From assembly GCA_030442035.1 (NCBI GenBank), contig JAUJEA010000013.1, positions 124,001 through 188,000 of the forward strand: 64,000 bases of DNA, written 5' to 3'. Shown here piece after piece: positions 1 to 64,000 of the stretch. The translations under genes were made by a program, and so were the position numbers. Source of the DNA: Splendidivirga corallicola (GTDB taxonomy: Bacteria; Bacteroidota; Bacteroidia; Cytophagales; Cyclobacteriaceae). How positions within the stretch are numbered: the stretch's first letter is position 1; each line of letters starts with the position of its first letter. A model generated the notes under the pieces. That model saw only the letters and a program-made list of their open reading frames with translations. It made no database searches and was not told the origin of the DNA.

Positions 1-2
1 AT

Positions 3-536
3 AGTGATATTCAATTGGAAGATGTTGTAAGGTCCGTTAAAGATTCAGGTGCTGATTTTCTGTTGTTTGGGGGGGCGATGACTATGAGAAACCTTCAGGC
101 ATCCTGGTATTTAAAACATATCCAGAAAAGTTATCCGGAGCTTATGCATAAGTATGAAACACTTTACAATTTCAGTCATAACAATGATACATATCAGGGA
201 AACCTTGTTCCACAGGCTTCCTACTTACTTTCCAATCATAGAAAATTAATTAAGTTGTGTAAAGACTACGAATTACCCGTAAGAATAAAACGTTTTATTC
301 CTGCTGATTTTCGAAAGCTGAATTATGAAGTAGCAGAAGTAATATTACATCGTTCCAGGAGTAAGCAGCTCACCGGAAAACCTTATGAAAACTTTTTTTG
401 GGCGGGGCAACACATACAAAATTTAAATGAATCCATTCAGGATATTTATTCAAGAAATGCGCTGAGCACAATCTCAAATGTCACTGGTGAAGTACTGGAG
501 ATGGTTAAGCATTTATTAGAGAATCCATATCATTGA
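3..536 (+). CDS. Radical SAM protein, SplB-like family, C-terminal part (cut by window edge)
   Basis: The reading frame is open to the left edge, so only the last 177 or so codons are present and the true start lies outside the window. The visible part resembles the C-terminal region of SPL-family radical SAM proteins: a GADFLLFGG strand, a segment on pre-elongated Pro-Glu-Leu and Tyr-rich helices, a YELPVRIKRFIP segment, and a WAGQHIQNL motif. The radical SAM CxxxCxxC cluster would be upstream and cannot be seen. Family assignment is from remembered similarity of the tail only; substrate unknown. Confidence 0.6.
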   Translation, partial: SDIQLEDVVRSVKDSGADFLLFGGAMTMRNLQASWYLKHIQKSYPELMHKYETLYNFSHNNDTYQGNLVPQASYLLSNHRKLIKLCKDYELPVRIKRFIPADFRKLNYEVAEVILHRSRSKQLTGKPYENFFWAGQHIQNLNESIQDIYSRNALSTISNVTGEVLEMVKHLLENPYH

Positions 537-721
537 GAATTACTTTAACATAGTAGGGATCATTATTTTTTGAGATCATGATAATTCATGTAGAATTATC
601 CTATTACTTACATCGGCTCAAAATGTCGATTACCTCTCCAGCAATTTAAGTATCAATTATAAATATTTGTAGTTGGTGCAAAACCACCAACATTCGATTT
701 TAACACTTAAATCTCACCATT

Positions 722-1156
722 ATGTTCAATAACAAGAAGGTACAGAAAACTACAGCTAAAGCGACTACGGAAAATAGTTTGTTTGGTAGAGGCTGTGTTT
801 TTGAAGGCAATATTGAGTCGACTGATAACCTGAGAATAGATGGTAAAATTATTGGTATTATTAAGGCAAAATCGAAAATTGTAACTGGTCAGGAATCTGT
901 GATAGAGGGCGATATTTGGACTGATCAGGCCGAAATTGCCGGTGTTATCAAGGGTAATGTTGTTGTCAAGGATACACTCGTTCTAAAGCCTACCGCAGCT
1001 GTTTACGGTGATATTACTGCTGACAAACTGATCATGGAAGAGGGCGCTAAAATCAGCGGTAATTGTAAGATTGAGTCCAACGTGAAAGAGGTTACATTTC
1101 AGAGTGATCAGACCCAGAAAAACAGTACGGAATCTTATGTAAGCGCTACAGGTTAA
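722..1156 (+). CDS. Bactofilin family polymer-forming cytoskeletal protein
   Basis: A 144-residue protein with a short disordered basic N-terminus (residues 1-18), then a repetitive hydrophobic/Gly core (about 20-125) of the bactofilin (DUF583) right-handed beta-helix type, containing the typical FEGNIESTDNLRIDGKIIG start and a GNVVVKDTLVLKPTA rung. Bactofilins self-assemble into nucleotide-free filaments that scaffold cell-shape, envelope or motility proteins. The gene stands alone, 185 bp after the radical SAM gene and convergent with the next gene. No M23 peptidase partner, a frequent bactofilin neighbour, is adjacent. Confidence 0.9.
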   Translation: MFNNKKVQKTTAKATTENSLFGRGCVFEGNIESTDNLRIDGKIIGIIKAKSKIVTGQESVIEGDIWTDQAEIAGVIKGNVVVKDTLVLKPTAAVYGDITADKLIMEEGAKISGNCKIESNVKEVTFQSDQTQKNSTESYVSATG

Positions 1157-1214
1157 AGAGCTTCGAAATATCGAAATAGATTTAGGAATACAAATACACC
1201 TCTTCCCTCGTAGA

Positions 1215-2222
1215 TTACAAAAAGGAGGACAAATTGATATTGTTGTTTTCGATGATTTCTCGCATCAAGGAATAATCAATGTCTGAACATCTGGCAAAGC
1301 CTTCGGTTCCATAGAGCTTGGTAAATACCGTTTTCCCTTCATCCGTCATAGCATAGCGCATCAACGCAAAGCTGATTTTATAAGCGATATTCTTTGGGAT
1401 TTCTTTACTGAAAACGACCGGATCGTTTGGAATTGGATCTGTCAATGTGATAATCTTTATTTTGTCTTCAACATCGGGATATAAATCCTTTACTCTGCTT
1501 CTGGCATCTCTGATGGTACCATCATTTGCAGGCTCCGAGTAGAATGTGGCACCAGCATCCGCTTTACCTTCATAGATCATTTTTACAACATTATCATGTT
1601 TGTTCGCAAAGAATACTTCAGAGCATTCTATGTTCTGATCAGCCAAAATCTTTCTTGGAAAAAGAAAACCTGAAGTCGATGAGCTATCCGTGAAAACAAA
1701 TCGCTTGCCTTGCATGTCTGCAATTGAATTGATACCACTTTCAACACTGGCAATGATTTGACCATTGTAAGTTGATTTGCCGTATCGCAAGGCTCTGAGA
1801 CATGCCTGTGCCCCGTATTTTTTATTTGCCAAAATATATCCGAATGAATTCATGATGGCCATATCCACCTGCTCGTTTCCAAATCCCTCGATCAGGGACG
1901 TATAATCTTTTGGTATATGCACCTCAAATGAAAAGCCGGTCTCTTTTTGAAGGGAGGCTAAAATTTCCTTGGAACTTTCTTTGATCGTTTGTTCACTGAC
2001 CGAAGGTGTGAAATAAAAACGAATTGGTCTTTCAGGTGATCCTATTGAGTTATCAGAAGATTTCTCAGTTTCTTCGTCAATGTTTGCACCTGACTTTTGT
2101 TCCAAAGCAACGGTGCTGTTTTTTGCAGGTTGATTTGCTACTTCCTCTCCTTTTTTTGAGGAGCATGAATAAATGCAACTTACTATAAGTAGTGATAGAA
2201 AAAATTGAATGTTTTTCATCAT
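1215..2222 (-). CDS. PhnD/PtxB-like phosphate/phosphonate-binding lipoprotein
   Basis: A 335-residue predicted lipoprotein: short hydrophobic signal with candidate lipidation cysteines at 16 and 20, then a Ser/Asn/Lys linker, then a periplasmic binding protein type II fold from about residue 65. Family-typical features are the RPIRFYFTPS first strand, the DMAIMNSFGYILA segment, GKRFVFTDSSSTSG (a Ser/Thr-rich oxyanion-binding loop) and the DAGATFYSEPAND hinge. Such proteins normally feed PhnC/PhnE-type ABC importers of phosphonate or phosphite, but no permease or ATPase gene is near. It may be an orphan binding protein or a sensor input. Two adjacent ATG codons could serve as start. Confidence 0.8.
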   Translation of the reverse strand: MMKNIQFFLSLLIVSCIYSCSSKKGEEVANQPAKNSTVALEQKSGANIDEETEKSSDNSIGSPERPIRFYFTPSVSEQTIKESSKEILASLQKETGFSFEVHIPKDYTSLIEGFGNEQVDMAIMNSFGYILANKKYGAQACLRALRYGKSTYNGQIIASVESGINSIADMQGKRFVFTDSSSTSGFLFPRKILADQNIECSEVFFANKHDNVVKMIYEGKADAGATFYSEPANDGTIRDARSRVKDLYPDVEDKIKIITLTDPIPNDPVVFSKEIPKNIAYKISFALMRYAMTDEGKTVFTKLYGTEGFARCSDIDYSLMREIIENNNINLSSFL

Positions 2223-2354
2223 GGGCCATTTTTTTCACAAGAAAAGAAATTTTGAAAAAATGACTGATGGAGAAATAAAACAAATATTGCATGCGTAAAG
2301 CTATGAGCTGGATTGTGTAAATGTTTGTTAACCAATGAGAAAGGGTGGAAGGTA

Positions 2355-2867
2355 TCATTCGAATGCTAAAAACTCACTGCCATATTGCACTGTACCAGCT
2401 TTACCTTTTAAAGCTCCGTCCTGAAGCTCCAGGGCCATGAATGCCTCTTCAGGTACCTTAAAGGGACTTTTTATCTGCCAATCTGATGCTTTTTTAAAAC
2501 CAAACTTAGGATAATAGCCAGCATGACCTAATACAATGACAGCTTCAAATCCCAGCTCTTTTGCCTGCTTTAGCCCGTTTTTGATAAGTTTCTTTCCGAT
2601 ACCCTGGTTTTGCCAATCTGGATGTACGGCCATGGGAGCCAAAGCAAGCAGTTTCAGATCAGGAGAAGTAGGGATTCTGATTTTTGTAAAAAGAATATGA
2701 CCAACAACTTGTTTGTCTTCAACAGCAACAATTGACAATGCTTTAATGAAATTGTTCCCTTGCCTGATATTTTCAATAAGCTCGCTTTCATCGCGCTGCC
2801 CAAAAGCCAATTGGTTCACTTCATAGATTTGAGTATGATCTCTATCTTGTTCCGGTCGAATTTCCAT
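2355..2867 (-). CDS. GNAT family N-acetyltransferase (YhbS-like)
   Basis: A 170-residue acetyltransferase of the GNAT fold. The acetyl-CoA pyrophosphate loop is the VHPDWQNQGIGKKLI segment (Q/RxxGxG/A-type motif, about residues 97-111), followed by the IVLGHAGYYPKFGFKKA segment typical of the YhbS branch (COG3153). The substrate is not predictable. It lies just upstream, in transcription order, of the PhnD-like lipoprotein on the same strand, with a 132-bp gap, so cotranscription is possible but not shown. Confidence 0.85.
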   Translation of the reverse strand: MEIRPEQDRDHTQIYEVNQLAFGQRDESELIENIRQGNNFIKALSIVAVEDKQVVGHILFTKIRIPTSPDLKLLALAPMAVHPDWQNQGIGKKLIKNGLKQAKELGFEAVIVLGHAGYYPKFGFKKASDWQIKSPFKVPEEAFMALELQDGALKGKAGTVQYGSEFLAFE

Positions 2868-3320
2868 AAGACAAAATTAAGGATATCATGAAACGAAATT
2901 CTCACAAAAAACAGATCAATGTAAAATTTCTCTAACTCTTTTTAAACTTTAACACTTTAACACTTTAACACTTTAACACTTTAACCTCAACTTTAATATT
3001 CCGTAAATCAATACTGAATAAATTTAAAAATGTCAATACTACGACATTTCACGATATATTGATTATCCCGAAATAGTAAAATTGGATTATATTTAGCCTT
3101 TCTTTCGAAGACATTAAAAACACGTGATCAATTTCCAAAGCAATTGTCAGGATTGAAGCTTAACATAATGTGTGAATTCTGTATCGATTAGTGCAGAGAA
3201 ATTGAGCTATTCCGATAAACTATTGAATGCATTACTGAAATGCATTGCTCCTTTGTATTCGAATGAAATCCGGATTGAATTTTCATTACTGAACATCTGC
3301 AAAACACCAAATAGAAACTC
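2868..3320. other. Divergent intergenic region with an octanucleotide tandem repeat
   Basis: This 453-bp AT-rich stretch separates the minus-strand acetyltransferase from the plus-strand PQQ dehydrogenase and should hold both promoters. I see no credible gene in it. Its one distinctive element is the 8-bp tandem repeat listed separately. Confidence 0.6.
2951..2982. repeat. Four perfect tandem copies of AACACTTT
   Basis: The unit AACACTTT occurs four times head to tail, preceded by a degenerate copy (AAACTTT, 2944-2950) and followed by AACCTC. It lies 84 bp upstream of the acetyltransferase start. An 8-bp unit can change copy number by slippage; here that would change promoter spacing rather than a reading frame. 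Confidence 0.9.
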
Positions 3321-4616
3321 ATGAAAAACTTAAGTATCCTTTTATTAATGCTTGTGGCAGGCATATTTGCTTGTTCTGAAAACAAACAGGACACTCCGGT
3401 GGACAATCAGCCTGATCTAGTAGCTGATTCAAATAATGGTGACATTCAACTTCCAGAAAATTTTGGAGCTGTGGTTGTAAGCGATAGTGTGGGAAGAGGA
3501 AGGCATATCGCAGTCAATGAAAACGGTGATATGTATGTGAGGTTGAGAAGGGCAAAAAATGATGGAGGTATCGTGCTCCTGAAAGATGAGAATGGAGATG
3601 GAAAAGCCGATTCGGATAAATATTTTGTAACAAGTACAGGAACAGATATTAGGCTCTACAACGGCTACCTCTACTATTCCCATAAAGATGGTATATATAG
3701 GATTAAGCTTGAAAATGGTGAGCTTCCTGAAAATTGGACTGAAGAAACCATTGCGACTTTTCCTACGCAGGAAAGTGGACATGTTTCAAAGTCTTTCACC
3801 TTTGACAATGCAGGAAATATGTATGTGAACTTTGGCTCTATTTCCAATGCTTGCCAGGAAGAAAAGAGAACAAAGGGTTCTCCGGGACAGGATCCTTGCC
3901 CCGAGCTTGAGGTACGCGCGGGAGTTTGGCGTTTTTCTGCCGATAAGCTTAATCAAACACAAGAAAATGATGGTTACCGATATGCTACCGGAATCAGAAA
4001 TATTGTGGGACTCGATTGGAACGATCAGGATAATACGCTGTATGTTACGCAACATGGTCGTGATCAGTTAAGTGAACTTTGGCCTGACTCATTTACGGAT
4101 GAGCAAAGAAGGGATCTACCGGCAGAAGAATTTTTAAGGGTAAACGATGGAGATGATTTTGGCTGGCCCTACTGTTTTTATGATCAGTTCCAAAAGAAAA
4201 GAGTCACAGCTCCTGAGTACGGTGGTGACGGACAGCAATCCGAGCGTTGCGAAGGAACCAAGGACCCTCTGGTAGCCTTTCCGGGCCATATGGCTCCAAA
4301 TGATTTATTGTTTTATACAGGTGACCAATTTCCGGATAAATATAAAAATGGTGCTTTCATTGCTTTTCATGGTTCCTGGAATAGAGCACCTTTCGATCAG
4401 GCCGGATTTTTTGTTGTATTTGTGCCTTTCAATAATGGAGAACCTTCTCAAGATTGGGAAGTATTTGCTGATGGTTTTGCAGGACCTACACCGGTTAAAC
4501 AACCAAGGGATGCAGTAGCAAGACCTTGCGGCCTGGCACAGGGACCTGATGGTTCATTATATGTTGTAGATTCTCAGAAAGGAAAAGTTTGGAGAATTTT
4601 CTATAAATCTGCTTAA
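3321..4616 (+). CDS. PQQ-dependent sugar (sorbosone-type) dehydrogenase lipoprotein
   Basis: A 431-residue protein with a lipoprotein signal ending in AGIFAC (Cys18), then a six-bladed beta-propeller of the glucose/sorbosone dehydrogenase family. Family landmarks are the early RGRHIAVNENGDMYV blade, the RYATGIRNIVGLDW segment, NDGDDFGWPYC, the AFHGSWNR motif and the C-terminal PCGLAQGPDGSLYVVDSQKGKVWRI strands. Members oxidise aldoses or related sugars using PQQ in the periplasm. The next gene, 10 bp downstream, encodes a cytochrome c lipoprotein that is the obvious electron acceptor. PQQ synthesis genes are not in the window; substrate unknown. Confidence 0.85.
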   Translation: MKNLSILLLMLVAGIFACSENKQDTPVDNQPDLVADSNNGDIQLPENFGAVVVSDSVGRGRHIAVNENGDMYVRLRRAKNDGGIVLLKDENGDGKADSDKYFVTSTGTDIRLYNGYLYYSHKDGIYRIKLENGELPENWTEETIATFPTQESGHVSKSFTFDNAGNMYVNFGSISNACQEEKRTKGSPGQDPCPELEVRAGVWRFSADKLNQTQENDGYRYATGIRNIVGLDWNDQDNTLYVTQHGRDQLSELWPDSFTDEQRRDLPAEEFLRVNDGDDFGWPYCFYDQFQKKRVTAPEYGGDGQQSERCEGTKDPLVAFPGHMAPNDLLFYTGDQFPDKYKNGAFIAFHGSWNRAPFDQAGFFVVFVPFNNGEPSQDWEVFADGFAGPTPVKQPRDAVARPCGLAQGPDGSLYVVDSQKGKVWRIFYKSA

Positions 4617-4626
4617 ATAATAAAAT

Positions 4627-5085
4627 ATGAGAAGACTAGTATTTTTGAGTTTTGCCGTTTCTATTTTCACGGCATGTGGGACAGCTAGTAGTAGTAAGAA
4701 TGAAAAAGAAGATGAAAAATTAAGTGTTGTTGAAGTCAGCGAGGCCCGGATCAATGCGGGTAAGGAGGTATATCAAACCTATTGTTTTGCTTGTCACATG
4801 CAAGATGGAGGAGGAGTTCCTAACCTGAATCCACCACTGATTAAAAGCCCCTGGGTAAATGGTGATAAAGAAACATTGATCAAGATCGTGTTGAACGGAT
4901 CAGCAGGAGGACAATATGAGGTCGATGGTGAGCTATTTTATAGTGCTATGACTCCTCATAATTTCTTATCGGATCAACAAATTGCAGATGTATTAACTTT
5001 TGTAAGAAACAATTTTGAAAACAAGGCCAGTGCTGTGACTGCAGAAGAGGTTTTGAAAATAAGAAATGCATTGAAACAGGAATAG
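4627..5085 (+). CDS. Class I c-type cytochrome lipoprotein
   Basis: A 152-residue lipoprotein (lipobox IFTAC, Cys17) with one haem c site, CFACH at residues 53-57, and a likely distal ligand Met108 in the YSAMTPH segment. The fold matches single-haem class I cytochromes that accept electrons from periplasmic dehydrogenases. It starts 10 bp after the PQQ dehydrogenase stop and is followed by a strong terminator, so the two genes form a complete two-gene unit that passes electrons from sugar oxidation to the respiratory chain. Confidence 0.9.
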   Translation: MRRLVFLSFAVSIFTACGTASSSKNEKEDEKLSVVEVSEARINAGKEVYQTYCFACHMQDGGGVPNLNPPLIKSPWVNGDKETLIKIVLNGSAGGQYEVDGELFYSAMTPHNFLSDQQIADVLTFVRNNFENKASAVTAEEVLKIRNALKQE

Positions 5086-5182
5086 GGCTTTAGACCTCTT
5101 TATTCCAATTATTAAATTGCATTTTGATTGCCGGTGTCATACGTTGGTCCATGATTAACTCGAAAAAATAAAAATGATACCT

Positions 5183-5217
5183 GGGATTTGGGAACTTTAC
5201 ACTCAAATCCCTTTTTT
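5183..5217 (+). terminator. Rho-independent terminator after the cytochrome gene
   Basis: GGGATTTG (5183-5190) pairs perfectly with CAAATCCC (5204-5211), extended inward by a G-U and a G-C pair, with a 9-nt loop and six T immediately after. It ends the dehydrogenase-cytochrome unit. The hairpin also shows that the ATG at 5174, in frame with the TonB receptor, is not that gene's real start. Confidence 0.85.
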
Positions 5218-5242
5218 ATCAAATAACGGATCTTTTCAATTA

Positions 5243-7531
5243 ATGAAGCTGAATAATTTGCGCCATATCGTTTTTGTTCTGCTGTTGCTTACATCACTTC
5301 AAGGTGTTGCGCAGCGCGCCATGCAAGGAAGAATTTTTGATGCCACCAACAAAGAGGGATTGGTCGGAGCGGTCATCATGCATCACAACGACAGTTCCAT
5401 TCTGGCCATAAGCGATGATAAGGGATCTTTTAAGATTGATGATATTGGAAGATTTCAGTCTCTGTTAATTTCTCATCTGGGCTATCATGCCATGACTGTT
5501 GAGGTAAAAGAAGGACAAGATTTCCTTTACCTCCCGTTGTCGCCTGATCCTTTGAAAATAGAGGGGGTGGTTGTTAATGCCTACCAGGGATCTCAGGAAT
5601 TGTTAAATGTTCCCGGGGCCGTAACTGTTATCACAAAAAAGGATTTGGAAAGAGATAACGAGGTGATCATTACTCCGGTCCTGAATAGAGTGCCTGGTGT
5701 ATATATGCATTCCGGGACTTTAAATACCAATAGAATTACTATTCGTGGGATTGGGTCCAGGTCTCTATTTTCCACAAATAAGGTAAGGGCTTATTTCAAT
5801 GACATTCCATTGACCAGCGGAGAAGGGGAGACCACCCTTGAAGATATTGATTTGAGTCTTATCCAAAGAGTGGATGTGATCAAGGGGCCGGCTTCCAGTG
5901 TTTTCGGTGCCGGTTTAGGTGGAACCATCAATCTCATTACTAAAACCCCTGTTTATCAAAAAACCTCCATTCGTTCATCCGGGCTCATCGGGTCTTATGG
6001 GCTTTTTAGAAATGTAAGTAGTTTTAACCATAGTACGGATGATCATAATATCAGCATTACTTACAATAAGGTCCATAGCGATGGTTATCGGGAAAATAAT
6101 GAATATGACAGAAGTTCGGTGACAGCATTGGGAGAGTTTTACGGAAACAAGAATGTATTGAGTGTTCTGGCAAGCCTCATTACCCTCAAAGGATTTATCC
6201 CAAGTTCCATAGACAGCGCAACTTTTTTTTCAAATCCACAGGCTGCGGCTTTCACCTGGAGACAATCAATGGGCTTTGAAGATTATGACAGACTTTTGTT
6301 GGGAGTATCTAACCAAACAGAGATCACAGATAATCTTAGTAATACAACCAGTCTTTTCACAAGCTTTAGAAATTCATTTGAACCACGTCCTTTTAACATA
6401 TTGGCCGAAAAGACACAGGCTGTTGGAGTAAGGAGTGTTTTTGCATTTGGTCAAAAACTTTTGTCAAGATCTTTGAAATGGACCCTGGGAGGAGAGTATT
6501 TTATTGATTGGCACAATTGGCAGACTTATGAGAACAACAGTAGGGTACTAGGCGCTATTTTGAGCGATAATAATGAACAAAGAAATTATTTTAATCTATT
6601 TGCACAATTTCAATACAGTCTGTCATCTCGTACTACATTGTCAGGCGGAGTGAATTTAAATCAAACAACTTTTTCCTTGAAAGATCGGTTTGTTCCGGAT
6701 AGTATTGATCAATCAGGAAAATATGAATTCGATGCGATTCTTTCACCAAGAATTGCTATATCTCATCAGGTCCTTGATAACTTGTCCATTTATGCCAATA
6801 TCAGTCATGGATTTTCCACACCAACGCTGGATGAGACCTTAACGCCGGATGGATTGATCAATCTTAATATTCAACCCGAGACGGGGTATAACTTTGAAAT
6901 AGGTAGCAAAGGATCACTATGGCAAAATAAACTGTATTATGATCTGGCCATTTATTCCATGCGGATCAGGAATTTATTGGTTGCCAGACGAACAGCCGAA
7001 GATGCATTTATTGGCATCAATGCAGGTAAGACCAAGCACAACGGCGTTGAACTAAACCTTAACTATTATTTCATTCAAAATTCCAATAATACCCTGAATA
7101 GTTATTTAAGCTATACCTTGGCTGATTATAGCTTTGATGAATTCGTGGATGGAGAAAGTGATTTTTCCGGAAATGACCTTACAGGGACCCCATCCAATGT
7201 TTTGAATATTGGAGTTGATTTTTCATCGACCACAGGTTTTTACGGTAATGCCAATTTCCAGTTTGTGGACGAAGCCCCTATTACCGATGCCAATACTGTC
7301 TATTCCAACAGTTATTCATTGGTAAATCTAAAAGCAGGATTCAGGAAAAGCTTCGGGCGATTTGATATAGACTTTTATGGGGGATTAAATAATCTTTTTG
7401 ATGAGCATTACGCATCCATGCTATTGGTGAACGCCAGCAGTTTCGGAGGCAATGCACCCAGGTATTTCTATCCCGGTTTACCAAGAAATTATTATATTGG
7501 ATTATCACTAGGCTTTCAATTGAAAGAATAA
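5243..7531 (+). CDS. TonB-dependent outer membrane receptor
   Basis: A 762-residue receptor when started at the ATG at 5243, which gives a clean signal peptide ending in LQGVAQ; the in-frame ATG at 5174 lies upstream of the preceding terminator hairpin and would add 23 unhelpful residues. Order of parts: signal peptide, carboxypeptidase-like regulatory domain (about 26-110), plug domain (about 120-225, with VPGAVTVITKKDLERDN, RGIGSR and the IQRVDVIKGPASSVFGAG motif), then a 22-strand barrel ending in an aromatic-rich strand. It probably imports an iron chelate, vitamin or similar ligand. No SusD partner is present, which argues against a glycan Sus pair. Confidence 0.9.
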   Translation: MKLNNLRHIVFVLLLLTSLQGVAQRAMQGRIFDATNKEGLVGAVIMHHNDSSILAISDDKGSFKIDDIGRFQSLLISHLGYHAMTVEVKEGQDFLYLPLSPDPLKIEGVVVNAYQGSQELLNVPGAVTVITKKDLERDNEVIITPVLNRVPGVYMHSGTLNTNRITIRGIGSRSLFSTNKVRAYFNDIPLTSGEGETTLEDIDLSLIQRVDVIKGPASSVFGAGLGGTINLITKTPVYQKTSIRSSGLIGSYGLFRNVSSFNHSTDDHNISITYNKVHSDGYRENNEYDRSSVTALGEFYGNKNVLSVLASLITLKGFIPSSIDSATFFSNPQAAAFTWRQSMGFEDYDRLLLGVSNQTEITDNLSNTTSLFTSFRNSFEPRPFNILAEKTQAVGVRSVFAFGQKLLSRSLKWTLGGEYFIDWHNWQTYENNSRVLGAILSDNNEQRNYFNLFAQFQYSLSSRTTLSGGVNLNQTTFSLKDRFVPDSIDQSGKYEFDAILSPRIAISHQVLDNLSIYANISHGFSTPTLDETLTPDGLINLNIQPETGYNFEIGSKGSLWQNKLYYDLAIYSMRIRNLLVARRTAEDAFIGINAGKTKHNGVELNLNYYFIQNSNNTLNSYLSYTLADYSFDEFVDGESDFSGNDLTGTPSNVLNIGVDFSSTTGFYGNANFQFVDEAPITDANTVYSNSYSLVNLKAGFRKSFGRFDIDFYGGLNNLFDEHYASMLLVNASSFGGNAPRYFYPGLPRNYYIGLSLGFQLKE

Positions 7532-7552
7532 GCTTTCATAAACCGGGAATTT

Positions 7553-8074
7553 ATGAAATTTCAAATCATTACTTTTTCTTTCTTGATATTTTCATTGGGT
7601 ACATCTTTGGCTCAATCCAATAGCCATGCTTGTTCGGAGGATGAATTTTATCAAAAATTAGATTTCTGGGTAGGAGAGTGGAAAGTATATGATACTTCGG
7701 GAAAGTTAGTTGGGAATAACAAGATCGAAAAAATTCTTAACGGTTGTGCGGTCATGGAACATTGGACATCGGTGGGTGGTTCGGAAGGGAAAAGTCTTTT
7801 TTATGTAGATAATAATACAAGAAACTGGAAGCAAGTTTGGGTCACACAAGGCGCTAAGACGGTAGGTGGACAAAAAGAGAAAACAATGATCAAGGCATTT
7901 GTGAATGGAGGCCTGCGCTTTCAGGGAGAGTTGCTGGCCGGAGACAAAACTTTTTTAGACAGAACTACGCTGACGCCCAATCATGACGGTTCTGTCAGGC
8001 AGCTCATTGAAATTTCCAGAGATGCGGGAAAGACCTGGTCAAAAAGTTTTGAAGGTATTTATAGGAAAGAGTAA
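7553..8074 (+). CDS. Secreted DUF1579-like beta-barrel protein
   Basis: A 173-residue exported protein (signal peptide ending near SLAQS) with the segment LDFWVGEWKVYDTSGKLVG followed by alternating strands and ending GKTWSKSFEGIYRK. The FWVGEW motif and layout resemble calycin-like DUF1579-type proteins of unknown role. It begins 22 bp after the TonB receptor and may be cotranscribed with it. Only the fold class is inferred. Confidence 0.65.
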   Translation: MKFQIITFSFLIFSLGTSLAQSNSHACSEDEFYQKLDFWVGEWKVYDTSGKLVGNNKIEKILNGCAVMEHWTSVGGSEGKSLFYVDNNTRNWKQVWVTQGAKTVGGQKEKTMIKAFVNGGLRFQGELLAGDKTFLDRTTLTPNHDGSVRQLIEISRDAGKTWSKSFEGIYRKE

Positions 8075-8277
8075 GCTGCTACAACCTTGGAAGATATACC
8101 TATTCATAGCTGACCTTCCACCGTTGCTACTAAAAACAAGTTCAAATCATTCCGGATATCGATAGTTGTTAAAACATCCAAAATGTATATCTCTAGTGAT
8201 TAAGGGGTTATTATAAACTTCATTGCTTATCATCCCGACTACCTCATTTTTATAATTTTTTGCTGTTCTAAACAAGT

Positions 8278-8323
8278 TCATACTTTAGTATGAGTGACTA
8301 TTATCACCTTGAAATTACATTTG
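8278..8323 (+). promoter_or_regulatory. Palindrome plus candidate -7 box upstream of the WD40 gene
   Basis: TCATACT (8278-8284) and AGTATGA (8287-8293) form a 7-bp inverted repeat with a 2-bp centre. TACATTTG at 8316-8323 fits the Bacteroidota -7 consensus TAnnTTTG and lies 33 bp before the ATG. The palindrome sits about where the -33 region would be, as an operator could. No good -33 TTG is seen at standard spacing. Confidence 0.35.
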
Positions 8324-8355
8324 GGCCAATGTTGAACCAAAAATAAAATTTACTT

Positions 8356-9237
8356 ATGGAACCGATTGTCATTCAAGCGCATTCATCACACGTTAACAAA
8401 GTTTTCTTTACACCAGATAACGATTCTGTGATAAGTCTTGGATTTAGTGGAGAGCTAAGGGAATGGGAGGTTGGTAAGTGGGCACTAAAAAAAGAGTATG
8501 TTGGACACACCAAAACCGTGAATGGAGCTGTTTTCTTGGATAATGGTAAAACCCTGATTTCTGCCGCCGCTGATGGCCTCATCAAATTCTGGGATACTTC
8601 TACTGGTGAATGTTTAAAAACTTTTGATGAGCAGAAAAAAGGAATCGGATCATTGAGAAAAACTTCGGACAACGAGTATTTGATCACAAGCTCTCCTGAT
8701 AAAATGATCGTGTTAAGGGAGCTTCCCTCCGGTAAAATACTGAAGGAAGTGAAAAGCAATGCAAAGAACATAGGAGCAATGGCCATTTCGAAGAAGGCAG
8801 ATTTGGCTATTGTCGGAGGGTTAGGAGGTACTATCCAAATATTCTCCTTACCGGAATGTGTACTTGTTCGAAACATGGAGGCGCACGAAGTTGCAATCAA
8901 CAGTTTCAGATTTTTCAATCAGGATAAACATGCTGTTTCAGTAGGTTATACAGGAGCTTTGAAAATTTGGGATGTTAACAATTGGAAGGAACAAAATATA
9001 ATGGAGTTGGGTGAGAAAGGATACTACGGTATTGCGATCCATCCAAATGAACAATATATAGCCCTGAGTATGCCAGGAAAAGTGAAAATTTGGTCTCTTC
9101 CGGAGTTGAAGGAGGTCAAGGAATTACCGGTAAAGGTGAAGGGCAATTACGGATTGAATTTTTCGTCGGATGGAAAAATGCTGGCATTGGCCTCTGCTGA
9201 TAAAAGAGTTCGCATTTGGACGGATGTAATGACCTGA
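8356..9237 (+). CDS. WD40 repeat protein
   Basis: A 293-residue protein made almost wholly of WD40 blades, for example HSSHVNKVFFTPDNDSVIS..LREWEV at the start and GHTKTVNGAVFLDNGKTL..IKFWDT next, with seven blades by eye, enough for one closed propeller. There is no signal peptide, so it should be cytoplasmic and act as a protein-binding platform. No kinase, caspase or other effector domain is fused. It is preceded by 281 bp of non-coding DNA containing a palindrome, so it probably has its own promoter. Confidence 0.9.
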   Translation: MEPIVIQAHSSHVNKVFFTPDNDSVISLGFSGELREWEVGKWALKKEYVGHTKTVNGAVFLDNGKTLISAAADGLIKFWDTSTGECLKTFDEQKKGIGSLRKTSDNEYLITSSPDKMIVLRELPSGKILKEVKSNAKNIGAMAISKKADLAIVGGLGGTIQIFSLPECVLVRNMEAHEVAINSFRFFNQDKHAVSVGYTGALKIWDVNNWKEQNIMELGEKGYYGIAIHPNEQYIALSMPGKVKIWSLPELKEVKELPVKVKGNYGLNFSSDGKMLALASADKRVRIWTDVMT

Positions 9238-9367
9238 TTCGTTCGGGGAGCAAGGAAATTGAGGGATCGAAGGAGCACGCCGCTTAATGATATATGGAAG
9301 CTTTGTAAAAAGCAGATTAGATAGTATTTTTATCATACATCTTAATTGTAACTCAAAGTTTAATATT

Positions 9368-9883
9368 ATGAGGTCGATGCGCTGGTGGATACTTATTTTT
9401 ATTATCTTTCAAATTTCTGGATGCGATCAAAGCTATGATTTGGATGCATCGATAGAAGTTTCAAAGCAACCGGGAGAAAATACGGAAAACCTCGATCTGG
9501 AGACCTTTGTAGATAAAAGCCTGAAAGAAATGTATCCCAAGATTGGGCAATACAAACTCAAAATAGAAGATGACCAGTGTGAGGCGAACTTTAAGATTGG
9601 GGGAAATGACTTTAATGTGAAATTTGGAAAAGGAGGAATCTGGAAAAGAAGTGAAGTCGGTATACGATACGAAAATAAAATTCCCAAAAAAATCCGTAAG
9701 GCCATTCAAAGTTCAGACCTTGATGACTGGTTCCTCGTTGATAAAACCTTGATAGAAACTGCTTCCGAAAAACGATACAAAATCGAATTTCAAAGAGGAG
9801 AGGAGGAATGGGATATTTATTTTAGTGACACCGGAGAAATTTTACAAAGAGAGAAACAAATTAAGAAAACCAAGAATCTTTGA
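9368..9883 (+). CDS. PepSY-like lipoprotein
   Basis: Started at the ATG at 9368, this is a 171-residue lipoprotein (hydrophobic signal ending in QISGC) with an acidic, lysine-rich periplasmic body. The C-terminal half (IPKKIRKAIQSSDLDDWFLVDKT...YKIEFQRGEEEWDIYFSDTGEIL) matches the PepSY-like repeats of Bacteroidota putative beta-lactamase-inhibitor-like proteins. An upstream in-frame ATG at 9287 would place 27 non-signal residues before the signal and is rejected. Function unknown. Confidence 0.65.
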   Translation: MRSMRWWILIFIIFQISGCDQSYDLDASIEVSKQPGENTENLDLETFVDKSLKEMYPKIGQYKLKIEDDQCEANFKIGGNDFNVKFGKGGIWKRSEVGIRYENKIPKKIRKAIQSSDLDDWFLVDKTLIETASEKRYKIEFQRGEEEWDIYFSDTGEILQREKQIKKTKNL

Positions 9884-10170
9884 ACCTCTTATGACCATAT
9901 AGGCTTATAATCTGCTCATCATATTTCTTTAATCATTTTAAATTCAGTACATCCGTACTGATGTTTCCTTTCTTCGATCAATACTACCTACCTTAATAAA
10001 TTAATTTTGCCAGCCTTAAGGACAGCCCTCAGGCGATTTAAGCAAACATGCATTTTTTTGGTCATAGTAAAATTTCAACCTTAGATACCACAGACGGTAA
10101 TTCTAGCACTGGACAAATTTCCCTGAATTATCATAGCCTCTGATTAAACTATCATAAAAAGCCTTCACAA

Positions 10171-12171
10171 ATGACACATAAAGATTTTGATTCGAAAAAA
10201 GAAAAGAGCCATCGATCTGGAGTAAAACAGTTGCCAGAAATAGTTTTCACTAAAAGACGATGGACAATAGGTAGAAAGTTATATTTCGGGTTTGGATTGT
10301 TGCTGTTGATCTTTACAACTTCCTCCCTGATCAACTATTCCCAGCTTTCCCTCATCGGAAACGAGACTGAGGAACTGGTAGAACATGCCATGCCGCTGGA
10401 AAACTATACAAAAGAGTTGGAGTCCACTTTGTTTCGGCAGCAACTAACAGTATCGAAGTACCTGGAATCACCCAATGAGATACAAAAGGATTTGTATCAT
10501 GATCAAAAAAGAAAGTTGAATGAAACATTAATGGAATTACATCATGTAGCAAAAACCAAGGACGAAGTGACTCTTTTGGCGTTGATCGAAAAGAAAATTA
10601 ATGAACTTGAACGTATGGGTGAAGAGGCGATGCAATTGGAAGATGATCTCTGGAAGCAACATAATCTTATTGAAGAGGACTTAGACCTATTTAAGAAGCT
10701 TTTAAATACAGAACTAAAACCTTATATACCTGTCTTTAGTGGTAATCGAACAAGATTTAAGGAAGCTATTTTGAACCTGGAGATTTATATTGCTGCAATA
10801 GATGCCGGGTTGTTTGAATATTTGTTTTCTGGTAGTGAGGAATCTAAAGTTGAATTTATATCAGCCGTTCAGCATGTAGATCAATGGAAAGAAACATTAG
10901 AAAAAACCGTCAAGACCCAAACTGAAATAGATTGGGTAAGGAAAATGGATGATCTCCTGAATAAGATTGAAAAAGCTGAAAAGATCTTAATTGAGGATTT
11001 TGAAAGAAGCCACGCGGATCTTGCTCAAATAGAGAAGTCAACTGACTCGCTTTATAAATATATGGGTGAAAAAATGGTAGACTATGCAGATGATTTGATC
11101 GCTGAAGATTCCAAAAATATCAAAGCGGCTATTTCTTATGCTGATTTTTTGTTACTGATTTTCACATCCACAGGATTTATTCTATCCTCTTTCATCGCGC
11201 ATCGTACTACCGAGAATATTAAAAACCCCATAGTTCAATTGAATAAGGTGTTTACCAGAATGTGTCGTGGAGAATTGCCCGAAACAACTGGCGTGAAAAG
11301 TAATGATGAGATCGGAGATATGAGTGATTCAGCGGAAGTACTGATAGAAGGCCTGAAAAATACTGCATCATTCGCTGAAAATGTAGGCAATGGACAGCTT
11401 GATGAGGAATTTACCACTTTAGGTGATAAAGATATATTAGGAAAATCGTTGCTTGCCATGAGAGATAAGCTTAAAAAGACCGCAAAAGAAGATAAACGGA
11501 GGGAATGGAGTGCAGAAGGTCTGGCAAGATTTGCTGAAATTTTAAGATCAAATCAGGAAGATCTCCATACGCTTTCATACAATATTGTAGTGAATTTTGT
11601 CAAGTATTTCGATGCCAATCAGGGAGCGTTTTTCATACTGAATGATGACAATCCGGCAAAAGTACATTTGGAATTGACGGCTTGCTATGCATGGGGAAGT
11701 AAAAAATTTATTGAAAGTACAATAGAAAAAGGACAGGGGCTTGTTGGCCAATGCTGGTTAGAGCAAGAAACAATATATATAACAGAGGTACCGGCAGAAT
11801 ATGCTAAAATAACTTCCGGATTGGGAGAAGCCACTCCAAGATGTGTTCTGATTTTACCATTGAAATTAAATGACGAGATACACGGAGTAATTGAACTAAC
11901 TTTTTTTGAAAAACTGGAAAAGTATGAGATCGAGCTGGCTGAAAAATTAGCAGAAGGCATAGCATCTACGATCTCCAGTGTAAAAAACAATGAAAGAACC
12001 CGAAGCTTGTTGAAGGAAACACAACAACAAGCGGAGGAACTAAGAGCAACGGAGGAAGAAATACGTCAAAATTCAGAGGAACTTCTGGCAACCCAGGAAG
12101 AATTGGTCAGACAAAAGCGTGAGATGGAAGAAACCCTGCATAACTTAAAACGGAAATATGGTGAAGCTTAA
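10171..12171 (+). CDS. Membrane sensor: periplasmic helical domain, HAMP, GAF, C-terminal coiled coil, no output domain
   Basis: A 666-residue protein. A basic cytoplasmic N-terminus (1-33) leads to TM1 (about 36-57), a long helical periplasmic sensor (about 60-318), TM2 (about 323-342), a HAMP linker (about 345-395), a connecting helix, a GAF domain (about 465-605, with GQGLVGQCWLEQETIYITEVP and CVLILPLKLNDEIHGVIEL) and a heptad coiled coil rich in EELRATEEE/EELLATQEEL. That coiled coil usually leads into PAS/histidine-kinase modules, but the protein stops there. It could signal through a separate partner; the histidine kinase 665 bp away is convergent, not in the same operon. Confidence 0.85.
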   Translation: MTHKDFDSKKEKSHRSGVKQLPEIVFTKRRWTIGRKLYFGFGLLLLIFTTSSLINYSQLSLIGNETEELVEHAMPLENYTKELESTLFRQQLTVSKYLESPNEIQKDLYHDQKRKLNETLMELHHVAKTKDEVTLLALIEKKINELERMGEEAMQLEDDLWKQHNLIEEDLDLFKKLLNTELKPYIPVFSGNRTRFKEAILNLEIYIAAIDAGLFEYLFSGSEESKVEFISAVQHVDQWKETLEKTVKTQTEIDWVRKMDDLLNKIEKAEKILIEDFERSHADLAQIEKSTDSLYKYMGEKMVDYADDLIAEDSKNIKAAISYADFLLLIFTSTGFILSSFIAHRTTENIKNPIVQLNKVFTRMCRGELPETTGVKSNDEIGDMSDSAEVLIEGLKNTASFAENVGNGQLDEEFTTLGDKDILGKSLLAMRDKLKKTAKEDKRREWSAEGLARFAEILRSNQEDLHTLSYNIVVNFVKYFDANQGAFFILNDDNPAKVHLELTACYAWGSKKFIESTIEKGQGLVGQCWLEQETIYITEVPAEYAKITSGLGEATPRCVLILPLKLNDEIHGVIELTFFEKLEKYEIELAEKLAEGIASTISSVKNNERTRSLLKETQQQAEELRATEEEIRQNSEELLATQEELVRQKREMEETLHNLKRKYGEA

Positions 12172-12835
12172 CTGAATTTCTAGGTGTTTTACGCTTTAAA
12201 AATGGAATTAAAAGGTTAGGTTCGTCAACAGCCAGTATTATATTCGGCGCTAACAGTGTGAAATCAATAACAGATCCCTTTTTAGAGGGGCTTCGGGATT
12301 GATACTATTTAGTTTCGGTCCTGAAAAAAGTATCATTTGATATTGTTAGAAAAGCTCATTGCTTTGTTTAGGCGAGATTTTAGATAAAAGACTCAAGATT
12401 GCTGTGGCTTTTTTCTTTCTTCAGAGAAATAAAACGACCAGCTTTGCAGGCTTTTCATGGATCAAGCAATATTTCCAGGGAGTGATTTCACTAATCAGGT
12501 AATTCTAACGTACAACTTTTGGAAAGTTTCAAACTTTCCAAAAGTTAGCCACCTGCTTATGAGCAAATTCAGATTAAATGTTTGATTCAGTTATTGACAG
12601 CTCCGGTTCATTGAAGTTGGACTATGGAGGGTTACCCCCCAGGTTTTCCGCTTGATCCCTTTTAATCGAATGGATCAAGAAGCTTTCAAAGTTTGTGAGA
12701 TAGGATAAAGTAAAAAAGATAATGATATTAATTTTACGAGAGCAAGGTTTAATTGCCGGGCTTAAATCTATATGTTATTAGTCTTAATACTAAATTCTTG
12801 CTACTTATTACTGTAGCGAGGGTTTTTTAGGGAGA
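12172..12835. other. 664-bp non-coding stretch between convergent genes
   Basis: No reading frame with coding character was recognised. It is long for the gap between two convergent genes and holds a 33-bp perfect palindrome in its middle. It may be the eroded remains of a lost gene, but I could identify no homology in either strand. Confidence 0.5.
12514..12546. repeat. 33-bp perfect palindrome
   Basis: AACTTTTGGAAAGTTT (12514-12529) and its exact reverse complement (12531-12546) flank a single C. It is 340 bp from one flanking stop codon and 290 bp from the other, and lacks a T tract, so it is not a simple terminator of either gene. Candidate protein-binding site, mobile-element relic or cruciform. 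Confidence 0.9.
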
Positions 12836-14407
12836 TTATTTAACAACGGATGTAGCATCTTCATGCTGCACTATCGGTAAAATTACCTTAAACTCTGTAA
12901 AAATATTCTCCTTTGTGGTAAATGAAATTACTCCGTTTAAAGCTTTTGCTGCTTTTTGTGCTATATATAGTCCCAGCCCGTTTCCTCTGGAATTTTCGTT
13001 TCCAACAAAGAACATTTCCCAGATCTTGTGTTGCACGTTTGACTTAATTCCGACACCATTGTCCCGTATGCTCATGGCTATATGGGAATTTTCCCTCCTG
13101 ATCTTAACACCAACCTCAGGTTGGATTCCATCTTCCAACGAACAGTAGAAAAGAGCATTTTCAACCAGATTCTTTAGAATTATTTCTACCAATGTCGGAA
13201 TTGAATCAATGCTGCTTTCCTTGGAAACCTTGAAATTGAAAGAGATTTTGTGTTTCTCAATAAAATCATGGAAGTGCTGCTTTACCTTTTGTATTTGTGT
13301 ATTGAAATCCACATTTGAATAATCAGATGGATGATTTATTTGACTAACCATCATGAGCTTTTGAAGCATTCTGTCCATATCAATAGCTGTTTGTGAGGTC
13401 TTTTCAAACAGCTCCCAGGATTTATTATCCAAAGTGAGCTTAGCTATATTAGATAGTCCGATGATGGACGTTAGCGGGCGTTTGAGATCATGTGAGGATT
13501 TGTAAAGGAAAGTGTCCAGTTCTTCATTGGTGGCTCTTAGTGATTCAGTTTTCTGTGCAACCAAATCTTCCAGATGTTCATTTATACTCCTGATCTCCTC
13601 ATTGGCTTTAGCTAAGGCTATTTGTTGTTTTCTGAACTTTCTTGCCAGGAATATGGAAAACAATGTAAGTAATCCAAGTCCGGTTACAATGAGAAGTACA
13701 GCTAATATTTTCATCTGAAAAGCCTTTTGGTCCTTTAATCTTTGGCGCTCGCTGTAAGTAAGTTGGTCTTCCAATACATCAATGTCGTGTAGCTCTTTCT
13801 TCAATGAATCAAGCGTGATTTTATAGCCGGCCTGATTTTGAAGAAATTTCTTCTCGTTTAGTATCAATGCTTTTTCCAATGTCTCCAAGTCGGTCAATAT
13901 CTTCGTTTTTTCTTGAGCCGTAAGATCACCTGCTTCCTGAGAGAATTTCTTATTCATTATTTCTAATTTCTTCTCAAACTCCAGGATTAGCATGACCAAA
14001 TCCTTTTCCTCTTTCAAAGCCCGATCTATTAACAAGATGATATCACTTTTGACAGAAGACGAATCTCTTATCCTTCCGTTCAATACTTCGGGAACTTGTT
14101 TAGTCAGTGAATCCTCCGTTTCATTTACCAGTTGATAAAGCTTTAGATCCAATTTTTCTTTAATAGTGTCATGAACCTTTTCCATTTCCAGACTTTTGAT
14201 AAAGGCATAAAACGCTTCTATCGATTTAATCGAATCCAGTGTGTCAAGGTTGGTATTTTCAGGCTTGTGAATATTGTCCTCTGTTGGAATAGTTTTGACT
14301 TGCGCCGGACTTAATATAATGTGCTTTGCTATGGATTGATGCGATAATTCTAACAATAACAAAAAAATAACAATCCATTTGATTGTTGCAATGTTCCCAA
14401 ATTTCAT
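12836..14407 (-). CDS. Membrane sensor histidine kinase
   Basis: A 523-residue kinase: N-terminal signal/anchor (about 8-27), a largely helical extracytoplasmic domain (about 40-225), one TM segment (about 231-253), a coiled coil, a HisKA dimerisation domain with the H box SSHDLKRPLTSIIG, and a HATPase domain with N box (KNLVENALFYC), G1 (IRDNGVGI) and G2 (GNGLGLYIA). All catalytic boxes look intact. No response regulator gene is adjacent, so it is an orphan kinase here. It is the last of three minus-strand genes (LysM protein, dodecin, kinase) but 410 bp separates it from dodecin, so it probably has its own promoter. Confidence 0.9.
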   Translation of the reverse strand: MKFGNIATIKWIVIFLLLLELSHQSIAKHIILSPAQVKTIPTEDNIHKPENTNLDTLDSIKSIEAFYAFIKSLEMEKVHDTIKEKLDLKLYQLVNETEDSLTKQVPEVLNGRIRDSSSVKSDIILLIDRALKEEKDLVMLILEFEKKLEIMNKKFSQEAGDLTAQEKTKILTDLETLEKALILNEKKFLQNQAGYKITLDSLKKELHDIDVLEDQLTYSERQRLKDQKAFQMKILAVLLIVTGLGLLTLFSIFLARKFRKQQIALAKANEEIRSINEHLEDLVAQKTESLRATNEELDTFLYKSSHDLKRPLTSIIGLSNIAKLTLDNKSWELFEKTSQTAIDMDRMLQKLMMVSQINHPSDYSNVDFNTQIQKVKQHFHDFIEKHKISFNFKVSKESSIDSIPTLVEIILKNLVENALFYCSLEDGIQPEVGVKIRRENSHIAMSIRDNGVGIKSNVQHKIWEMFFVGNENSRGNGLGLYIAQKAAKALNGVISFTTKENIFTEFKVILPIVQHEDATSVVK

Positions 14408-14441
14408 TTTTTCTTTCCCTTTTAATTTCTATTTGCTGCCC

Positions 14442-14481
14442 GTGTTAACATCACCATAGATAGGGTCTATGGTGATAACAC
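14442..14481. promoter_or_regulatory. Long imperfect hairpin upstream of the histidine kinase
   Basis: ATCACCATAGA (14450-14460) pairs with TCTATGGTGAT (14466-14476) around a 5-nt loop. Outer arms GTGTT and AACAC (14442-14446 and 14477-14481) extend it with a 3-nt bulge. It lies 35 bp upstream of the kinase start codon and is either an operator or a 5' leader structure. Confidence 0.5.
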
Positions 14482-14721
14482 TCCTCACATGACAGATCAA
14501 ACTTATTCTCAGCGATCGCCCTTGGGCGACCCTTTTGCATTTTTGTGTTCTCCGGTATTTTCAGGACCATTGGAACAGGCCTGATATTTTACCAAAAAAT
14601 TTGATTTTGTGTTAATTCATTAAAAAATATTCTGCAAATCTATTAAAAGCATTAACTCAACCAATAAATCTGTATATCAAAGTATTCTGTAATCAGGATA
14701 AAAAATATAATAGGCTGCAAA

Positions 14722-14795
14722 GTTAACCTATCATTTTCATGATTGTGTCGCTGATATGACAGGTTAATAGGTTAACCTGTCATTTTACTAATTGT
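14722..14795. repeat. Three copies of a TTAACCTRTCA motif, two direct and one inverted
   Basis: A 25-bp sequence at 14722-14746 recurs at 14771-14795 with 21 of 25 matches. An inverted copy of its core (TGACAGGTTAA, 14757-14767) forms an 11-bp stem with TTAACCTGTCA (14772-14782) around a 4-nt loop, extended by one A-T pair. The group lies 22 bp beyond the dodecin stop codon, in the 410-bp gap before the kinase. The arrangement suggests a repeated binding site; it lacks a T tract in the minus direction. Confidence 0.8.
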
Positions 14796-14817
14796 ATAGA
14801 TCGGATAGTTCTTTATC

Positions 14818-15018
14818 TTAATTCACCTCAAAAGAAACTTTTAGTGTTACTCTATATTCATCCACTTGGCCATCCTTCACGGTTACACTTTGTGATTGGA
14901 CAAAAGCAGATCGTATGTTCTTCACTGATTCCGAAGCTTTTTTAATGCCCTTTGAAGTGGCATCTTCCCAACTCTTATCCGAATTGGACATGATCTCTAA
15001 TACTTTTAATACTGCCAT
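14818..15018 (-). CDS. Dodecin family flavin-binding protein
   Basis: A 66-residue protein with the whole dodecin pattern: short first strand (VLKVLEIMSNS), the SWEDATSKGIKKASESVKNIRSA helix with conserved Trp17, then two strands containing VKDGQVDEYRVTLKVSFEV. Dodecins form hollow dodecamers that store or buffer flavins in the cytoplasm. It follows the BON/LysM protein gene by 89 bp on the same strand. Confidence 0.93.
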   Translation of the reverse strand: MAVLKVLEIMSNSDKSWEDATSKGIKKASESVKNIRSAFVQSQSVTVKDGQVDEYRVTLKVSFEVN

Positions 15019-15107
15019 GATATTTAGTTTTTGGTTAGCATTTAATCGTTCATCATTTAATTTTGGGACGACTTTACAGTCAAGACTCTTTACCTGGTTT
15101 CCAGGTA

Positions 15108-15488
15108 TTACAGGTTGGGAATGACAAGTTCCTGATCAGGATGGATAAGATCCGGATTTTTCAGTACGTCTCTGTTCGCTTCAAATATTTCCTTGTACTT
15201 CATGGCGTCTTTGTAATAGTGCTTGGCAATTTTACCTAGAGTCTCACCTTTTTGCACAACATGTCTGTGATAGACGGAAGCATCAGTCACTTTAATGTCG
15301 GCCTGAATATCAGAGGCAAATTCACCTCCTATTTCTTTGATTTTGTCCCACAATAAGTTCTTTTCATATTGTGTTTTGGTAGTGCCTCCAATTTTCAATA
15401 CATTGTTCTCTTCTTCCACATACCCATCCTTCACGTTGAGTTTCAGACCGAGATCAAGCACCGGTTGGTATTTTTGCTTTATTGACAT
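15108..15488 (-). CDS. BON/LysM protein, Kbp (YgaU)-like
   Basis: A 126-residue protein without a signal peptide. Residues about 10-68 resemble a shortened BON domain (LNVKDGYVEEENNVLKIGGTTKTQYEKNLLWDKIKEIGG) and residues 75-124 are a clear LysM domain (HVVQKGETLGKIAKHYYKDAMKYKEIFEANRDVLKNPDLIHPDQELVIP). This is the architecture of E. coli YgaU/Kbp, a cytoplasmic potassium-binding protein of about 149 residues. It lies upstream of dodecin on the same strand; both are small general stress-type proteins, so joint expression is plausible. Confidence 0.85.
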   Translation of the reverse strand: MSIKQKYQPVLDLGLKLNVKDGYVEEENNVLKIGGTTKTQYEKNLLWDKIKEIGGEFASDIQADIKVTDASVYHRHVVQKGETLGKIAKHYYKDAMKYKEIFEANRDVLKNPDLIHPDQELVIPNL

Positions 15489-15784
15489 ATTTGTTATGTG
15501 TTTAGTTGAATTGTTGGAAAGCTAAATAAAATAGCCTTACCGTTTGGAGGAAGACGATCAACCCCGAAAATAACTCGATGAGTCTATGACAAGGCCCGGT
15601 AGAAAATTTCCTGAAATACAAAGGGCGGCGGCGTGCGATCAAACAATTGGGGTATTATCTATCTTGTACCAATCATAATTTGTGAAGTGTCTTTATCCAA
15701 AATCCATACAAGCGAATTTTCAATCATCTTGATTTGAGTGTCCTGCCATAGCCGAGTTGGCAGGGACTTGGAGTAGGAGGCATT
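15489..15784. other. Divergent intergenic region, 296 bp
   Basis: This region separates the minus-strand LysM gene from the plus-strand DUF6090-like gene. I see no gene and no convincing palindrome; promoters of both neighbours must lie here. Confidence 0.5.
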
Positions 15785-16519
15785 TTGCCAAAAATTAATT
15801 TTCCCTATTTTAGTTGTTTTATCTTAAATCCTAAGATCTTGAAAATATTCGGGAATAAAATCAATTGGCTTTCTCACTTTATTGAACTTGTTGTTGTCAT
15901 CATTGGGATCACTGTCGCTTTTACTATTAATAAATGGTCGGAATCCAGGGGAGAAAAGGAACTGGAGGTTTCCATATTAAAATCACTTCAGAGCGAACTT
16001 CAGAAGGACATTGATGTCTATAAAGATCATCAGATACCAAGGAATAAACTCAATGCCGGTTATATAGAAGGACTCAGTAGTATTATAGATTCCAACGATT
16101 TGGAACATGATTCTCTATATTTTTATCTGGATCGATTCATGAGATTCAATAATTGGAGGATTACCAGGAGTACCTATGAGTCTCTCAAATCCACGAATCG
16201 TATGGACATTATTTCCAATTTTGAGCTGAAGAAAAACGTGATTGCGTTATACGAACATCGTTCAGGACAAAACGATTTTGTGATTGATCTCAACAAGAAT
16301 TTTCTCACCAAAATGCAAGACTACCTGATCAAGAACTCAAGCTTGTATTTCCAGGAGAATACAACTGATCTCGCTTTTCTGAGAGACAGGGAATTCAGAA
16401 ATTTATTAGCTAATTGGTTGAATTTGACAAAAGGAAAAATCAAAGAATTTGAAATAACCCTGGAAGCTTGTGAACAATTACATCAAGCGGTCACAGCAGA
16501 AATCCAACGCCATGAATAA
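15785..16519 (+). CDS. DUF6090-like single-pass membrane protein
   Basis: A protein of up to 244 residues with one membrane segment (about 30-52, LSHFIELVVVIIGITVAFTINKW) followed by a helical, charged domain. The layout, TM then NKWSESRGEKELE, matches DUF6090-type proteins common in Bacteroidota, of unknown function. No ATG exists before the TM in this frame: the TTG at 15785 is the first possible start, and another TTG at 15839 is an alternative, so the N-terminus is uncertain. Confidence 0.65.
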   Translation: MPKINFPYFSCFILNPKILKIFGNKINWLSHFIELVVVIIGITVAFTINKWSESRGEKELEVSILKSLQSELQKDIDVYKDHQIPRNKLNAGYIEGLSSIIDSNDLEHDSLYFYLDRFMRFNNWRITRSTYESLKSTNRMDIISNFELKKNVIALYEHRSGQNDFVIDLNKNFLTKMQDYLIKNSSLYFQENTTDLAFLRDREFRNLLANWLNLTKGKIKEFEITLEACEQLHQAVTAEIQRHE

Positions 16520-16574
16520 TCTTCGGTTGCCTGGAATGCAAAATTAGAAATGGTAAAACCCGTTGTTAATTCCA

Positions 16575-17543
16575 TCATCGTTTATAGCGATCTTTATACT
16601 GAAGTGGGGACAGACCGGTAAAATGTTTGAAGACCTTTCTTAAAGAAGGTATATCATTGTATCCCAATCCATAGGCAATTTCATCAAAGCGCTTATCTGT
16701 GGTTTCGAGCATGTCCTTTATCTTTTCCACTTGCATTCTTTGAATATACTTTAAAGGGGATTCGCCGGTAGCCTTTTTGAATCTCCTCAAAAAAGTGCTA
16801 TGGCTCATATTGGCTCTCTCAGCCAGTTGTCCCACAGTAATGAATTTGTTATGACTTTGGAGATATTCCTGTGTCTCCATGATGATCTTATCATCATGCT
16901 GCATTTGTGGTGTGAACATGGCATAGTGATTTTGTGGAGGTTTATTAAAATCAATCAATAACATTTTGGAGGTCATGATCGCTGTCTCCTTACCACAATA
17001 TTTTTCTACGAGATAAAGCACCAAATTGATGAAAGAAGTGGCTCCGCCACAGGTATAAAGCTTACCATTGTCCACAATTATTTTATCATCCATGAGCTCA
17101 ACCTCCGGAAACATTTGTTGGAAGGTTTTAGTCAGAAACCAATGAGTGGTTGCCTTTTTCTGATTCAGCAGACCTGTTGCAGCCAGCAGAAATGCTCCGG
17201 TGCACATGGTGGCTATTTCAGTTCCCTGCTGATGCAATCTTCTGATATGTTCAACACAATGTTTATTGACTTCAATTTTTTCCTTCACATCGAATTCCAG
17301 AGCCGGCAAGAGTAATACATCTGTTTTATCCAAATTCTCAATGGATCTTTCACAATGTATGGCATAACCATCCTGCGTTTGAACGGTGGTTCCCAAACTC
17401 GAAACCAGTTCCACATGGAAGAATGGTTTATCTTCTCCCGTCAATTGCTGATGTATAACTCCTGATTTCTTTAACAACTCCAGTGCACCAATAGGGGCAA
17501 TAGTAGTGCAATCGTTTAATAAGAGTACTGATACTGATTTCAT
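16575..17543 (-). CDS. GlxA-type transcriptional regulator (DJ-1/PfpI + AraC)
   Basis: A 322-residue regulator with an N-terminal DJ-1/PfpI class I amidotransferase-like domain (1-190), including the nucleophile-elbow-like MCTGAFLLAATGLL segment with Cys, and two C-terminal AraC helix-turn-helix motifs (about 225-320, ending ..GYNDIPSLRKVFKHFTGLSPLQYKDRYKR). Such proteins are one-component regulators that sense small molecules. It is divergent from the monooxygenase-like gene at 17849 and may control it. Confidence 0.88.
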   Translation of the reverse strand: MKSVSVLLLNDCTTIAPIGALELLKKSGVIHQQLTGEDKPFFHVELVSSLGTTVQTQDGYAIHCERSIENLDKTDVLLLPALEFDVKEKIEVNKHCVEHIRRLHQQGTEIATMCTGAFLLAATGLLNQKKATTHWFLTKTFQQMFPEVELMDDKIIVDNGKLYTCGGATSFINLVLYLVEKYCGKETAIMTSKMLLIDFNKPPQNHYAMFTPQMQHDDKIIMETQEYLQSHNKFITVGQLAERANMSHSTFLRRFKKATGESPLKYIQRMQVEKIKDMLETTDKRFDEIAYGLGYNDIPSLRKVFKHFTGLSPLQYKDRYKR

Positions 17544-17848
17544 TGGACCGGAATCGGTTTACACGTTTTTTAAAGAACAATAGTTTAGGGCTCTGCTTTG
17601 AGTGCTAAACGATCAGTTATATCTACAAATTACAAATGAAGACAAAGTATCAATAAAGACTGGATTCGAACTTATGAACTTCAACATCCCCAAGTACTCA
17701 CGCTTTTGATAAAAATGCCATTCAATTATGAAGGAAATACCTCTGTTGAGGTTTGTTTTCGCTGGTTAAATTTGATTAAAAAAATTGAGGTAAAAAAGTG
17801 AGCCATTAATTTAGCTTCAAAGAAAATTCATTATTAACAACCTAAGTT
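17544..17848. other. Divergent intergenic region, 305 bp
   Basis: No gene is visible here. The region must contain the promoters of the GlxA-type regulator and of the ABM-domain gene; a good candidate for the latter is listed at 17785-17814. Confidence 0.5.
17785..17814 (+). promoter_or_regulatory. Candidate Bacteroidota-type promoter for the ABM-domain gene
   Basis: TTG at 17785-17787, a 19-bp spacer, then TAATTTAG at 17807-17814, one mismatch from TAnnTTTG. This is the standard -33/-7 arrangement in the phylum and lies 35 bp upstream of the ATG at 17849. Confidence 0.4.
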
Positions 17849-18151
17849 ATGAGCAAGTCATTTATAGTTATCACCAAAACACATTTCGAGCCGGAAATGA
17901 AAGAAACCGTGTTAAGTTTGGCCGAACGATCGTTACCAATATTTAAAGAGCAAACCGGGCTTTTGGATATTTACATGTTCGGTTCTGAGGATGGTTCCCA
18001 TACAGGAACCTTTTTTGTCTGGAAAGATAAAGCATCACACGAGGCGTGTATGCAATCTCCTGATTTCAATGATATGAATCCCGAATGGGAAGCATTATTC
18101 TCGTCAGGGAAAGCCAGGTTTGAGTTGATCACCTATGATAGTTTGTGGTAG
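17849..18151 (+). CDS. Antibiotic biosynthesis monooxygenase (ABM)-domain protein
   Basis: A 100-residue dimeric alpha+beta barrel (ABM) protein: strand SKSFIVITKTHFEP, helix, GLLDIYMFGSEDGSHTGTFFVWKDKASHEACMQSPDF, then FELITYDSLW. Relatives include putative quinol monooxygenases and haem-degrading enzymes; substrate cannot be assigned. It lies divergent from a GlxA-type regulator. Confidence 0.75.
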   Translation: MSKSFIVITKTHFEPEMKETVLSLAERSLPIFKEQTGLLDIYMFGSEDGSHTGTFFVWKDKASHEACMQSPDFNDMNPEWEALFSSGKARFELITYDSLW

Positions 18152-18411
18152 TTGAGAGTTTCTTCCAATGAGGGAAGATGCCACCTGGATGTTGATTAAC
18201 TTAAACACTTGAATCACTTATATTTTTCACAATTACTATTTACAAATCAGTGCCGTTTAGTTTAGAGGAAAATCACAAAGCATTCAGGTGTCAGCCTTTA
18301 TGATGTTTTTAGCCTGCCAAAAGATTTTCTGATACCTGAAACCTGATATCTAAAGGCTTAACTTAATGGCATTAATTTATAAATAAACTCTTCTCAATTA
18401 AAAAGATAACC

Positions 18412-18750
18412 ATGGATACAATAGAAAAAAATAAAGAGCTGGTCTTAAAATACTTTTATTCCTGGCAAAAAGGTGATTTTGAAGCGTTAAGAGCTTCTTT
18501 GCAAGATGATGTTGAATTTGATATGAATGGTAATAAAATCACAGGTGCCGATCCTTTTGTGGAAATGTGTAAGAATGGTATCAAATGGGTAAAAGTCGAT
18601 TTATTGGATTCTATTTTCCATCATGACAAGGCTGCTCTGATCTATGACGGAATCACTGAAAAAGGAGGCAATGTGAGAGTAGCTGAAGTTATTACCATTG
18701 AGAATGATAAAATCCGAAGTGCGATAGCCGCTATTGTGGGTGAAGGGTAA
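18412..18750 (+). CDS. SnoaL/NTF2-like protein
   Basis: A 112-residue single-domain protein of the nuclear transport factor 2 / SnoaL fold: N-terminal helix NKELVLKYFYSWQKGDFEALRASLQDDVEFDMNG, a middle helix, then strands ending in EVITIENDKIRSAIAAIVG. Cytoplasmic; enzymes of this fold are often isomerases or hydrolases, but many are binding proteins. Role unknown. Confidence 0.75.
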   Translation: MDTIEKNKELVLKYFYSWQKGDFEALRASLQDDVEFDMNGNKITGADPFVEMCKNGIKWVKVDLLDSIFHHDKAALIYDGITEKGGNVRVAEVITIENDKIRSAIAAIVGEG

Positions 18751-18849
18751 GTGAATTATAAATTTTTAATCCTGAGTTAAAAGGGAATACCAAAAACAAT
18801 CCCTGACCGGGGGTTAACAAAGTTTCAGTAAAGGAAAAAATGATTGATT

Positions 18850-19209
18850 ATGGAATTCGATGAATCTATCAATGAAAACGTCAATGAGTATATCAAGCAA
18901 CTTGATTCACCGCTTAAACCACTTTTCATTGATATCAGAAAAACAATTCTAAAGGCATGTCCGGATTTTAAGGAGGACATTAAATGGAAGAATTGCCTTA
19001 CCTATTCTACTAAAAAGAATGCTATCCAAACGGTAGTTGGAAAGGAGCAAATTACACTGATCTTCTTCGAAGGCGTGAGTCTCAATGATCCTAAGTCGTT
19101 ACTTTTTGGTGATGGTAAAAAGGCAAGATCTTACAGGATCACTGAGCAGCATTTTGATGAATCAGGATTACGGGATCTCGCAACTCAGGCGATGGAACTT
19201 TCGAATTAG
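18850..19209 (+). CDS. DUF1801 domain protein
   Basis: A 119-residue protein when started at the ATG at 18850 (a TTG lies two codons before). It carries the DUF1801 pattern: INEYIKQLDSP...LFIDIRKTILKACPDFKEDIKWKNCLTYS, then beta strands around QTVVGKEQITLIFFEGVSLNDPKSLLFG and a C-terminal helix. Function unknown. Confidence 0.75.
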   Translation: MEFDESINENVNEYIKQLDSPLKPLFIDIRKTILKACPDFKEDIKWKNCLTYSTKKNAIQTVVGKEQITLIFFEGVSLNDPKSLLFGDGKKARSYRITEQHFDESGLRDLATQAMELSN

Positions 19210-19335
19210 TGACTGTTTAAGAGCTTTGCTAAGCTATGAAGCGAACCAAGCAGTGCTTCATCATATATTTTATAAAAACGGCTAAAGTAATAATTAACAA
19301 TCAATAGTCACGACATTGATAATCTGAAAGTAAAA

Positions 19336-19374
19336 AAAAGTGAAATGTTTGATGAATTTAAACATTTCACTTTT
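19336..19374. terminator. Bidirectional terminator between convergent genes
   Basis: AAAAGTGAAATGTTT (19336-19350) and AAACATTTCACTTTT (19360-19374) form a perfect 15-bp stem with a 9-nt loop. A-rich/T-rich ends give a U tract in both directions, serving the DUF1801 side and the Gfo/Idh gene ending at 19386. Confidence 0.85.
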
Positions 19375-19385
19375 AAATGAGCATT

Positions 19386-20801
19386 TTACAATTTACTCCT
19401 GATAAATGCCTGCGTGGTGATATAATACTTAGCCAGCATATTGGGAACTTCCCAATCAGGCAGCTTACCCTCTTTTAAATATTCGAGATATCTTTCCGTT
19501 ACCTGTGTAAAATGAGCTTCATGTCCTAGCTTATATTTATCCGGGATCACTACGATCCAACCATTTTGAGATTTCTCAAGTGCCACTCCCGGATATTGCT
19601 GATTGATTTTATCAATTCCCGTGGTCAAACTTTCTTCCAACGTTTCCCAATCGGTACCTTCTACTGGTTCCACGTACAATGTGGGTTTATAATTTTGTTC
19701 CTTTTCCTGGCGAATTATCAAATTGGCCTTTGTTCCTCTCATGATCGAATAATGGGTATCTTTAGCTCCTTCCGGTGCTTGAAAATTCCATATAACTGAT
19801 GCTTTGGCATGTATGCCTTTTATTTTATAGTTAATCTCTCCATTGGCATAAACGTGCAGCATCGAATCATTGGCCACATCACGAACCAAATAATCGGGAT
19901 ACTGATCCAATCCGGTAACTTTATTGAATTGTGCGGGTGTAAGCTTGGTTGGCCATCGACTGGCAGTTAGCACTTCGACTTCGTTTTCATAATCAATGAT
20001 CTCTTCAGGAAAACACTCCCATTGGATCAGATCCACAAGATGCGTTGTAACATCCACGATCCCTTCCCCTTGCTGGGTCACATCAAAAAACCAGGCAGGC
20101 CTGATCAGGGCACTTCCTGAGACATACTTGAAGAAGTGATGCACACTTTCTTTGGTAACCGCCGGATTTTCCAAACTTCCGGTTTCTAATTGTCCGAAGA
20201 TATCAGGCATTTGAGATAATGTTTTTTGAAGGATCGTGGTAATCTCGTATCGCTCCGTCATGATATCATAGAGTAATACGCCCTTTTCATTGGCCAACCG
20301 GAAGGCATCTTTTAACATGTCAAACTCCTCAGGGGTAATGACCATCGGCTTATCAGCCAATACATTTATGCCGGCAGCTATGGCGTCTCTGATATATTCG
20401 GTTTTTTTGGCATTGTTTCCTGATATGACTACTACATTGCCCGGTCTTTCGGAAATCATTTTTTCAAAGAAGTCACTTCCTCTGTAAACTTTCTCCTTCC
20501 AGCCCGTTGGGCTGTCAACCCGGTTATTGAAAGCTTCAATCCGGGCCAGGTGCTCGTTCACATCGGGCCCGTCAGGAGCAAATACATTAACAACAGGATC
20601 AATCTGATCGTACATGAACTTCTGCACTAATCCCGCATGAAAATGCCCCGGATCCAGTGTCATAAGTTTCACTTCTCCTTTGGCACCGGTAAACTTGTTA
20701 TTGTCAAGATCAGTCATGTCCTTTTTGTCTGTTTGTGTCTGGCATGAAAAAGCTAAAATAAAAAATAAGGCCAGGAAAACTTTCCATTCGAGTGCTTTCA
20801 T
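19386..20801 (-). CDS. Gfo/Idh/MocA-family oxidoreductase, lipoprotein
   Basis: A 471-residue lipoprotein (signal ending in ILAFSC, Cys20). The N-terminal Rossmann-like domain (about 40-185) has a nonstandard first loop (VKLMTLDPGHFHAGLV) and the INVLADKPMVITPEEF segment containing the family's catalytic-type DKP/EKP motif; the rest is the putative oxidoreductase C-terminal alpha/beta domain. Members oxidise or reduce sugars and inositols using a tightly held NAD(P). It is the last gene of a four-gene minus-strand set, 3 bp after the preceding Gfo/Idh gene, so translational coupling is likely. Confidence 0.85.
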   Translation of the reverse strand: MKALEWKVFLALFFILAFSCQTQTDKKDMTDLDNNKFTGAKGEVKLMTLDPGHFHAGLVQKFMYDQIDPVVNVFAPDGPDVNEHLARIEAFNNRVDSPTGWKEKVYRGSDFFEKMISERPGNVVVISGNNAKKTEYIRDAIAAGINVLADKPMVITPEEFDMLKDAFRLANEKGVLLYDIMTERYEITTILQKTLSQMPDIFGQLETGSLENPAVTKESVHHFFKYVSGSALIRPAWFFDVTQQGEGIVDVTTHLVDLIQWECFPEEIIDYENEVEVLTASRWPTKLTPAQFNKVTGLDQYPDYLVRDVANDSMLHVYANGEINYKIKGIHAKASVIWNFQAPEGAKDTHYSIMRGTKANLIIRQEKEQNYKPTLYVEPVEGTDWETLEESLTTGIDKINQQYPGVALEKSQNGWIVVIPDKYKLGHEAHFTQVTERYLEYLKEGKLPDWEVPNMLAKYYITTQAFIRSKL

Positions 20802-20804
20802 TTT

Positions 20805-22196
20805 CTAGTATTTAATATAATTGGTACCATATGGATGTCGCTGTGGTCTGCTCAACATAGCGTTGGCTTCATCATCGTTTAGAAATCTCTCCTTATTAGG
20901 ATCCCATGCCAGTTTTCTATCCAGTTTCATAGCAATATGACTAACAAGACATACGGAACAAGCCCGATGGCCTATCTCAACCGGTGATATTGGTTGTTTT
21001 CTGGTTTTAATGCAATCAAGCCAATTGCCATGTTGTTCCTTACTTTTATATAGCTTGATCTCATCTTCTTTGATCACAGATGTGAGAATTTTTGGATCAC
21101 TGGCATTCAATGCTTTTGCACTTTTATCTTTGGCAACGGGATCACTGGCGGATGCCACGTAGCTACCCCTTGACACAAATATCCAGCCTTCATCGCCTTC
21201 ATACCTTACCCCGTTGGTGTAGCCACCACTTGTGTACATGGTGATGCCATTGGCATATTCTGCCTTTACCATAAAATCACCGTGTACATCCCAAAAGCCG
21301 GATTTAGGAAATTGTGCAACAGCTTCAACGGAAACCGGACCTGTATATTCCGTATCCATACCCCAGGCGGCTGAATCAAAATGATGTTGTCCCCAACCGG
21401 TGATCATACCTGCTCCGAATTGTTCTTTTCTAAGCCACCCCGGCCGGCCATAACCTTTTTGAGGATGTACCCCTATTTCTGTGTAGGGGATTTCAGGAGT
21501 AGAGCCAAGCCACATGTCATAATTGAGGTTTTTCGGAATTGGCATGGATTCCACTTCAGGTCCTGAAGGATCTCCTGGCAATCCTATCTTCACCGTGTGT
21601 AATTTGCCGATCCTTCCATTTCTGACAAGTTCTGCAGCGATCCTGAATTGCTCCATAGACCGTTGCTGTGTGCCTACCTGGAGTATTACGCCCTGACGAT
21701 GTACAATATCACTTAACAGCCTGCCTTCAGTTATCGTGAGTGATGTCGGTTTTTGAAGATAGATGTCCTTGCCTGCCAGAGCTGCTTCAATGGCCGGTTG
21801 TGAATGCCAGTGATCCGGAGTGGAGATCAAAACCGCATCAATATCAGGATTGGCAAGCATCTCTTTATAATCCTCATACATTTTGACATCGATGTATCCT
21901 TTGCCTTTCTTTTGAGTATAATAATCTTCCACGAGTTTTTTTCCATCTTTCATGCGATTACTATCGACATCGCATACTGCAATCACTCTCGCTTGATCGT
22001 ACCTCAAGGTCTCAATTGTATCATGACTTCTTGCAATTCGCCCGCATCCGATCTGTCCAATGTTAATGTTATTGCTTGGGGCGTTTTTGCCAAATACAGA
22101 GGATGGAACGATGGTTGGGGCAAAGATCAATCCCGCAGAACCCAGGGCTGTTTTCTTCAGGTATTCGCGTCTGCCGATTCCTTTTTTCGTTTTCAT
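20805..22196 (-). CDS. Tat-exported Gfo/Idh/MocA-family oxidoreductase
   Basis: A 463-residue protein with a twin-arginine signal (GRREYLKKTALGSAG, residues 8-22), so it is exported folded with its cofactor. The Rossmann domain begins INIGQIGCGRIARSHD; the family motif is seen as DIYLQKPTSLTITEGR (QKP variant of EKP). The C-terminal domain contains WLRKEQFGAGMITGWGQHHFD. Probable periplasmic NAD(P)-linked sugar oxidation/reduction, in a cluster with ThuA and DUF6807 proteins and a second Gfo/Idh enzyme. Confidence 0.9.
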   Translation of the reverse strand: MKTKKGIGRREYLKKTALGSAGLIFAPTIVPSSVFGKNAPSNNINIGQIGCGRIARSHDTIETLRYDQARVIAVCDVDSNRMKDGKKLVEDYYTQKKGKGYIDVKMYEDYKEMLANPDIDAVLISTPDHWHSQPAIEAALAGKDIYLQKPTSLTITEGRLLSDIVHRQGVILQVGTQQRSMEQFRIAAELVRNGRIGKLHTVKIGLPGDPSGPEVESMPIPKNLNYDMWLGSTPEIPYTEIGVHPQKGYGRPGWLRKEQFGAGMITGWGQHHFDSAAWGMDTEYTGPVSVEAVAQFPKSGFWDVHGDFMVKAEYANGITMYTSGGYTNGVRYEGDEGWIFVSRGSYVASASDPVAKDKSAKALNASDPKILTSVIKEDEIKLYKSKEQHGNWLDCIKTRKQPISPVEIGHRACSVCLVSHIAMKLDRKLAWDPNKERFLNDDEANAMLSRPQRHPYGTNYIKY

Positions 22197-22220
22197 AATT
22201 CAGGTCAGTATATAGTGAAT

Positions 22221-23033
22221 TTATTTGATTATTAATTTGGTAGTTGCTTTGCTGTAGTCGAGCTTTCCTTTTTTGTCAATGGCCCATTTTATGCCGCCCA
22301 GAATATGCTTTTGGAAAAGAGGATCATCGTAATGCTCAATTTGATGGCCCAGTGCGGTATACCATTGTCTTCCCCCATCAAACTCATGAAACCAGCACAA
22401 GGGAAAGTAATCACCAAAAATATCAAAAGGATATTCACCTTTTTTAGGATCCTCAACACTGGTCATGTCAGCAGCTAAAAGTACGTGTATATCTGGGTTT
22501 AAGTGATTGAGGTAGTAGCACTCATCTTTTTCACGCCGATACTTATCAGGTAAAAAATCGGTGGACGGATGATTTTTATCAATTACTTTGACGATAAAGT
22601 CCTGTCCTGGTGCATGTCTTTTAAACTTACCACCCAGCATTTTCCAAAACCAGGGCCATTCTCTTTCCGATCCGGAAGCGGAATGTATTCCTACAAAGGC
22701 TCCTCCGGCTTGTATATAGCGTTGAAATGCCAGCCTTTGATCATTAGTACCAAATACCTCATTGTTAGTATTGGAGAAAACCAGAGCATCATACTTGTTT
22801 AGATTGTCCTCAGTAAAAACAGAAGGATCTTCGGATGCATCCACTGCTATATTATTTTCGGCACAGATCCTTTTGATCACCTTTATACTGTTCGGAATGT
22901 TTTTATGCACAAAGCCTTCGCCATTCTTAGTGTATAGCAATACTCTTTTTTTCTTGCCTATTAATGAAAAGGAAGAAATTATTATTAAGATCAGTAATAA
23001 AAATCCGGCTGTGGTTATTAAGTGTTTTATCAT
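22221..23033 (-). CDS. ThuA-domain protein
   Basis: Started at 23033 (ATG), a 270-residue protein with an N-terminal membrane/signal segment (about 6-25) and a ThuA trehalose-utilisation-like domain: KKRVLLYTKNGEGFVHKN, YDALVFSNTN, the GGAFVGIHSASGSEREWPWFWKMLGG block and the GRQWYTALGHQIEHYDDPLFQKHILGGIKWA end. ThuA proteins adopt a class I glutamine-amidotransferase-like fold and act in 3-keto-sugar metabolism. An earlier ATG at 23105 adds 24 residues before the signal and is less likely. Confidence 0.9.
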   Translation of the reverse strand: MIKHLITTAGFLLLILIIISSFSLIGKKKRVLLYTKNGEGFVHKNIPNSIKVIKRICAENNIAVDASEDPSVFTEDNLNKYDALVFSNTNNEVFGTNDQRLAFQRYIQAGGAFVGIHSASGSEREWPWFWKMLGGKFKRHAPGQDFIVKVIDKNHPSTDFLPDKYRREKDECYYLNHLNPDIHVLLAADMTSVEDPKKGEYPFDIFGDYFPLCWFHEFDGGRQWYTALGHQIEHYDDPLFQKHILGGIKWAIDKKGKLDYSKATTKLIIK

Positions 23034-23114
23034 GTTTTGTGTATTTAATGAATATCTAAATGGAAGATTGATTTGTTCTTCATTTTTACATATCGAATAT
23101 TCCACAATGAAGAA

Positions 23115-24398
23115 TTACTTTAGCACCAATTCTACTTTGGGTGGATTGGCATAGTCATTCCAAGCCTGCTCTGCCCTTTCCTTCGTTATCTCACCATCAT
23201 ATACCAACATGCGGTATTTAAGCACATATTGGTTGCCTGGGTTCAATTTCCAGTTTCTGTCTTGCGTCGGGTTAAAGTTTATGAATACATTTTCTTTTCC
23301 ATTATTGGCACCTACTGGCCAAATTCTTAATGGTTCCGGATAATTGTAGTTTGATGGGTTTGTCATGAACAATATACCGGATGTTCCAAAATCCGAAACT
23401 CCATTGACATTACACCACCTCGCTCTTGTTCCATTTCCATCTGTCTTATTTTTTCCTTCAGAGGTGAGTATAGTAGCTGTCTTGTCGTTCCACTTTTCAG
23501 TTGCCCGGAAACCGAACCCCTGATATCTGTACTTTTGAATGATCAATGGACTTTCGCTATCACAGTTCATTGATGACACAAAATCAACCAGCCAGAACGC
23601 TGAGTTGGGATCAACATTCCAGACCCTTACTTCCCACTCTTCATTTAGTGCCACCTTTGATCCTGTGGGATCCGGTGCGGTGAGGTCGATGTGCTCATGA
23701 ATGGCTTTGAACCTTCCCATGACATCGCTGCTTTCCACCAATGTTACTTTTTTGGTACGTACTGTTCCTTGCCCTTTATTCAAATTCCAAAAATCAATTT
23801 TTCTATTCTCAAACTCAGTATGTGTCCATGGGTTCCAAATGCCTACATGGTGATAGTGATCAGGGGGCTGGACACGTGTGAGCACTTCCCCTTTTGGTGA
23901 CCAAAGCGGGTGTATAAACGCACTTCTCTCATACAATAATGAAGCTCCTTCCGGTGCTGGTAAAGGTGTAATTCTATACCGAAGGATCTTTTTATCGTTG
24001 ATGGTAATGATTAAATCCTCAATATCTTTGTTCACCTGAACAATGGGTTTTCGATGACTCACCTTTGAAGTGTCTTTTTCAGAAAGCATCATTTGAAATG
24101 TTCTCTTGGAGCCTTTTTTTGTGGTACCGGAGAGGACCCACCATAATCGTGGATGATATCCTTGTTCGATATATATGTTTACAGGTATTTTGTTTTTTCC
24201 TTTCACCTCATAGACTTTCAGATCTTTGTTAGTAAGATCCAGATCTAACCCTTCAAGCGATACATTCACAACAGTATTATCTCTTACAAAACTTCCGGCA
24301 TGTACTATTAATTTTCCAAGATCTATCTCCTGCCCAAACAAGTTGGTTGCCATCACACATATAAATGCCAATACTTGAATTTTCTTTTTGCCAATCAT
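23115..24398 (-). CDS. DUF6807/PmoA-family secreted protein
   Basis: A 427-residue exported protein (signal peptide about 1-22, ending NLFGQ). The central and C-terminal part has the DUF6807 (annotated as PmoA) pattern: ...RSAFIHPLWSPKGEVLTRVQPPDHYHHVGIWNPWTHTEFENRKIDFWN, with a His cluster typical of the family, and a late NWKLNPGNQYVLKYRMLVYDGEI segment. The PmoA name does not mean methane oxidation; these proteins cluster with ThuA and Gfo/Idh genes in carbohydrate loci. First gene of the set after the LamG-SARP regulator. Confidence 0.85.
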   Translation of the reverse strand: MIGKKKIQVLAFICVMATNLFGQEIDLGKLIVHAGSFVRDNTVVNVSLEGLDLDLTNKDLKVYEVKGKNKIPVNIYIEQGYHPRLWWVLSGTTKKGSKRTFQMMLSEKDTSKVSHRKPIVQVNKDIEDLIITINDKKILRYRITPLPAPEGASLLYERSAFIHPLWSPKGEVLTRVQPPDHYHHVGIWNPWTHTEFENRKIDFWNLNKGQGTVRTKKVTLVESSDVMGRFKAIHEHIDLTAPDPTGSKVALNEEWEVRVWNVDPNSAFWLVDFVSSMNCDSESPLIIQKYRYQGFGFRATEKWNDKTATILTSEGKNKTDGNGTRARWCNVNGVSDFGTSGILFMTNPSNYNYPEPLRIWPVGANNGKENVFINFNPTQDRNWKLNPGNQYVLKYRMLVYDGEITKERAEQAWNDYANPPKVELVLK

Positions 24399-24725
24399 AT
24401 TAGTGCATTTATCAGTTCGTATTTTCCTTGTGGATGCATGATTTGATCGTAGCGTCAGTCAATTCATGCATTTAACAAATATGGTATTCGATGTCTAAAT
24501 CCGGAGTTAATTAAGACTTAATTTAGAGCTAATAATTCAAAAAATAATCCTTTTAGGAGGTGTTGGTGATATGAACAGAAAATTGTCAACTGAATCTGTA
24601 ACAACGGCGATATTCCTGGGCTTGTTCCTTTCTGAGAAACCTTCATTCAAAGAAACTATGGGAACCGCTAAATATGTCTTTTGAAATGGTAAAAGATACC
24701 CGAAAAATAGAATTTGGATTTGAGA
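24399..24725. other. 327-bp gap between regulator gene and carbohydrate gene set
   Basis: Probably the promoter region of the DUF6807-ThuA-Gfo/Idh set. A 37-codon plus-strand frame with an upstream AGGAGG (24571-24684) lies here but opposes the neighbours and has no recognisable sequence. No strong palindrome was noticed. Confidence 0.5.
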
Positions 24726-27164
24726 TCAAGGGTGAAAATCATTAAATGAAACTACAAACTCTTCCTGGTAAAACTGCCGGTACTGGCCAACAAAATGTTG
24801 ATATACTCTTAAAGCTTGTTGATGTTTTTTCTGATCTCTAAGTGCGGCCACTTTATACCTGATGGCTATTTCATGGACCATATCAAAGGTGAGTATTATG
24901 TCGCAATAGTCTATAAGCAAATCATAATCTTTAGTGCTCCACAACTCCTTGAGCAATGGTGTATAAATATCAATGATTCTATTTGACACATTGAATTTGT
25001 AAGGATCAAGCCATTCCTTTGAAAGATTAGGTAGGAACTCACCTGTCCTCAATATATGGGTTAGCCCGGATAGATTTTTTATATCAAATGGCTCTTTCAC
25101 CAGGTCCAGGAAATCTGCATAATCAGAGTATACGGCATCACTCACTGTAATAAACCAAAACTGATTTTTGTATTTCAGTTCTATCCCATCCAATTTGGAT
25201 AATATATGCCTCAGTTTTGTGGTTGAAACACCTCTGTTATTGATGGCACTTTGCCTTGAAAGATCGTGCCATATGCTCGATGACAAGTCTTCGGAGGAAA
25301 TCCCCTTCTTTGTTTTCAAGGAGGAAATATATAAGAGTATAAACAGTTCCTTCAACCTGGGGGTGATTTCATTTGTGATGTTGATGCCATTTCGGTCAAA
25401 GACTTTAAAGCCACCAAACATCAATATGGCATTTCTGTTTAAGTCAGTTTCTTTTATTTCCGATTCATTTACGCTGTCATCTGTTGTTCTGTTAGATTTT
25501 GCTCTCTTTTTAAATAAGAACACCAGAAACAAGGTAAACGGTATGACCAGGCCTATCCAAAGTAAATTTGAGTAAGAAAGATTGTTTTCTAAATCCAGAC
25601 TTCCTTCATAAACATGTTGGATCTCATTTTCTCCCAGGGCCCTATTCCAGAAAACGATGTCATCAATATAACCGTTAAAAAATGTTTTGCTTCCCGAGGA
25701 TGTTTTTCTATAACCCAAAATTAAATTGCCGGAGCCTCTCAATGGGGGTCTCCCACTGGCCAGTGTGTCTAATTCTCCATTAATAAAAATGGCCTGTTCC
25801 TGTAATTGTTTCCTGTATCGCCAAACAATGTTGTACCATTTGTTCTCTTCGAGATTTGTTTTTCCTGCCAGGTCATTATGAAAAAAAGCAAAGTATGGCT
25901 TCTTATCCCTAATTAAAATGTGCAAGCCTTCCGAGTATTTATTTTCTATGGAAGAAAGAATAATTTGATCTTCATCATCAATACTTATCAATTTTGCCCA
26001 GACAGAGATGGTAAAACTCTCGTTAACCAGCCCCAATGCTTTCAATTCCGTTAATTTCCCAAAATGTTTGCCTCTTAAAGCAGCTACCTTTGATCGATTG
26101 AAATCCTCAGTAAATGTTATACTATCGCTCTTTCCTTTCAGGCTCTTGGAGAACAAATCATCGAGATTGTCATCCAAAGGAAAATACGCCGTAACACCAT
26201 CTGAGATCTTCTTCTTTTTTGATTTAATACTGACCTTTTGATCATCTTCTCCTCCAATGTCAAGTTTTTCAGGATAAAAGGAGAAACCCGGACTTTGAGG
26301 AGCAATAGAGAGATGTTCACCTGCATAAACCGGAAAGCAGAAGCTATTTCCTGTGATAGCCATGAAATCTCCTGTCCAGTTTATTTTATGATGACTGGCA
26401 GTTTCAAAACTAATCGTACCATAACTTTTTTTGGTAGAATTGATAATTTGATTGATTTTTTGACGGAATTCCACACCATCAAGCAAAATAAAATTGGGTA
26501 CCTGTCCCGTTCTTTTCCAGGTATCAATGAAAGCGTCGATGAAACCTGGTGCCAATCGAAAATCTGTTGTCTCTGTTGGCAAATCTACGGTCAGCATTAG
26601 TAATTGACCTGGAGATACTATTTCTTTTGAGTGCAGAAATGATCCGGAGGCGTGATTATATTGACCGCTTGCAATTATCTGAGAGTCGCTTCCATCAATG
26701 AATAGGGACACCAACTGTTTTTGACTATTTGATAGTTCCTTTAGGGACGGCCAAATGTTTGAAGACTGGTGAGTATATTTTTTGTTGTATAAATTTGTTT
26801 GATTGAATATTCTATTGATCCAGACTTCAGAAACCGACTGGAAAAGAATAGTCTTAATTGCGTCCGGATGCTCTTCCAAATACTCATTCAGGTGAGTAAA
26901 TAGTGTCACCAATTCAGTTTCAAATAAATATTCGAGGTTTTGATGATTGGAGAAATCAAAGAAAATGCAGGTGTTGCCCTGATCTAAGAATCTTTGAAAA
27001 ATGATTTTTTTCAACTCTTCATCAGCGTCAAAGCGATACTTCACTACCTCTTGACTTAGATGTTCATAGCTGCCTTGTGAATAAACAGCTAATGACATAA
27101 GGCAAAAAAGGAAGAATAGAATAAATTTTTGATTCCTCACTATTTCGAAGTTAAGTGACCGCAA
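24726..27164 (-). CDS. Membrane one-component regulator: LamG sensor + SARP-type winged helix and BTAD
   Basis: An 812-residue protein. Signal/anchor at about 13-31; an extracytoplasmic N-terminal domain (about 32-300) I cannot name with confidence; a LamG/concanavalin-like domain (about 318-505: AYFPLDDNLDDLFS, ESFTISVWAKL, ENKWYNIVWRY, NGYIDDIVFWNRALGENEIQ); a TM helix (about 527-548); a winged-helix DNA-binding domain (about 575-670: LMFGGFKVFDRNG..ITPRLKELFILL..) and a helical BTAD/TPR-like C-terminus. It places a carbohydrate-type binding domain outside and a DNA-binding domain inside in one chain. Same strand and immediately upstream of the DUF6807-ThuA-Gfo/Idh set, its likely target. 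Confidence 0.85.
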   Translation of the reverse strand: MRSLNFEIVRNQKFILFFLFCLMSLAVYSQGSYEHLSQEVVKYRFDADEELKKIIFQRFLDQGNTCIFFDFSNHQNLEYLFETELVTLFTHLNEYLEEHPDAIKTILFQSVSEVWINRIFNQTNLYNKKYTHQSSNIWPSLKELSNSQKQLVSLFIDGSDSQIIASGQYNHASGSFLHSKEIVSPGQLLMLTVDLPTETTDFRLAPGFIDAFIDTWKRTGQVPNFILLDGVEFRQKINQIINSTKKSYGTISFETASHHKINWTGDFMAITGNSFCFPVYAGEHLSIAPQSPGFSFYPEKLDIGGEDDQKVSIKSKKKKISDGVTAYFPLDDNLDDLFSKSLKGKSDSITFTEDFNRSKVAALRGKHFGKLTELKALGLVNESFTISVWAKLISIDDEDQIILSSIENKYSEGLHILIRDKKPYFAFFHNDLAGKTNLEENKWYNIVWRYRKQLQEQAIFINGELDTLASGRPPLRGSGNLILGYRKTSSGSKTFFNGYIDDIVFWNRALGENEIQHVYEGSLDLENNLSYSNLLWIGLVIPFTLFLVFLFKKRAKSNRTTDDSVNESEIKETDLNRNAILMFGGFKVFDRNGINITNEITPRLKELFILLYISSLKTKKGISSEDLSSSIWHDLSRQSAINNRGVSTTKLRHILSKLDGIELKYKNQFWFITVSDAVYSDYADFLDLVKEPFDIKNLSGLTHILRTGEFLPNLSKEWLDPYKFNVSNRIIDIYTPLLKELWSTKDYDLLIDYCDIILTFDMVHEIAIRYKVAALRDQKKHQQALRVYQHFVGQYRQFYQEEFVVSFNDFHP

Positions 27165-27380
27165 AAGACAAATTTAGTTAAAATCATTTTTGCAAAATCT
27201 ATTGAACAGGCTTTGTAATTAGAAGATCGGTGGATCCTTCTATTGAAAGCTTGATTCAAGGTTGTTTTCATTTCTATCGAAAATGTGAGTTACTAATTGT
27301 TTCTTTAATGACAGTAAAATATATCAGCCTGCTTAATGAGTTAATTCTTTTTTTGGCATACTCACCGCTGCATTGATAAT

Positions 27381-28436
27381 TTAATGATCCATGCCATAAG
27401 TAACACTGATAGGCAAATGATCCGTTATATTGATGTCTTTACGCGTTTCGTGCTTTAGGATTTTAATATTCTTGCTGGAAAATTGATAGTCAATCCTAAG
27501 CATAGGTAGCGCACCATTGTATGTAAAGCCAAAACCATTTCCACCCTTTTCAAGAGAGTTATTCAGCTTTTCTCTTAAACTGTGATAAACATAGCTGTAG
27601 GGAAGGTCATTAAAATCCCCGGTGACAATCACAGGATAGGGAGTATTTTGAATAGATTGAATGAGTTTATCTATTTGCCGGGATCTGTCGATGAACCCAT
27701 TTTTTAATCTGGAAAAAACACTTTCTGCCAAACCAGAGGGGTTAGCAGTCAGACTATCACTTTCCATATCAGGAAGATTTAACGACTCCAAGTGAACATT
27801 ATAAACACGAATTGTATCTTGATCAAAAGCAAAATCAGCAAACAGTGCCCGCTTATATTGATCAAGCTTAACCTCTCCGGCATGTATGAAAGACCTTTTA
27901 CTGAAAATTGCCAGACCGGTCGTCAAATAGGTCTTATTGAGCTCATTATTCGGAAGGTGAAGGTTAGTATAACCTGCTGCTCTCATAGCCTTAGATACAT
28001 CAAAAGCAGGATAAATTTCATAGCTGCAATACTCTTGAAAGCAAATGATGTCCGGTTCCAGACTGGTACTTTTTTCAATGATTTTATTGAAGATTTCCCG
28101 GTCTTTCCTGCCTACCCTTGGGTATGGATTAAAACATCTGGTATTATAACTAAGAATTCTAAAACTGTTCTCACCGGTTTCTTTTATGATGTTGAACGAA
28201 ACAGTGCTAAGAATAAAGGAATAACCAAGGATCAATACAGCGATGGAAATCAAGGAATATACCCTTTTTCTGATTAGCCAATAAACAACAAAGGCAAAAT
28301 TGAGAATTAGAAAAAATGGAATGGTATAACCTATAAACCCCAGGATCCAAAACTTATGTGGTGGAAACAAAACGGATAAAAAGGCCAAAATTGCCAGAAT
28401 TGATAAAACAATATTTATTTTTAGTGCTTTCTTCAA
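27381..28436 (-). CDS. Endonuclease/exonuclease/phosphatase-family membrane protein
   Basis: A 351-residue protein with three N-terminal TM segments (about 8-25, 32-55, 60-82) and a C-terminal EEP domain: RILSYNTRCFNPY, EPDIICFQEYC (catalytic Glu), RVYNVHLESL, PVIVTGDFNDLPYSYVY and the final NITDHLPISVTY with the conserved Asp-His pair. The active site looks complete. Substrate could be nucleic acid, phosphoinositide-like or other phosphoester. A common Bacteroidota type of unknown role. Confidence 0.88.
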   Translation of the reverse strand: MKKALKINIVLSILAILAFLSVLFPPHKFWILGFIGYTIPFFLILNFAFVVYWLIRKRVYSLISIAVLILGYSFILSTVSFNIIKETGENSFRILSYNTRCFNPYPRVGRKDREIFNKIIEKSTSLEPDIICFQEYCSYEIYPAFDVSKAMRAAGYTNLHLPNNELNKTYLTTGLAIFSKRSFIHAGEVKLDQYKRALFADFAFDQDTIRVYNVHLESLNLPDMESDSLTANPSGLAESVFSRLKNGFIDRSRQIDKLIQSIQNTPYPVIVTGDFNDLPYSYVYHSLREKLNNSLEKGGNGFGFTYNGALPMLRIDYQFSSKNIKILKHETRKDINITDHLPISVTYGMDH

Positions 28437-28655
28437 ATCTTTAAATTCAGCAGTGGTGGTGCATAATAGCTTTTGAAGGCAATTTATATGGTTTTAGTAA
28501 GTCTTTCCAGTAGATCATAGAGAGGGTGAAAATAGTTATTGTAGGACAAAATCAAAATCTTTGCAGGCAAACGATCGTTTGAAGATGGGAATAAATACCG
28601 ATGTACATCCGTGGCACATTTTGTGCTATAACTCACGAAACAGTAAGAAAACAAT

Positions 28656-29123
28656 ATGTCTCTTATAAAAAGAACTATCATACTGGCCCTTGGGCCAATT
28701 CTATTTTTAAGTGCCTGTGGAGAATATGAGGCTCCTGAATTTCATAGAATAAAAAACTTAAAAGTGCACAAGGTTTCAGGTAAGATCATAACACTGAAAG
28801 GAAATGCACTTTTTACAAATCCTAACAGTGTAGGTTTCAAAATAAAAGATATTGACATTGACCTCTACATAGCTGAAAAGAATGTTGCCAAAATCACTGA
28901 AACATCTATTACGAAGGTCCCTTCAGATAACAATTTTGAGGTACCATTCGAAGTAAACGTGCCTACCAAAGAGATAAAGGGTAAGGTGATCAATCAATTG
29001 TTGGGGATGCTTGGTGGGCAGAAAATGCAGATCCAATTCAAAGGCAATATCAAATTTGGGAAATTTGGGATTAACAAAACTACCCCCGTTGCACATAAAG
29101 ATGAGATAAAACTCAAAATTTGA
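28656..29123 (+). CDS. LEA14-like (LEA type 2) lipoprotein
   Basis: A 155-residue lipoprotein (lipobox FLSAC, Cys21) with a single immunoglobulin-like LEA type 2 domain: IKNLKVHKVSGKIITLKGNALFTNPNSVGFKIKDIDIDLYIAEKNVAKI...VPSDNNFEVPFEVNV. These domains are linked to desiccation and stress tolerance in plants; the bacterial role is unknown. It precedes the tail-specific protease gene by 185 bp. Confidence 0.8.
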   Translation: MSLIKRTIILALGPILFLSACGEYEAPEFHRIKNLKVHKVSGKIITLKGNALFTNPNSVGFKIKDIDIDLYIAEKNVAKITETSITKVPSDNNFEVPFEVNVPTKEIKGKVINQLLGMLGGQKMQIQFKGNIKFGKFGINKTTPVAHKDEIKLKI

Positions 29124-29308
29124 CGTTAAATAATGTTAAGAACCTTACTAAGTGGCCTAGGATTGGCATTTACGTATTTTAACTTTTTGTTTTTATCATT
29201 AATTTTCAGCATTATAACTCAGAATGAGGATGTACGTTATTAAAGAGTAGCTTCAGGCAAATCAATGGGAGTCTTATGGCGTACCACACAACAAGAAACA
29301 AATTAACA

Positions 29309-31393
29309 ATGAAAAATAGATTATATGTCTTTACACCGCTATTCCTGATTTTCTTTCTGTTCAGTTCTTATGAACCCACCAGAGAGGTAGCGGATAAAAA
29401 TGAGGTATTGGTCAGACTGATCATGCAGAGCTTGGATCAAGGGCATTTTCAGAACAAATCAGTGGATGATCAATTTTCCAACAGTGTTTTCAACGACTAT
29501 GTAGAACAAATTGATTTTAACAAAAAATTCCTGACTCAGGAAGATATGAATGTACTTGGGGCTTTCAGAGATCAAATCGATGATCAGGTAAATAAGGGAT
29601 CACTTGAATTCTTCTATCGTTCTGAAGAAATAGTTACCAAGAGAATTAGCGAGATAGCCGAATTTTATAAAGAAATTTTATCCAAGCCATTTGATTTCAC
29701 GAAAAAGGAAAACATCGAATTTGATGTTGAAAAAATAGAATTTCCCGCGAACAGCAAAGAGTTGAAGGAAACCTGGAGGAAATACCTAAAATATAGAACC
29801 TTGGTAAGATTGGCAGATGCTATAAAGATCCAGGAAACCAGGAAGGAAAAAGGGGAGAAGATAGAGGTAAAGAGTTTTAAGGCTTTGGAAGAAAAGGCGC
29901 GAAAAGATGTGCTGGAGAGCCATGATGAATGGTTCAACCGGATGTTCAAGCTGGAGCAGGATGATTGGTTATCCATTTACCTCAATACCATCACAGCTAC
30001 TTACGACCCTCATACCAACTATTTACCACCAAGAGATAAGGAAAATTTCGATATTGCCATGGCCGGGCAGCTGGAAGGTATTGGTGCCAGGTTAATGGAT
30101 AAAGACGGTTATGTAACTGTGAGCGAAATAGTTCCGGGAAGCGCATGCTGGAAACAGGGGGATCTGAGTGTTGGCGATAAGATACTGAAAGTTGGTCAGG
30201 GAGATGAGGAGCCTTTGGATATAGTTAACATGAGAACGGACTATGCTGTTAAATTCATTCGAGGTAAAAAGGGTACTGAGGTTCGGTTAACAGTCCAGAA
30301 ATTGGATGGAAGTAACATGGTTATTCCCATCATAAGGGATGTTGTGGTTATCAAAGAAACTTATGCAAAATCTGCTATCATAGATGGTACAGGCTACATT
30401 AAGCTACCCAAATTTTATGCTAACTTCCAGGACCTTGAAGGCAGAAGATGTGCAGTAGATGTTCAAAAGGAAATCGAACGGTTGAAAGAAGAGAACGTGA
30501 ACGGGTTAGTACTTGATTTACGTGATAATGGTGGGGGATCTTTACAGGACGTCGTTGAAATGGCAGGCCTGTTCATAGAAAAAGGCCCCATCGTTCAGGT
30601 AAAAGGAAAGAGAGGAGAACCGAGGGTATTTGAAGATAGAGATCCGGATGTATTGTATGATGGACCATTGGTGATTATGGTCAATTCTTATAGTGCCTCC
30701 GCCTCTGAAATTCTTGCTGCAGCCATGCAGGATTATGACAGAGCTGTTATTCTGGGAAGCAGTCCTGCAACTTTTGGAAAAGGCACAGTGCAAAGACCAT
30801 TTAATCTGGATGGTTTTATTTCAGAGGATTATGCCGATATCAAACCTTTAGGCGCCATAAAATTAACATTGCAGAAATTCTATAGAATTAATGGTGGTGC
30901 TACTCAATTGAAAGGTGTGAAACCGGATATCATTCTGCCGGATACACGTAGTTACCTCGATATTGGAGAAAAAGAGCAGGATCATCCTATTCCCTGGGAT
31001 GAAATTGAGCCGCTTAAGTTCAGAAAGTGGGAAAAGTCGATCCCTGATATTGATAATTTGAGAGAAAAAAGCATCGTAAGAACAACTGATAATGAGACTT
31101 TTGAATTGATTGATGAAAGTGCCAGGATCTACAAAGAGCGCCAAAAAGATACGCGTTTCTCCCTGAATTTGAAAGAATATCAAGATAAGGCTGCTGGCAT
31201 TGAAAAAGTTGCGAGCAAATACAGAAACATTCTAAAAGAAGTTCCGGGAATCAAAATTTCAAGAACTGTTTTTGATCAGAATTTGATCGATGGCGATTCA
31301 CTTGCCCTCAAAGATGCAAACAGATGGTATGCATCTATCCGGAAGGATGTATATGTTCATGAGGCGGTGAATATTGTCAATGATATGAAATAG
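29309..31393 (+). CDS. prc: Carboxy-terminal (tail-specific) processing protease, S41 family
   Basis: A 694-residue periplasmic protease when started at the ATG at 29309, which gives a clean signal peptide; the ATG at 29276 adds 11 residues. Order: N-terminal helical domain, PDZ domain (GIGARLMDKDGYVTVSEIVPGSACWKQGDLSVGDKILKVG), S41 catalytic core with GLVLDLRDNGGGSLQDVVEMAG, the serine motif NSYSASASEILAAAMQDY and the lysine motif TFGKGTVQRP, then a DUF3340-like C-terminal region. The Ser-Lys dyad is intact. It degrades or trims envelope proteins from their C-termini. Followed by a strong terminator. Confidence 0.92.
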   Translation: MKNRLYVFTPLFLIFFLFSSYEPTREVADKNEVLVRLIMQSLDQGHFQNKSVDDQFSNSVFNDYVEQIDFNKKFLTQEDMNVLGAFRDQIDDQVNKGSLEFFYRSEEIVTKRISEIAEFYKEILSKPFDFTKKENIEFDVEKIEFPANSKELKETWRKYLKYRTLVRLADAIKIQETRKEKGEKIEVKSFKALEEKARKDVLESHDEWFNRMFKLEQDDWLSIYLNTITATYDPHTNYLPPRDKENFDIAMAGQLEGIGARLMDKDGYVTVSEIVPGSACWKQGDLSVGDKILKVGQGDEEPLDIVNMRTDYAVKFIRGKKGTEVRLTVQKLDGSNMVIPIIRDVVVIKETYAKSAIIDGTGYIKLPKFYANFQDLEGRRCAVDVQKEIERLKEENVNGLVLDLRDNGGGSLQDVVEMAGLFIEKGPIVQVKGKRGEPRVFEDRDPDVLYDGPLVIMVNSYSASASEILAAAMQDYDRAVILGSSPATFGKGTVQRPFNLDGFISEDYADIKPLGAIKLTLQKFYRINGGATQLKGVKPDIILPDTRSYLDIGEKEQDHPIPWDEIEPLKFRKWEKSIPDIDNLREKSIVRTTDNETFELIDESARIYKERQKDTRFSLNLKEYQDKAAGIEKVASKYRNILKEVPGIKISRTVFDQNLIDGDSLALKDANRWYASIRKDVYVHEAVNIVNDMK

Positions 31394-31413
31394 ATAAAAT
31401 TTAAAGTTTAGAT

Positions 31414-31446
31414 AAAAATCCACTGGTTCACGTCAGTGGATTTTTT
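31414..31446 (+). terminator. Rho-independent terminator after prc
   Basis: AAAAATCCACTG (31414-31425) pairs with CAGTGGATTTTT (31434-31445), 8-nt loop, followed by further T. Typical intrinsic terminator 21 bp after the prc stop codon. Confidence 0.88.
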
Positions 31447-31484
31447 GTTGCATCATATATCTGATAGTCTTAAGTAAAAAATGA

Positions 31485-33101
31485 ATGAAAAAAATCTCTC
31501 CATTCATATGGATGTTAACAATTCATTTGATTTCGATAGATGCTTATACTAAAGACTTCATAGTATCCTCTTATGGAAAAAAGGGAAAGGAGGTCACAGG
31601 AACTATCATTGATCCATTTGATGCGCAGTATGCTTTTGATGGAGCGAATGGCAGAATAAGACCTGGAGATCGGATACTCATGAGAGGAGGAACATATGAT
31701 CCATTAGTTGTTCGTTTGAGCGGATCTTCGCAATCTATCGGCACATTTCCCGAATGGAAAGGAACGCAGATCCACATTTTACCATATGATGGTGAAAGGG
31801 TTATTATTGAAAGTAGTGCAATGGGTTCAAAAACAACAGGGATCGATAAGTGTTTACAGATTGGTGATTATGACAATGGCCGTTTTACAGGTGGTGAAGA
31901 TGTTTGGGTTTGGAATCTGGAAGTAACCAGTGCCAATCCCAACAGGATAAGAACCGAATCCGGATGGGTAGGAGCCACCAGTGGAGTATGGATCTATGCA
32001 AAACGGTGCCGTCTCATCAATTGCCTGGTTTATGATAACCCCGGAGTAGGTGTATATAGCTCTGTGGTAGGTAGAGAGTCCCGGATATATGGCAATATTA
32101 TTTTTAGCAATGGTTATGATGATAAAGATAGGGGTCATGGACATAATATCTACATTCAAAACGAAGAGGGAGCAGGCAGAAAAATCGTAAAGCACAATAT
32201 TCTCTGGAAAGCTGCTAATATGGGGTATCAATCCTATGCCTCTTTTAAAACACCTTCCAGAGGTGCTGATATATCTTGTATTGAGAATATTTCATTTAAC
32301 AATGGAACTATTTCCCATACTCGGAAAGGTGTCTATCAAATATTGGTTGGTGGTTATTCCCCGGTCAACAATGCAGAGGTTGATGGAAATCATGTATACA
32401 ACGATAATCCGGGAACAGGCATTAAGATTGGATACTCGGAGCAAAATACAAATACAATCTATAGGAATTTGGTAGCGAAAAATAATGTGATTCATAATGC
32501 TTCTTTTATTGTTGAAAATCCAAGAGATATCAGGTCTTTTAAGAACAACAAAATAATCTTTGTTGGAACTAAAATGACTTTATCGCACTTTGATCACTAT
32601 CCATTGTCGGCAACCTGGGATCAAAATGAGTACTACGACGGGATTGATAAATTTCAATACAGAGTGCTAACTTCAGATCCCGATGGAGAGGCACCCTGGA
32701 ATCATCCTGTTGAAAGAAAATACTATGATTTTACGGAGTGGAGGGAAAACCTTGGGATTGACAGGAATGCACAATACAGTGCTGACAAACCTAAAAATAT
32801 TGTGAAAATATTCAAAAATGAAATGGAGCTTGGAAGGGCTCATATTGTGGTGCATAACTTTGAGGGATTAGACGAGGCACAAATAGATTTAAGTGCTGTG
32901 TTGGAAAAAGGGCAGGAATATAAACTGAGAGATGTTCAGAATTTGTTTGGTGAAGTGCTGATTTCCGGTAAATATAATGGTTCGCTATTGACCGTTCCCC
33001 TTGATCTTGATGTTGCTACACCAACTAAAGGAAACTTGCGGACCATCTCACACACACATCGTAGGTTTAATGTTTTTTTAGTAGAAAAAATGGAAAAATA
33101 A
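31485..33101 (+). CDS. Secreted right-handed beta-helix protein
   Basis: A 538-residue exported protein (signal about 1-22). The N-terminal part (SYGKKGKEVTGTIIDPFDAQYAF..RIRPGDRILMRGGTY) is the standard entry to parallel beta-helix domains of pectate-lyase-like and related proteins; repeated rungs follow (SGVWIYAKRCRLINCLVYDNPGVGVYSS, GHNIYIQNEEG..IVKHNIL..). A C-terminal beta-sandwich-like region (about 440-535) follows. It could be a polysaccharide lyase or hydrolase, or merely bind glycan; no catalytic triad could be assigned by eye. Confidence 0.8.
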   Translation: MKKISPFIWMLTIHLISIDAYTKDFIVSSYGKKGKEVTGTIIDPFDAQYAFDGANGRIRPGDRILMRGGTYDPLVVRLSGSSQSIGTFPEWKGTQIHILPYDGERVIIESSAMGSKTTGIDKCLQIGDYDNGRFTGGEDVWVWNLEVTSANPNRIRTESGWVGATSGVWIYAKRCRLINCLVYDNPGVGVYSSVVGRESRIYGNIIFSNGYDDKDRGHGHNIYIQNEEGAGRKIVKHNILWKAANMGYQSYASFKTPSRGADISCIENISFNNGTISHTRKGVYQILVGGYSPVNNAEVDGNHVYNDNPGTGIKIGYSEQNTNTIYRNLVAKNNVIHNASFIVENPRDIRSFKNNKIIFVGTKMTLSHFDHYPLSATWDQNEYYDGIDKFQYRVLTSDPDGEAPWNHPVERKYYDFTEWRENLGIDRNAQYSADKPKNIVKIFKNEMELGRAHIVVHNFEGLDEAQIDLSAVLEKGQEYKLRDVQNLFGEVLISGKYNGSLLTVPLDLDVATPTKGNLRTISHTHRRFNVFLVEKMEK

Positions 33102-33146
33102 TAGTTTTGGATAACAGCTTTAAATTTAAACACAAGTAAAGACCTT

Positions 33147-33722
33147 ATGAAGATATCATTGTTCAAACCCTTATCATTCTTTCTTACTTTTATTTTGCTC
33201 AGCACTTCCGAACTCGTGGCACAGACTGTTAAACCGGATATGGTGGGAGTATCGATCAATAATTCATTTGCTCAGGAATTTTTGCCCAAATGGCAACGGG
33301 CCAGAGATTATACAATCAAGGTAGCAGAACTCATGCCTGAAGAGCATTATGATTTTAAAGTGACTGAGGACATATTCTCCTTCAGAGAACAATTGCAACA
33401 TATTACCAGAAACTTTTCATCATTGCAGTATTATATTACCGGAGAAAGAAAAAATCCATTAGCTGATACCAACTTTGAGAACATGTCGAAAAAAGAAATC
33501 ATCAAATCCTTGAAAAATGGATTTTCTTTTATTGAAGGGCTTCTCAATAAAACCAATGATGCAGATGCATCGCAGGAAGTGAATTTCTTTGCCAGGGATG
33601 TTTATATGACTAAAAAAGGAGTGTTTGAATTGTTGAGAAACCATGTGACTCATCACCGTGGTCAGGCCATTATTTATTTAAGACTACAGGGGATAAAACC
33701 TCCGAGGTATGTTGGTTGGTAA
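33147..33722 (+). CDS. DinB-family protein with signal peptide
   Basis: A 191-residue protein with a signal peptide (1-26, ending ELVAQ) and a DinB four-helix metal-binding domain. The three expected metal-ligand histidines can be placed in FREQLQHITRNF and NHVTHHRGQAIIYLRLQG. DinB-fold proteins include thiol-dependent transferases; export of one is a common Bacteroidota variation. It follows the beta-helix gene by 45 bp. Confidence 0.85.
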   Translation: MKISLFKPLSFFLTFILLSTSELVAQTVKPDMVGVSINNSFAQEFLPKWQRARDYTIKVAELMPEEHYDFKVTEDIFSFREQLQHITRNFSSLQYYITGERKNPLADTNFENMSKKEIIKSLKNGFSFIEGLLNKTNDADASQEVNFFARDVYMTKKGVFELLRNHVTHHRGQAIIYLRLQGIKPPRYVGW

Positions 33723-33803
33723 TGAATTTACTTTAATGTACAGGTCGGTTATTTTAACTTCAAGAATTAGGTCTATGGTAACATGCATCATAACTCGGAT
33801 ATC

Positions 33804-34106
33804 ATGATTTATATTACGCAATTGATTTTTGTGAAAGAAGGGAAAGAAAATGTTTTTCATGAATTCGAGGATTTTGCCATTCCATTGATGGAAAAATACA
33901 ATGGAAAAATAATCTATAGACTAAGGCCTCAAAAAGAAGCTTTCATTTCAGGAAATGACGAACACCCCTATGAAATTCACTTTATTTCATTTGACTCGGA
34001 AAACGGCCTGGACAGGTTTATGCGGGATGAGGGTAGAAAGAAATTCATCCACCTGAAAGAGGCATCGGTTAAGTCAATACTACTGATCAAAGGAAAAAAG
34101 ATGTGA
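33804..34106 (+). CDS. DUF1330-like dimeric alpha+beta barrel protein
   Basis: A 100-residue protein from the ATG at 33804 (another ATG lies at 33783). Pattern: MIYITQLIFVKEGKENVFHEFEDFAIPLMEKYNGKIIYRLRP, then HPYEIHFISFDSENGLDRFMRDEGRKKFIHL, typical of DUF1330 ferredoxin-fold proteins. Enzymatic role unknown. It is convergent with the RidA-like gene. Confidence 0.65.
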   Translation: MIYITQLIFVKEGKENVFHEFEDFAIPLMEKYNGKIIYRLRPQKEAFISGNDEHPYEIHFISFDSENGLDRFMRDEGRKKFIHLKEASVKSILLIKGKKM

Positions 34107-34121
34107 AAAATGAAAAAGTAG

Positions 34122-34158
34122 AGAAGATAAATGTCAGCTTTAAAGACATTTATCTTCT
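34122..34158. terminator. Bidirectional hairpin terminator
   Basis: AGAAGATAAATGTC (34122-34135) and GACATTTATCTTCT (34145-34158) form a perfect 14-bp stem with a 9-nt loop between two convergent genes. On the minus strand it is followed by a T-rich run; on the plus strand the T tract is weak. Confidence 0.7.
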
Positions 34159-34175
34159 GTTAAATCCGCACAGCC

Positions 34176-34619
34176 TCAAACATGTGCAATGAATTTTATC
34201 TCGATCAGCTGAGACGGAAAAGCTAGCCGAGGTGTTACAAGTAAGGTGCTGGATACCGCTGGTTTTGTTGATCCATACGCCTCTTTTCTCACTGATCCGG
34301 CCACCGCAAAGGCGGCATCCATATCTGTTACGTAGAGTACTTCTTCGACCACGTTGTCTAATGTGGCTCCGTAACTGTCCAAAATCTTTTGAGCATTCAG
34401 ATAGGTTTGCTTCATTTGGATTTCCATGTTTGTATGTTCCCGGATATTCCCTTCATCATCCACCGGAGCAGGACCTACAATGTTTCCTTCTCCATCATGA
34501 CTAAGTTGACCTGAGACATAAATCACATTTCCGACTTTGACTGCCTGTGCATAACCATATGCATCTTCCCAGGGAACTCCATGATCCCTTGTGTCTTTTG
34601 CTATGCTAATTGATTCCAT
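34176..34619 (-). CDS. RidA/YjgF-family protein, atypical
   Basis: A 147-residue protein of the RidA trimeric fold: YAQAVKVGNVIYVSGQLSHDGEGNIVG, MEIQMKQTYLNAQKILDSYGATLDNVVEEVLYVTDM, and LIEIKFIAHV at the end. The arginine that binds the imine/enamine carboxylate in archetypal RidA (in the xRSAVEV strand) is not at its usual place; the strand reads SSTLLVTPR. It is therefore probably a Rid subfamily without standard deaminase activity. It lies 28 bp downstream of the SDR gene and is likely in its operon. Confidence 0.85.
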   Translation of the reverse strand: MESISIAKDTRDHGVPWEDAYGYAQAVKVGNVIYVSGQLSHDGEGNIVGPAPVDDEGNIREHTNMEIQMKQTYLNAQKILDSYGATLDNVVEEVLYVTDMDAAFAVAGSVRKEAYGSTKPAVSSTLLVTPRLAFPSQLIEIKFIAHV

Positions 34620-34647
34620 TTTTGTTTGATTTATTGTTTAATGTTAA

Positions 34648-35538
34648 TTACAATTTTACTTCCAGTAAGTGATCCATCTGAAGAACGTCCTTTATTAAAC
34701 CTTTCTGGATGGGTTCAGTGCTGTTATTCAGCTCAATTGTTCCAAAGTCCAAACCCGCCACAGTGCGGAAAGGTCTTTCACTAACCCTGGTATGAATTAA
34801 GTGAGAAATCGCATCGGCAACGTCCTGTGTTACAGGAGCACCCGGACCGTTGTACATGTTGTCAAAATTCGATAATATGGCTTTTGGCGTTTGAGCAGTA
34901 TCTCCATAATTGCCTAATATGTGATTATCAGCCTCCTCGGGTCCACTATACAATAGGCCTGAAGGGAAGGGGCCTGGTTCCACGATGGCTACATCGATTC
35001 CCAATGGAGCCAATTCGTATTTTAGAGATTCACTATATGCTTCCAAAGCCCATTTGCTTGCACCATAGATACCGAAGTAAGGAAATGCTAACCTACCGGC
35101 CAGGGAAGATACGTTTATTATAAAACCACTGCGATGTTCCCGCATATGTGGTAAAAAGGCCTTGGAGACTCTTAAAACACCAAAGAAATTGGTATCAAAC
35201 TGTTGCTGCACCTGTTCTAAACTGTAAGCCTCAGTAATTCCCACAAACATCACCCCGGCGTTATTGATCAATACATCAATATTATCAGTGGATTTAATGA
35301 TTTGATCTACGGCTTTGTTTACGGAATGATCGTCGGTTACATCCAGTTCAACGACTTCTATAGCCAGGTTTTCACTATCTGCAATCTCCAGAAATTCTAT
35401 CTTTTTATGGGCGTTTTTACCCTCTGAACCTCGCATGGTGGCAAATACTTTATGCCCCTGCCTGGCCAATGTCAATACGGTCAAATAACCGATGCCATTG
35501 CTGCTACCGGTTACTACTACTTTTTTTTGCGTTGTCAT
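34648..35538 (-). CDS. Short-chain dehydrogenase/reductase
   Basis: A 296-residue classical SDR: cofactor loop VTGSSNGIG (TGxxxGIG), DVTDD, NNAGVM, active-site Ser in INVSSLAGRLAF, and YGASK (YxxxK). The absence of an acidic residue after the second strand (FATMRGSE) suggests NADP(H) preference. A TetR-type operator lies 40 bp upstream, so it is very probably repressed by the TetR gene next to it. Cotranscribed with the RidA-like gene. Confidence 0.92.
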   Translation of the reverse strand: MTTQKKVVVTGSSNGIGYLTVLTLARQGHKVFATMRGSEGKNAHKKIEFLEIADSENLAIEVVELDVTDDHSVNKAVDQIIKSTDNIDVLINNAGVMFVGITEAYSLEQVQQQFDTNFFGVLRVSKAFLPHMREHRSGFIINVSSLAGRLAFPYFGIYGASKWALEAYSESLKYELAPLGIDVAIVEPGPFPSGLLYSGPEEADNHILGNYGDTAQTPKAILSNFDNMYNGPGAPVTQDVADAISHLIHTRVSERPFRTVAGLDFGTIELNNSTEPIQKGLIKDVLQMDHLLEVKL

Positions 35539-35577
35539 TAATTTATTTGATTAGAAATAATAAAATTCGATGTTAAT

Positions 35578-35598
35578 ATTAGACCAGTCGTCTATTAA
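35578..35598. promoter_or_regulatory. TetR-type operator, copy 1 (SDR promoter)
   Basis: A 21-bp sequence with core TAGAC-N5-GTCTA lies 40 bp upstream of the SDR start. The same 21 bp occur exactly upstream of the tetR gene (36203-36223) and I saw no further copy in the window, which strongly marks it as the repressor's site. Confidence 0.85.
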
Positions 35599-35613
35599 AT
35601 AGGTAAAATTTTT

Positions 35614-36195
35614 TTAAGCCTTCAGAATGACGTTCATTGTATAGTCAACAAACAGGGTATATGGTTTTACAGAACGGGTAGCTTTCATGCGAATCAAGGC
35701 TCCTTCCCAGTTATTCAAAATAAAATCAGCCAGATCATCAGCAGACAAGTCACTTCTGAATTCTCCCATTTCCTGACCTTCCTTGATGCACTGACTAATA
35801 ACCCCTTTCCAGCTAGAGAATTTTTGATCCATCAATAATTGCATTGAATCATATTGTCCGGCTAGCTCATTGCTGCATTTTCCCATCAAACAACCCTCTT
35901 TAAATCCTGAACTTTCGTAAACTTTCTCGTTATTCTGAAACATGGATATCAACCGTTCGCCGGGACCTTTGCTTTTATCCGAAAGAACAGAGCTCATGTA
36001 TTTCAAGATATTATTGGCATAATGTGCTATTACCTTTTCCCCGAAATCTTCCTTACTCTTGAAGTAGTAATAAAATGAACCTTTCGGAATACCCGCCTCA
36101 TCCAGCAATTCTTTTAAGCCCAAATGATGATATCCTTTTCGGTTCATGATCTCTATCCCAAGATCCAGTATACGATTGATATTGTCTTCTTTCAT
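35614..36195 (-). CDS. TetR/AcrR-family transcriptional regulator
   Basis: A 193-residue repressor with the TetR helix-turn-helix at about 17-50 (GYHHLGLKELLDEAGIPKGSFYYYFKSKEDF) and a ligand-binding C-terminal domain. Its start codon is 7 bp from one copy of the palindromic operator and its stop codon is 15 bp from the other, so it should repress both itself and the SDR-RidA pair. Inducer unknown; SDR neighbours suggest a reactive carbonyl or ketone. Confidence 0.92.
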   Translation of the reverse strand: MKEDNINRILDLGIEIMNRKGYHHLGLKELLDEAGIPKGSFYYYFKSKEDFGEKVIAHYANNILKYMSSVLSDKSKGPGERLISMFQNNEKVYESSGFKEGCLMGKCSNELAGQYDSMQLLMDQKFSSWKGVISQCIKEGQEMGEFRSDLSADDLADFILNNWEGALIRMKATRSVKPYTLFVDYTMNVILKA

Positions 36196-36202
36196 TATCT
36201 GT

Positions 36203-36223
36203 ATTAGACCAGTCGTCTATTAA
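36203..36223. promoter_or_regulatory. TetR-type operator, copy 2 (tetR promoter)
   Basis: Identical over 21 bp to the site at 35578-35598, core TAGAC-N5-GTCTA. It lies 7 bp before the tetR start codon, consistent with autorepression. Confidence 0.85.
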
Positions 36224-36469
36224 TTATTAAACTGAATAACGAGTGTTAAAACTAAAGGTTACGGATTATTAGAACTTTTTATGATCAGTTCTCTCTGGGC
36301 CAAGTGGTGATTAGGATATCAAAAGAATTCCGAATGACCTTTTCTATGGAAAATTAAGCTGTTGAAAGGAGCCCGGACTAGCCTAATTCGGTACATCTTT
36401 GGTAATTTCTGTCCTATCACTTCTTTGAAAACTTTCCTATCTTAGAGAAAACTATGGGTTGATTAAAAC

Positions 36470-37480
36470 ATGAAAAATCTGGTTTATATAAGCGTGGCTT
36501 TGCTTCTGTGGAATTGTACGGAAAAGTTAAAACAGTCTGAGAATTCTAATCCTGATGCGACCGTTGATAGGGTAGCTGTGCCGGCAGTAATATGGAATAA
36601 AGTGGACACTGTTGATGTGGCTGATTTCAATGGTGATTTGCAAGCTGGCAAACTTACATTGGATGTAGGTGTTTATTTTCCTTCAAATCTGGACCCAGGC
36701 TTCAACAAAGTGACATTACCTCGAATAATCGAGAGTATTCAGGCGGCGAAAGAAATATATGCCCCCACCGGTGTTCAGATCAATCTGCTTTGGGTGAAAA
36801 CCGGGAAGGTTGACCCTCGCTTCTTTTCCATCCAGGCTAATGAAACACCTGGTGTACCAAAGACTGAATACGTAAATATGTACGAACACATGAAACGCCA
36901 TCCTTCCGAGTTGACGGAGGAAACGAAATCTGCGATTGAAAGTATTATAGAACCTCATCCGGATAATCACCGGACCATGTATCTGATTGTTTTGCAGGAT
37001 GTTTTCTTTCCGTTCCTTGAAGTTGCCGAGGGTCGCAACTGGATGATCAAATCGGTCCGTACAGGAGGGCTTTCTTTTCCTACTTATTCCTATTGTAATA
37101 CAATTCCGGCTCCTTATCGTGGCATTATTACCATTACTAACCTTTCACGGCCCGACCGTTATCGCAGAACTGTGGCTCATGAAATAGGGCATAAAGCAAT
37201 TAATGTAAGCCATGAATACAATGAGATCAATCCCGAGAACGAAGTTTTTGCTGAAGGTGGATTGATGGTATATGGCCAGGGTGAAGAAATTCCTTCAGGG
37301 GAAAAAGGCAGGTGGCATTTGGAAAGGTTACACCTTTCTCCGTTTCTCTATAAATTGAACGACAATGGCACTAAAGAATGGAACCCTGATTACCAAGAGG
37401 GTGGTCATTACTACGATCCGATCTATGGAGACAAAGTGGTCCATTTTAGCGGTGTGCCCGAAATTGATAAGGATTGGTAG
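36470..37480 (+). CDS. Zinc-metalloprotease-like lipoprotein (HEIGH motif)
   Basis: A 336-residue lipoprotein (candidate Cys16 in LLLWNC). The C-terminal half has TVAHEIGHKAINVSHEYN, an HExxH zinc site with a further His-Glu six residues on, preceded by GIITITNLSRPDRYRR. The spacing is one residue longer than the metzincin HExxHxxGxxH, so the family is uncertain. The N-terminal half (TLDVGVYFPSN..IYAPTGVQINLLWV) resembles the region before the zinc helix in secreted peptidases. Substrate unknown. Confidence 0.7.
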   Translation: MKNLVYISVALLLWNCTEKLKQSENSNPDATVDRVAVPAVIWNKVDTVDVADFNGDLQAGKLTLDVGVYFPSNLDPGFNKVTLPRIIESIQAAKEIYAPTGVQINLLWVKTGKVDPRFFSIQANETPGVPKTEYVNMYEHMKRHPSELTEETKSAIESIIEPHPDNHRTMYLIVLQDVFFPFLEVAEGRNWMIKSVRTGGLSFPTYSYCNTIPAPYRGIITITNLSRPDRYRRTVAHEIGHKAINVSHEYNEINPENEVFAEGGLMVYGQGEEIPSGEKGRWHLERLHLSPFLYKLNDNGTKEWNPDYQEGGHYYDPIYGDKVVHFSGVPEIDKDW

Positions 37481-37806
37481 ATATCAGTTTTGAGTTTTTA
37501 GTTTTGAATTTTGAGTTGAACAACTACGGTAAAATCACCTTTTATCATCCCTGAATTTTCGTAATGAAATGAAGAGAATATCCGGGATCCCCATCTCAAT
37601 AAGTTGCAAATTGAATATCAATGTACAGCTTTCGAGTACTAATCAGGAGATTCCTGATCTCCGCTACGCTTTGTCAGGAATGATTTTTGGTAGTTTATTG
37701 TGTAATAAACTGTTTGGTCAAATTCTTAATCCATTCTTTTAGTGCCTTCTTTTGGTCTTAGTGGGAGGCTAAAACCAGTAGAGCAACATATAACTTAGGA
37801 CTCTCA
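37481..37806. other. 326-bp gap between convergent genes
   Basis: No gene recognised. It begins with a TTTTGAGTTTTTAGTT-type low-complexity run like those around the four-helix-bundle gene at 41.9 kb, and contains a REP-like palindrome (separate entry). Confidence 0.5.
37642..37685. repeat. REP-like palindromic sequence
   Basis: ATCAGGA (37642-37648) pairs with TCCTGAT (37652-37658), and ATTCCTGA (37650-37657) pairs with TCAGGAAT (37674-37681). The GAGATTCCTG..CAGGAATGA layout is shared with the inner part of the MITE at 57952-58084. Confidence 0.6.
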
Positions 37807-38529
37807 CTATTTAATATTTTGCAAGACTTCCTCAAAGTTGGGATTGACCTCTCTGGCAAATAGCATCGCCGGATGATCAGGTTCCAGGTCATTATAATAG
37901 AATTGCATTCCTTTGGCCTTTTCCTCATCCAATTGTTTTGCGAGCCCTTGAAGTCCTTTCGAATAAGATTCGTACCCTTCTCCTTCGTTTTTCTTCTTGA
38001 CAATCAACAGAAAGGCGCCTTCGGCAAATGGAGCTTCCCAGCCTGTAGGCATATTTGATCCAAAATGAAACAATGAACCAGCTTCCATTACCTGTCTTTT
38101 GCCCTCACTACACAATACCCATTTTCCGCTTACCGTATAGACTATACTTTCTGTGGGATGGGGATGCTCGGATAGGAACATTCCCGGCTGAAGCTCAATA
38201 AAAAAAGACCTCATCTCTTCGGCAAAAAGTAAAGGGCCAAAAATACCTTCATGCGTAAAAACACCAACGCTTTCTACGGCATCAGCAATATTTGTAATGA
38301 TTTCTATATTAGTAGCATGCTGAATATATTCAGGTGCATATTCAGTAGCTTCAATTACCTGAGCATCCAGTGTATCAATTTGGCTATTGTCAACACCTTC
38401 TGCATGCGAATGTCCATGTCCTGCTGTGTCGCCTTCATGGGTATGTCCGTGCTCTTCGGTTTGTGTTTGCTGCTGACTGCATGCCCATATCATAGGGACC
38501 ATCAGCATTAAGATGATCTTCAATTTCAT
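37807..38529 (-). CDS. His-rich cupin lipoprotein of the metal-efflux operon
   Basis: A 240-residue lipoprotein (lipobox MIWAC, Cys17) with a His-rich linker (HGHTHEGDTAGHGHSH, about 27-42) followed by a cupin fold (about 100-180: MFLSEHPHPTESIVYTVSGKWVL, EAGSLFHFGSNMPTGWEAPF). The cupin His residues (EHPHP, LFHFG) could bind metal. It is the last gene of the efflux operon, 77 bp after the RND pump gene. Possible periplasmic metal binder or sensor. Confidence 0.8.
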   Translation of the reverse strand: MKLKIILMLMVPMIWACSQQQTQTEEHGHTHEGDTAGHGHSHAEGVDNSQIDTLDAQVIEATEYAPEYIQHATNIEIITNIADAVESVGVFTHEGIFGPLLFAEEMRSFFIELQPGMFLSEHPHPTESIVYTVSGKWVLCSEGKRQVMEAGSLFHFGSNMPTGWEAPFAEGAFLLIVKKKNEGEGYESYSKGLQGLAKQLDEEKAKGMQFYYNDLEPDHPAMLFAREVNPNFEEVLQNIK

Positions 38530-38606
38530 AATGGTAAGTTTAGGTTACATTAAATTTATTTATAATATGCTATTCCTCATTATGTGATTTCATTGTTTTT
38601 TACATA

Positions 38607-41600
38607 TCAAGAACTCCTTTCCTTTGATAACAATTGATATACACATGGTATTACAACCAGGTTTAAGAGCGTCGCGGATAACAAGCCTCCCAGAATGACT
38701 ACAGCCATTGGGCTCTGAATTTCATTTCCCGGTTCACCTCCTTTTAGAGCCAATGGTATCAAAGCTAGTCCGGTGGTAAATGCAGTCATCAATATAGGAT
38801 TTAATCTGTCTAAGGCCCCGGTGAGAATTAGATCCAAGCCCTTTAATTTTTCCCTCCGTAGATCTTCATAACGAGATACCAGTAAGATCCCATTGCGTGT
38901 AGCAATACCGAATAAGCTGATAAACCCAATCGTTGCTGCGATACTAATAATACCGGAAGTAAAGTATACAATCAAAATACCTCCAATCAATGACAAGGGC
39001 AAGTTAACCAATACCACAGAGGCCAGTTTTACGGATTTAAATTCAAAGTATAACAGTAAAAAGATCACCAGGATAGCTAATACGGCTGTGATCAACAATA
39101 ACTGTGAGGCTTTCTCCTCACTTTCAAACTGACCTCCGTATTCCACTCTATAGCCTTCAGGCATCCTGATGTCATTCTCAATTATTTCTTGAATTTCGTT
39201 CACAGCACTTCTCAGATCACGTCCCTGTACGTTAGCTGCCACTACGATTTTACGTTGCACATCTTCACGGCTGATGGTATTCGGACTGCTTACTGAAGCT
39301 ATAGCAGCCAATTGGTTCAAGTTGGTTTGACCTCCATTTGGTAAACTAATGAGGGCTGTTTTAATATTCTCAATTTTGTTCCTTGATTCTTTTCTGAATC
39401 GCACCACCAGATCAAAATATTCCTGCCCTTCGTAAATTTCTCCTGCCTTTTCTCCTGCAAAAGCAATATCCACTTGTTCTAACAAATCGTTTACTGTCAT
39501 TCCATAGGCTGCCAGCATCTGACGTTTAGGAGTGATCCTGAGCTGTGGTACTTCAATTTGTTGGTCTACTGCTACATCCGCCAATCCCTGCACCGATTGA
39601 ATCCTCTGTTCAATGCTTTTGCCGATATCAAATAGTTGTTGCAAATCTGATCCAAAAATCTTTATAGCTATATTAGCCCGGGTACCTGATAGCATATGGT
39701 CAATGCGATGGGCAATTGGTTGCCCAAGTGTGATATTTACACCGGGAACAACACTTAACTTGGTTCTTACTTCTTCGAAAAAAGCTTCTTTGCTTTTATC
39801 CGTCAGTGCAAACGGAACATCAATTTCAGCAGCGTTTACACCTTGGGCATGCTCATCTAACTCTGCCCTTCCTGTTCTTCTTGTCACAACCTGTACCTCG
39901 GGCATTTCAAGTAAAAGCTTTTCAACCAGATTTCCTGTCTTATTACTTTCCTCGAGCGACATACCCGGTGGCCCTACCACGCTAATCACTAGAGATCCTT
40001 CATTAAATTCGGGCAAAAAGCTCCTGCCTAGTTGTGTTGAAAGTACAAGACTGACCAAAAAAACTGCAATGGTCAAACCCACGACCGTTTTAGGAATTCC
40101 TAATGCCTTGGTTAAAACCTTGGAATATTGCTTCTGAAGCCATCGTTCGGCTTTTGTTCCTTCAGCTTGTTTACCCAACAATTTTTTACTCTTTAACAGA
40201 TAGGAGCACAGCACAGGGGTTAAAGTAACGGCAACCACCAGGGAAGTGAGTATGGATGTGATAAAGGCAATACCCAAAGGTTGGAGTAAACGACCTTCCA
40301 TTCCTCCCAGAAAAAACAATGGTATAAATGATACTATAATGATTAATGTGGCAATTATAATGGAGCTTCTTATTTCGATAGATGCATGTTGGACTACTTT
40401 TAATACAGGCAATTGCTCATTTTTTGGCTTTCGAATATTTTCTCGCAATCGCTTAAATACATTTTCTACATCAATGATCGCATCGTCCACCAAGGCACCA
40501 ATGGCAATAGCCATTCCACCCAGACTCATCGTATTGATGGTATAACCCAATAATTTCAATACAATGATTGACACCAACAGTGAAATGGGAATGGCCAAAA
40601 GTGAGATCAGAGTAGTTCTCCAGTTCATCAGGAAAATGAACAAAACAATCATCACAAAAAATGCCCCCTCCATCAGGGTTTGATTCAGGTTGTTGATCGA
40701 CGCCTCAATAAAGTTTGATTGTCTGAATATGTGTGATTTTATTTCCAGGCCTTTTGGTAATGTATTCTTTAAATCCTCTATCGCAGCATCCAGCTTTTCC
40801 GTTAATTCAAGTGTATTAATACCAGGCTGCTTGGAGATGGTTAAAATGATGGAAGGAGAAGCATTCAGCGAACCATCACCAATTTTATCTGCTGGTCCAA
40901 TCTGTACGGTTGCTACATCCTTTATCTTGATGGTTTGTCCATTAACTTGCTTTAGAACTGCTTCTTCAAGATGTTCAACAGAATAAGCCCTGCCACTACC
41001 TTTAATGATATATTGATTTCCATGTTGATTGAAGAATCCTCCGGGAGCACTGACATTGGCTTCCTGCACTTTTTCCAATAGATCGCGAAGCCCAACCTGA
41101 TAGTATTTCAATTTTTCAGGATGAGCAAAGACCTGATATTGCTTGTAATCACCGCCAATAACAATCACATTGGCAATGCCACCAATAGCTTTGATCCTTG
41201 GCCTGATAGTCCAGTCAGATAAAGTCCTTAATTCCATTAATGACAAACTATCGGATGTGACACCCAATAACATAATTTCACCCATGATCGAAGAGATAGG
41301 TGCCATAGTGGGTGTACCAACACCCGTTGGTAAATTTTCACGTACCATAGGGATACGCTCACTTACAATTTGCCTTGCTTTATATATATCGGTTCCCCAT
41401 TCAAACTCCACCCAAACAATGGATATTCCAGCTGCTGATGAGGAACGTATCCTTCGAACATTCGGTGACCCATTCATCGCAGTTTCCAACTGATAGGTCA
41501 CCAACTTTTCTACTTCCTCTGACTCCATCCCATGAGCCTCAGTCAAAATTGTCACTGTTGGGGCAGTCAAATCAGGAAAGACATCTACGTTCATCGTCCT

Positions 41601-41693
41601 GATGATATAAAGACCAGTCACACTTAACACAACAGCTCCCAACAGCACCATAAGCCGGTTGCGGAGAGATAATGATAATATTTTGTTTAGCAC
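38607..41693 (-). CDS. CusA/CzcA-family heavy-metal efflux RND pump
   Basis: A 1028-residue RND transporter of the heavy-metal branch: N-terminal TM1 (MVLLGAVVLSVTGLYII), a large periplasmic loop, the TM4 proton-relay segment GALVDDAIIDVENVFKRL, TM5-6 and a repeat of the layout in the second half ending in LNLVVIPCVYQLL. Length fits the family (about 1030-1050). With the TolC-like and adaptor genes upstream it would form a tripartite pump expelling Cu(I), Zn, Co or Cd; the His-rich partners suggest Zn/Co/Ni or Cu, not decidable from sequence. Confidence 0.95.
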   Translation of the reverse strand: MLNKILSLSLRNRLMVLLGAVVLSVTGLYIIRTMNVDVFPDLTAPTVTILTEAHGMESEEVEKLVTYQLETAMNGSPNVRRIRSSSAAGISIVWVEFEWGTDIYKARQIVSERIPMVRENLPTGVGTPTMAPISSIMGEIMLLGVTSDSLSLMELRTLSDWTIRPRIKAIGGIANVIVIGGDYKQYQVFAHPEKLKYYQVGLRDLLEKVQEANVSAPGGFFNQHGNQYIIKGSGRAYSVEHLEEAVLKQVNGQTIKIKDVATVQIGPADKIGDGSLNASPSIILTISKQPGINTLELTEKLDAAIEDLKNTLPKGLEIKSHIFRQSNFIEASINNLNQTLMEGAFFVMIVLFIFLMNWRTTLISLLAIPISLLVSIIVLKLLGYTINTMSLGGMAIAIGALVDDAIIDVENVFKRLRENIRKPKNEQLPVLKVVQHASIEIRSSIIIATLIIIVSFIPLFFLGGMEGRLLQPLGIAFITSILTSLVVAVTLTPVLCSYLLKSKKLLGKQAEGTKAERWLQKQYSKVLTKALGIPKTVVGLTIAVFLVSLVLSTQLGRSFLPEFNEGSLVISVVGPPGMSLEESNKTGNLVEKLLLEMPEVQVVTRRTGRAELDEHAQGVNAAEIDVPFALTDKSKEAFFEEVRTKLSVVPGVNITLGQPIAHRIDHMLSGTRANIAIKIFGSDLQQLFDIGKSIEQRIQSVQGLADVAVDQQIEVPQLRITPKRQMLAAYGMTVNDLLEQVDIAFAGEKAGEIYEGQEYFDLVVRFRKESRNKIENIKTALISLPNGGQTNLNQLAAIASVSSPNTISREDVQRKIVVAANVQGRDLRSAVNEIQEIIENDIRMPEGYRVEYGGQFESEEKASQLLLITAVLAILVIFLLLYFEFKSVKLASVVLVNLPLSLIGGILIVYFTSGIISIAATIGFISLFGIATRNGILLVSRYEDLRREKLKGLDLILTGALDRLNPILMTAFTTGLALIPLALKGGEPGNEIQSPMAVVILGGLLSATLLNLVVIPCVYQLLSKERSS

Positions 41694-41696
41694 TTT

Positions 41697-41927
41697 TTTT
41701 AGTTTTAAGTTTTTAGTTCTTAGTTTTTAGTTAAATCAGTACATACTGATTCATAAAAAACTCAACACTCACAGCTTTATAGTTTTAAGTTTTAAGTCTT
41801 TAGTTTTTAGTTAAGGTTACAATTAAAGATTCATATCTTTTTAATTTTAAGTTTTGATCTCTAGTTCTCATCTTCAGTTAAAGTAGCGTGACAACTAACT
41901 AAAAACTCAACACTTAAAACTCACAAC
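41697..41927. repeat. Direct repeat copy A flanking the four-helix-bundle gene
   Basis: About 230 bp of TTTTAGTTCTTAGTTTTTAGTT-like low complexity, then a more conserved core (41811-41900) ending in an ACTAAAAACTCAACACTT-type run that is the inverse of the start. The core recurs at 42428-42518 with high similarity. It abuts the stop codon of the four-helix-bundle gene and contains a small hairpin (AATCAGTA / TACTGATT). Confidence 0.85.
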
Positions 41928-42275
41928 TCATTTACTCTGGGTTGTTTTTACAATCGATGTCAATAGTCGTATCAGCTCATTGCAGGATTCCATCTCTTTT
42001 TTATAATCGTATATCACAAGTTGACTTTTCTGCAGAAGCATCAACCAATAACTCGTTTCTCTAGCTTCTTTTGAAGAAATAGACATCTTTGCTATGAAAT
42101 CCTTTCTGCTTTGTCCTGCAAGTGCTTCTGATATGTTAGCGCCTATTGATGTGCCACTTCTCAGAAGTTGCTTGGACAGAACAAATTCTTTATTAGTTCG
42201 AAGAACCTTATACAGTTCGATAATTTCCAATGCAAAGGCAATAGCCTTTTGGTATACAATGCTTTTCTTTTCCAC
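41928..42275 (-). CDS. Four-helix bundle protein (23S rRNA IVS-protein family)
   Basis: A 115-residue all-helical protein of the family named after proteins encoded in 23S rRNA intervening sequences: KSIVYQKAIAFALEIIELYKVL, FVLSKQLLRSGTSIGANISEALAGQSRKDFIAKMSISSKEARETSYWLMLL. Relatives form pentamers and the DGR accessory protein bAvd shares the fold. It sits between the adaptor and pump genes of the metal operon, same strand, and each side carries a copy of the same repeat, so it looks inserted rather than native. Confidence 0.92.
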   Translation of the reverse strand: MEKKSIVYQKAIAFALEIIELYKVLRTNKEFVLSKQLLRSGTSIGANISEALAGQSRKDFIAKMSISSKEARETSYWLMLLQKSQLVIYDYKKEMESCNELIRLLTSIVKTTQSK

Positions 42276-42285
42276 AGCTTTTATA

Positions 42286-42546
42286 GTTTTTAGTTCTTAG
42301 TTTTGAGTTTTTAGTTAAATATGTTCATGTTGACTCATTGTTGAGCTCAACACTTTCAGCTTTTTTAGTTTTCAGTTAATGCAGACAAACTTTATAACTT
42401 TTATAATCTTTAGTCCCTAGTTTTTGGTTAAGGTCACAATTAAAGATTCGTAACTTTTTAATTTTAAGTTTTTGGTCTCTAGCTCTCATCTTCAGTTAAA
42501 GTAGCGTGACAACTAACTGAAAACTTAAAACTAAAAACTCATAACT
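42286..42546. repeat. Direct repeat copy B flanking the four-helix-bundle gene
   Basis: Second copy of the repeat described at 41697-41927, about 260 bp, core 42428-42518. It abuts the adaptor gene's stop codon exactly as copy A abuts the four-helix-bundle stop codon. It contains a TGTTGAGCTCAACA palindrome. Ends are inverted relative to each other as in a MITE. Confidence 0.85.
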
Positions 42547-44055
42547 CTAATGAGCGTGCCCATGCGCAGGGGTTTGTCCTGACATGGAGGCCATTTTTAC
42601 CTGATAGGCTCCTTTGGTGACCACTGCTTCTCCTGCGTGCAAACCTTGTTTTATTTCCACGTATTGACCATTTCTTCTGCCAGGTGTCACAGGCCTTCTT
42701 TCAAAGCTTTCACCGCTGAGCTGTACTATAACAGCGTATGCTCCATAGTCTTCCAGCAGTGCAGTTTCGGGAACTATTAAGCTTTTTTCCGTATTGCCAA
42801 TAGCAACCTGAACCTCCGTAAAACCTCCCTCAGGCATTTGCACTGCCTCATTTACCTGGGCATAAATAGGTATCAAAGGCTCATCTCCATCTACCTCCTT
42901 TCCGATCGACAGGACGGATCCACCTGACTCATTGATGCTCGACCATTCCCCAGATCGGGGTTGATACCAAATATTATGGATTGATTCAAGGGACAGGGCA
43001 TAAGCCGGACTAACCCGAATTTCCAATAATCTTGATTGGTGTGTGCCTAGTGAGATCAAGGTGTTTCCTTCTTCTGCATAAGCACCGTTAGTGACAGCTA
43101 TTGTTTTGATAAAACCATCAAAAGGAGCCCTTATCTGTTTGCCTCCTGATGAATATCCTGATCGCAAAGTTTCATAAGAGGCTTTGGCTATAAGATACTC
43201 ATTCTCCACCTGCTCGAATTCCGATTTGGCAACAATGCCGGATTCATGCAGTTGCTTTTTTCGCTCAAATGTGGCCTTCGCTTTTTCATAAGCTGCTTTG
43301 GCTTTGTCAATCTCTGCTTGCAGGTTATTTGCCGTCAGTTCTTGGCTATTGATGGTTGCAAGGAGCTGACCTTTTTTGACACTTATGCCCTCCGTGAGAT
43401 TTTTCTTAGCGAAAACAACAACGCCACTCGTATTGGCAACAAGGGATTTATGAGCCCCCGGAGCAGCTTTCCAAATGCCCGATGAAGGAATGATGTCATG
43501 TATCTCTCTTTCAATCACTGAGGAGGTTTGAAAATCGATCTTCCATGCCTGCTCCTTTAGAAAACTAATGGTTCCCGAAGGTTCATCCTGACCCCCAAGT
43601 TGATTATCAGCCTCATCACTATTTGCGAAGACTGTCACCTTATCAATGACTATTCTATCTTGAAAGTCAGGTGTTTCGAGATTAAAAACCAATTGATAAA
43701 CTCCTGCTTCCTTGGGTTGTAATGAAGGGGTAAATATGCCGGGAGATGAAGGCTGGTCCACTTTATGTCGTATCCCTTTATTGCCTTTAACCAGACTTAC
43801 TGTTACATTTCCCTCTCTCACTGGCCGATGCTTCTCAAGTTTAGTGAAATGGGCTGCAAACCTGCTGGTCTTGTTTACCACCAAGGCAGGAAATTCCACA
43901 AATAATTCTGTTTTGTCAGTCCAAATGGTGGTGTCAACAGTTGCTGTTGCGCTTGTTTGGTGGCTATGTCCTTGCGGACCATGGGTATGTCCCTGGTTCT
44001 GATTAGCATTGCAAGCAACCATGACTAGTGCAACTATTATAAGAAAGTATCTCAT
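42547..44055 (-). CDS. CusB-type RND efflux periplasmic adaptor lipoprotein
   Basis: Started at 44055 (ATG), a 502-residue lipoprotein (lipobox VMVAC) with a short His-rich stretch right after the lipid anchor (GHTHGPQGHSH) and again at the C-terminus (AHGHAH). An N-terminal beta-sandwich region (about 45-150) is followed by the adaptor core: biotinyl-lipoyl half-motifs around ANTSGVVVFAKKNLTEGISVKKGQLLATI, a hairpin rich in Lys/Glu, and IRAPFDGFIKTIAVTNGAYAEEG. The upstream ATG at 44103 would put 16 residues before the signal. Links pump and outer-membrane channel. Confidence 0.92.
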   Translation of the reverse strand: MRYFLIIVALVMVACNANQNQGHTHGPQGHSHQTSATATVDTTIWTDKTELFVEFPALVVNKTSRFAAHFTKLEKHRPVREGNVTVSLVKGNKGIRHKVDQPSSPGIFTPSLQPKEAGVYQLVFNLETPDFQDRIVIDKVTVFANSDEADNQLGGQDEPSGTISFLKEQAWKIDFQTSSVIEREIHDIIPSSGIWKAAPGAHKSLVANTSGVVVFAKKNLTEGISVKKGQLLATINSQELTANNLQAEIDKAKAAYEKAKATFERKKQLHESGIVAKSEFEQVENEYLIAKASYETLRSGYSSGGKQIRAPFDGFIKTIAVTNGAYAEEGNTLISLGTHQSRLLEIRVSPAYALSLESIHNIWYQPRSGEWSSINESGGSVLSIGKEVDGDEPLIPIYAQVNEAVQMPEGGFTEVQVAIGNTEKSLIVPETALLEDYGAYAVIVQLSGESFERRPVTPGRRNGQYVEIKQGLHAGEAVVTKGAYQVKMASMSGQTPAHGHAH

Positions 44056-44174
44056 CTTTATTAAGTTCAAATCATTTATATAAATGCCAATTAATAATTT
44101 CACTCATTTTTAGGTGAAACAGCGTTTATCAATCAGACTTATGGATTCCCAATAATTGTCAAATCAGGAGTTAT

Positions 44175-44429
44175 TTAATGACTGTGATGCGTACTACCAT
44201 CTTCATGAGTATGTGTGGAATCTGTGTCCACTTTTGATGAATCACCTTCAATGGTAAATTCCTCCTGTTCATGATGATCATCATGCTCATGGTCGGCTGT
44301 ACCTTCTTCATGGGTATGGCCGTGTTCACTGGTTTCGTGGTCATGACCATGCTCATTATTAGTGCTTTTTGATGAACATGAAACAGAGCATAATACTATT
44401 AAGGCAATGAAGAGATTTGAGATTTTCAT
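44175..44429 (-). CDS. Small His/Asp/Glu-rich lipoprotein
   Basis: An 84-residue lipoprotein (lipobox SVSC) whose whole mature part is metal-ligand rich (HGHDHETSEHGHTHEEG.., HEHDDHHEQEE, ending HTHEDGSTHHSH). There is no folded domain. Located between the TolC-like and adaptor genes in the efflux operon, it probably buffers or passes metal ions at the membrane surface. Composition alone supports metal binding; it is not a recognised family. Confidence 0.85.
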   Translation of the reverse strand: MKISNLFIALIVLCSVSCSSKSTNNEHGHDHETSEHGHTHEEGTADHEHDDHHEQEEFTIEGDSSKVDTDSTHTHEDGSTHHSH

Positions 44430-44448
44430 AATTTCTATCGTTTTAATT

Positions 44449-45633
44449 TTATAATTGATGTTTTAATAATTCAGCTATCAACTGATTAAGTTCTTTTTCC
44501 ATTTGAAGCAATGTGTTAAAGGCCTGTCGGTAAAACTGCAATTCCGTATAGTATTCTATGAAGGAGATTTCACCGAGTTGATAAGCTTCAAGCAATAGTG
44601 CATCACTATGAAGTCCGCTAAGGGTACTTTGATACTCTTTGAATTTACCCAACAGTAACTGGTATTCATTGAACTGTTTTTGGAAGTTCGAATAGATCTC
44701 TAAAACATAAGCATCGGTAAAAGTTTGTTGATACCTATATTGAGATCTGGCAGCTTTTATTTTGTTCCTGTTATTCCAGAGCGGGATGGAAAGCCCTCCG
44801 TAAAACCCGGAGAAGGTTTCCCCTGATACACCCTGATGATTGAACCCTGCCGTAAGATTGGGCAATGCTTTGTTTTTTGATAGCTTTATTTGTTGGAGAG
44901 CCACTTCTTGCTTTCGTTCAAGAATCTTGACAGCAGGATCGTTGGTCTTTTTATCTTGCCAAATACTGTCTAATGAATAGCTATTCAAGCTGCCCGAATA
45001 ACTCGATTGATCAAACAATACTTCATTTCCACCATTCAGTTTTTGAAGCAATAGCAGTAGGTTGTGCTTATCATTTTCAATTTGTTGAATGGTAAACTGT
45101 TCCTGCATCCAGGCTATTTTGGCTTTGTTTAATTCCAGAATTCCAACCTGTTCTTTTTCAAATAACTCCCGGATTTGCTCAAATACCTGATTTGCCTGCT
45201 GTACTCTTAACTGTTCTACTGCTATTTTTTTGTTCAGATAAATTAATTCTAAACAATGTTGTTTGGCAGGTAACAAAAGCTCTTGTCTAAGGACTGCATA
45301 TTCCAGCTTTAATGCTTCAACTTGCTGTTCGATTAATCCTTTACGAACAGCATAAACCGATGGGAATTCAAACGATTGTGATATCTGGAATTCCGTATAA
45401 TCACCACTTGTATGCGTGCCAAATGGAAGATAGTAAGCTGTCGCCTGTGGATCAGGTAGATTATTACCCGCTTTTAATTCAAGTCGCTTACTTTCTATCA
45501 AAGCCGCATGTGTTTGCAGTGATTTGTTGTTTTGCTCGATTTCGCGTAATACCTTATCTATATCATTGGTTTGCGCAATCACGCTCAATGAACAAAGGCA
45601 CACGCTCAAAGCGAGTACAATGCTTTTATTCAA
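44449..45633 (-). CDS. TolC-family outer membrane channel (CusC/CzcC-like)
   Basis: A 394-residue exported protein (signal ending VIAQ) with two TolC-type helical repeats (LREIEQNNKSLQTHAALIESKRLELKAGNNLPDPQATAYYLPFG; VKILERKQEVALQQIKLSKNKALPNLTAGFNHQGVSG) and the SIPLWNNRNKIKAARSQY segment. Shorter than E. coli TolC, as usual for metal-branch members. First structural gene of the tripartite pump, 20 bp before the small His-rich lipoprotein. Confidence 0.92.
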   Translation of the reverse strand: MNKSIVLALSVCLCSLSVIAQTNDIDKVLREIEQNNKSLQTHAALIESKRLELKAGNNLPDPQATAYYLPFGTHTSGDYTEFQISQSFEFPSVYAVRKGLIEQQVEALKLEYAVLRQELLLPAKQHCLELIYLNKKIAVEQLRVQQANQVFEQIRELFEKEQVGILELNKAKIAWMQEQFTIQQIENDKHNLLLLLQKLNGGNEVLFDQSSYSGSLNSYSLDSIWQDKKTNDPAVKILERKQEVALQQIKLSKNKALPNLTAGFNHQGVSGETFSGFYGGLSIPLWNNRNKIKAARSQYRYQQTFTDAYVLEIYSNFQKQFNEYQLLLGKFKEYQSTLSGLHSDALLLEAYQLGEISFIEYYTELQFYRQAFNTLLQMEKELNQLIAELLKHQL

Positions 45634-45797
45634 TTGTTTGAAATTTATGGTTTGTTGATGTTGTGAGACTATAGGTTAATCATACCCTTGCATGTCTCTG
45701 AAATTACCTCAGGCATTGCCTGTGCTTGTAATATGATTTAATGATTGAATCAATAATTGGATGGACAGGATTTGATAAATCGCCCATCATCTACTGA

Positions 45798-46256
45798 TCA
45801 ACCTAAAAAGGGAGGTGCCCGTAATGAGCAATTGGATAGGTAAGGATTTCTTTTACACCTGGGTTTGGTGTGAATGTATCTTTTAGAACTTTGACTGTAT
45901 AATCCTGGTGATAGATTTGATTTTTCAAGGTGCATATCCATTGAAAACACCTTGAGCTGAGAATTTCTTTTTTCAAGTTTTACCAGCTCTATTAACCCAT
46001 GAAAATGATCCTGATGCGAATGGTTCTCCAGGAAGATGGAAAGGAGACCTTGATGTGCTTCTTTTTGTGGATCCTGATCATGTGAATGGTGGTGATTGGC
46101 ATGATGGTGATCATGACCATGATGATGCCCTACGTGCTCCGACGATACTGCAGATTCATCAAGGATATGATGCATATGTGGAAAGACATTATGCATCATC
46201 ACCAAACTAATGACTAGCAAAAAGAATAGCGCTGATATTTTTCGCTTGAGCTGCAT
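45798..46256 (-). CDS. His-rich membrane-anchored protein at head of metal operon
   Basis: Started at the ATG at 46256, a 152-residue protein with an N-terminal hydrophobic segment (ISALFFLLVISLVMM), then FPHMHHIL and a dense His cluster (HHHGHDHHHANHHHSHD), then a helical stretch with HSHQDHFHG. Similar small proteins head Bacteroidota cation-efflux operons. An upstream in-frame start at 46412 would bury the signal and is rejected. Likely periplasmic metal sensing or buffering; not a named family. Confidence 0.75.
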   Translation of the reverse strand: MQLKRKISALFFLLVISLVMMHNVFPHMHHILDESAVSSEHVGHHHGHDHHHANHHHSHDQDPQKEAHQGLLSIFLENHSHQDHFHGLIELVKLEKRNSQLKVFSMDMHLEKSNLSPGLYSQSSKRYIHTKPRCKRNPYLSNCSLRAPPFLG

Positions 46257-46578
46257 GAACAGCAAAGAAAGAGGATTATAAGCGCCAATCAAAGTTTTTA
46301 CCTTAAATTTCCTTATGATATGGTTTTCTGAAAGAGAAGATTTACTTAAAATTTTGGAGGTCACAAATGATTGATACCAATAGAACAAGGTAGCTAAGGG
46401 TTCGGAAAACATCTATTTTTTGGTTCCTTGATCATTTTCTAAATATTGTAATCAATTCTTAATAAAGAGGTAAATGAAGTTATTCCATTTCCCAAAAAAT
46501 ATTTTGTAAAGTTGTCCCTTCTTCCTTTTCCGGTTTCGTTATGAGGGCAGTATTATCACAAACTAAATGAAAACCATT
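46257..46578. other. Divergent intergenic region between metal operon and DGPF/ECF42 operon
   Basis: About 320 bp without a recognisable gene. It should carry the promoters of both operons. No clear metal-regulator box or long palindrome was seen. Confidence 0.5.
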
Positions 46579-46911
46579 ATGAAAAAGTTCATTGCGATCT
46601 ATCATGCAGCACCTGAAGCCATGGCACAAATGGCAGAAGCAACACCCGAACAAAAAGCTGAAGGCATGAAGTATTGGCTTGCCTGGAAAGAAAAAATTGG
46701 AAATGCTCTTGTTGATCTTGGAGCACCTTTAGTAGGTGGAGTAGCCATCAATCCTTCAGGAGATAAAGTCAATAGCTCCAAACAAGTCTCCGGTTACTCA
46801 ATTGTGCAGGCGGATGACACTGAAGCGGCTCATGCATTATTTGATAATCACCCACATTTGTCGTGGCATCCGACCGCTTCCATTGAGATACATGAGTGTG
46901 TGGAAATGTAA
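46579..46911 (+). CDS. YCII-like protein, first of ECF42 operon
   Basis: A 110-residue protein (start ATG 46579; an ATG four codons earlier at 46567 is possible). It begins MKKFIAIYHAAPEAMAQMAE.. and ends SYSIVQADDTEAAHALFDNHPHL...SIEIHECVEM, the alpha+beta layout of YCII-related proteins. Function unknown. It stands 42 bp before the DGPF-like gene and belongs to the sigma factor operon. Confidence 0.75.
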   Translation: MKKFIAIYHAAPEAMAQMAEATPEQKAEGMKYWLAWKEKIGNALVDLGAPLVGGVAINPSGDKVNSSKQVSGYSIVQADDTEAAHALFDNHPHLSWHPTASIEIHECVEM

Positions 46912-46953
46912 GACATTTCATTTAGTTTTACTCAATGCTCAAAGAAATCCGAT

Positions 46954-47298
46954 ATGAAAGACTTTATGTTAATTTTTATTGGGGTCGACTATGCTGAAAT
47001 GGAGCTTTCCCCGGAGGAAATACAAGGCCGGGCGCAGAGCTGGATGACCTGGCAGGAAAAAATGGAAAAGCAGGGCGTTCTTAAAGGTGGTAATGCCTTG
47101 CAAAGCGACCTGAAACGTATCAATGGTCCCGATCGTACTATCACAGACCGTGCTTCGACCGAGATAAAGGAGATTATTGGTGGATACTATCTGGTTCAAG
47201 CCGAGAATATAGAAAGGGCCATTGGGATCGCACAAGACTATCCTGATTATGACTTAGGAGGAAAAGTCGAAGTCCGTGAATTAATGTATTATAATTAA
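46954..47298 (+). CDS. YCII-related (DGPF-type) protein
   Basis: A 114-residue protein of the DGPF/YCII family: MLIFIGVDYAEMELSPEEIQGRAQSWMTWQEKMEKQGVLKGGNAL.., then EIKEIIGGYYLVQAENIERAIGIAQDYPDYDLGGKVEVREL. The name-giving DGPF tetrad is replaced by DRAS here. Its stop codon overlaps the sigma factor start codon (TAATG). The DGPF-ECF42 linkage is a known conserved pairing whose mechanism is unresolved. Confidence 0.88.
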   Translation: MKDFMLIFIGVDYAEMELSPEEIQGRAQSWMTWQEKMEKQGVLKGGNALQSDLKRINGPDRTITDRASTEIKEIIGGYYLVQAENIERAIGIAQDYPDYDLGGKVEVRELMYYN

Positions 47299-48542
47299 TG
47301 CCGGAACAAAAAATGATAGACCATCTTTTCCGTCATCAGTACGGAAAGATGGTCTCCATTTTAATTCGAATTTTTGGGTTACAGCATCTGGAAACGATCG
47401 AGGATGCCGTTCAGGATACCTTTATTAACGCCATGAAAGCATGGCAAAGCAATGTGCCGGAAAATCCGGAGGCGTGGCTAACCAAGTCTGCTAAAAACAG
47501 AACATTAGACCTATTCAGGAAGCTTTCGGCAGAAGATGCCCGCATTGCTAATATAGAAGCCGGTGTAACGACCATTGCCATTAATGAACTTTTCCTGGAG
47601 CATGAAGTAGAGGACAGCGTTTTACGCATGATTTTTACAGCCTGTAATCCGGTCCTTAACTCAAAAGATCAAATTGCATTTGCACTTAGAACAATTTCTG
47701 GCTTCAGCGGAAAAGAAATTGCCTCTGCGTTATTGCTTAGAGAGGAGACAGTAAAAAAAAGATTAGTCCGTGCCAGAAAAATGATCCAGGAAAAGCATAT
47801 TGCTTTTGAAATACCTGGTGAACTTAATTTAGCGCCTAGACTGGATAGGGTATTAAAGGTTATTTATCTGATCTTCAATGAAGGGTTCCATTCCAGCCGA
47901 AAAGATATGCTTATCCGGGAAGACTTATGTGGTGAGGCCATGCGACTAGTAAAAGTCCTGTTGAATAATCAATATACTGCCACACCAGCCAGCCGGGCTC
48001 TTTTTGCTTTGTTCTGTTTCCAGGCTGCCCGGTTACGAAGCAAAACAAACGACCAAAAGGAAATCATTAGTCTTAGGGATCAGGATAGATCTGAATGGTA
48101 TATGCCACTCATTGCCTTGGGACATAGAACTATGAATAAGGCTGTGGATACGGAAACTTTTAGTCAGTATCATTATGAGGCGGCTATTGCTGCCGAGCAT
48201 TCACAGGCTTCCTCTTACCATGAGACTAATTGGGACAAAATTCTGGTGTGGTATGAACGGTTGAATGAACTGGAACAATCACCTATGAATCTCTTGAATA
48301 TGGCTGTTGTGCAGTTGCAGCGAAAAGATTTGAAGGCGGTGAAAAGTCTACTCGAAAAGATCCAGCCAAATCTCCTGGAACAGCGGGCATACCTATATTA
48401 CGGCACCTTCGCAGAATATGCATATCAAATTGGAAACAGGGAAGAGTCATTAATTTATATTGATAAAGCCATAAAGCTAGTTAAAAATGAGGCTGAGTTA
48501 AATTACCTGGGGCGGCAAAAGATCAAGTACCAGGCTGGATAG
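47298..48542 (+). CDS. ECF42-type RNA polymerase sigma factor with C-terminal extension
   Basis: A 414-residue sigma factor, about twice the size of simple ECFs. Sigma-2 (LFRHQYGKMVSILIRIFG...TIEDAVQDTFINAMKAW, 10-75) and sigma-4 (ISGFSGKEIASALLLREETVKKRLVRARKMI, about 130-165) are followed by a long helical, TPR-like C-terminal domain (about 190-410) with the typical LFALFCFQAARLRSK and RSEWYMPLIALGHR segments. The extension replaces an anti-sigma factor as control element. Translationally coupled to the DGPF-like gene. Confidence 0.93.
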   Translation: MPEQKMIDHLFRHQYGKMVSILIRIFGLQHLETIEDAVQDTFINAMKAWQSNVPENPEAWLTKSAKNRTLDLFRKLSAEDARIANIEAGVTTIAINELFLEHEVEDSVLRMIFTACNPVLNSKDQIAFALRTISGFSGKEIASALLLREETVKKRLVRARKMIQEKHIAFEIPGELNLAPRLDRVLKVIYLIFNEGFHSSRKDMLIREDLCGEAMRLVKVLLNNQYTATPASRALFALFCFQAARLRSKTNDQKEIISLRDQDRSEWYMPLIALGHRTMNKAVDTETFSQYHYEAAIAAEHSQASSYHETNWDKILVWYERLNELEQSPMNLLNMAVVQLQRKDLKAVKSLLEKIQPNLLEQRAYLYYGTFAEYAYQIGNREESLIYIDKAIKLVKNEAELNYLGRQKIKYQAG

Positions 48543-48667
48543 ACTGATCCGCTACACTTTGGGTTATTTTAAAGATATACACCATTACCGAAATCCCACC
48601 TTCAAAAATCTGTGCAGATATACTTATCTTTATTACTCAGATAACCGGGTATCATTTGCCAAGTCCT

Positions 48668-49525
48668 ATGCACAGAGACATCATAGATATCAATGATTTT
48701 ACTGTTCTAATCGAACAATCTGATGAGGGAATCGCATCGATTGACAAATGCGCATTTGATGAACAAGTTATTGGTGTTTCCTTTTATGGTTCGGGTAATG
48801 TAGCACTATCCATCAAGTATGAAGGTAATGAACGGGCCTTCAATCATACCAAGGGAATTGCACTTTCTTTTTTTGCTAATGAAAAAGTAGACTTCATACA
48901 TAACATCGCTCCTGATAAACCCTTACAATGTATTTGCATTGTCACTGCAACCAAAAACCTGGAAAAACTTCCCAATCAGGAAGGAGAGATGTTCAGCCAA
49001 TTTTTACATCAACTTGTAAATCCTGCTGACGATTATGTGGAAGGGCCTCAATTTTACATGACCCACCAGATGCAACAGGCTGTTGATAAAATTTTTAGTA
49101 CTACCTATCAAGGGAAAAATAGGATCATGTTTCTCAGAAGTCAGGTGATTGAGCTCCTATCTCATTTTTTTGGACAGCTTTCTAATATTCATTCGGATAC
49201 TGTCAAAGACAAGGATCGTGAAAAACTCTATCAGGCTCAGGAAATCCTTCTCAAAAATGTAGAGACACCTCCCTCATTGACCGAGCTTTCCAAGCTCATA
49301 GGGCTCAATAGCTACAAACTCAAAAAGGATTTCAAAGCGTTGTTTGGTGTTCCCGTTTTTAAATACCTTCAAAATGAGCGCCTGACAAAAGCACATGATT
49401 TGTTAAGAGATCAAGGTTTGAGTATTCAGGAAGCTGCGTGGATGGTAGGCTATGAAAGCCTGAGTTCTTTTTCAAATGCTTTTATTAAAAAATTCGGCTT
49501 CCGTCCCAGTGAAGTAAAGAAGTAA
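48668..49525 (+). CDS. AraC-family transcriptional regulator
   Basis: A 285-residue regulator started at the ATG at 48668 (a TTG lies at 48656). The C-terminal 100 residues carry two helix-turn-helix motifs: PPSLTELSKLIGLNSYKLKKDFKALFGVPVFKYLQNERL and LSIQEAAWMVGYESLSSFSNAFIKKFGFRPSEVKK. The N-terminal ligand domain is not recognised. It precedes DUF1772 and NmrA-like genes on the same strand and probably controls them. Confidence 0.92.
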   Translation: MHRDIIDINDFTVLIEQSDEGIASIDKCAFDEQVIGVSFYGSGNVALSIKYEGNERAFNHTKGIALSFFANEKVDFIHNIAPDKPLQCICIVTATKNLEKLPNQEGEMFSQFLHQLVNPADDYVEGPQFYMTHQMQQAVDKIFSTTYQGKNRIMFLRSQVIELLSHFFGQLSNIHSDTVKDKDREKLYQAQEILLKNVETPPSLTELSKLIGLNSYKLKKDFKALFGVPVFKYLQNERLTKAHDLLRDQGLSIQEAAWMVGYESLSSFSNAFIKKFGFRPSEVKK

Positions 49526-49668
49526 TCCCTTCAGAACAAATCTTAATCCTTTTCGGACAAATGACTTGCGTGTGCTCACAGCACCTTTGTATAGTCATTA
49601 TTCGGAAAAGAAAAGGATCATGAAAACCTCAAAAATCGCTTTTTGTTCAAATCAAAAAATCTAAGAAC

Positions 49669-50184
49669 ATGGAAAACAATATAAAAGGAATGGTATTGCT
49701 CTGTGCCATTGTACTGACAGGCTTGTCAGCCGGGCTTTTTTATGCCTGGTATGTATCAGTTATTCCAGGGACCAAACGGGTTGCCGATCACACGTATCTG
49801 GAGACCATGCAATCTATTAATCGGGCCATTCTCAATCCTGGATTCTTTATCATCTTTTTTGGTTCCTTAATCATGTTATTGATTAGCGGTTACTATCAAT
49901 ACCTGGAAAACCTTCACCTGCCTTTCTATTTCATTTGCACCTCCATTGCATTCTATATGATCGGAACACTTGGCATAACGATGTTTGGCAATGTTCCATT
50001 GAATGAATCATTGGCCCCTGTCAACCTGAGTGAATTAAGTGCTGAGAAGCTAAAATCAATAAGAGCAGCTTATGAGGGCCGTTGGAATCTGTTCCATGCA
50101 ATCAGGACTCTTTTTTCAGTACTCTCATTCATTACCCTCCTGATAGCGGCTTTTATCAATGGATCGATCGCATCAAAAATTTGA
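49669..50184 (+). CDS. DUF1772 membrane protein
   Basis: A 171-residue protein with four predicted membrane helices (about 8-28, 57-77, 84-104, 143-165) and the AGLFYAWYVSVIPGTKR segment typical of DUF1772 proteins, some of which are annotated as anthrone oxygenases. The actual role is unknown. Likely coexpressed with the NmrA-like gene 69 bp downstream. Confidence 0.82.
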   Translation: MENNIKGMVLLCAIVLTGLSAGLFYAWYVSVIPGTKRVADHTYLETMQSINRAILNPGFFIIFFGSLIMLLISGYYQYLENLHLPFYFICTSIAFYMIGTLGITMFGNVPLNESLAPVNLSELSAEKLKSIRAAYEGRWNLFHAIRTLFSVLSFITLLIAAFINGSIASKI

Positions 50185-50253
50185 ACCAGGAATTATCAAA
50201 ATAATTGAATCTCTTACAATCAATAAATATTCAAGTCCAAAAAACAAATTGTT

Positions 50254-51111
50254 ATGAAAAATAGAAAAATTCTGGTTATCGGTGGAAAAGGAAAAACGGG
50301 CCGAAAAGTAGTTGAACGATTGAACAATCGCAGTATCGATGTTCGGATTGGTTCTCGGACCGAAGAACCCGCTTTTGATTGGGAAAACCCCGGAACATGG
50401 GTTGGTGCATTGGCTGATATAGACACTGTTTATATTACCTACCAGCCGGATTTAGCAGTGCCCGGTGCATTAAATACAATTAAGGAGTTTACCTCCGTGG
50501 CTGTTGCAAATGGTATTAAAAAAATGGTTATTCTTTCAGGAAGAGGAGAAAAAGAGGCACAACTCTGTGAACAGGTTGTTATGAATGCGGGTGTAGACTG
50601 GACCGTTGTACGCTGCGATTGGTTTAATCAAAACTTCAGTGAAAGCTTCTTTCTTGATCCAATTCTGGCTGGTCAGGTTGCCTTACCAAGGGCCGAGACA
50701 CAAATACCCTTTATAGACACAGATGATATCGCCGACGTGGTGGTAGAATCACTGCTGCATGATAAGCACAATGGCAAGATTCACGAATTGACTGGTCCCC
50801 GGCTATTGACATTCAAAGATGTTGTCAAGGAAATTTCTAAGGCTATCGGGAGAGATATCCGGTTTAATTCCATTTCAATAGATGAGTATGTTGAAATGCT
50901 CAGAGCCATTGAAGTGCCTGAAAATTATATTTGGTTGATTAACTATCTTTTTACCCATGTTTTGGATGGGAGGAATGCCACGATCACTGACGGTGTTGAA
51001 AAAGTACTTGGAAGAAAAGCTAAAGACTTCTCAGAATACGTAAAGGAAACGGCCTTGTCAGGAGTTTGGAATCCGATCAATCAGGGAAAAGGTGAAGGGG
51101 TAAAGGTATAA
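50254..51111 (+). CDS. NmrA-like NAD(P)-binding protein (atypical SDR)
   Basis: A 285-residue protein with the Rossmann start RKILVIGGKGKTGRKVVERL (GxxGxxG), the VRIGSR strand end, VVRCDWFNQNFSESF and IPFIDTDDIADVVVESLL. No classical YxxxK is visible, fitting the NmrA/HSCARG redox-sensing or quinone-oxidoreductase branch. Together with DUF1772 and AraC genes it forms a set; ends at a clear terminator. Confidence 0.9.
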   Translation: MKNRKILVIGGKGKTGRKVVERLNNRSIDVRIGSRTEEPAFDWENPGTWVGALADIDTVYITYQPDLAVPGALNTIKEFTSVAVANGIKKMVILSGRGEKEAQLCEQVVMNAGVDWTVVRCDWFNQNFSESFFLDPILAGQVALPRAETQIPFIDTDDIADVVVESLLHDKHNGKIHELTGPRLLTFKDVVKEISKAIGRDIRFNSISIDEYVEMLRAIEVPENYIWLINYLFTHVLDGRNATITDGVEKVLGRKAKDFSEYVKETALSGVWNPINQGKGEGVKV

Positions 51112-51176
51112 ACATTCAAATGTGAAAAATTGATCATTGGGTTCTTTTTTATATACTTTGGAAATAACGGTTACAG

Positions 51177-51207
51177 GACCACACTTATTAGGTGTGGTCT
51201 TTGTTTA
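51177..51207 (+). terminator. Terminator after the NmrA-like gene
   Basis: GACCACAC (51177-51184) and GTGTGGTC (51192-51199) form a perfect 8-bp stem with a 7-nt loop, followed by TTTGTTT. It lies between convergent genes, 65 bp past the NmrA-like stop. Confidence 0.78.
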
Positions 51208-51253
51208 TAATTCGAAGGCAATACTCATTTTTGTAAATGCAATGGGTAGAATG

Positions 51254-51628
51254 CTAGAGATTTACAATAATTGAATGGACGTTTCCCGGAACTAATGATC
51301 CTTTTTGATGAATTGCGATCCAATAATATACGATAGCTTCCTCCGCATCATCTTTATATCCTAATATGCTTTCAAAATTGACCTCAACAGTTTTGCCAGA
51401 TTCAACAAAGGGTGAATTTTTACCGACACGAGGAACCCAGTTTATCAATGCCGCCGTGTTTCTTTCTACTACAAAGTAATAAATCTCTGATTCGAATCTG
51501 TTATGGATTTTCAATACTTTATCATGAGAAGAGACTTCAAGATCACCAGGGGAAATATCGTTTTTCTCACAGCTAAGAAAAACTAACAAACAAACAAGAA
51601 AGATAAAAGTGAATTTCAGGCTACGCAT
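51254..51628 (-). CDS. Small hypothetical lipoprotein
   Basis: Started at the ATG at 51628 (an ATG at 51637 is also in frame), a 124-residue lipoprotein with signal ending in LVFLSC. The mature part (ILKIHNRFESEIYYFVVERNTAALINWVP...KTVEVNFESILGYKDDAEEAIVYYWIAIHQKG) looks like a small beta-sandwich with VHSIIVNL as its last strand. I do not recognise the family. Confidence 0.65.
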   Translation of the reverse strand: MRSLKFTFIFLVCLLVFLSCEKNDISPGDLEVSSHDKVLKIHNRFESEIYYFVVERNTAALINWVPRVGKNSPFVESGKTVEVNFESILGYKDDAEEAIVYYWIAIHQKGSLVPGNVHSIIVNL

Positions 51629-51637
51629 TATTATCAA

Positions 51638-52060
51638 TTTTAGAATTGTTGATGTTCAAATTTACTTAGTTATGACACAGGCAGCGTTGATAGCGTTGGA
51701 AATAAAAGAAAAAAATAGCTCTGTTGGTATAACCAGAGATTTCCAAGGAGTTGCGATGGTTTTATTTGTTAGTTCTACAAATGATCAGACCAATTATCAT
51801 TATAATTTTGCCTATGTCTCATAATCCAAAATCTTCCAAAATAGCTATTAACCGATTGGTAAACTTTATATTGTTCTGAAGAAGGGAGAATGCTACTGTT
51901 AGAAACAATAATTTCTCTGGGTTTGTAAAAACATATTAAACATTATTTTTACAGAACACTTAAAAAATGTGATAATTAAGTGTATAGGACTTTTTATCTG
52001 TCTATTGATAGAGAATCTCACCTATGGGCTAATTGAATAAACAGTTTAAAGCAGAAACTT
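51638..52060. other. Divergent intergenic region, 423 bp
   Basis: I see no real gene; a 71-codon plus-strand frame at 51609-51824 overlaps the lipoprotein start and has no protein-like pattern. The region should contain the promoter of the DUF1080-Gfo/Idh pair. Confidence 0.5.
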
Positions 52061-52855
52061 ATGAAACAACTTATTACAACATTATTACTTGCTGCGATGA
52101 TCTCTTCTTGTAGTACAGAGCGCAAGCCCGAATCCGAAGCCAAGGTTAGTCCTGAAGCTGAATCTGACGATTGGATAGTACTTTTTGATGGGACCAGCAC
52201 CCAGGGCTGGAGAGCCTACAATGGGGATTCCCTACCCCCGGGATGGGGAATAAAGGACAATACCCTAACCTTTAGCACAGAGCAAATTTTAGAAGAAGAC
52301 TATGATTACAAGGGAAGCAGGGATATCATCTATGGTGCCGAAGAATTTGAAAACTTTGAACTATATGTAGAATGGAAAATTCCGGAAGGAGGTAACAGCG
52401 GCATCTTTTATCATCTGAAGGAAGGATATAGCGGACCACCGGATGTTTCTCCTGAGTACCAGCTGATCGACGATGAGAATTATGCTAAAATCCATGATTT
52501 GACGGATTACAACATGAGTCTTGGATACACAGAAAACCCAGCCGCGCTACAACCCCTGCAACAAACGGCATCAGACTATGCAATGTATGCGGCGGATCCA
52601 AAAGAAAAAGTATTAAATCCTGCAGGATCTTGGAACTCCACTAAAATCGTATTTACACCTGAAAAAGTGGAGCATTGGCTAAATGGTAAAAAAGTCCTCT
52701 CTTTTGTTCCCTGGTCTGAAGAATGGTACGAAAAAAAGAATTCGGGTAAATGGGAAGATAGACCAGACTATGGAAAGTTCAAAACCGGCTATATAGGATT
52801 TCAGGATCATGGTAGCAACTTGTGGTTTAGAAACATAAAAATTAAGAAGTTATAA
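52061..52855 (+). CDS. DUF1080 (3-keto-glycoside hydrolase/lyase-type) lipoprotein
   Basis: A 264-residue lipoprotein (lipobox MISSC, Cys17) with a DUF1080 jelly roll: WIVLFDGTSTQGWRAYNGDSLPPGWGIKDNTL, FENFELYVEWKIPEGGNSGIFYHL, SPEYQLIDDENY and GYIGFQDHGSNLWFRNIKIKKL. Family members cleave 3-keto-glycosides made by Gfo/Idh-type oxidoreductases. It sits 16 bp before such a gene, so the two form an oxidise-then-cleave pair. Confidence 0.92.
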   Translation: MKQLITTLLLAAMISSCSTERKPESEAKVSPEAESDDWIVLFDGTSTQGWRAYNGDSLPPGWGIKDNTLTFSTEQILEEDYDYKGSRDIIYGAEEFENFELYVEWKIPEGGNSGIFYHLKEGYSGPPDVSPEYQLIDDENYAKIHDLTDYNMSLGYTENPAALQPLQQTASDYAMYAADPKEKVLNPAGSWNSTKIVFTPEKVEHWLNGKKVLSFVPWSEEWYEKKNSGKWEDRPDYGKFKTGYIGFQDHGSNLWFRNIKIKKL

Positions 52856-52871
52856 CTAGAATTAGTGGAAA

Positions 52872-54206
52872 ATGAAAAGAAGACATTTTATAAAAAATGC
52901 AGCTGCTCTTGCCTCTATATCTTTGTTGCCCTCATCGGCTTGGGCACTTGGAAAGGACGGAAGATTAAGAACGGCCCATATTGGTGTGGGCAACATGGGT
53001 AACCAGGACCTCAAAGATATTTCATCGCATGAGTTAGTTGATGTAGTGGCTTTATGTGATGTTGATTCAAATTTTTTAGCTGCAGCTAAGAAGCTACACC
53101 CGAAGGCAAAGGTATTTGCTGATTACAGGAAAATGCTGGACGAAATGGGTGACAGCATAGATGCAGTGATCGTATCAACACCTGACCATACCCATGCACC
53201 GGCCTCTATGAAAGCCATGGAAATGGGTAAATCTGTGTATTGCCAAAAACCATTAACCCATCATGTTACGGAAGCAAGGGCAATGGCAAAGTTAGCGAAA
53301 GAAAAAAACCTGGTGACCCAAATGGGTATTCAGGTGCATTCTTTTTATGATTACAAATTGGCTACTTTGCTGATTCAGTCCGGCATCATCGGAAAGGTCA
53401 AGACGGTTAGAGCCTGGTCTCCTAAAAACTGGGGATATGACGGACCAGCCCCGCAGGGTAGCGATCCTGTTCCTGAGACTTTAGATTGGAATCTTTGGTT
53501 AGGCACATCTGCTCACAGGCCCTATAAAGAGAATGTTTATCATCCTGGGAAATGGAGACAATTGTTGGATTATGGTTGTGGAACCCTGGGGGACATGGGC
53601 GTACATATTTTCGACACTCCTTATAATGCCTTGGAATTGGATGTTCCTAAAACGATTAAAAACAAATGCAGAAAGCCAACAGGATTTGGGTATCCGGAGA
53701 ATAATGTTGTAACCTATAAATTTCCGGGGACCAAGTATACTGCCAAAACATTAAAATGGGTATGGTACGATGGGCCGGGAGCACCAAACATGCATAAAGA
53801 GTTAAACCTGCCAAACGACGACAAGTTACCTGAACAGGGTGCTATGTTTATTGGGGAAAAAGGCAGATTACTTTTGCCTCATTTTATGGAAATTCCAAGA
53901 TTGATAGTGAAGGGTAAATATGAAGAGCTTGACGCATCAATGATTGAGAGTTTTCAACTAGGAGAACCTATAAGAAACTATGATGTAGAAGGAAAAAAAC
54001 ACTATCATCAGTTCGTTGACGCTTGTCTTGGAAAGGACAATTGTAGCGCACCATTTTCCTATGCTTCCAGGCTAACTGAAACTATTCTTTTAGGAGTCAT
54101 CGCCGGACGTTTCCCTAATAAAACCTTGCATTGGGATAGTGAGAAGGCCAAATTTTCTGAAGAGGAAGCCAATCAGTTTTTAGATGCCCCCTATAGAGAT
54201 TTTTGA
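52872..54206 (+). CDS. Tat-exported Gfo/Idh/MocA-family oxidoreductase
   Basis: A 444-residue protein with a twin-arginine signal (MKRRHFIKNAAALAS). Rossmann motif RTAHIGVGNMGNQDL, family motif KSVYCQKPLTHHVTEARAMA (QKP form), C-terminal alpha/beta domain with KWRQLLDYGCGTLGDMGVHIFD. Probable periplasmic sugar C3-oxidase/reductase paired with the DUF1080 enzyme upstream. A UUCG-loop terminator follows. Confidence 0.92.
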   Translation: MKRRHFIKNAAALASISLLPSSAWALGKDGRLRTAHIGVGNMGNQDLKDISSHELVDVVALCDVDSNFLAAAKKLHPKAKVFADYRKMLDEMGDSIDAVIVSTPDHTHAPASMKAMEMGKSVYCQKPLTHHVTEARAMAKLAKEKNLVTQMGIQVHSFYDYKLATLLIQSGIIGKVKTVRAWSPKNWGYDGPAPQGSDPVPETLDWNLWLGTSAHRPYKENVYHPGKWRQLLDYGCGTLGDMGVHIFDTPYNALELDVPKTIKNKCRKPTGFGYPENNVVTYKFPGTKYTAKTLKWVWYDGPGAPNMHKELNLPNDDKLPEQGAMFIGEKGRLLLPHFMEIPRLIVKGKYEELDASMIESFQLGEPIRNYDVEGKKHYHQFVDACLGKDNCSAPFSYASRLTETILLGVIAGRFPNKTLHWDSEKAKFSEEEANQFLDAPYRDF

Positions 54207-54239
54207 TCCGGTTGGGAAAAAGTATTTTAAGAAAAGCAG

Positions 54240-54269
54240 AAAAACCAGGATTTCGATCTTGGTTTTTTT
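54240..54269 (+). terminator. Strong UUCG-loop terminator
   Basis: AAAAACCAGGAT (54240-54251) pairs with ATCTTGGTTTTT (54256-54267) through 12 bp with one G-U, closing a TTCG tetraloop, with seven T. It ends the DUF1080-Gfo/Idh unit. Confidence 0.92.
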
Positions 54270-54312
54270 ACTTTCTTAAAAATAAAAAAGGGATCGTTAT
54301 CGAATTCCTTGA

Positions 54313-54738
54313 TCAAAAATTGCTTGTTCCAATCCCTTCCCAAAAGTTTCTTTCCCTCTGCAGGACCCCCCGGAAAAAAATTGGTATATGATCAATGTCC
54401 AGAGGTTCCAATCAAATCAGGACCTGTCAGGCGCTTTCCTCTGGAGTGAAATACATACCCATGTCTTTGATGATGCAGATAAAAATGGTGAAGTGATCGA
54501 GGATAACTTTGTCGCTTTGCTTGATGAAGATTTTATAGCAGGTGACACTGTTATTGTTCCACTTTCAAACATCAATGAATCATATTACGATTTCCTCAAA
54601 GAAAGAGATAACAGTCTTTTTGCATTTGATCTGGTTTCAGAGCCATTCAACTTTCCATCCAATGTAGGCAGAGGGTATGGTTTTTTCAATCTGCATAAAC
54701 CTGATATCAGAATAGTCATCCTTGAACCCAACCAATAA
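54313..54738 (+). pseudogene. Truncated DUF4249-type lipoprotein gene (C-terminal fragment)
   Basis: The frame opens at 54313 right after a TGA and contains FPKVSFPLQDPPEKNWYMINVQRF, then DDADKNGEVIEDNFVALLDEDFIAGDTVIVPLSNINESYYDFLKE and EPFNFPSNVGRGYGFF, the last half of a DUF4249 protein, a family normally about 270-300 residues long and encoded after a TonB receptor. Homology continues upstream of the first ATG (54388), so the 5' half is missing rather than mis-called. Probably a relic of a TonB/DUF4249 locus. Confidence 0.72.
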
Positions 54739-54884
54739 ATATGGTTGTCAAAAATGGGGATCAGATTATTTAAAGCATAAAAATAATATCCCTTACCCAC
54801 CATTTTAAAGGAACATGCGTGCTGGTAAAAAGACCGGACTTGTAACAAGAAAACCTGGGAACATCATATAAAATACAAATTTGA

Positions 54885-55505
54885 GTGAGTGAGCAAACGA
54901 GTGATATTTTGGTAAGAAGCAGTGAATTTGTAAAGAGGTTACTAAAAGAGCACCTCCCCCCCAAACTCTGTTATCATAATCTTGATCATACCGAATATGT
55001 GGTAAAATCCGCCAGAAAAATTGGTATTGAAAGTGGTTTGGATGAACATGATCTTGATTGTGTCAGCCTGGCTGCATGGTTCCATGATACAGGATTTACG
55101 CAATGTTATCAGGGGCACGAAAGTGTGAGTGAACGTATTGCCTATAATTTTTTAACAAAGGAAGCTATTGACAACAGCACTTTGAACAAAATATTGAATT
55201 GTATAAGAGCTACAAAAATGCCGCAAACCCCCGGGGATCTATTGGAAAAAGTTATTTGCGATGCAGATATGTTTCACCTGTCCGATAAGGACTATTGGAG
55301 CAAAAGTGAACTTCTCAGACTGGAATTAATGAATTATTGTAAAAAGCCTATTGAAAAGTATGATTGGTACAAACAAAATATCGCATTCTTAATGAAACAT
55401 CATTATTTCACAGATTTCGGAGTTTCTCAACTCGAAAAGCAAAAAGCCAAGAATCTATTGCGAAGTGATCAATATGATTACCCAAGAGGTATGATCAACC
55501 AATAA
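54885..55505 (+). CDS. HD-domain phosphohydrolase
   Basis: A 206-residue protein (GTG start at 54885). HD metal site: CYHNLDHTEYVVKSARKIG, SLAAWFHDTGFTQCYQGHES and VICDADMFHL supply the H...HD...D ligands. Such domains hydrolyse nucleotides or cyclic nucleotides. The C-terminal 60 residues are helical. Stands 44 bp before the glycosyltransferase pair; a link is uncertain. Confidence 0.82.
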   Translation: MSEQTSDILVRSSEFVKRLLKEHLPPKLCYHNLDHTEYVVKSARKIGIESGLDEHDLDCVSLAAWFHDTGFTQCYQGHESVSERIAYNFLTKEAIDNSTLNKILNCIRATKMPQTPGDLLEKVICDADMFHLSDKDYWSKSELLRLELMNYCKKPIEKYDWYKQNIAFLMKHHYFTDFGVSQLEKQKAKNLLRSDQYDYPRGMINQ

Positions 55506-55548
55506 AATCTTTCACAGAGGTATTTGTATCGAAAACCTAAGCTTTAAT

Positions 55549-56349
55549 ATGATTCCGGAAAAAATAGATACATGTATAGTCATTCCTTGCTTTAATGAAG
55601 AAGCTGGACTGGATCTACAGACCTATCGCTCGTTTGTGCTGAATTCACCCAATACCATGTTGTGTTTTGTAAATGATGGTTCAACAGATAATACTGCTGA
55701 TATGTTACAGGAAATTGCCTGGGGGTTGGAACAACAAGTACACATCTTATCTCTGAAAAGAAATGTTGGCAAAGCTGAGGCAGTCAGGAAAGGAATCTTG
55801 CATTGCAATACTTACTATGATCATTTATTTATTGGTTATTTAGATGCCGATCTGTCCACGACTCTAAACGAATTTCAGGAAATGACTAACTATTTAAAAG
55901 AAGGGGTGGACTTTGCCTTCGGTTCAAGAATAATGAAAATAGGGTCGGTAATAGAGCGCAATAACTTTAGATTTTTTACAGGAAGAATAATAGCAACGTT
56001 CATTTCCAAGATTTTGGACATAAGAGTATATGATACACAGTGTGGTTGTAAAATTTTCACCAAAGAATTGTCAAATCTTTTATTCAAAGAAAGGTTCATT
56101 TCCAGATGGCTATTCGATGTAGAGCTCTTTTTTAGGATGTTATTGAAATATGATAAAAAAACAGCTTTGATTAAAATGATCGAAGTACCCCTTAAAAGGT
56201 GGATTGATGAGGGGAATTCGAAAGTAAAGATTTCATACTTTTTTAAGCTGTGGATAGACCTGTTCAAGATCAATAGCTATTACAAAACACTATTACATGA
56301 ATATTCCGGCCAGCCCATTTTAAGACAAGAATCCTATGCTCAACGATAA
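55549..56349 (+). CDS. Family 2 glycosyltransferase, dolichyl-phosphate sugar synthase-like
   Basis: A 266-residue GT-A enzyme: TCIVIPCFNEEAGLDL, LCFVNDGSTDNTADML, the nucleotide-metal GYLDADLSTTL motif, FAFGSRIMK and DTQCGCKIFTKEL. There is no C-terminal membrane segment. It probably transfers a sugar from a nucleotide to polyprenyl phosphate, supplying the GT39-type enzyme whose start overlaps its end by 14 bp. Confidence 0.88.
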   Translation: MIPEKIDTCIVIPCFNEEAGLDLQTYRSFVLNSPNTMLCFVNDGSTDNTADMLQEIAWGLEQQVHILSLKRNVGKAEAVRKGILHCNTYYDHLFIGYLDADLSTTLNEFQEMTNYLKEGVDFAFGSRIMKIGSVIERNNFRFFTGRIIATFISKILDIRVYDTQCGCKIFTKELSNLLFKERFISRWLFDVELFFRMLLKYDKKTALIKMIEVPLKRWIDEGNSKVKISYFFKLWIDLFKINSYYKTLLHEYSGQPILRQESYAQR

Positions 56350-57766
56350 ACATCGACCTAAATTTTCTTTTCTCGTCTTGGCAGTTGTAGCTATTATATT
56401 ATTTCGGTTTGTTCTTACATTCACTATCCCTTTGTTAGACAGAACCGAGGCGCGCTACGCTGAAATCGCTCGATTAATGGTTGAAACCGGGGAGTGGGTA
56501 GTATTGCAAATCGACTACAATATTCCTTTTTGGGCCAAGCCTCCATTATCAACCTGGTTGTCAGCATTGAGTTTCAAACTTTTTGGCATCAATGAGTTGG
56601 CCGCACGGTTGCCGTCCTTTTTATTAAGTATCAGCTTGATATTTATTTTACACTCCTTTGTTAAGAAAAGAAACATTTCTTTTTTTCTATTGGCATTCGT
56701 GTTAGTAACAACACCACAGTATTTGCTTCATGCAGGTGTGGTTTCCACGGATACCGTTCTTGCTTTTTGCGTGACTATGATGATGCTTTCATTCTGGAAA
56801 GCCATGTCCTCAGAAAACTCCCTATTATGGAAATATTTATTCTTTGTGTTTTTAGGTCTGGGACTGTTGGCAAAAGGGCCATTGGTACTGGTGCTTACCG
56901 GCCCGCCATTGTTTGTTTGGGCGTTGTTACAAAAAGATGTTCTAAAACAACTTCTAACAAAGTTACCATGGTTAATAGGCTTGCCGATTACGTTGCTAAT
57001 AGCGATGCCATGGTATTTCCTGACAGAACAACGTTCTCCGGGTTTCGTTGACTATTTCATTGTCGGCGAACATTTCAATCGCTTTTTAGAATCCGGTTGG
57101 CGAGGTGATTTATATGGGAAACCTAAATCGCAGGCTATTGGCATGATATGGTTGTTTTTAATGGCATTTGCATTTCCATGGGTTCAAATAGTTTTTTATT
57201 GGCTTTGGAAGAGGAGAAAAGAGATTTGGAAAGATAAGTGGATATCGTTTTTAACACTTTGGTTATTATGGACACCATTGTTCTTTACCCTATCAAAGAA
57301 TGTGCTGCATACTTATATACTACCCGTTATGGCGCCTGTCGCACTCATAATATGTTGTATGTGGCATGAATATCGATTTAAGAAGTTAGCATTAGGTATT
57401 GCTTCAGTTTTTCCGATAGTGGTATTCATTACTTTCTTGTTTATATATACGCCTGGCAGATTGGATTTTTATTTAAATACAGATAAACATTTTATGGTAA
57501 TGGGAAACCTTAATAATTCGAAAAATACGCAATCTGTCTATTATTGGAAAAACAAATCTTATTCCGGGCAATTTTATTCTCATGGCAAGGCTGAACTTAT
57601 TAAGGACACTACCACCTTTGAAGCCATTTTAAGTGAAAATAGTAACAAATATTATGTTGTTATTGACAATGATGACATCAAAAAAATGCCATGGCTATAC
57701 TTCGAAAGGCTTGAGATAATCCATAGAAATTACAGAACCACACTATTCGTTCATAAAGACGAGTGA
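56336..57766 (+). CDS. ArnT/GT39-like integral membrane glycosyltransferase
   Basis: A 476-residue protein with about 10-12 TM helices and the first periplasmic loop motif LLDRTEARYAEIARLMVETGEWVV, then FWAKPPLSTWL, both typical of ArnT/dolichyl-phosphate-mannose-protein transferases (acidic Asp-Glu pair intact). It moves a sugar from a polyprenyl phosphate carrier to lipid A-like or protein acceptors. Overlaps the GT2 gene, so the pair resembles ArnC/ArnT. Confidence 0.9.
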   Translation: MLNDKHRPKFSFLVLAVVAIILFRFVLTFTIPLLDRTEARYAEIARLMVETGEWVVLQIDYNIPFWAKPPLSTWLSALSFKLFGINELAARLPSFLLSISLIFILHSFVKKRNISFFLLAFVLVTTPQYLLHAGVVSTDTVLAFCVTMMMLSFWKAMSSENSLLWKYLFFVFLGLGLLAKGPLVLVLTGPPLFVWALLQKDVLKQLLTKLPWLIGLPITLLIAMPWYFLTEQRSPGFVDYFIVGEHFNRFLESGWRGDLYGKPKSQAIGMIWLFLMAFAFPWVQIVFYWLWKRRKEIWKDKWISFLTLWLLWTPLFFTLSKNVLHTYILPVMAPVALIICCMWHEYRFKKLALGIASVFPIVVFITFLFIYTPGRLDFYLNTDKHFMVMGNLNNSKNTQSVYYWKNKSYSGQFYSHGKAELIKDTTTFEAILSENSNKYYVVIDNDDIKKMPWLYFERLEIIHRNYRTTLFVHKDE

Positions 57767-57951
57767 GATGGTAAAAGGCAATCGAAAAATCCGCAACTGC
57801 TTTAGTAATGAGGACGAGAGAAGAAAGAACTTCCTAATAAAAGATTTGGTTAGGATCCATGAAATTTCTAAGGAAATAAAGATTTATTTGAAACAAGCCA
57901 CTTGAAATGGAGTAAAGAGTTTCAATGGAAAATATTTTTATCGCAACAAAC

Positions 57952-58084
57952 TTAATGTCATTAACTTAAGCCTTATCGAACAGAAGACGTCATTCCTGCG
58001 TAAGCAGGAATCTCATTTTTAGAAGTTTATGCCTGATTGAGATCCCTTATCAAGTAAGGAATGACGCTTAAGTTAATGGCATTG
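57952..58084. mobile_element. 133-bp MITE with terminal inverted repeats and 9-bp target duplication
   Basis: Terminal repeats AATGTCATTAACTTAAGC (57954-57971) and GCTTAAGTTAATGGCATT (58066-58083) match at 17 of 18 positions. The exact 9-mer GCAACAAAC flanks the element at 57943-57951 and 58085-58093. Inside, ATTCCTGC-GTAA-GCAGGAAT (57992-58011) forms a hairpin. Removing the element and one 9-mer joins the flanks into a continuous open frame leading toward the recombinase. No transposase is encoded, so it needs one in trans. Confidence 0.82.
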
Positions 58085-58779
58085 GCAACAAACCATTAAA
58101 TCGACCCATAGAGCCAGAGAAGCAGGTGAAAATAAGCGATTTTAAAAAAAAGAGTCGTGGATAAGGATTGCAGAGTCTGTCCCAAAGAGTATATTCAAAA
58201 ACTAGAATTGAGAAAATACAGCTTGAATACAGCCAAAATTTACATTAGTTTTTTTGAAGCATTTATAAATTATTTTAAAATGATCTATTGGAGATCAATG
58301 AAACACAAATGTATACTCAGTTTAATATATTCAGCAGGATTGCGAAGAGGTGCATTGATTAACCTGAAATTAAAAGATATTGATAGTAAGCGCATGTTGA
58401 CTCGTGTGGAAGATGCTAAAGGAGGGAAAGATAGATATACCTTGTTGGGTCAAAATGTATTGAAAGATTTAAGAAAATACTATCAATTATTTAAACCTGT
58501 GAATTACTTATTTAAAGGTGAAAAGGGAGGGAAATACGGTGGTTCAAGTATCATAAACATTATCAAAAGAGCCTCTTTAAAGCTAATATCAGGAAAAATA
58601 TGAAAGCGCATACATTGAGACATTCATTTGCTGCTTACCTATTGGAAGATGGTGTAAACTTGCGGCACATTCAAACACTTCCAGGTCACAGCTCGGGCAA
58701 AACAACAGAAATTTATACCCACGTGGTAAGTACATTTATGAATTTTTTTAAAAAATCCTTTAGATTAGAAATTTCATAA
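58085..58779 (+). pseudogene. Decayed tyrosine recombinase gene
   Basis: Parts: NRPIEPEKQVKISDFKKK (58094-58150), VCPKEYIQKLELRKYSLNTAKIYISFFEAFINYF (core-binding start), then KHKCILSLIYSAGLRRGALINLKLKDID (catalytic Arg) and KGGKDRYTLL (Lys), then [15 protein letters not shown] (HxxR), PGHSS and EIYTHV (Tyr). Defects: A8 run at 58144-58151 shifts frame by +1; about 95 residues are missing between INYF and the Arg motif; a 1-bp loss near 58580 puts the HxxR/Tyr part in another frame (58600-58779); a MITE sits in its 5' part. Catalytic residues survive in pieces, so decay is recent. Confidence 0.85.
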
Positions 58780-58800
58780 AAATATATATCAGATGTGGTC

Positions 58801-58817
58801 TATACCAAATTGGTATA
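58801..58817. promoter_or_regulatory. 17-bp perfect palindrome upstream of the thioredoxin-like gene
   Basis: TATACCAA and TTGGTATA flank a central A. It lies 44 bp before the ATG at 58862 and 21 bp after the recombinase remnant. Operator-like; alternatively part of a cassette boundary. Confidence 0.6.
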
Positions 58818-58861
58818 TGTCATTGCGAAACTGCCTTATGTTTAGTATAAATTAGAAAATT

Positions 58862-60004
58862 ATGAAACGAATTTTATACTTACTACTATTATCAATGGTC
58901 TTTAATAGTGTTTCCAACGCACAAGAAAAGTTTGAGTTGAACGGATATGTAAAAGGCTATGAAGGAAAATTTCAGTTAATTCTAAACTTTATTAAACCAA
59001 ACCACGACGCGGATATAGAAAATGAGCAGGTTTTGGAAATGGTTGATGGTCGATTTAAACTTGAAGGCCAACTAGAGGAACCTTTACTTTTATCAATCAG
59101 AATAAAACCAAAAATAATTAAAGATCATGATAAATTTGAGATCGCATTTATTTGGATAGACAATAAAAAAATGACATTGATTGGTGAAAGGGGAAATTTT
59201 GAATACTGCGACGTAACCGGATATCAAAGACAGGATGAAAATGAAAAAAGCAGAATTTATGTAAGGGACATGCTTAACAGTTATAACGCCAGGATTGATT
59301 CACTATCTGAAATTCAATCTATAGAAGCACTTAATGAGGCGAAGCAATTGAAATCGGTTTCAAAATTTTATTTGAAAAATAAATATTTGTTAGATTTTAG
59401 CTACAAAAATCCTGACTCTTTTATTTCGGTATACCATTACTCATGGTTTGTAAAATGGCTACCGGAAATGGTTCCAAAATCACAAGCAATAGCGTTTTAC
59501 CAGTCATTGAAAGAGGACTTAAAGGGAAATATACATGGAATGCAAATCAAGCATTATATTGATAATGTGGCAGTAAATAGAAAGCTAAAGGTTGGAGACC
59601 GCCCTTACGATTTTAGCTTAAAAAATTCAATGGGAAATACAATAGCCCTGAATGACTTCAAAGGGAATGTGGTATTACTTGATTTTTGGGCATCAGGTTG
59701 TGGCCCTTGTAGGAAAGAGCATAAAAATTATGAACAACTTTATAGTGAATTTCACAAAAAAGGATTTGAGATATTTTCCGTAAGTCAGGATAGAAACAAA
59801 GAACGTTGGCAAAAAGCGATGATAAAAGACAATATGACCTGGCACTCTGTTTGGGATGAGAAAAAGGATATATCCACTTATACCTATTTAGTGTCAGCAA
59901 TACCACAAAATTATTTGATTGATAGAAATGGTATTATAATAGGTGAAAACCTTAAAGGAGTAGATTTAAGAAATGCTTTGATGAAAATTTTTAATAACAA
60001 TTAA
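58862..60004 (+). CDS. TlpA-like thioredoxin-fold protein with DUF4369-type N-terminus
   Basis: A 380-residue exported protein (signal ending VSNAQE). N-terminal beta-rich domain (about 22-110, FELNGYVKGYEGKFQLILNF) like DUF4369, a helical middle, then a thioredoxin domain from about 245 with VVLLDFWASGCGPCRKEHKNY (CGPC redox motif). Usual role: periplasmic disulfide reduction or haem/thiol maturation. First gene of a run of single-gene units separated by attC-like palindromes. Confidence 0.9.
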   Translation: MKRILYLLLLSMVFNSVSNAQEKFELNGYVKGYEGKFQLILNFIKPNHDADIENEQVLEMVDGRFKLEGQLEEPLLLSIRIKPKIIKDHDKFEIAFIWIDNKKMTLIGERGNFEYCDVTGYQRQDENEKSRIYVRDMLNSYNARIDSLSEIQSIEALNEAKQLKSVSKFYLKNKYLLDFSYKNPDSFISVYHYSWFVKWLPEMVPKSQAIAFYQSLKEDLKGNIHGMQIKHYIDNVAVNRKLKVGDRPYDFSLKNSMGNTIALNDFKGNVVLLDFWASGCGPCRKEHKNYEQLYSEFHKKGFEIFSVSQDRNKERWQKAMIKDNMTWHSVWDEKKDISTYTYLVSAIPQNYLIDRNGIIIGENLKGVDLRNALMKIFNNN

Positions 60005-60132
60005 CGCCATATAACAATGCTCATAATTAATAGCGGTTTAAATTGATAAAACGAAATTATAAACATAAAAAAGGTCTGTGCTAAACTGAAAAGTTCCTGA
60101 CTAGAAATCTGCTACTACTGATACACTGAACC

Positions 60133-60142
60133 GTTGGCAATA
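60133..60142 (+). repeat. Cassette-start sequence GTTGGCAATA (attC 1R-like)
   Basis: GTTGGCAATA lies just before the lipoprotein gene at 60149 and is the exact reverse complement of TATTGCCAAC (60637-60646), just after it. In integron cassettes the start (TTRRRY side) and the end (RYYYAA side) are complementary because they come from one attC site split on insertion. Confidence 0.6.
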
Positions 60143-60148
60143 ATATAA

Positions 60149-60622
60149 ATGAACCCGAAAAAACTAATTAATAACCTGAAATTTTTGACATTGCTTATTA
60201 TGTTAATAAGCTATGGTTGTGCTTATGAATCTCAAAGCCGAGAGAAATTGGTATCGTCTTTCGAAGATAATTTTGGATTTAAACCACCTGAATCTGTTGA
60301 AAAAATAAAACTCAAAAATTGGGGAATGTACGACACTCAAGTTCATTGGATGTCATTTACATATGACTCAAAAGTATTTGAGAAAATTATTGACCACGAC
60401 CAACTTTTGGAAATTGCGGAAAGTAATAGTCCTGATTTTAAAAAAATAATTGAGGAATTGGAAAAAGATGTTCACCATCCAAAATGGCTGAATCTACCAA
60501 ATGAAAATGTTGAAAGGATTTATCACAAAAAGGATTTTCTTGATCACACTTTCAGCGAGTATTATCTGTGGACCGACAAAGAAATGGAAATGACATATCT
60601 ATATGTGCATTTCTTTGACTGA
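60149..60622 (+). CDS. Hypothetical lipoprotein, candidate cassette gene
   Basis: A 157-residue lipoprotein (hydrophobic signal ending in ISYGC). The mature part (KLVSSFEDNFGFKPPESVEKIKLKNWGMYDTQVHWMSFTYDSKVFEKIIDH..) reads as a small alpha/beta domain; no named family recognised. It is bracketed by perfect 10-bp inverted repeats, as an integron cassette would be. Confidence 0.7.
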   Translation: MNPKKLINNLKFLTLLIMLISYGCAYESQSREKLVSSFEDNFGFKPPESVEKIKLKNWGMYDTQVHWMSFTYDSKVFEKIIDHDQLLEIAESNSPDFKKIIEELEKDVHHPKWLNLPNENVERIYHKKDFLDHTFSEYYLWTDKEMEMTYLYVHFFD

Positions 60623-60636
60623 ATAATAAAAAGTAC

Positions 60637-60805
60637 TATTGCCAACAAATGCTATGAATGAATGGGTTTTCATCTGTCAGGATATTTTCGCTGGGAATTG
60701 GAAAGTCCGCCACAATTAATAAATTTGGAGAAAGGCGTGGCTATGTGCGAGAGGAATGGTTTGTACTTTCTAATACCCACTCATCATAGCAGGGCCGTCG
60801 GTATT
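60637..60805. repeat. attC-like imperfect palindrome 1
   Basis: TATTGCCAAC (60637-60646) then TGCTATGAATGAATGGGT (60650-60667) pair with ACCCACTCATCATAGCA (60775-60791) and GTCGGTATT (60797-60805). The inner arms match except for one bulged A and one G-U; the outer arms pair partly (1R reads GTC not GTT). About 169 bp with AAC and GT(C/T) ends, the layout of attC 1L-2L-2R-1R. Confidence 0.6.
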
Positions 60806-60840
60806 TATACACACCTAAAATAAAATTAACGAATATCAAA

Positions 60841-61527
60841 TTGAACCCAACTAGACAAACCGGACAGATAAAGCCTCTAAATGCCTTAATCGATCTCACA
60901 ATATTCTTATCAGTTATGTTCCTCATCAGAGAAATCCGAATCGATAGTCTCGGTTTTTGGGGATACTCACTATTTAAATCATTCACCACAATGGGGGTGG
61001 CAACCTTATTACTTTATTACAGAAAGCAATCGTGGAAAGATTTGGGTTTAACTAAACCGGACAATTATTTGAAATCCCTTGGAGTTGCAGTCATTGTCCT
61101 TGTAGGAACGGTAATTTCAATAATGATTTTTGAAATATTCTTGCGTGATCTACTTTTTACTAACACAGAATCAGTTTCAGGAACTGAAAGATTCAGCGAA
61201 CTAAAGGGGAATATACCGTATTTCTTCTCAATAATCTTTTTTGTCTGGATAGAATCTTTTCTAGAAGAACTCCAGGACCGGGGATTTTCCCTAAACCGGT
61301 TTGATTCACTGTTTAGTAAAATTCCACTTTCGACAGTTCTTGCAGTACTATCACAAGCAGCAATTTTTGGATTTAGACATTCATACGATTTTTCACCAAG
61401 GTCAATAACCACTGGTTTGGTCGGGCTTGTATTTGGAACCGTTTATGTATTAACAGGTAGGAATCTCTGGCCATTAATTATTGCTCACATCATTTTGAAT
61501 ACCATGTCAATGATCGATCGATTATAG
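60841..61527 (+). CDS. CPBP-family intramembrane metalloprotease
   Basis: A protein of up to 228 residues with about six TM helices. CPBP/Abi motifs: SFLEELQDRGFSL (EExxxR), IFGFRHSYDF (FxxxH) and IIAHIILNT. Such enzymes process lipid or prenylated substrates or provide phage/bacteriocin immunity. No ATG precedes the TM region in frame; TTG at 60841 is the likely start. It lies between two attC-like palindromes. Confidence 0.85.
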   Translation: MNPTRQTGQIKPLNALIDLTIFLSVMFLIREIRIDSLGFWGYSLFKSFTTMGVATLLLYYRKQSWKDLGLTKPDNYLKSLGVAVIVLVGTVISIMIFEIFLRDLLFTNTESVSGTERFSELKGNIPYFFSIIFFVWIESFLEELQDRGFSLNRFDSLFSKIPLSTVLAVLSQAAIFGFRHSYDFSPRSITTGLVGLVFGTVYVLTGRNLWPLIIAHIILNTMSMIDRL

Positions 61528-61539
61528 TAAAAAACAAAT

Positions 61540-61656
61540 GCTAACAAACACTGAAATGAATTTGCCAACTGAGCTATTTGAAAAGACGTTGCAAACCACA
61601 ATCTTCAGTGTTGATAGCTACTGGGCCGCATACTCATTTTAGTTGGACGTTCTGAG
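61540..61656. repeat. attC-like imperfect palindrome 2
   Basis: GCTAACAAACACTGAA (61540-61555) pairs with TTCAGTGTTGATAGC (61604-61618), about 14 pairs with bulges. Downstream GTTGGAC (61642-61648, exact GTTRRRY) and GTTCTGAG (61649-61656) precede the next gene; GGACGTTCTGAGCAAT matches the sequence before the 62345 gene (GGACGTTGTGAGCAAT) at all but one base. Confidence 0.6.
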
Positions 61657-61693
61657 CAATCACCGCAAACTGAAAACCGAACACTTTACAGGA

Positions 61694-62101
61694 ATGAACA
61701 GACTTGACAGATGGATAAACTTGGCTCCGGCACTTATTGCCAGCTTAATTGATATAACAGTAACCATCGTACATCAACCAAAAGAGTATTGGGAAGGAAA
61801 CCTTGATAAGGCCAATGAAGGAAACCCAATTGGTGCGATTTTTATGGCTAACCATGTTTCAGGATTATTTCTAATATCAGGAATCGAAATAATTCTAATA
61901 ATGTTTCTAGGCTATTATTTACCCAATAGAATATCAAAGTATCTTTTACTGTTCGTCTTAATTGCCCACTCTTGTGCTACAACTACTTGGATTGCCGGAA
62001 GATACGGTTTTTGGTCTATTATGGCTTTAGCGTTATTTAATACTTTGACGTACTTAATCGCGAATGACATCATAAATAAAAGAACAAAGACAAACTCATA
62101 A
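61694..62101 (+). CDS. Small four-TM membrane protein, candidate cassette gene
   Basis: A 135-residue protein (ATG at 61694; a TTG at 61643 is less likely) with about four TM helices (for example LAPALIASLIDITVTIV, HVSGLFLISGIEIILIMFLGYYL). I do not recognise a family. Start boundary GTTCTGAG and end boundary CTCATAAC are complementary at 7 of 8 positions, as in a cassette. The end repeat overlaps its stop codon. Confidence 0.75.
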   Translation: MNRLDRWINLAPALIASLIDITVTIVHQPKEYWEGNLDKANEGNPIGAIFMANHVSGLFLISGIEIILIMFLGYYLPNRISKYLLLFVLIAHSCATTTWIAGRYGFWSIMALALFNTLTYLIANDIINKRTKTNS

Positions 62102-62327
62102 CAAACTGTATGAAGGCATATGCTTAAGTGCTTTCTATAGTCTGCATCTCGATTCGCCCGTTTCGTTGGCCGCCGAGAGAGCTTGTGTTACTCGATGATT
62201 TCGGTTCGCGGGAGTTTTGATTTATGATGCGTGCCGTTACTTGAAACTTTGGAAGCACCGGCTGATTTCACTATTTTACAGGCATTCACCAAGTGTGAGC
62301 ACACGCCTTATACATGGACGTTGTGAG
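62095..62327. repeat. attC-like imperfect palindrome 3 (clearest)
   Basis: CTCATAAC (62095-62102) pairs at all 8 positions (one G-U) with GTTGTGAG (62320-62327). Inside, TGTATGAAGGC (62107-62117) pairs with GCCTTATACA (62305-62314) leaving one extrahelical G. Outer stem, unpaired spacers (AAAC / TGGAC) and an inner stem with an extrahelical base are the structural hallmarks of integron attC sites. At 233 bp it is longer than most described sites. Confidence 0.65.
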
Positions 62328-62344
62328 CAATTGAAAGGAACTCA

Positions 62345-63496
62345 ATGAAAAAACTAATATACATTATTTGGATAGTTGGATTTGAAAACACCCTTTTTGC
62401 CCAAGAAACCGGAACTTTCATTGATAAAAGAGATGGATTGGAATATGAATGGGTCAAAATTGGACAACAAATCTGGATGGCTGAAAATTTAAATTTCAAA
62501 ACAGAGAAAGGTAGTTGGGTTAACAAAGAACCTGTCGAATATTTGCCCGACGAGTTTGCTATAGCTAGAAAAAACCAAGGAATAGCACTTGTTTATGGTC
62601 GACTTTATGATTGGAAGACTGCAAATGAAGTATGTCCAAAAGGGTGGCATTTACCGAGTGATAAAGAATGGATGTACCTTGAGAGATATTTAGGAATGAA
62701 TCAAGATGAGTCGGATAAAATTGGATATCGAGGAACTTATGAAGGTGAAATGTTAAAATCAAACAATGAATGGGTGGGTCAAATTTTCGTAGAAAAAGAG
62801 GTAATACAAGGAATAGATTTCTTTAACTTTTCAGCACTTCCAGGAGGTGCCCGTCTAAGAATGCTTGGTTCAACAATGGTTGTTCCTGGTATGGAAGGCT
62901 ATTTTTGGACTTCAACAAATTACAATAATAAAGCATGGTTTCGAAAATTGCATTATAACGAAAGTAAAATTGGTCGCGATTTAACAACTAAAAAAAGTGG
63001 ATTTTGTGTCCGTTGTGTTAAAAACTCCACCAAGAGTGACTCCCAGAATGAATTCGTTATTGAACCCAATAGTTGGATTAAGTTAAAAGAACAGAATAGG
63101 AAGAATTCTATCAATAAATTAAAAAAGTATAAAATAGGAGTTACAGATAAGGCTCAATTTGTTTCTGATGGGTGGAATTTCCATGATTCTCGGATGGGCA
63201 ATATTGGGATAATTAACATGAAAAAAACGCCTCAAAGATCAGAATATGTATTAGGAATTTGTGAACCATACAATCCATCTAAGGCTCAAGAAGTCTATAA
63301 TGCTATTCCTGAGGGTATGATAGAGACTGTGGATAATGCCATTATCGATAATGGAATGGAATTAAAAGTGAGCATACAAGAAAAACAAACAAATCTTGAG
63401 CTTACTCAAACGATGGCAAATAGAGAAGATAAAATAAATTATATAGCAAATTTAGTGTTTGAGAATAACATATTGGTATCCTTCAAACTTCATTAG
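62345..63496 (+). CDS. FISUMP-domain exported protein
   Basis: A 383-residue protein with a signal peptide (ending LFAQ) and a FISUMP (Fibrobacter succinogenes major paralogous) domain at about 25-213: WVKIGQQIWMAENLNF, YGRLYDWKTANEVCPKGWHLPSDKEWMYLERYLG, LPGGARLRM, YFWTSTNYNNKAWFRKL and SGFCVRCVKN. The last 165 residues are not recognised. Preceded by GTTGTGAGCA and followed by TGCTCACAA, an inverted pair typical of a cassette. Confidence 0.88.
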   Translation: MKKLIYIIWIVGFENTLFAQETGTFIDKRDGLEYEWVKIGQQIWMAENLNFKTEKGSWVNKEPVEYLPDEFAIARKNQGIALVYGRLYDWKTANEVCPKGWHLPSDKEWMYLERYLGMNQDESDKIGYRGTYEGEMLKSNNEWVGQIFVEKEVIQGIDFFNFSALPGGARLRMLGSTMVVPGMEGYFWTSTNYNNKAWFRKLHYNESKIGRDLTTKKSGFCVRCVKNSTKSDSQNEFVIEPNSWIKLKEQNRKNSINKLKKYKIGVTDKAQFVSDGWNFHDSRMGNIGIINMKKTPQRSEYVLGICEPYNPSKAQEVYNAIPEGMIETVDNAIIDNGMELKVSIQEKQTNLELTQTMANREDKINYIANLVFENNILVSFKLH

Positions 63497-63825
63497 CCAA
63501 GACTTATTTTGGATTATTCCTATTATATTTCTCTGGTCAATGATTAATTGAAAGTTTATCAGAAAAATAACTGCTCACAATAACTAAGCATTCGTGTGGC
63601 CGATAGGCCGAACATGAAAGCTGTGTTGACAAATCCGGAGTTTCTATGGGGAATGCGCTAAGGGAGCTGGTGGTGAATCAGACTATTCAATGAAGCTGTT
63701 GAAACCTATATTGGTCGATGTAGCGCGCCCATGATTTTTTGATCGATGAATATCATTGGAAAGTTCGATTTTTTTGTGGTTTAGATCAGCATTAGGACGC
63801 ACCTCTTCCAATACGTCGAAAGTCG
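63497..63825. other. Non-coding stretch at the end of the cassette-like region
   Basis: 329 bp without a recognisable gene, holding the last cassette-end-like repeat and, presumably, the 3' boundary of the transposase-like gene that follows on the minus strand. Confidence 0.4.
63572..63616. repeat. Cassette-end-like sequence and hairpin after the FISUMP gene
   Basis: TGCTCACAA (63572-63580) is the exact complement of TTGTGAGCA before the gene (62321-62329) and is followed by TAAC. Next is a small hairpin (GGCC-GATA-GGCC within 63590-63616). The matching right arm of an attC-like site was not found. Confidence 0.5.
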
Positions 63826-64000
63826 TTATTTAGAAATCTTTGTTTTTAGTAATGATCTCCATTGGGTTGGCGGTCCGCGTTCGTCAAATACCGATATAGT
63901 AACCAATGCTCCTGTTTTACAGCAAGGACAGATGCGATGAGCTTCTTTCTTCTCAATACCCGGCAATACCAATGCTCCAAGCTGCTCATCGATAATGAGT
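63826..64000 (-). CDS. Transposase-like protein, C-terminal 57 residues (cut by window edge)
   Basis: The minus-strand frame open from the right edge ends with a TAA at 63826-63828. The tail has a zinc-knuckle-like CPCC motif: HRICPCCKTGALVTISVFDERGPPTQW, resembling the C-terminal end of IS91-type (Y2, rolling-circle) transposases of Bacteroidota. Only a tail is visible, so the IS family is tentative. It would put a mobile element directly beside the cassette-like array. Confidence 0.45.
   Translation of the reverse strand, partial: LIIDEQLGALVLPGIEKKEAHRICPCCKTGALVTISVFDERGPPTQWRSLLKTKISK

Follow-up and report, generated by a model that had tools for sequence, protein, structure and literature searches.

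Surveys of integrons have taken as their criterion either the IntI domain (PMC2426708, PMC9668308) or IntI combined with classical attC models; the latter approach gave one complete integron in Bacteroidetes proper (PMC9024848). Among the simple tyrosine recombinases, Smyshlyaev et al. described an 'Integron-like' subgroup and already noted that some of its members lack the insertion typical of IntI. The relevant sections of that work hold that integrons cannot function without the insertion and give no arrays or sites for the members without it. We found no description of Bacteroidota integron arrays with an integrase devoid of this domain in the open-access PMC literature that we searched, a search that left out preprints and most subscription papers.

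We analysed a stretch of 64,000 nucleotides of Splendidivirga corallicola, hereafter the window. It very likely (probability of about 0.88) contains the relic of a cassette array of integron type, served by REC, a tyrosine recombinase that is sister to IntI but distinct from it; recombination is inferred, none having been observed. By sequence, the organisation of these arrays is clear. A cassette starts at the TT of G^TT, usually carries one gene in the direction of REC, and has its own attC-like site last. Its two ends are complementary, so that a complete site is formed only when the cassette is circular or has been inserted beside another. The fold of the site is conserved on the bottom strand, and the arrays lie 3' of REC. 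The features of the window are given in Table 1. S4 is the last recognisable site ahead of an IS91-type element.

Table 1. Features of the cassette array, in window coordinates. Own-end match, complementary positions over the 12-nt arms of a unit; R1, covariance model described in the text.
Feature	Position	Strand	Details
REC pseudogene	58157..58740	+	Array-leading-family tyrosine recombinase, truncated and with a frameshift; array 5' end
Thioredoxin-like gene (AhpC-TSA)	58862..60004	+	Probable first unit; Pfam; site 60004-60144 at 3' end
Site S0, attC-like	60004..60144	-	Bottom-strand fold; AAC 60013-60015, GTT 60133-60135; R1 E 4e-11
Cassette 1: lipoprotein gene 60149-60622 + own site	60134..60797	+	Own-end match 11/12
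Site S1	60635..60808	-	AAC 60644-60646; R' box decayed to GTC 60797-60799; R1 E 0.0075
Cassette 2: CPBP (Rce1-like) membrane protease gene 60841-61527 + own site	60798..61649	+	Pfam; own-end match 8/12
Site S2	61534..61660	-	AAC 61543-61545, GTT 61649-61651; R1 E 0.05
Cassette 3: small membrane protein gene 61694-62101 + own site	61650..62320	+	Own-end match 7/12
Site S3, 223-nt	62091..62331	-	AAC 62100-62102, GTT 62320-62322
Cassette 4: FISUMP-domain gene 62345-63496 + own site	62321..63625	+	Fib_succ_major Pfam; own-end match 10/12
Site S4, short	63570..63636	-	R'' decayed to ..CACAAT 63570-63581; GTT 63625-63627

The decisive support for cassettes in the window is external to it. The spacers at 60642-60790, 61543-61651 and 62100-62322 repeat across many genera, with homology stopping at the AAC and GTT boxes, and window spacers recur in more than 15 other genera at 73-86% identity. 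Homologues of S1 (stem score of L 13.8) are found at 73-85% identity in many genomes, those of S2 at 74-82% in nine other loci, and full-site homologues of S3, which end at AAC and GTT, at 73-80% in several genomes. We found no homologue of S4 (hairpin z -1.96, stem score 10.4). A covariance model built from the sites of other genomes, without any window sequence (R1), has its three best matches in all 64 kb at S0, S1 (60635-60801) and S2, on one strand.

The evidence internal to the window is weaker. Random GTT/AAC pairs taken 300-1500 bp apart in the same window reach 8/9 arm positions at a frequency of 2.4e-4, and two units do so. The four mismatches in the arms of the CPBP unit are all transitions, with GTT changed to GTC, and in the FISUMP unit the AAC box became AAT. 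Two of the start boxes differ very little, so the true pairing of arms ranks first among 24 permutations only by a narrow margin (26 vs 25). Decay of the boxes leaves the window without a single link under the strictest link test, and the DNA folding of single window spacers is unremarkable (z from -2 to +0.6). Homologues of the CPBP gene (68% identity) in two genomes (G034 and G011) lie outside any cassette context and thus provide no evidence of a shared cassette.

The initial annotation had proposed an integron-like array of single-gene, same-strand units with complementary ends at 60-63.6 kb, possibly the product of a distinct recombination system. The units held at the positions of Table 1, and so did the complementarity: the 10/10 and 9/9 matches reported for the units of genes 60149 and 62345 fall within the arms scoring 11/12 and 10/12. 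The 7/8 of the membrane protein unit became 7/12 over 12-nt arms. Inclusion of the thioredoxin-like gene was upheld in part, since it has a site at its 3' end and its start box was not found. The array itself is upheld by the cross-genus sites and the R1 matches. The idea of a distinct system also held, as the sites score with the model of their own class and not with a classical attC model.

The same annotation described the array as lacking an integrase. As to its origin this failed: the broken recombinase at the 5' end of the array, on the same strand, has Phage_integrase Pfam matches to both of its pieces, and positions 58295-58582 are 60% identical to the REC of another locus (L072). In the tree, this remnant falls inside the clade of array-leading REC proteins (support 99/99). 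REC is sister to IntI, and both are separate from Xer, although REC was monophyletic in only 41% of the bootstrap trees once a long-branched IS91-associated recombinase was added. REC proteins align with about positions 1-181 and 239-315 of TIGR02249, the ~58 positions between being absent, and the cut-off of this profile was passed in 1 of 17 genomes. These missing positions match the place of the insertion in IntI4 (2a3v), meaning that the additional domain of IntI around patch III is not present. Most REC proteins carry a HARP-like N-terminal domain. It has no Pfam match; a PDB profile search gave HARP (4o66, E 0.0034) as the only match below E 0.4, and Foldseek gave 5tnu (E 0.066) and 4o66 (E 0.28), the comparison being with the SMARCAL1 HARP and XPB DRD domains.

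Arrays headed by REC are found elsewhere. In a complete genome from another family (G045), an intact REC is followed by about 50 genes on the same strand; this array contains a homologue of S0 and, in all, copies of four window spacers, and has 26 linked cassettes versus 1 in the reversed control. It also includes an identical 702-bp duplicate of a cassette, which starts at the TT of g/TTAG versus c/TTAG and ends at CG/TT (the stroke marks the edge). These edges place the cassette boundary at G^TT in the R' box. We searched 77 REC loci with the link test, which superseded a permutation test on unfiltered sites that had been diluted by calls inside genes, and which also detects IntI arrays (positive control). 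It found 151 cassette links downstream of REC versus 5 upstream, i.e., 2.10 and 0.11 per 10 kb, with controls at 0.18-0.20. The cassette ORFs were on the strand of REC in 133 cases and on the other in 11. No link was found at 39 of the 77 loci, for which contig shortness, decay or a different type of site may be responsible. At many loci the start box of the first cassette is about 35-150 bp past the REC stop; we assigned no attI there, and the window yielded none. REC was identified in 156 out of 296 Bacteroidia genomes (53%) and its sites in 76% of those sampled, with strong co-occurrence over the 296 genomes (odds ratio 15.6, p 4e-17). Sites were nevertheless present in 76 of the 140 genomes without REC at E 1e-50, where a divergent REC, relics, or another enzyme might account for them.

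The REC sites form a class of their own. Their fold is supported by covariation in 17 of 23 pairs, and the bottom-strand fold is the more stable one at 146 of 167 sites (p 7e-21). Conserved A.C pairs on the top strand correspond to G.T pairs on the bottom one, and extrahelical bases are largely absent: 199 REC sites together had 48 extra L'' bases, whereas 54 IntI sites had 94. A covariance model of 14 IntI attC sites (R2) found 15 sites in IntI loci and none in the window array or in six REC arrays; its best match in the window (E 0.3) is outside the array. No Rfam family covers these sites.

By analogy with integrons, REC would bind the folded bottom strand, cut at the R' box, and excise or insert cassettes, with a preference for a site just 3' of its own gene. 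We infer that, without the inserted domain and most extrahelical bases, strand choice may depend on the conserved G.T wobbles, which would stabilise the bottom strand only, and that the HARP-like domain may help hold the folded DNA. The REC pseudogene and the several mutated boxes imply that the window array is frozen: the locus is a worn, decaying relic with a dead integrase gene alongside.

Other explanations were considered. A classical CALIN, with ordinary attC sites and a true IntI elsewhere or lost, would have the same overall anatomy, and IntI, if nearly absent in Bacteroidia, does occur in 85 of 297 genomes of the phylum, and a single same-family genome (G024) has it. We regard it as unlikely, given the results of R2, a local remnant that is REC rather than IntI, and the best match to the IntI model in this genome, which is the neighbour beside an IS91-type transposase and, at 82.6 bits, stays below the cut-off of 265. 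This neighbour, just past the window end, could itself be proposed as the driver of the array, being intact and only 1 kb away. Yet it sits on a very long basal branch, shares no more than 36% identity with REC proteins, and adjoins the transposase on the opposite strand, which all but rules it out.

The remaining alternatives dispense with cassettes. MITE- or REP-like palindromes dispersed by chance between unrelated genes would account for the many palindromic copies of the spacers seen across genera. However, the variable arms pair within the cassette and not within the repeat copy, which largely refutes this reading; moreover, the copies are downstream of REC rather than scattered around it, and the duplicated units consist of a gene and a site with G^TT edges, making it very improbable. 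Plain adjacent genes, with hairpins or terminators that arose between them by chance, would fit the unremarkable spacer folds and the two weak arm pairs out of four, but can be practically dismissed in view of the best R1 match, the cross-genus homology of the spacers, and the recombinase remnant. The REC cassette array has its own limits: no recombination was observed here or in the literature found, the arms of cassette 3 are poorly matched, and our sample of relatives lacked a genome of the same genus or the same locus, so that gain or loss of cassettes at the window locus is not visible.

A bolder reading, towards which we lean only slightly, is that Bacteroidia have their own integron lineage, sister to that of IntI, in which the recombination of folded single-stranded cassettes proceeds with no inserted domain and few extrahelical bases; the strand would be chosen through wobble-pair asymmetry and the hairpin recognised by the HARP-like domain. 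If so, integrons would be older than the domain now defining them and much commoner than surveys report. By the criteria of these surveys Bacteroidia carry almost no integrons; of the genomes sampled, 53% have the sister recombinase and 76% its sites. REC lacks the part thought to define integrons, and standard surveys would therefore miss the family. If active, it would amount to a large reservoir of mobile genes, so far unmapped, in bacteria of the environment and in those associated with hosts. As a natural experiment, it could also show which elements of integrase and attC are really required for recombining folded single-stranded DNA.

How does this system compare with those described? 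REC probably belongs in or next to the 'Integron-like' subgroup of Smyshlyaev et al., and some REC proteins exceed the cut-off of NCBIfam NF040815 (243 bits vs 220), a XerA-like family with the generic name 'site-specific tyrosine recombinase/integron integrase' that is silent on arrays or sites. The integron integrases in inverted orientation (PMC8352920) share an unusual orientation relative to the cassettes, but they are IntI proteins, screened in that study for a complete additional domain. As in a CALIN, there is no functional integrase near the window array: the recombinase of its own family there is a pseudogene. As in integrons, each cassette is a gene with its own split site and a G^TT edge, the hairpin follows the bottom-strand order R''-L''...L'-R', and unidirectional arrays with tandem duplicates lie beside a tyrosine recombinase, here the sister of IntI. 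Unlike in integrons, REC lacks the IntI-specific inserted domain and mostly has a HARP-like one, the array is on the 3' side of the recombinase and on its strand, and the sites have A.C/G.T pairs, few extrahelical bases, and no score with the IntI attC model. In summary, the system, whose activity is inferred from sequence, appears to resemble an integron in its working and yet fails tests that define one.

The array in the window, which comes from contig 5 of a 7.77-Mb genome, has five same-strand genes 3' of 58.1 kb, encoding a thioredoxin-like protein, a lipoprotein, a CPBP protease, a small membrane protein, and a FISUMP-domain protein. The intergenic attC-like sites (S0-S4) start with AAC and end with GTT, and the bases after the GTT box that starts a unit are complementary to those before the AAC box at the end of the same unit (11/12, 8/12, 7/12, and 10/12 per unit). 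The true pairing of arms ranked top among 24 permutations, with a margin of only one because two start boxes are almost identical. By themselves these matches are suggestive, and the proof comes from other genomes. With that backing, the initial annotation's claim of units with mutually complementary ends held.

When the array region was used as a query against 59 relatives, the matches fell mainly on spacers, not genes. The spacers at 60642-60790, 61543-61651, and 62100-62322 have aligned copies in many genera (73-86% identity); homology does not extend past the AAC and GTT boxes, and the flanking genes differ between genomes. Homologues of S0-S3 all occur in a single block of a complete genome of another family (G045). 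This block comprises about 50 genes on one strand and begins 59 bp past the stop codon of REC, a 284-aa tyrosine recombinase. Requiring start and end boxes to match at ≥6/7 variable positions, inside hairpin-flanked sites, we linked 26 cassettes in G045, against 1 in the reversed-sequence control. One 702-bp unit is present twice with zero mismatches: both copies start with TTAGC, preceded by g in one and c in the other, and end at CG/TT. The cassette edge therefore lies between G and TT, which is also the crossover point of integrons. Many small gene pairs in these cassettes look like toxin-antitoxin modules (RelE/ParE-like, by appearance and without a family search), a likeness to classical superintegrons.

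REC relatives (E≤1e-50) were found in 156 of the 296 sampled genomes of the class, including Winogradskyella ursingii, Psychroflexus gondwanensis, Arundinibacter roseus, Algibacter onchidii, and Natronoflexus pectinivorans. At 77 REC loci, the link test gave 151 cassettes 3' of REC against 5 cassettes 5' of it (2.10 vs 0.11 per 10 kb; reversed controls, 0.18-0.20), and the longest cassette ORF was on the REC strand in 133/144. Beside true IntI genes in other parts of the phylum, the same test recovered the known kind of array. The latter usually lies 5' of intI and is divergent, whereas REC arrays lie mainly 3' of REC and on its strand. Directly 5' of REC, many loci have a gene for a small Zn-ribbon-like protein (116-142 aa, CxxC motifs), possibly a functional partner of REC.

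We built one covariance model from REC-type sites, without any window sequence (R1), and another from 14 IntI attC sites (R2, a small home-made model distinct from that of IntegronFinder). In six REC loci, part of which had also supplied sites for its training, R1 gave 52 sites, and in nine IntI loci a single weak match; R2 recovered 15 sites from IntI loci, and the six REC loci gave it none. These results indicate two classes of sites. On the window, the two models gave a split answer: the best match of R2 (E 0.3) was outside the array, and the best three of R1 were S0 (E 4e-11), S1 (0.0075), and S2 (0.05), all on the expected strand. R1 matched 224/296 genomes of the class, 148/156 with REC and 76/140 without (p 4e-17; cross-table compiled by hand from two lists), and also genomes in other classes of this phylum, for which no count of REC was made.

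The bottom-strand alignment of 36 diverse REC sites has a common 23-pair fold, with compensatory changes in 17 pairs and two near-invariant G.T pairs (35/36 and 33/36). On the top strand these G.T pairs become A.C mismatches: 199 REC sites have 423 A.C vs 93 G.T, and arm position 11 is A.C in 75% of cassettes. The bottom strand folds better in 146/167 REC sites (mean 2.5 kcal/mol, p 7e-21), and the bias of IntI sites is small (28/52, 0.5 kcal/mol, p 0.06). Classical integrons direct strand choice by the first extrahelical base (PMC2727003); extra L'' bases number 94 in 54 IntI sites vs 48 in 199 REC sites. An enzyme without the IntI insertion is thus found with sites mostly without extrahelical bases, the connection between the two being an inference. 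We regard the REC-type site as a second kind of attC. The loop in the middle of the sites (alignment A3) is non-random, motifs such as GAAGCAC...AAACTTTC recurring across genera though the arms differ; we offer no explanation for this.

Among solved structures, REC is closest in sequence to the integron integrase IntI4, from which it differs by the absence of the ~50-residue insertion (positions about 181-239 of TIGR02249 are absent from matches). In the tree, REC (39 rows) is on one side of a branch (90/83) and sister to IntI (100/99), both separate from XerC/D (100/100). In a second tree with IntI1, the window pseudogene, and the IS91-associated recombinase, IntI1 groups with IntI and the pseudogene falls inside the array-leading REC clade (99/99); owing to the long IS91 branch, this tree gives less certainty that REC arose only once. 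True IntI above the curated cut-off occurs in 85/297 genomes of the phylum, just one of them in class Bacteroidia, and such genes within the class (L043, L186) are rare exceptions. No cassette links were found beside that of L186. Most REC proteins have an additional N-terminal domain, about 75 residues long, whose predicted fold (mean pLDDT 91.5) is nearest, with weak similarity, to the XPB damage-recognition and SMARCAL1 HARP domains; its profile had one notable match in the PDB, SMARCAL1 HARP (E 0.0034). A role in structure-specific DNA binding is possible, and only a lead.

The system is dead in the window's own genome. The recombinase is truncated and frameshifted (60% identity to intact REC over 96 residues), and some boxes have decayed (one R' is GTC, one R'' AAT). 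The array had been described as lacking an integrase: no intact one of the array's own family lies nearby, yet the REC pseudogene remains at the locus. Near the L282 site, at a distance of about 0.7 kb, is an 88-aa fragment resembling REC, which makes this site a second relic. The description that best fits the window array is a CALIN-like relic from the REC system. An IS91-type transposase and an adjoining tyrosine recombinase lie past the last site and abut the array end. Just 5' of the recombinase remnant is a MITE-like palindromic element with at least 4 copies elsewhere in the genome (93-96% identical), for which Rfam gives no family.

Coordinates of the features discussed (window numbering unless a genome is named; G, genome; C, contig; L, locus; G000, own genome)
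Feature	Location	Strand	Remark
Palindromic element	57954-58091		MITE-like
REC pseudogene	58157-58740	plus	
Sites S0; S1; S2; S3; S4	60004-60144; 60635-60808; 61534-61660; 62091-62331; 63570-63636		
IS91-type transposase, 373 aa	within 63826-65794 (G000:C5, partly past window end; L035)	minus	type read from sequence, no family search
Tyrosine recombinase, 287 aa	within 63826-65794 (L035)		overlaps the transposase
Further REC-type sites, own genome	G000:C1:1433117-1433258 (L282), C11:95185, C3:275989, C30:219943		R1
Zn-ribbon-like gene	G045 rc 14119-14547; L071, L072, L123, L132, L145, L147, L149	divergent from REC	
Toxin-antitoxin-like pairs	G045 rc 24331-26350, 39655-40174, other cassettes		by appearance
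True IntI	G024:C13:43538-44470 (L043)		own family; a further case besides the one counted in the class
True IntI	G189:C40:3592-4530 (L186)		within class
Gene scoring as true IntI, <10 kb from REC-type sites	G354:C1 1203-1211 kb (L182)		outside class; possibly a mixed IntI/REC-site locus

IntegronFinder 2.0 reported for Bacteroidetes proper one complete integron (Salinibacter) besides earlier integrase-only cases (PMC9024848). Integron surveys and definitions demand the additional domain (PMC2426708; PMC9668308), and Smyshlyaev et al. noted some integron-like recombinases that do not conserve the insertion, a feature which they deemed essential for integron function (PMC8138268). We found no description of REC-type arrays in the open-access literature searched, preprints and subscription papers being outside its scope. 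The initial suggestion of a perhaps distinct recombination system held, as REC lacks the IntI insertion and has its own class of sites. No recombination activity has been shown and the inference is from sequence alone, on which the REC system would work like an integron while lacking, by our tests, features that define the IntI family.
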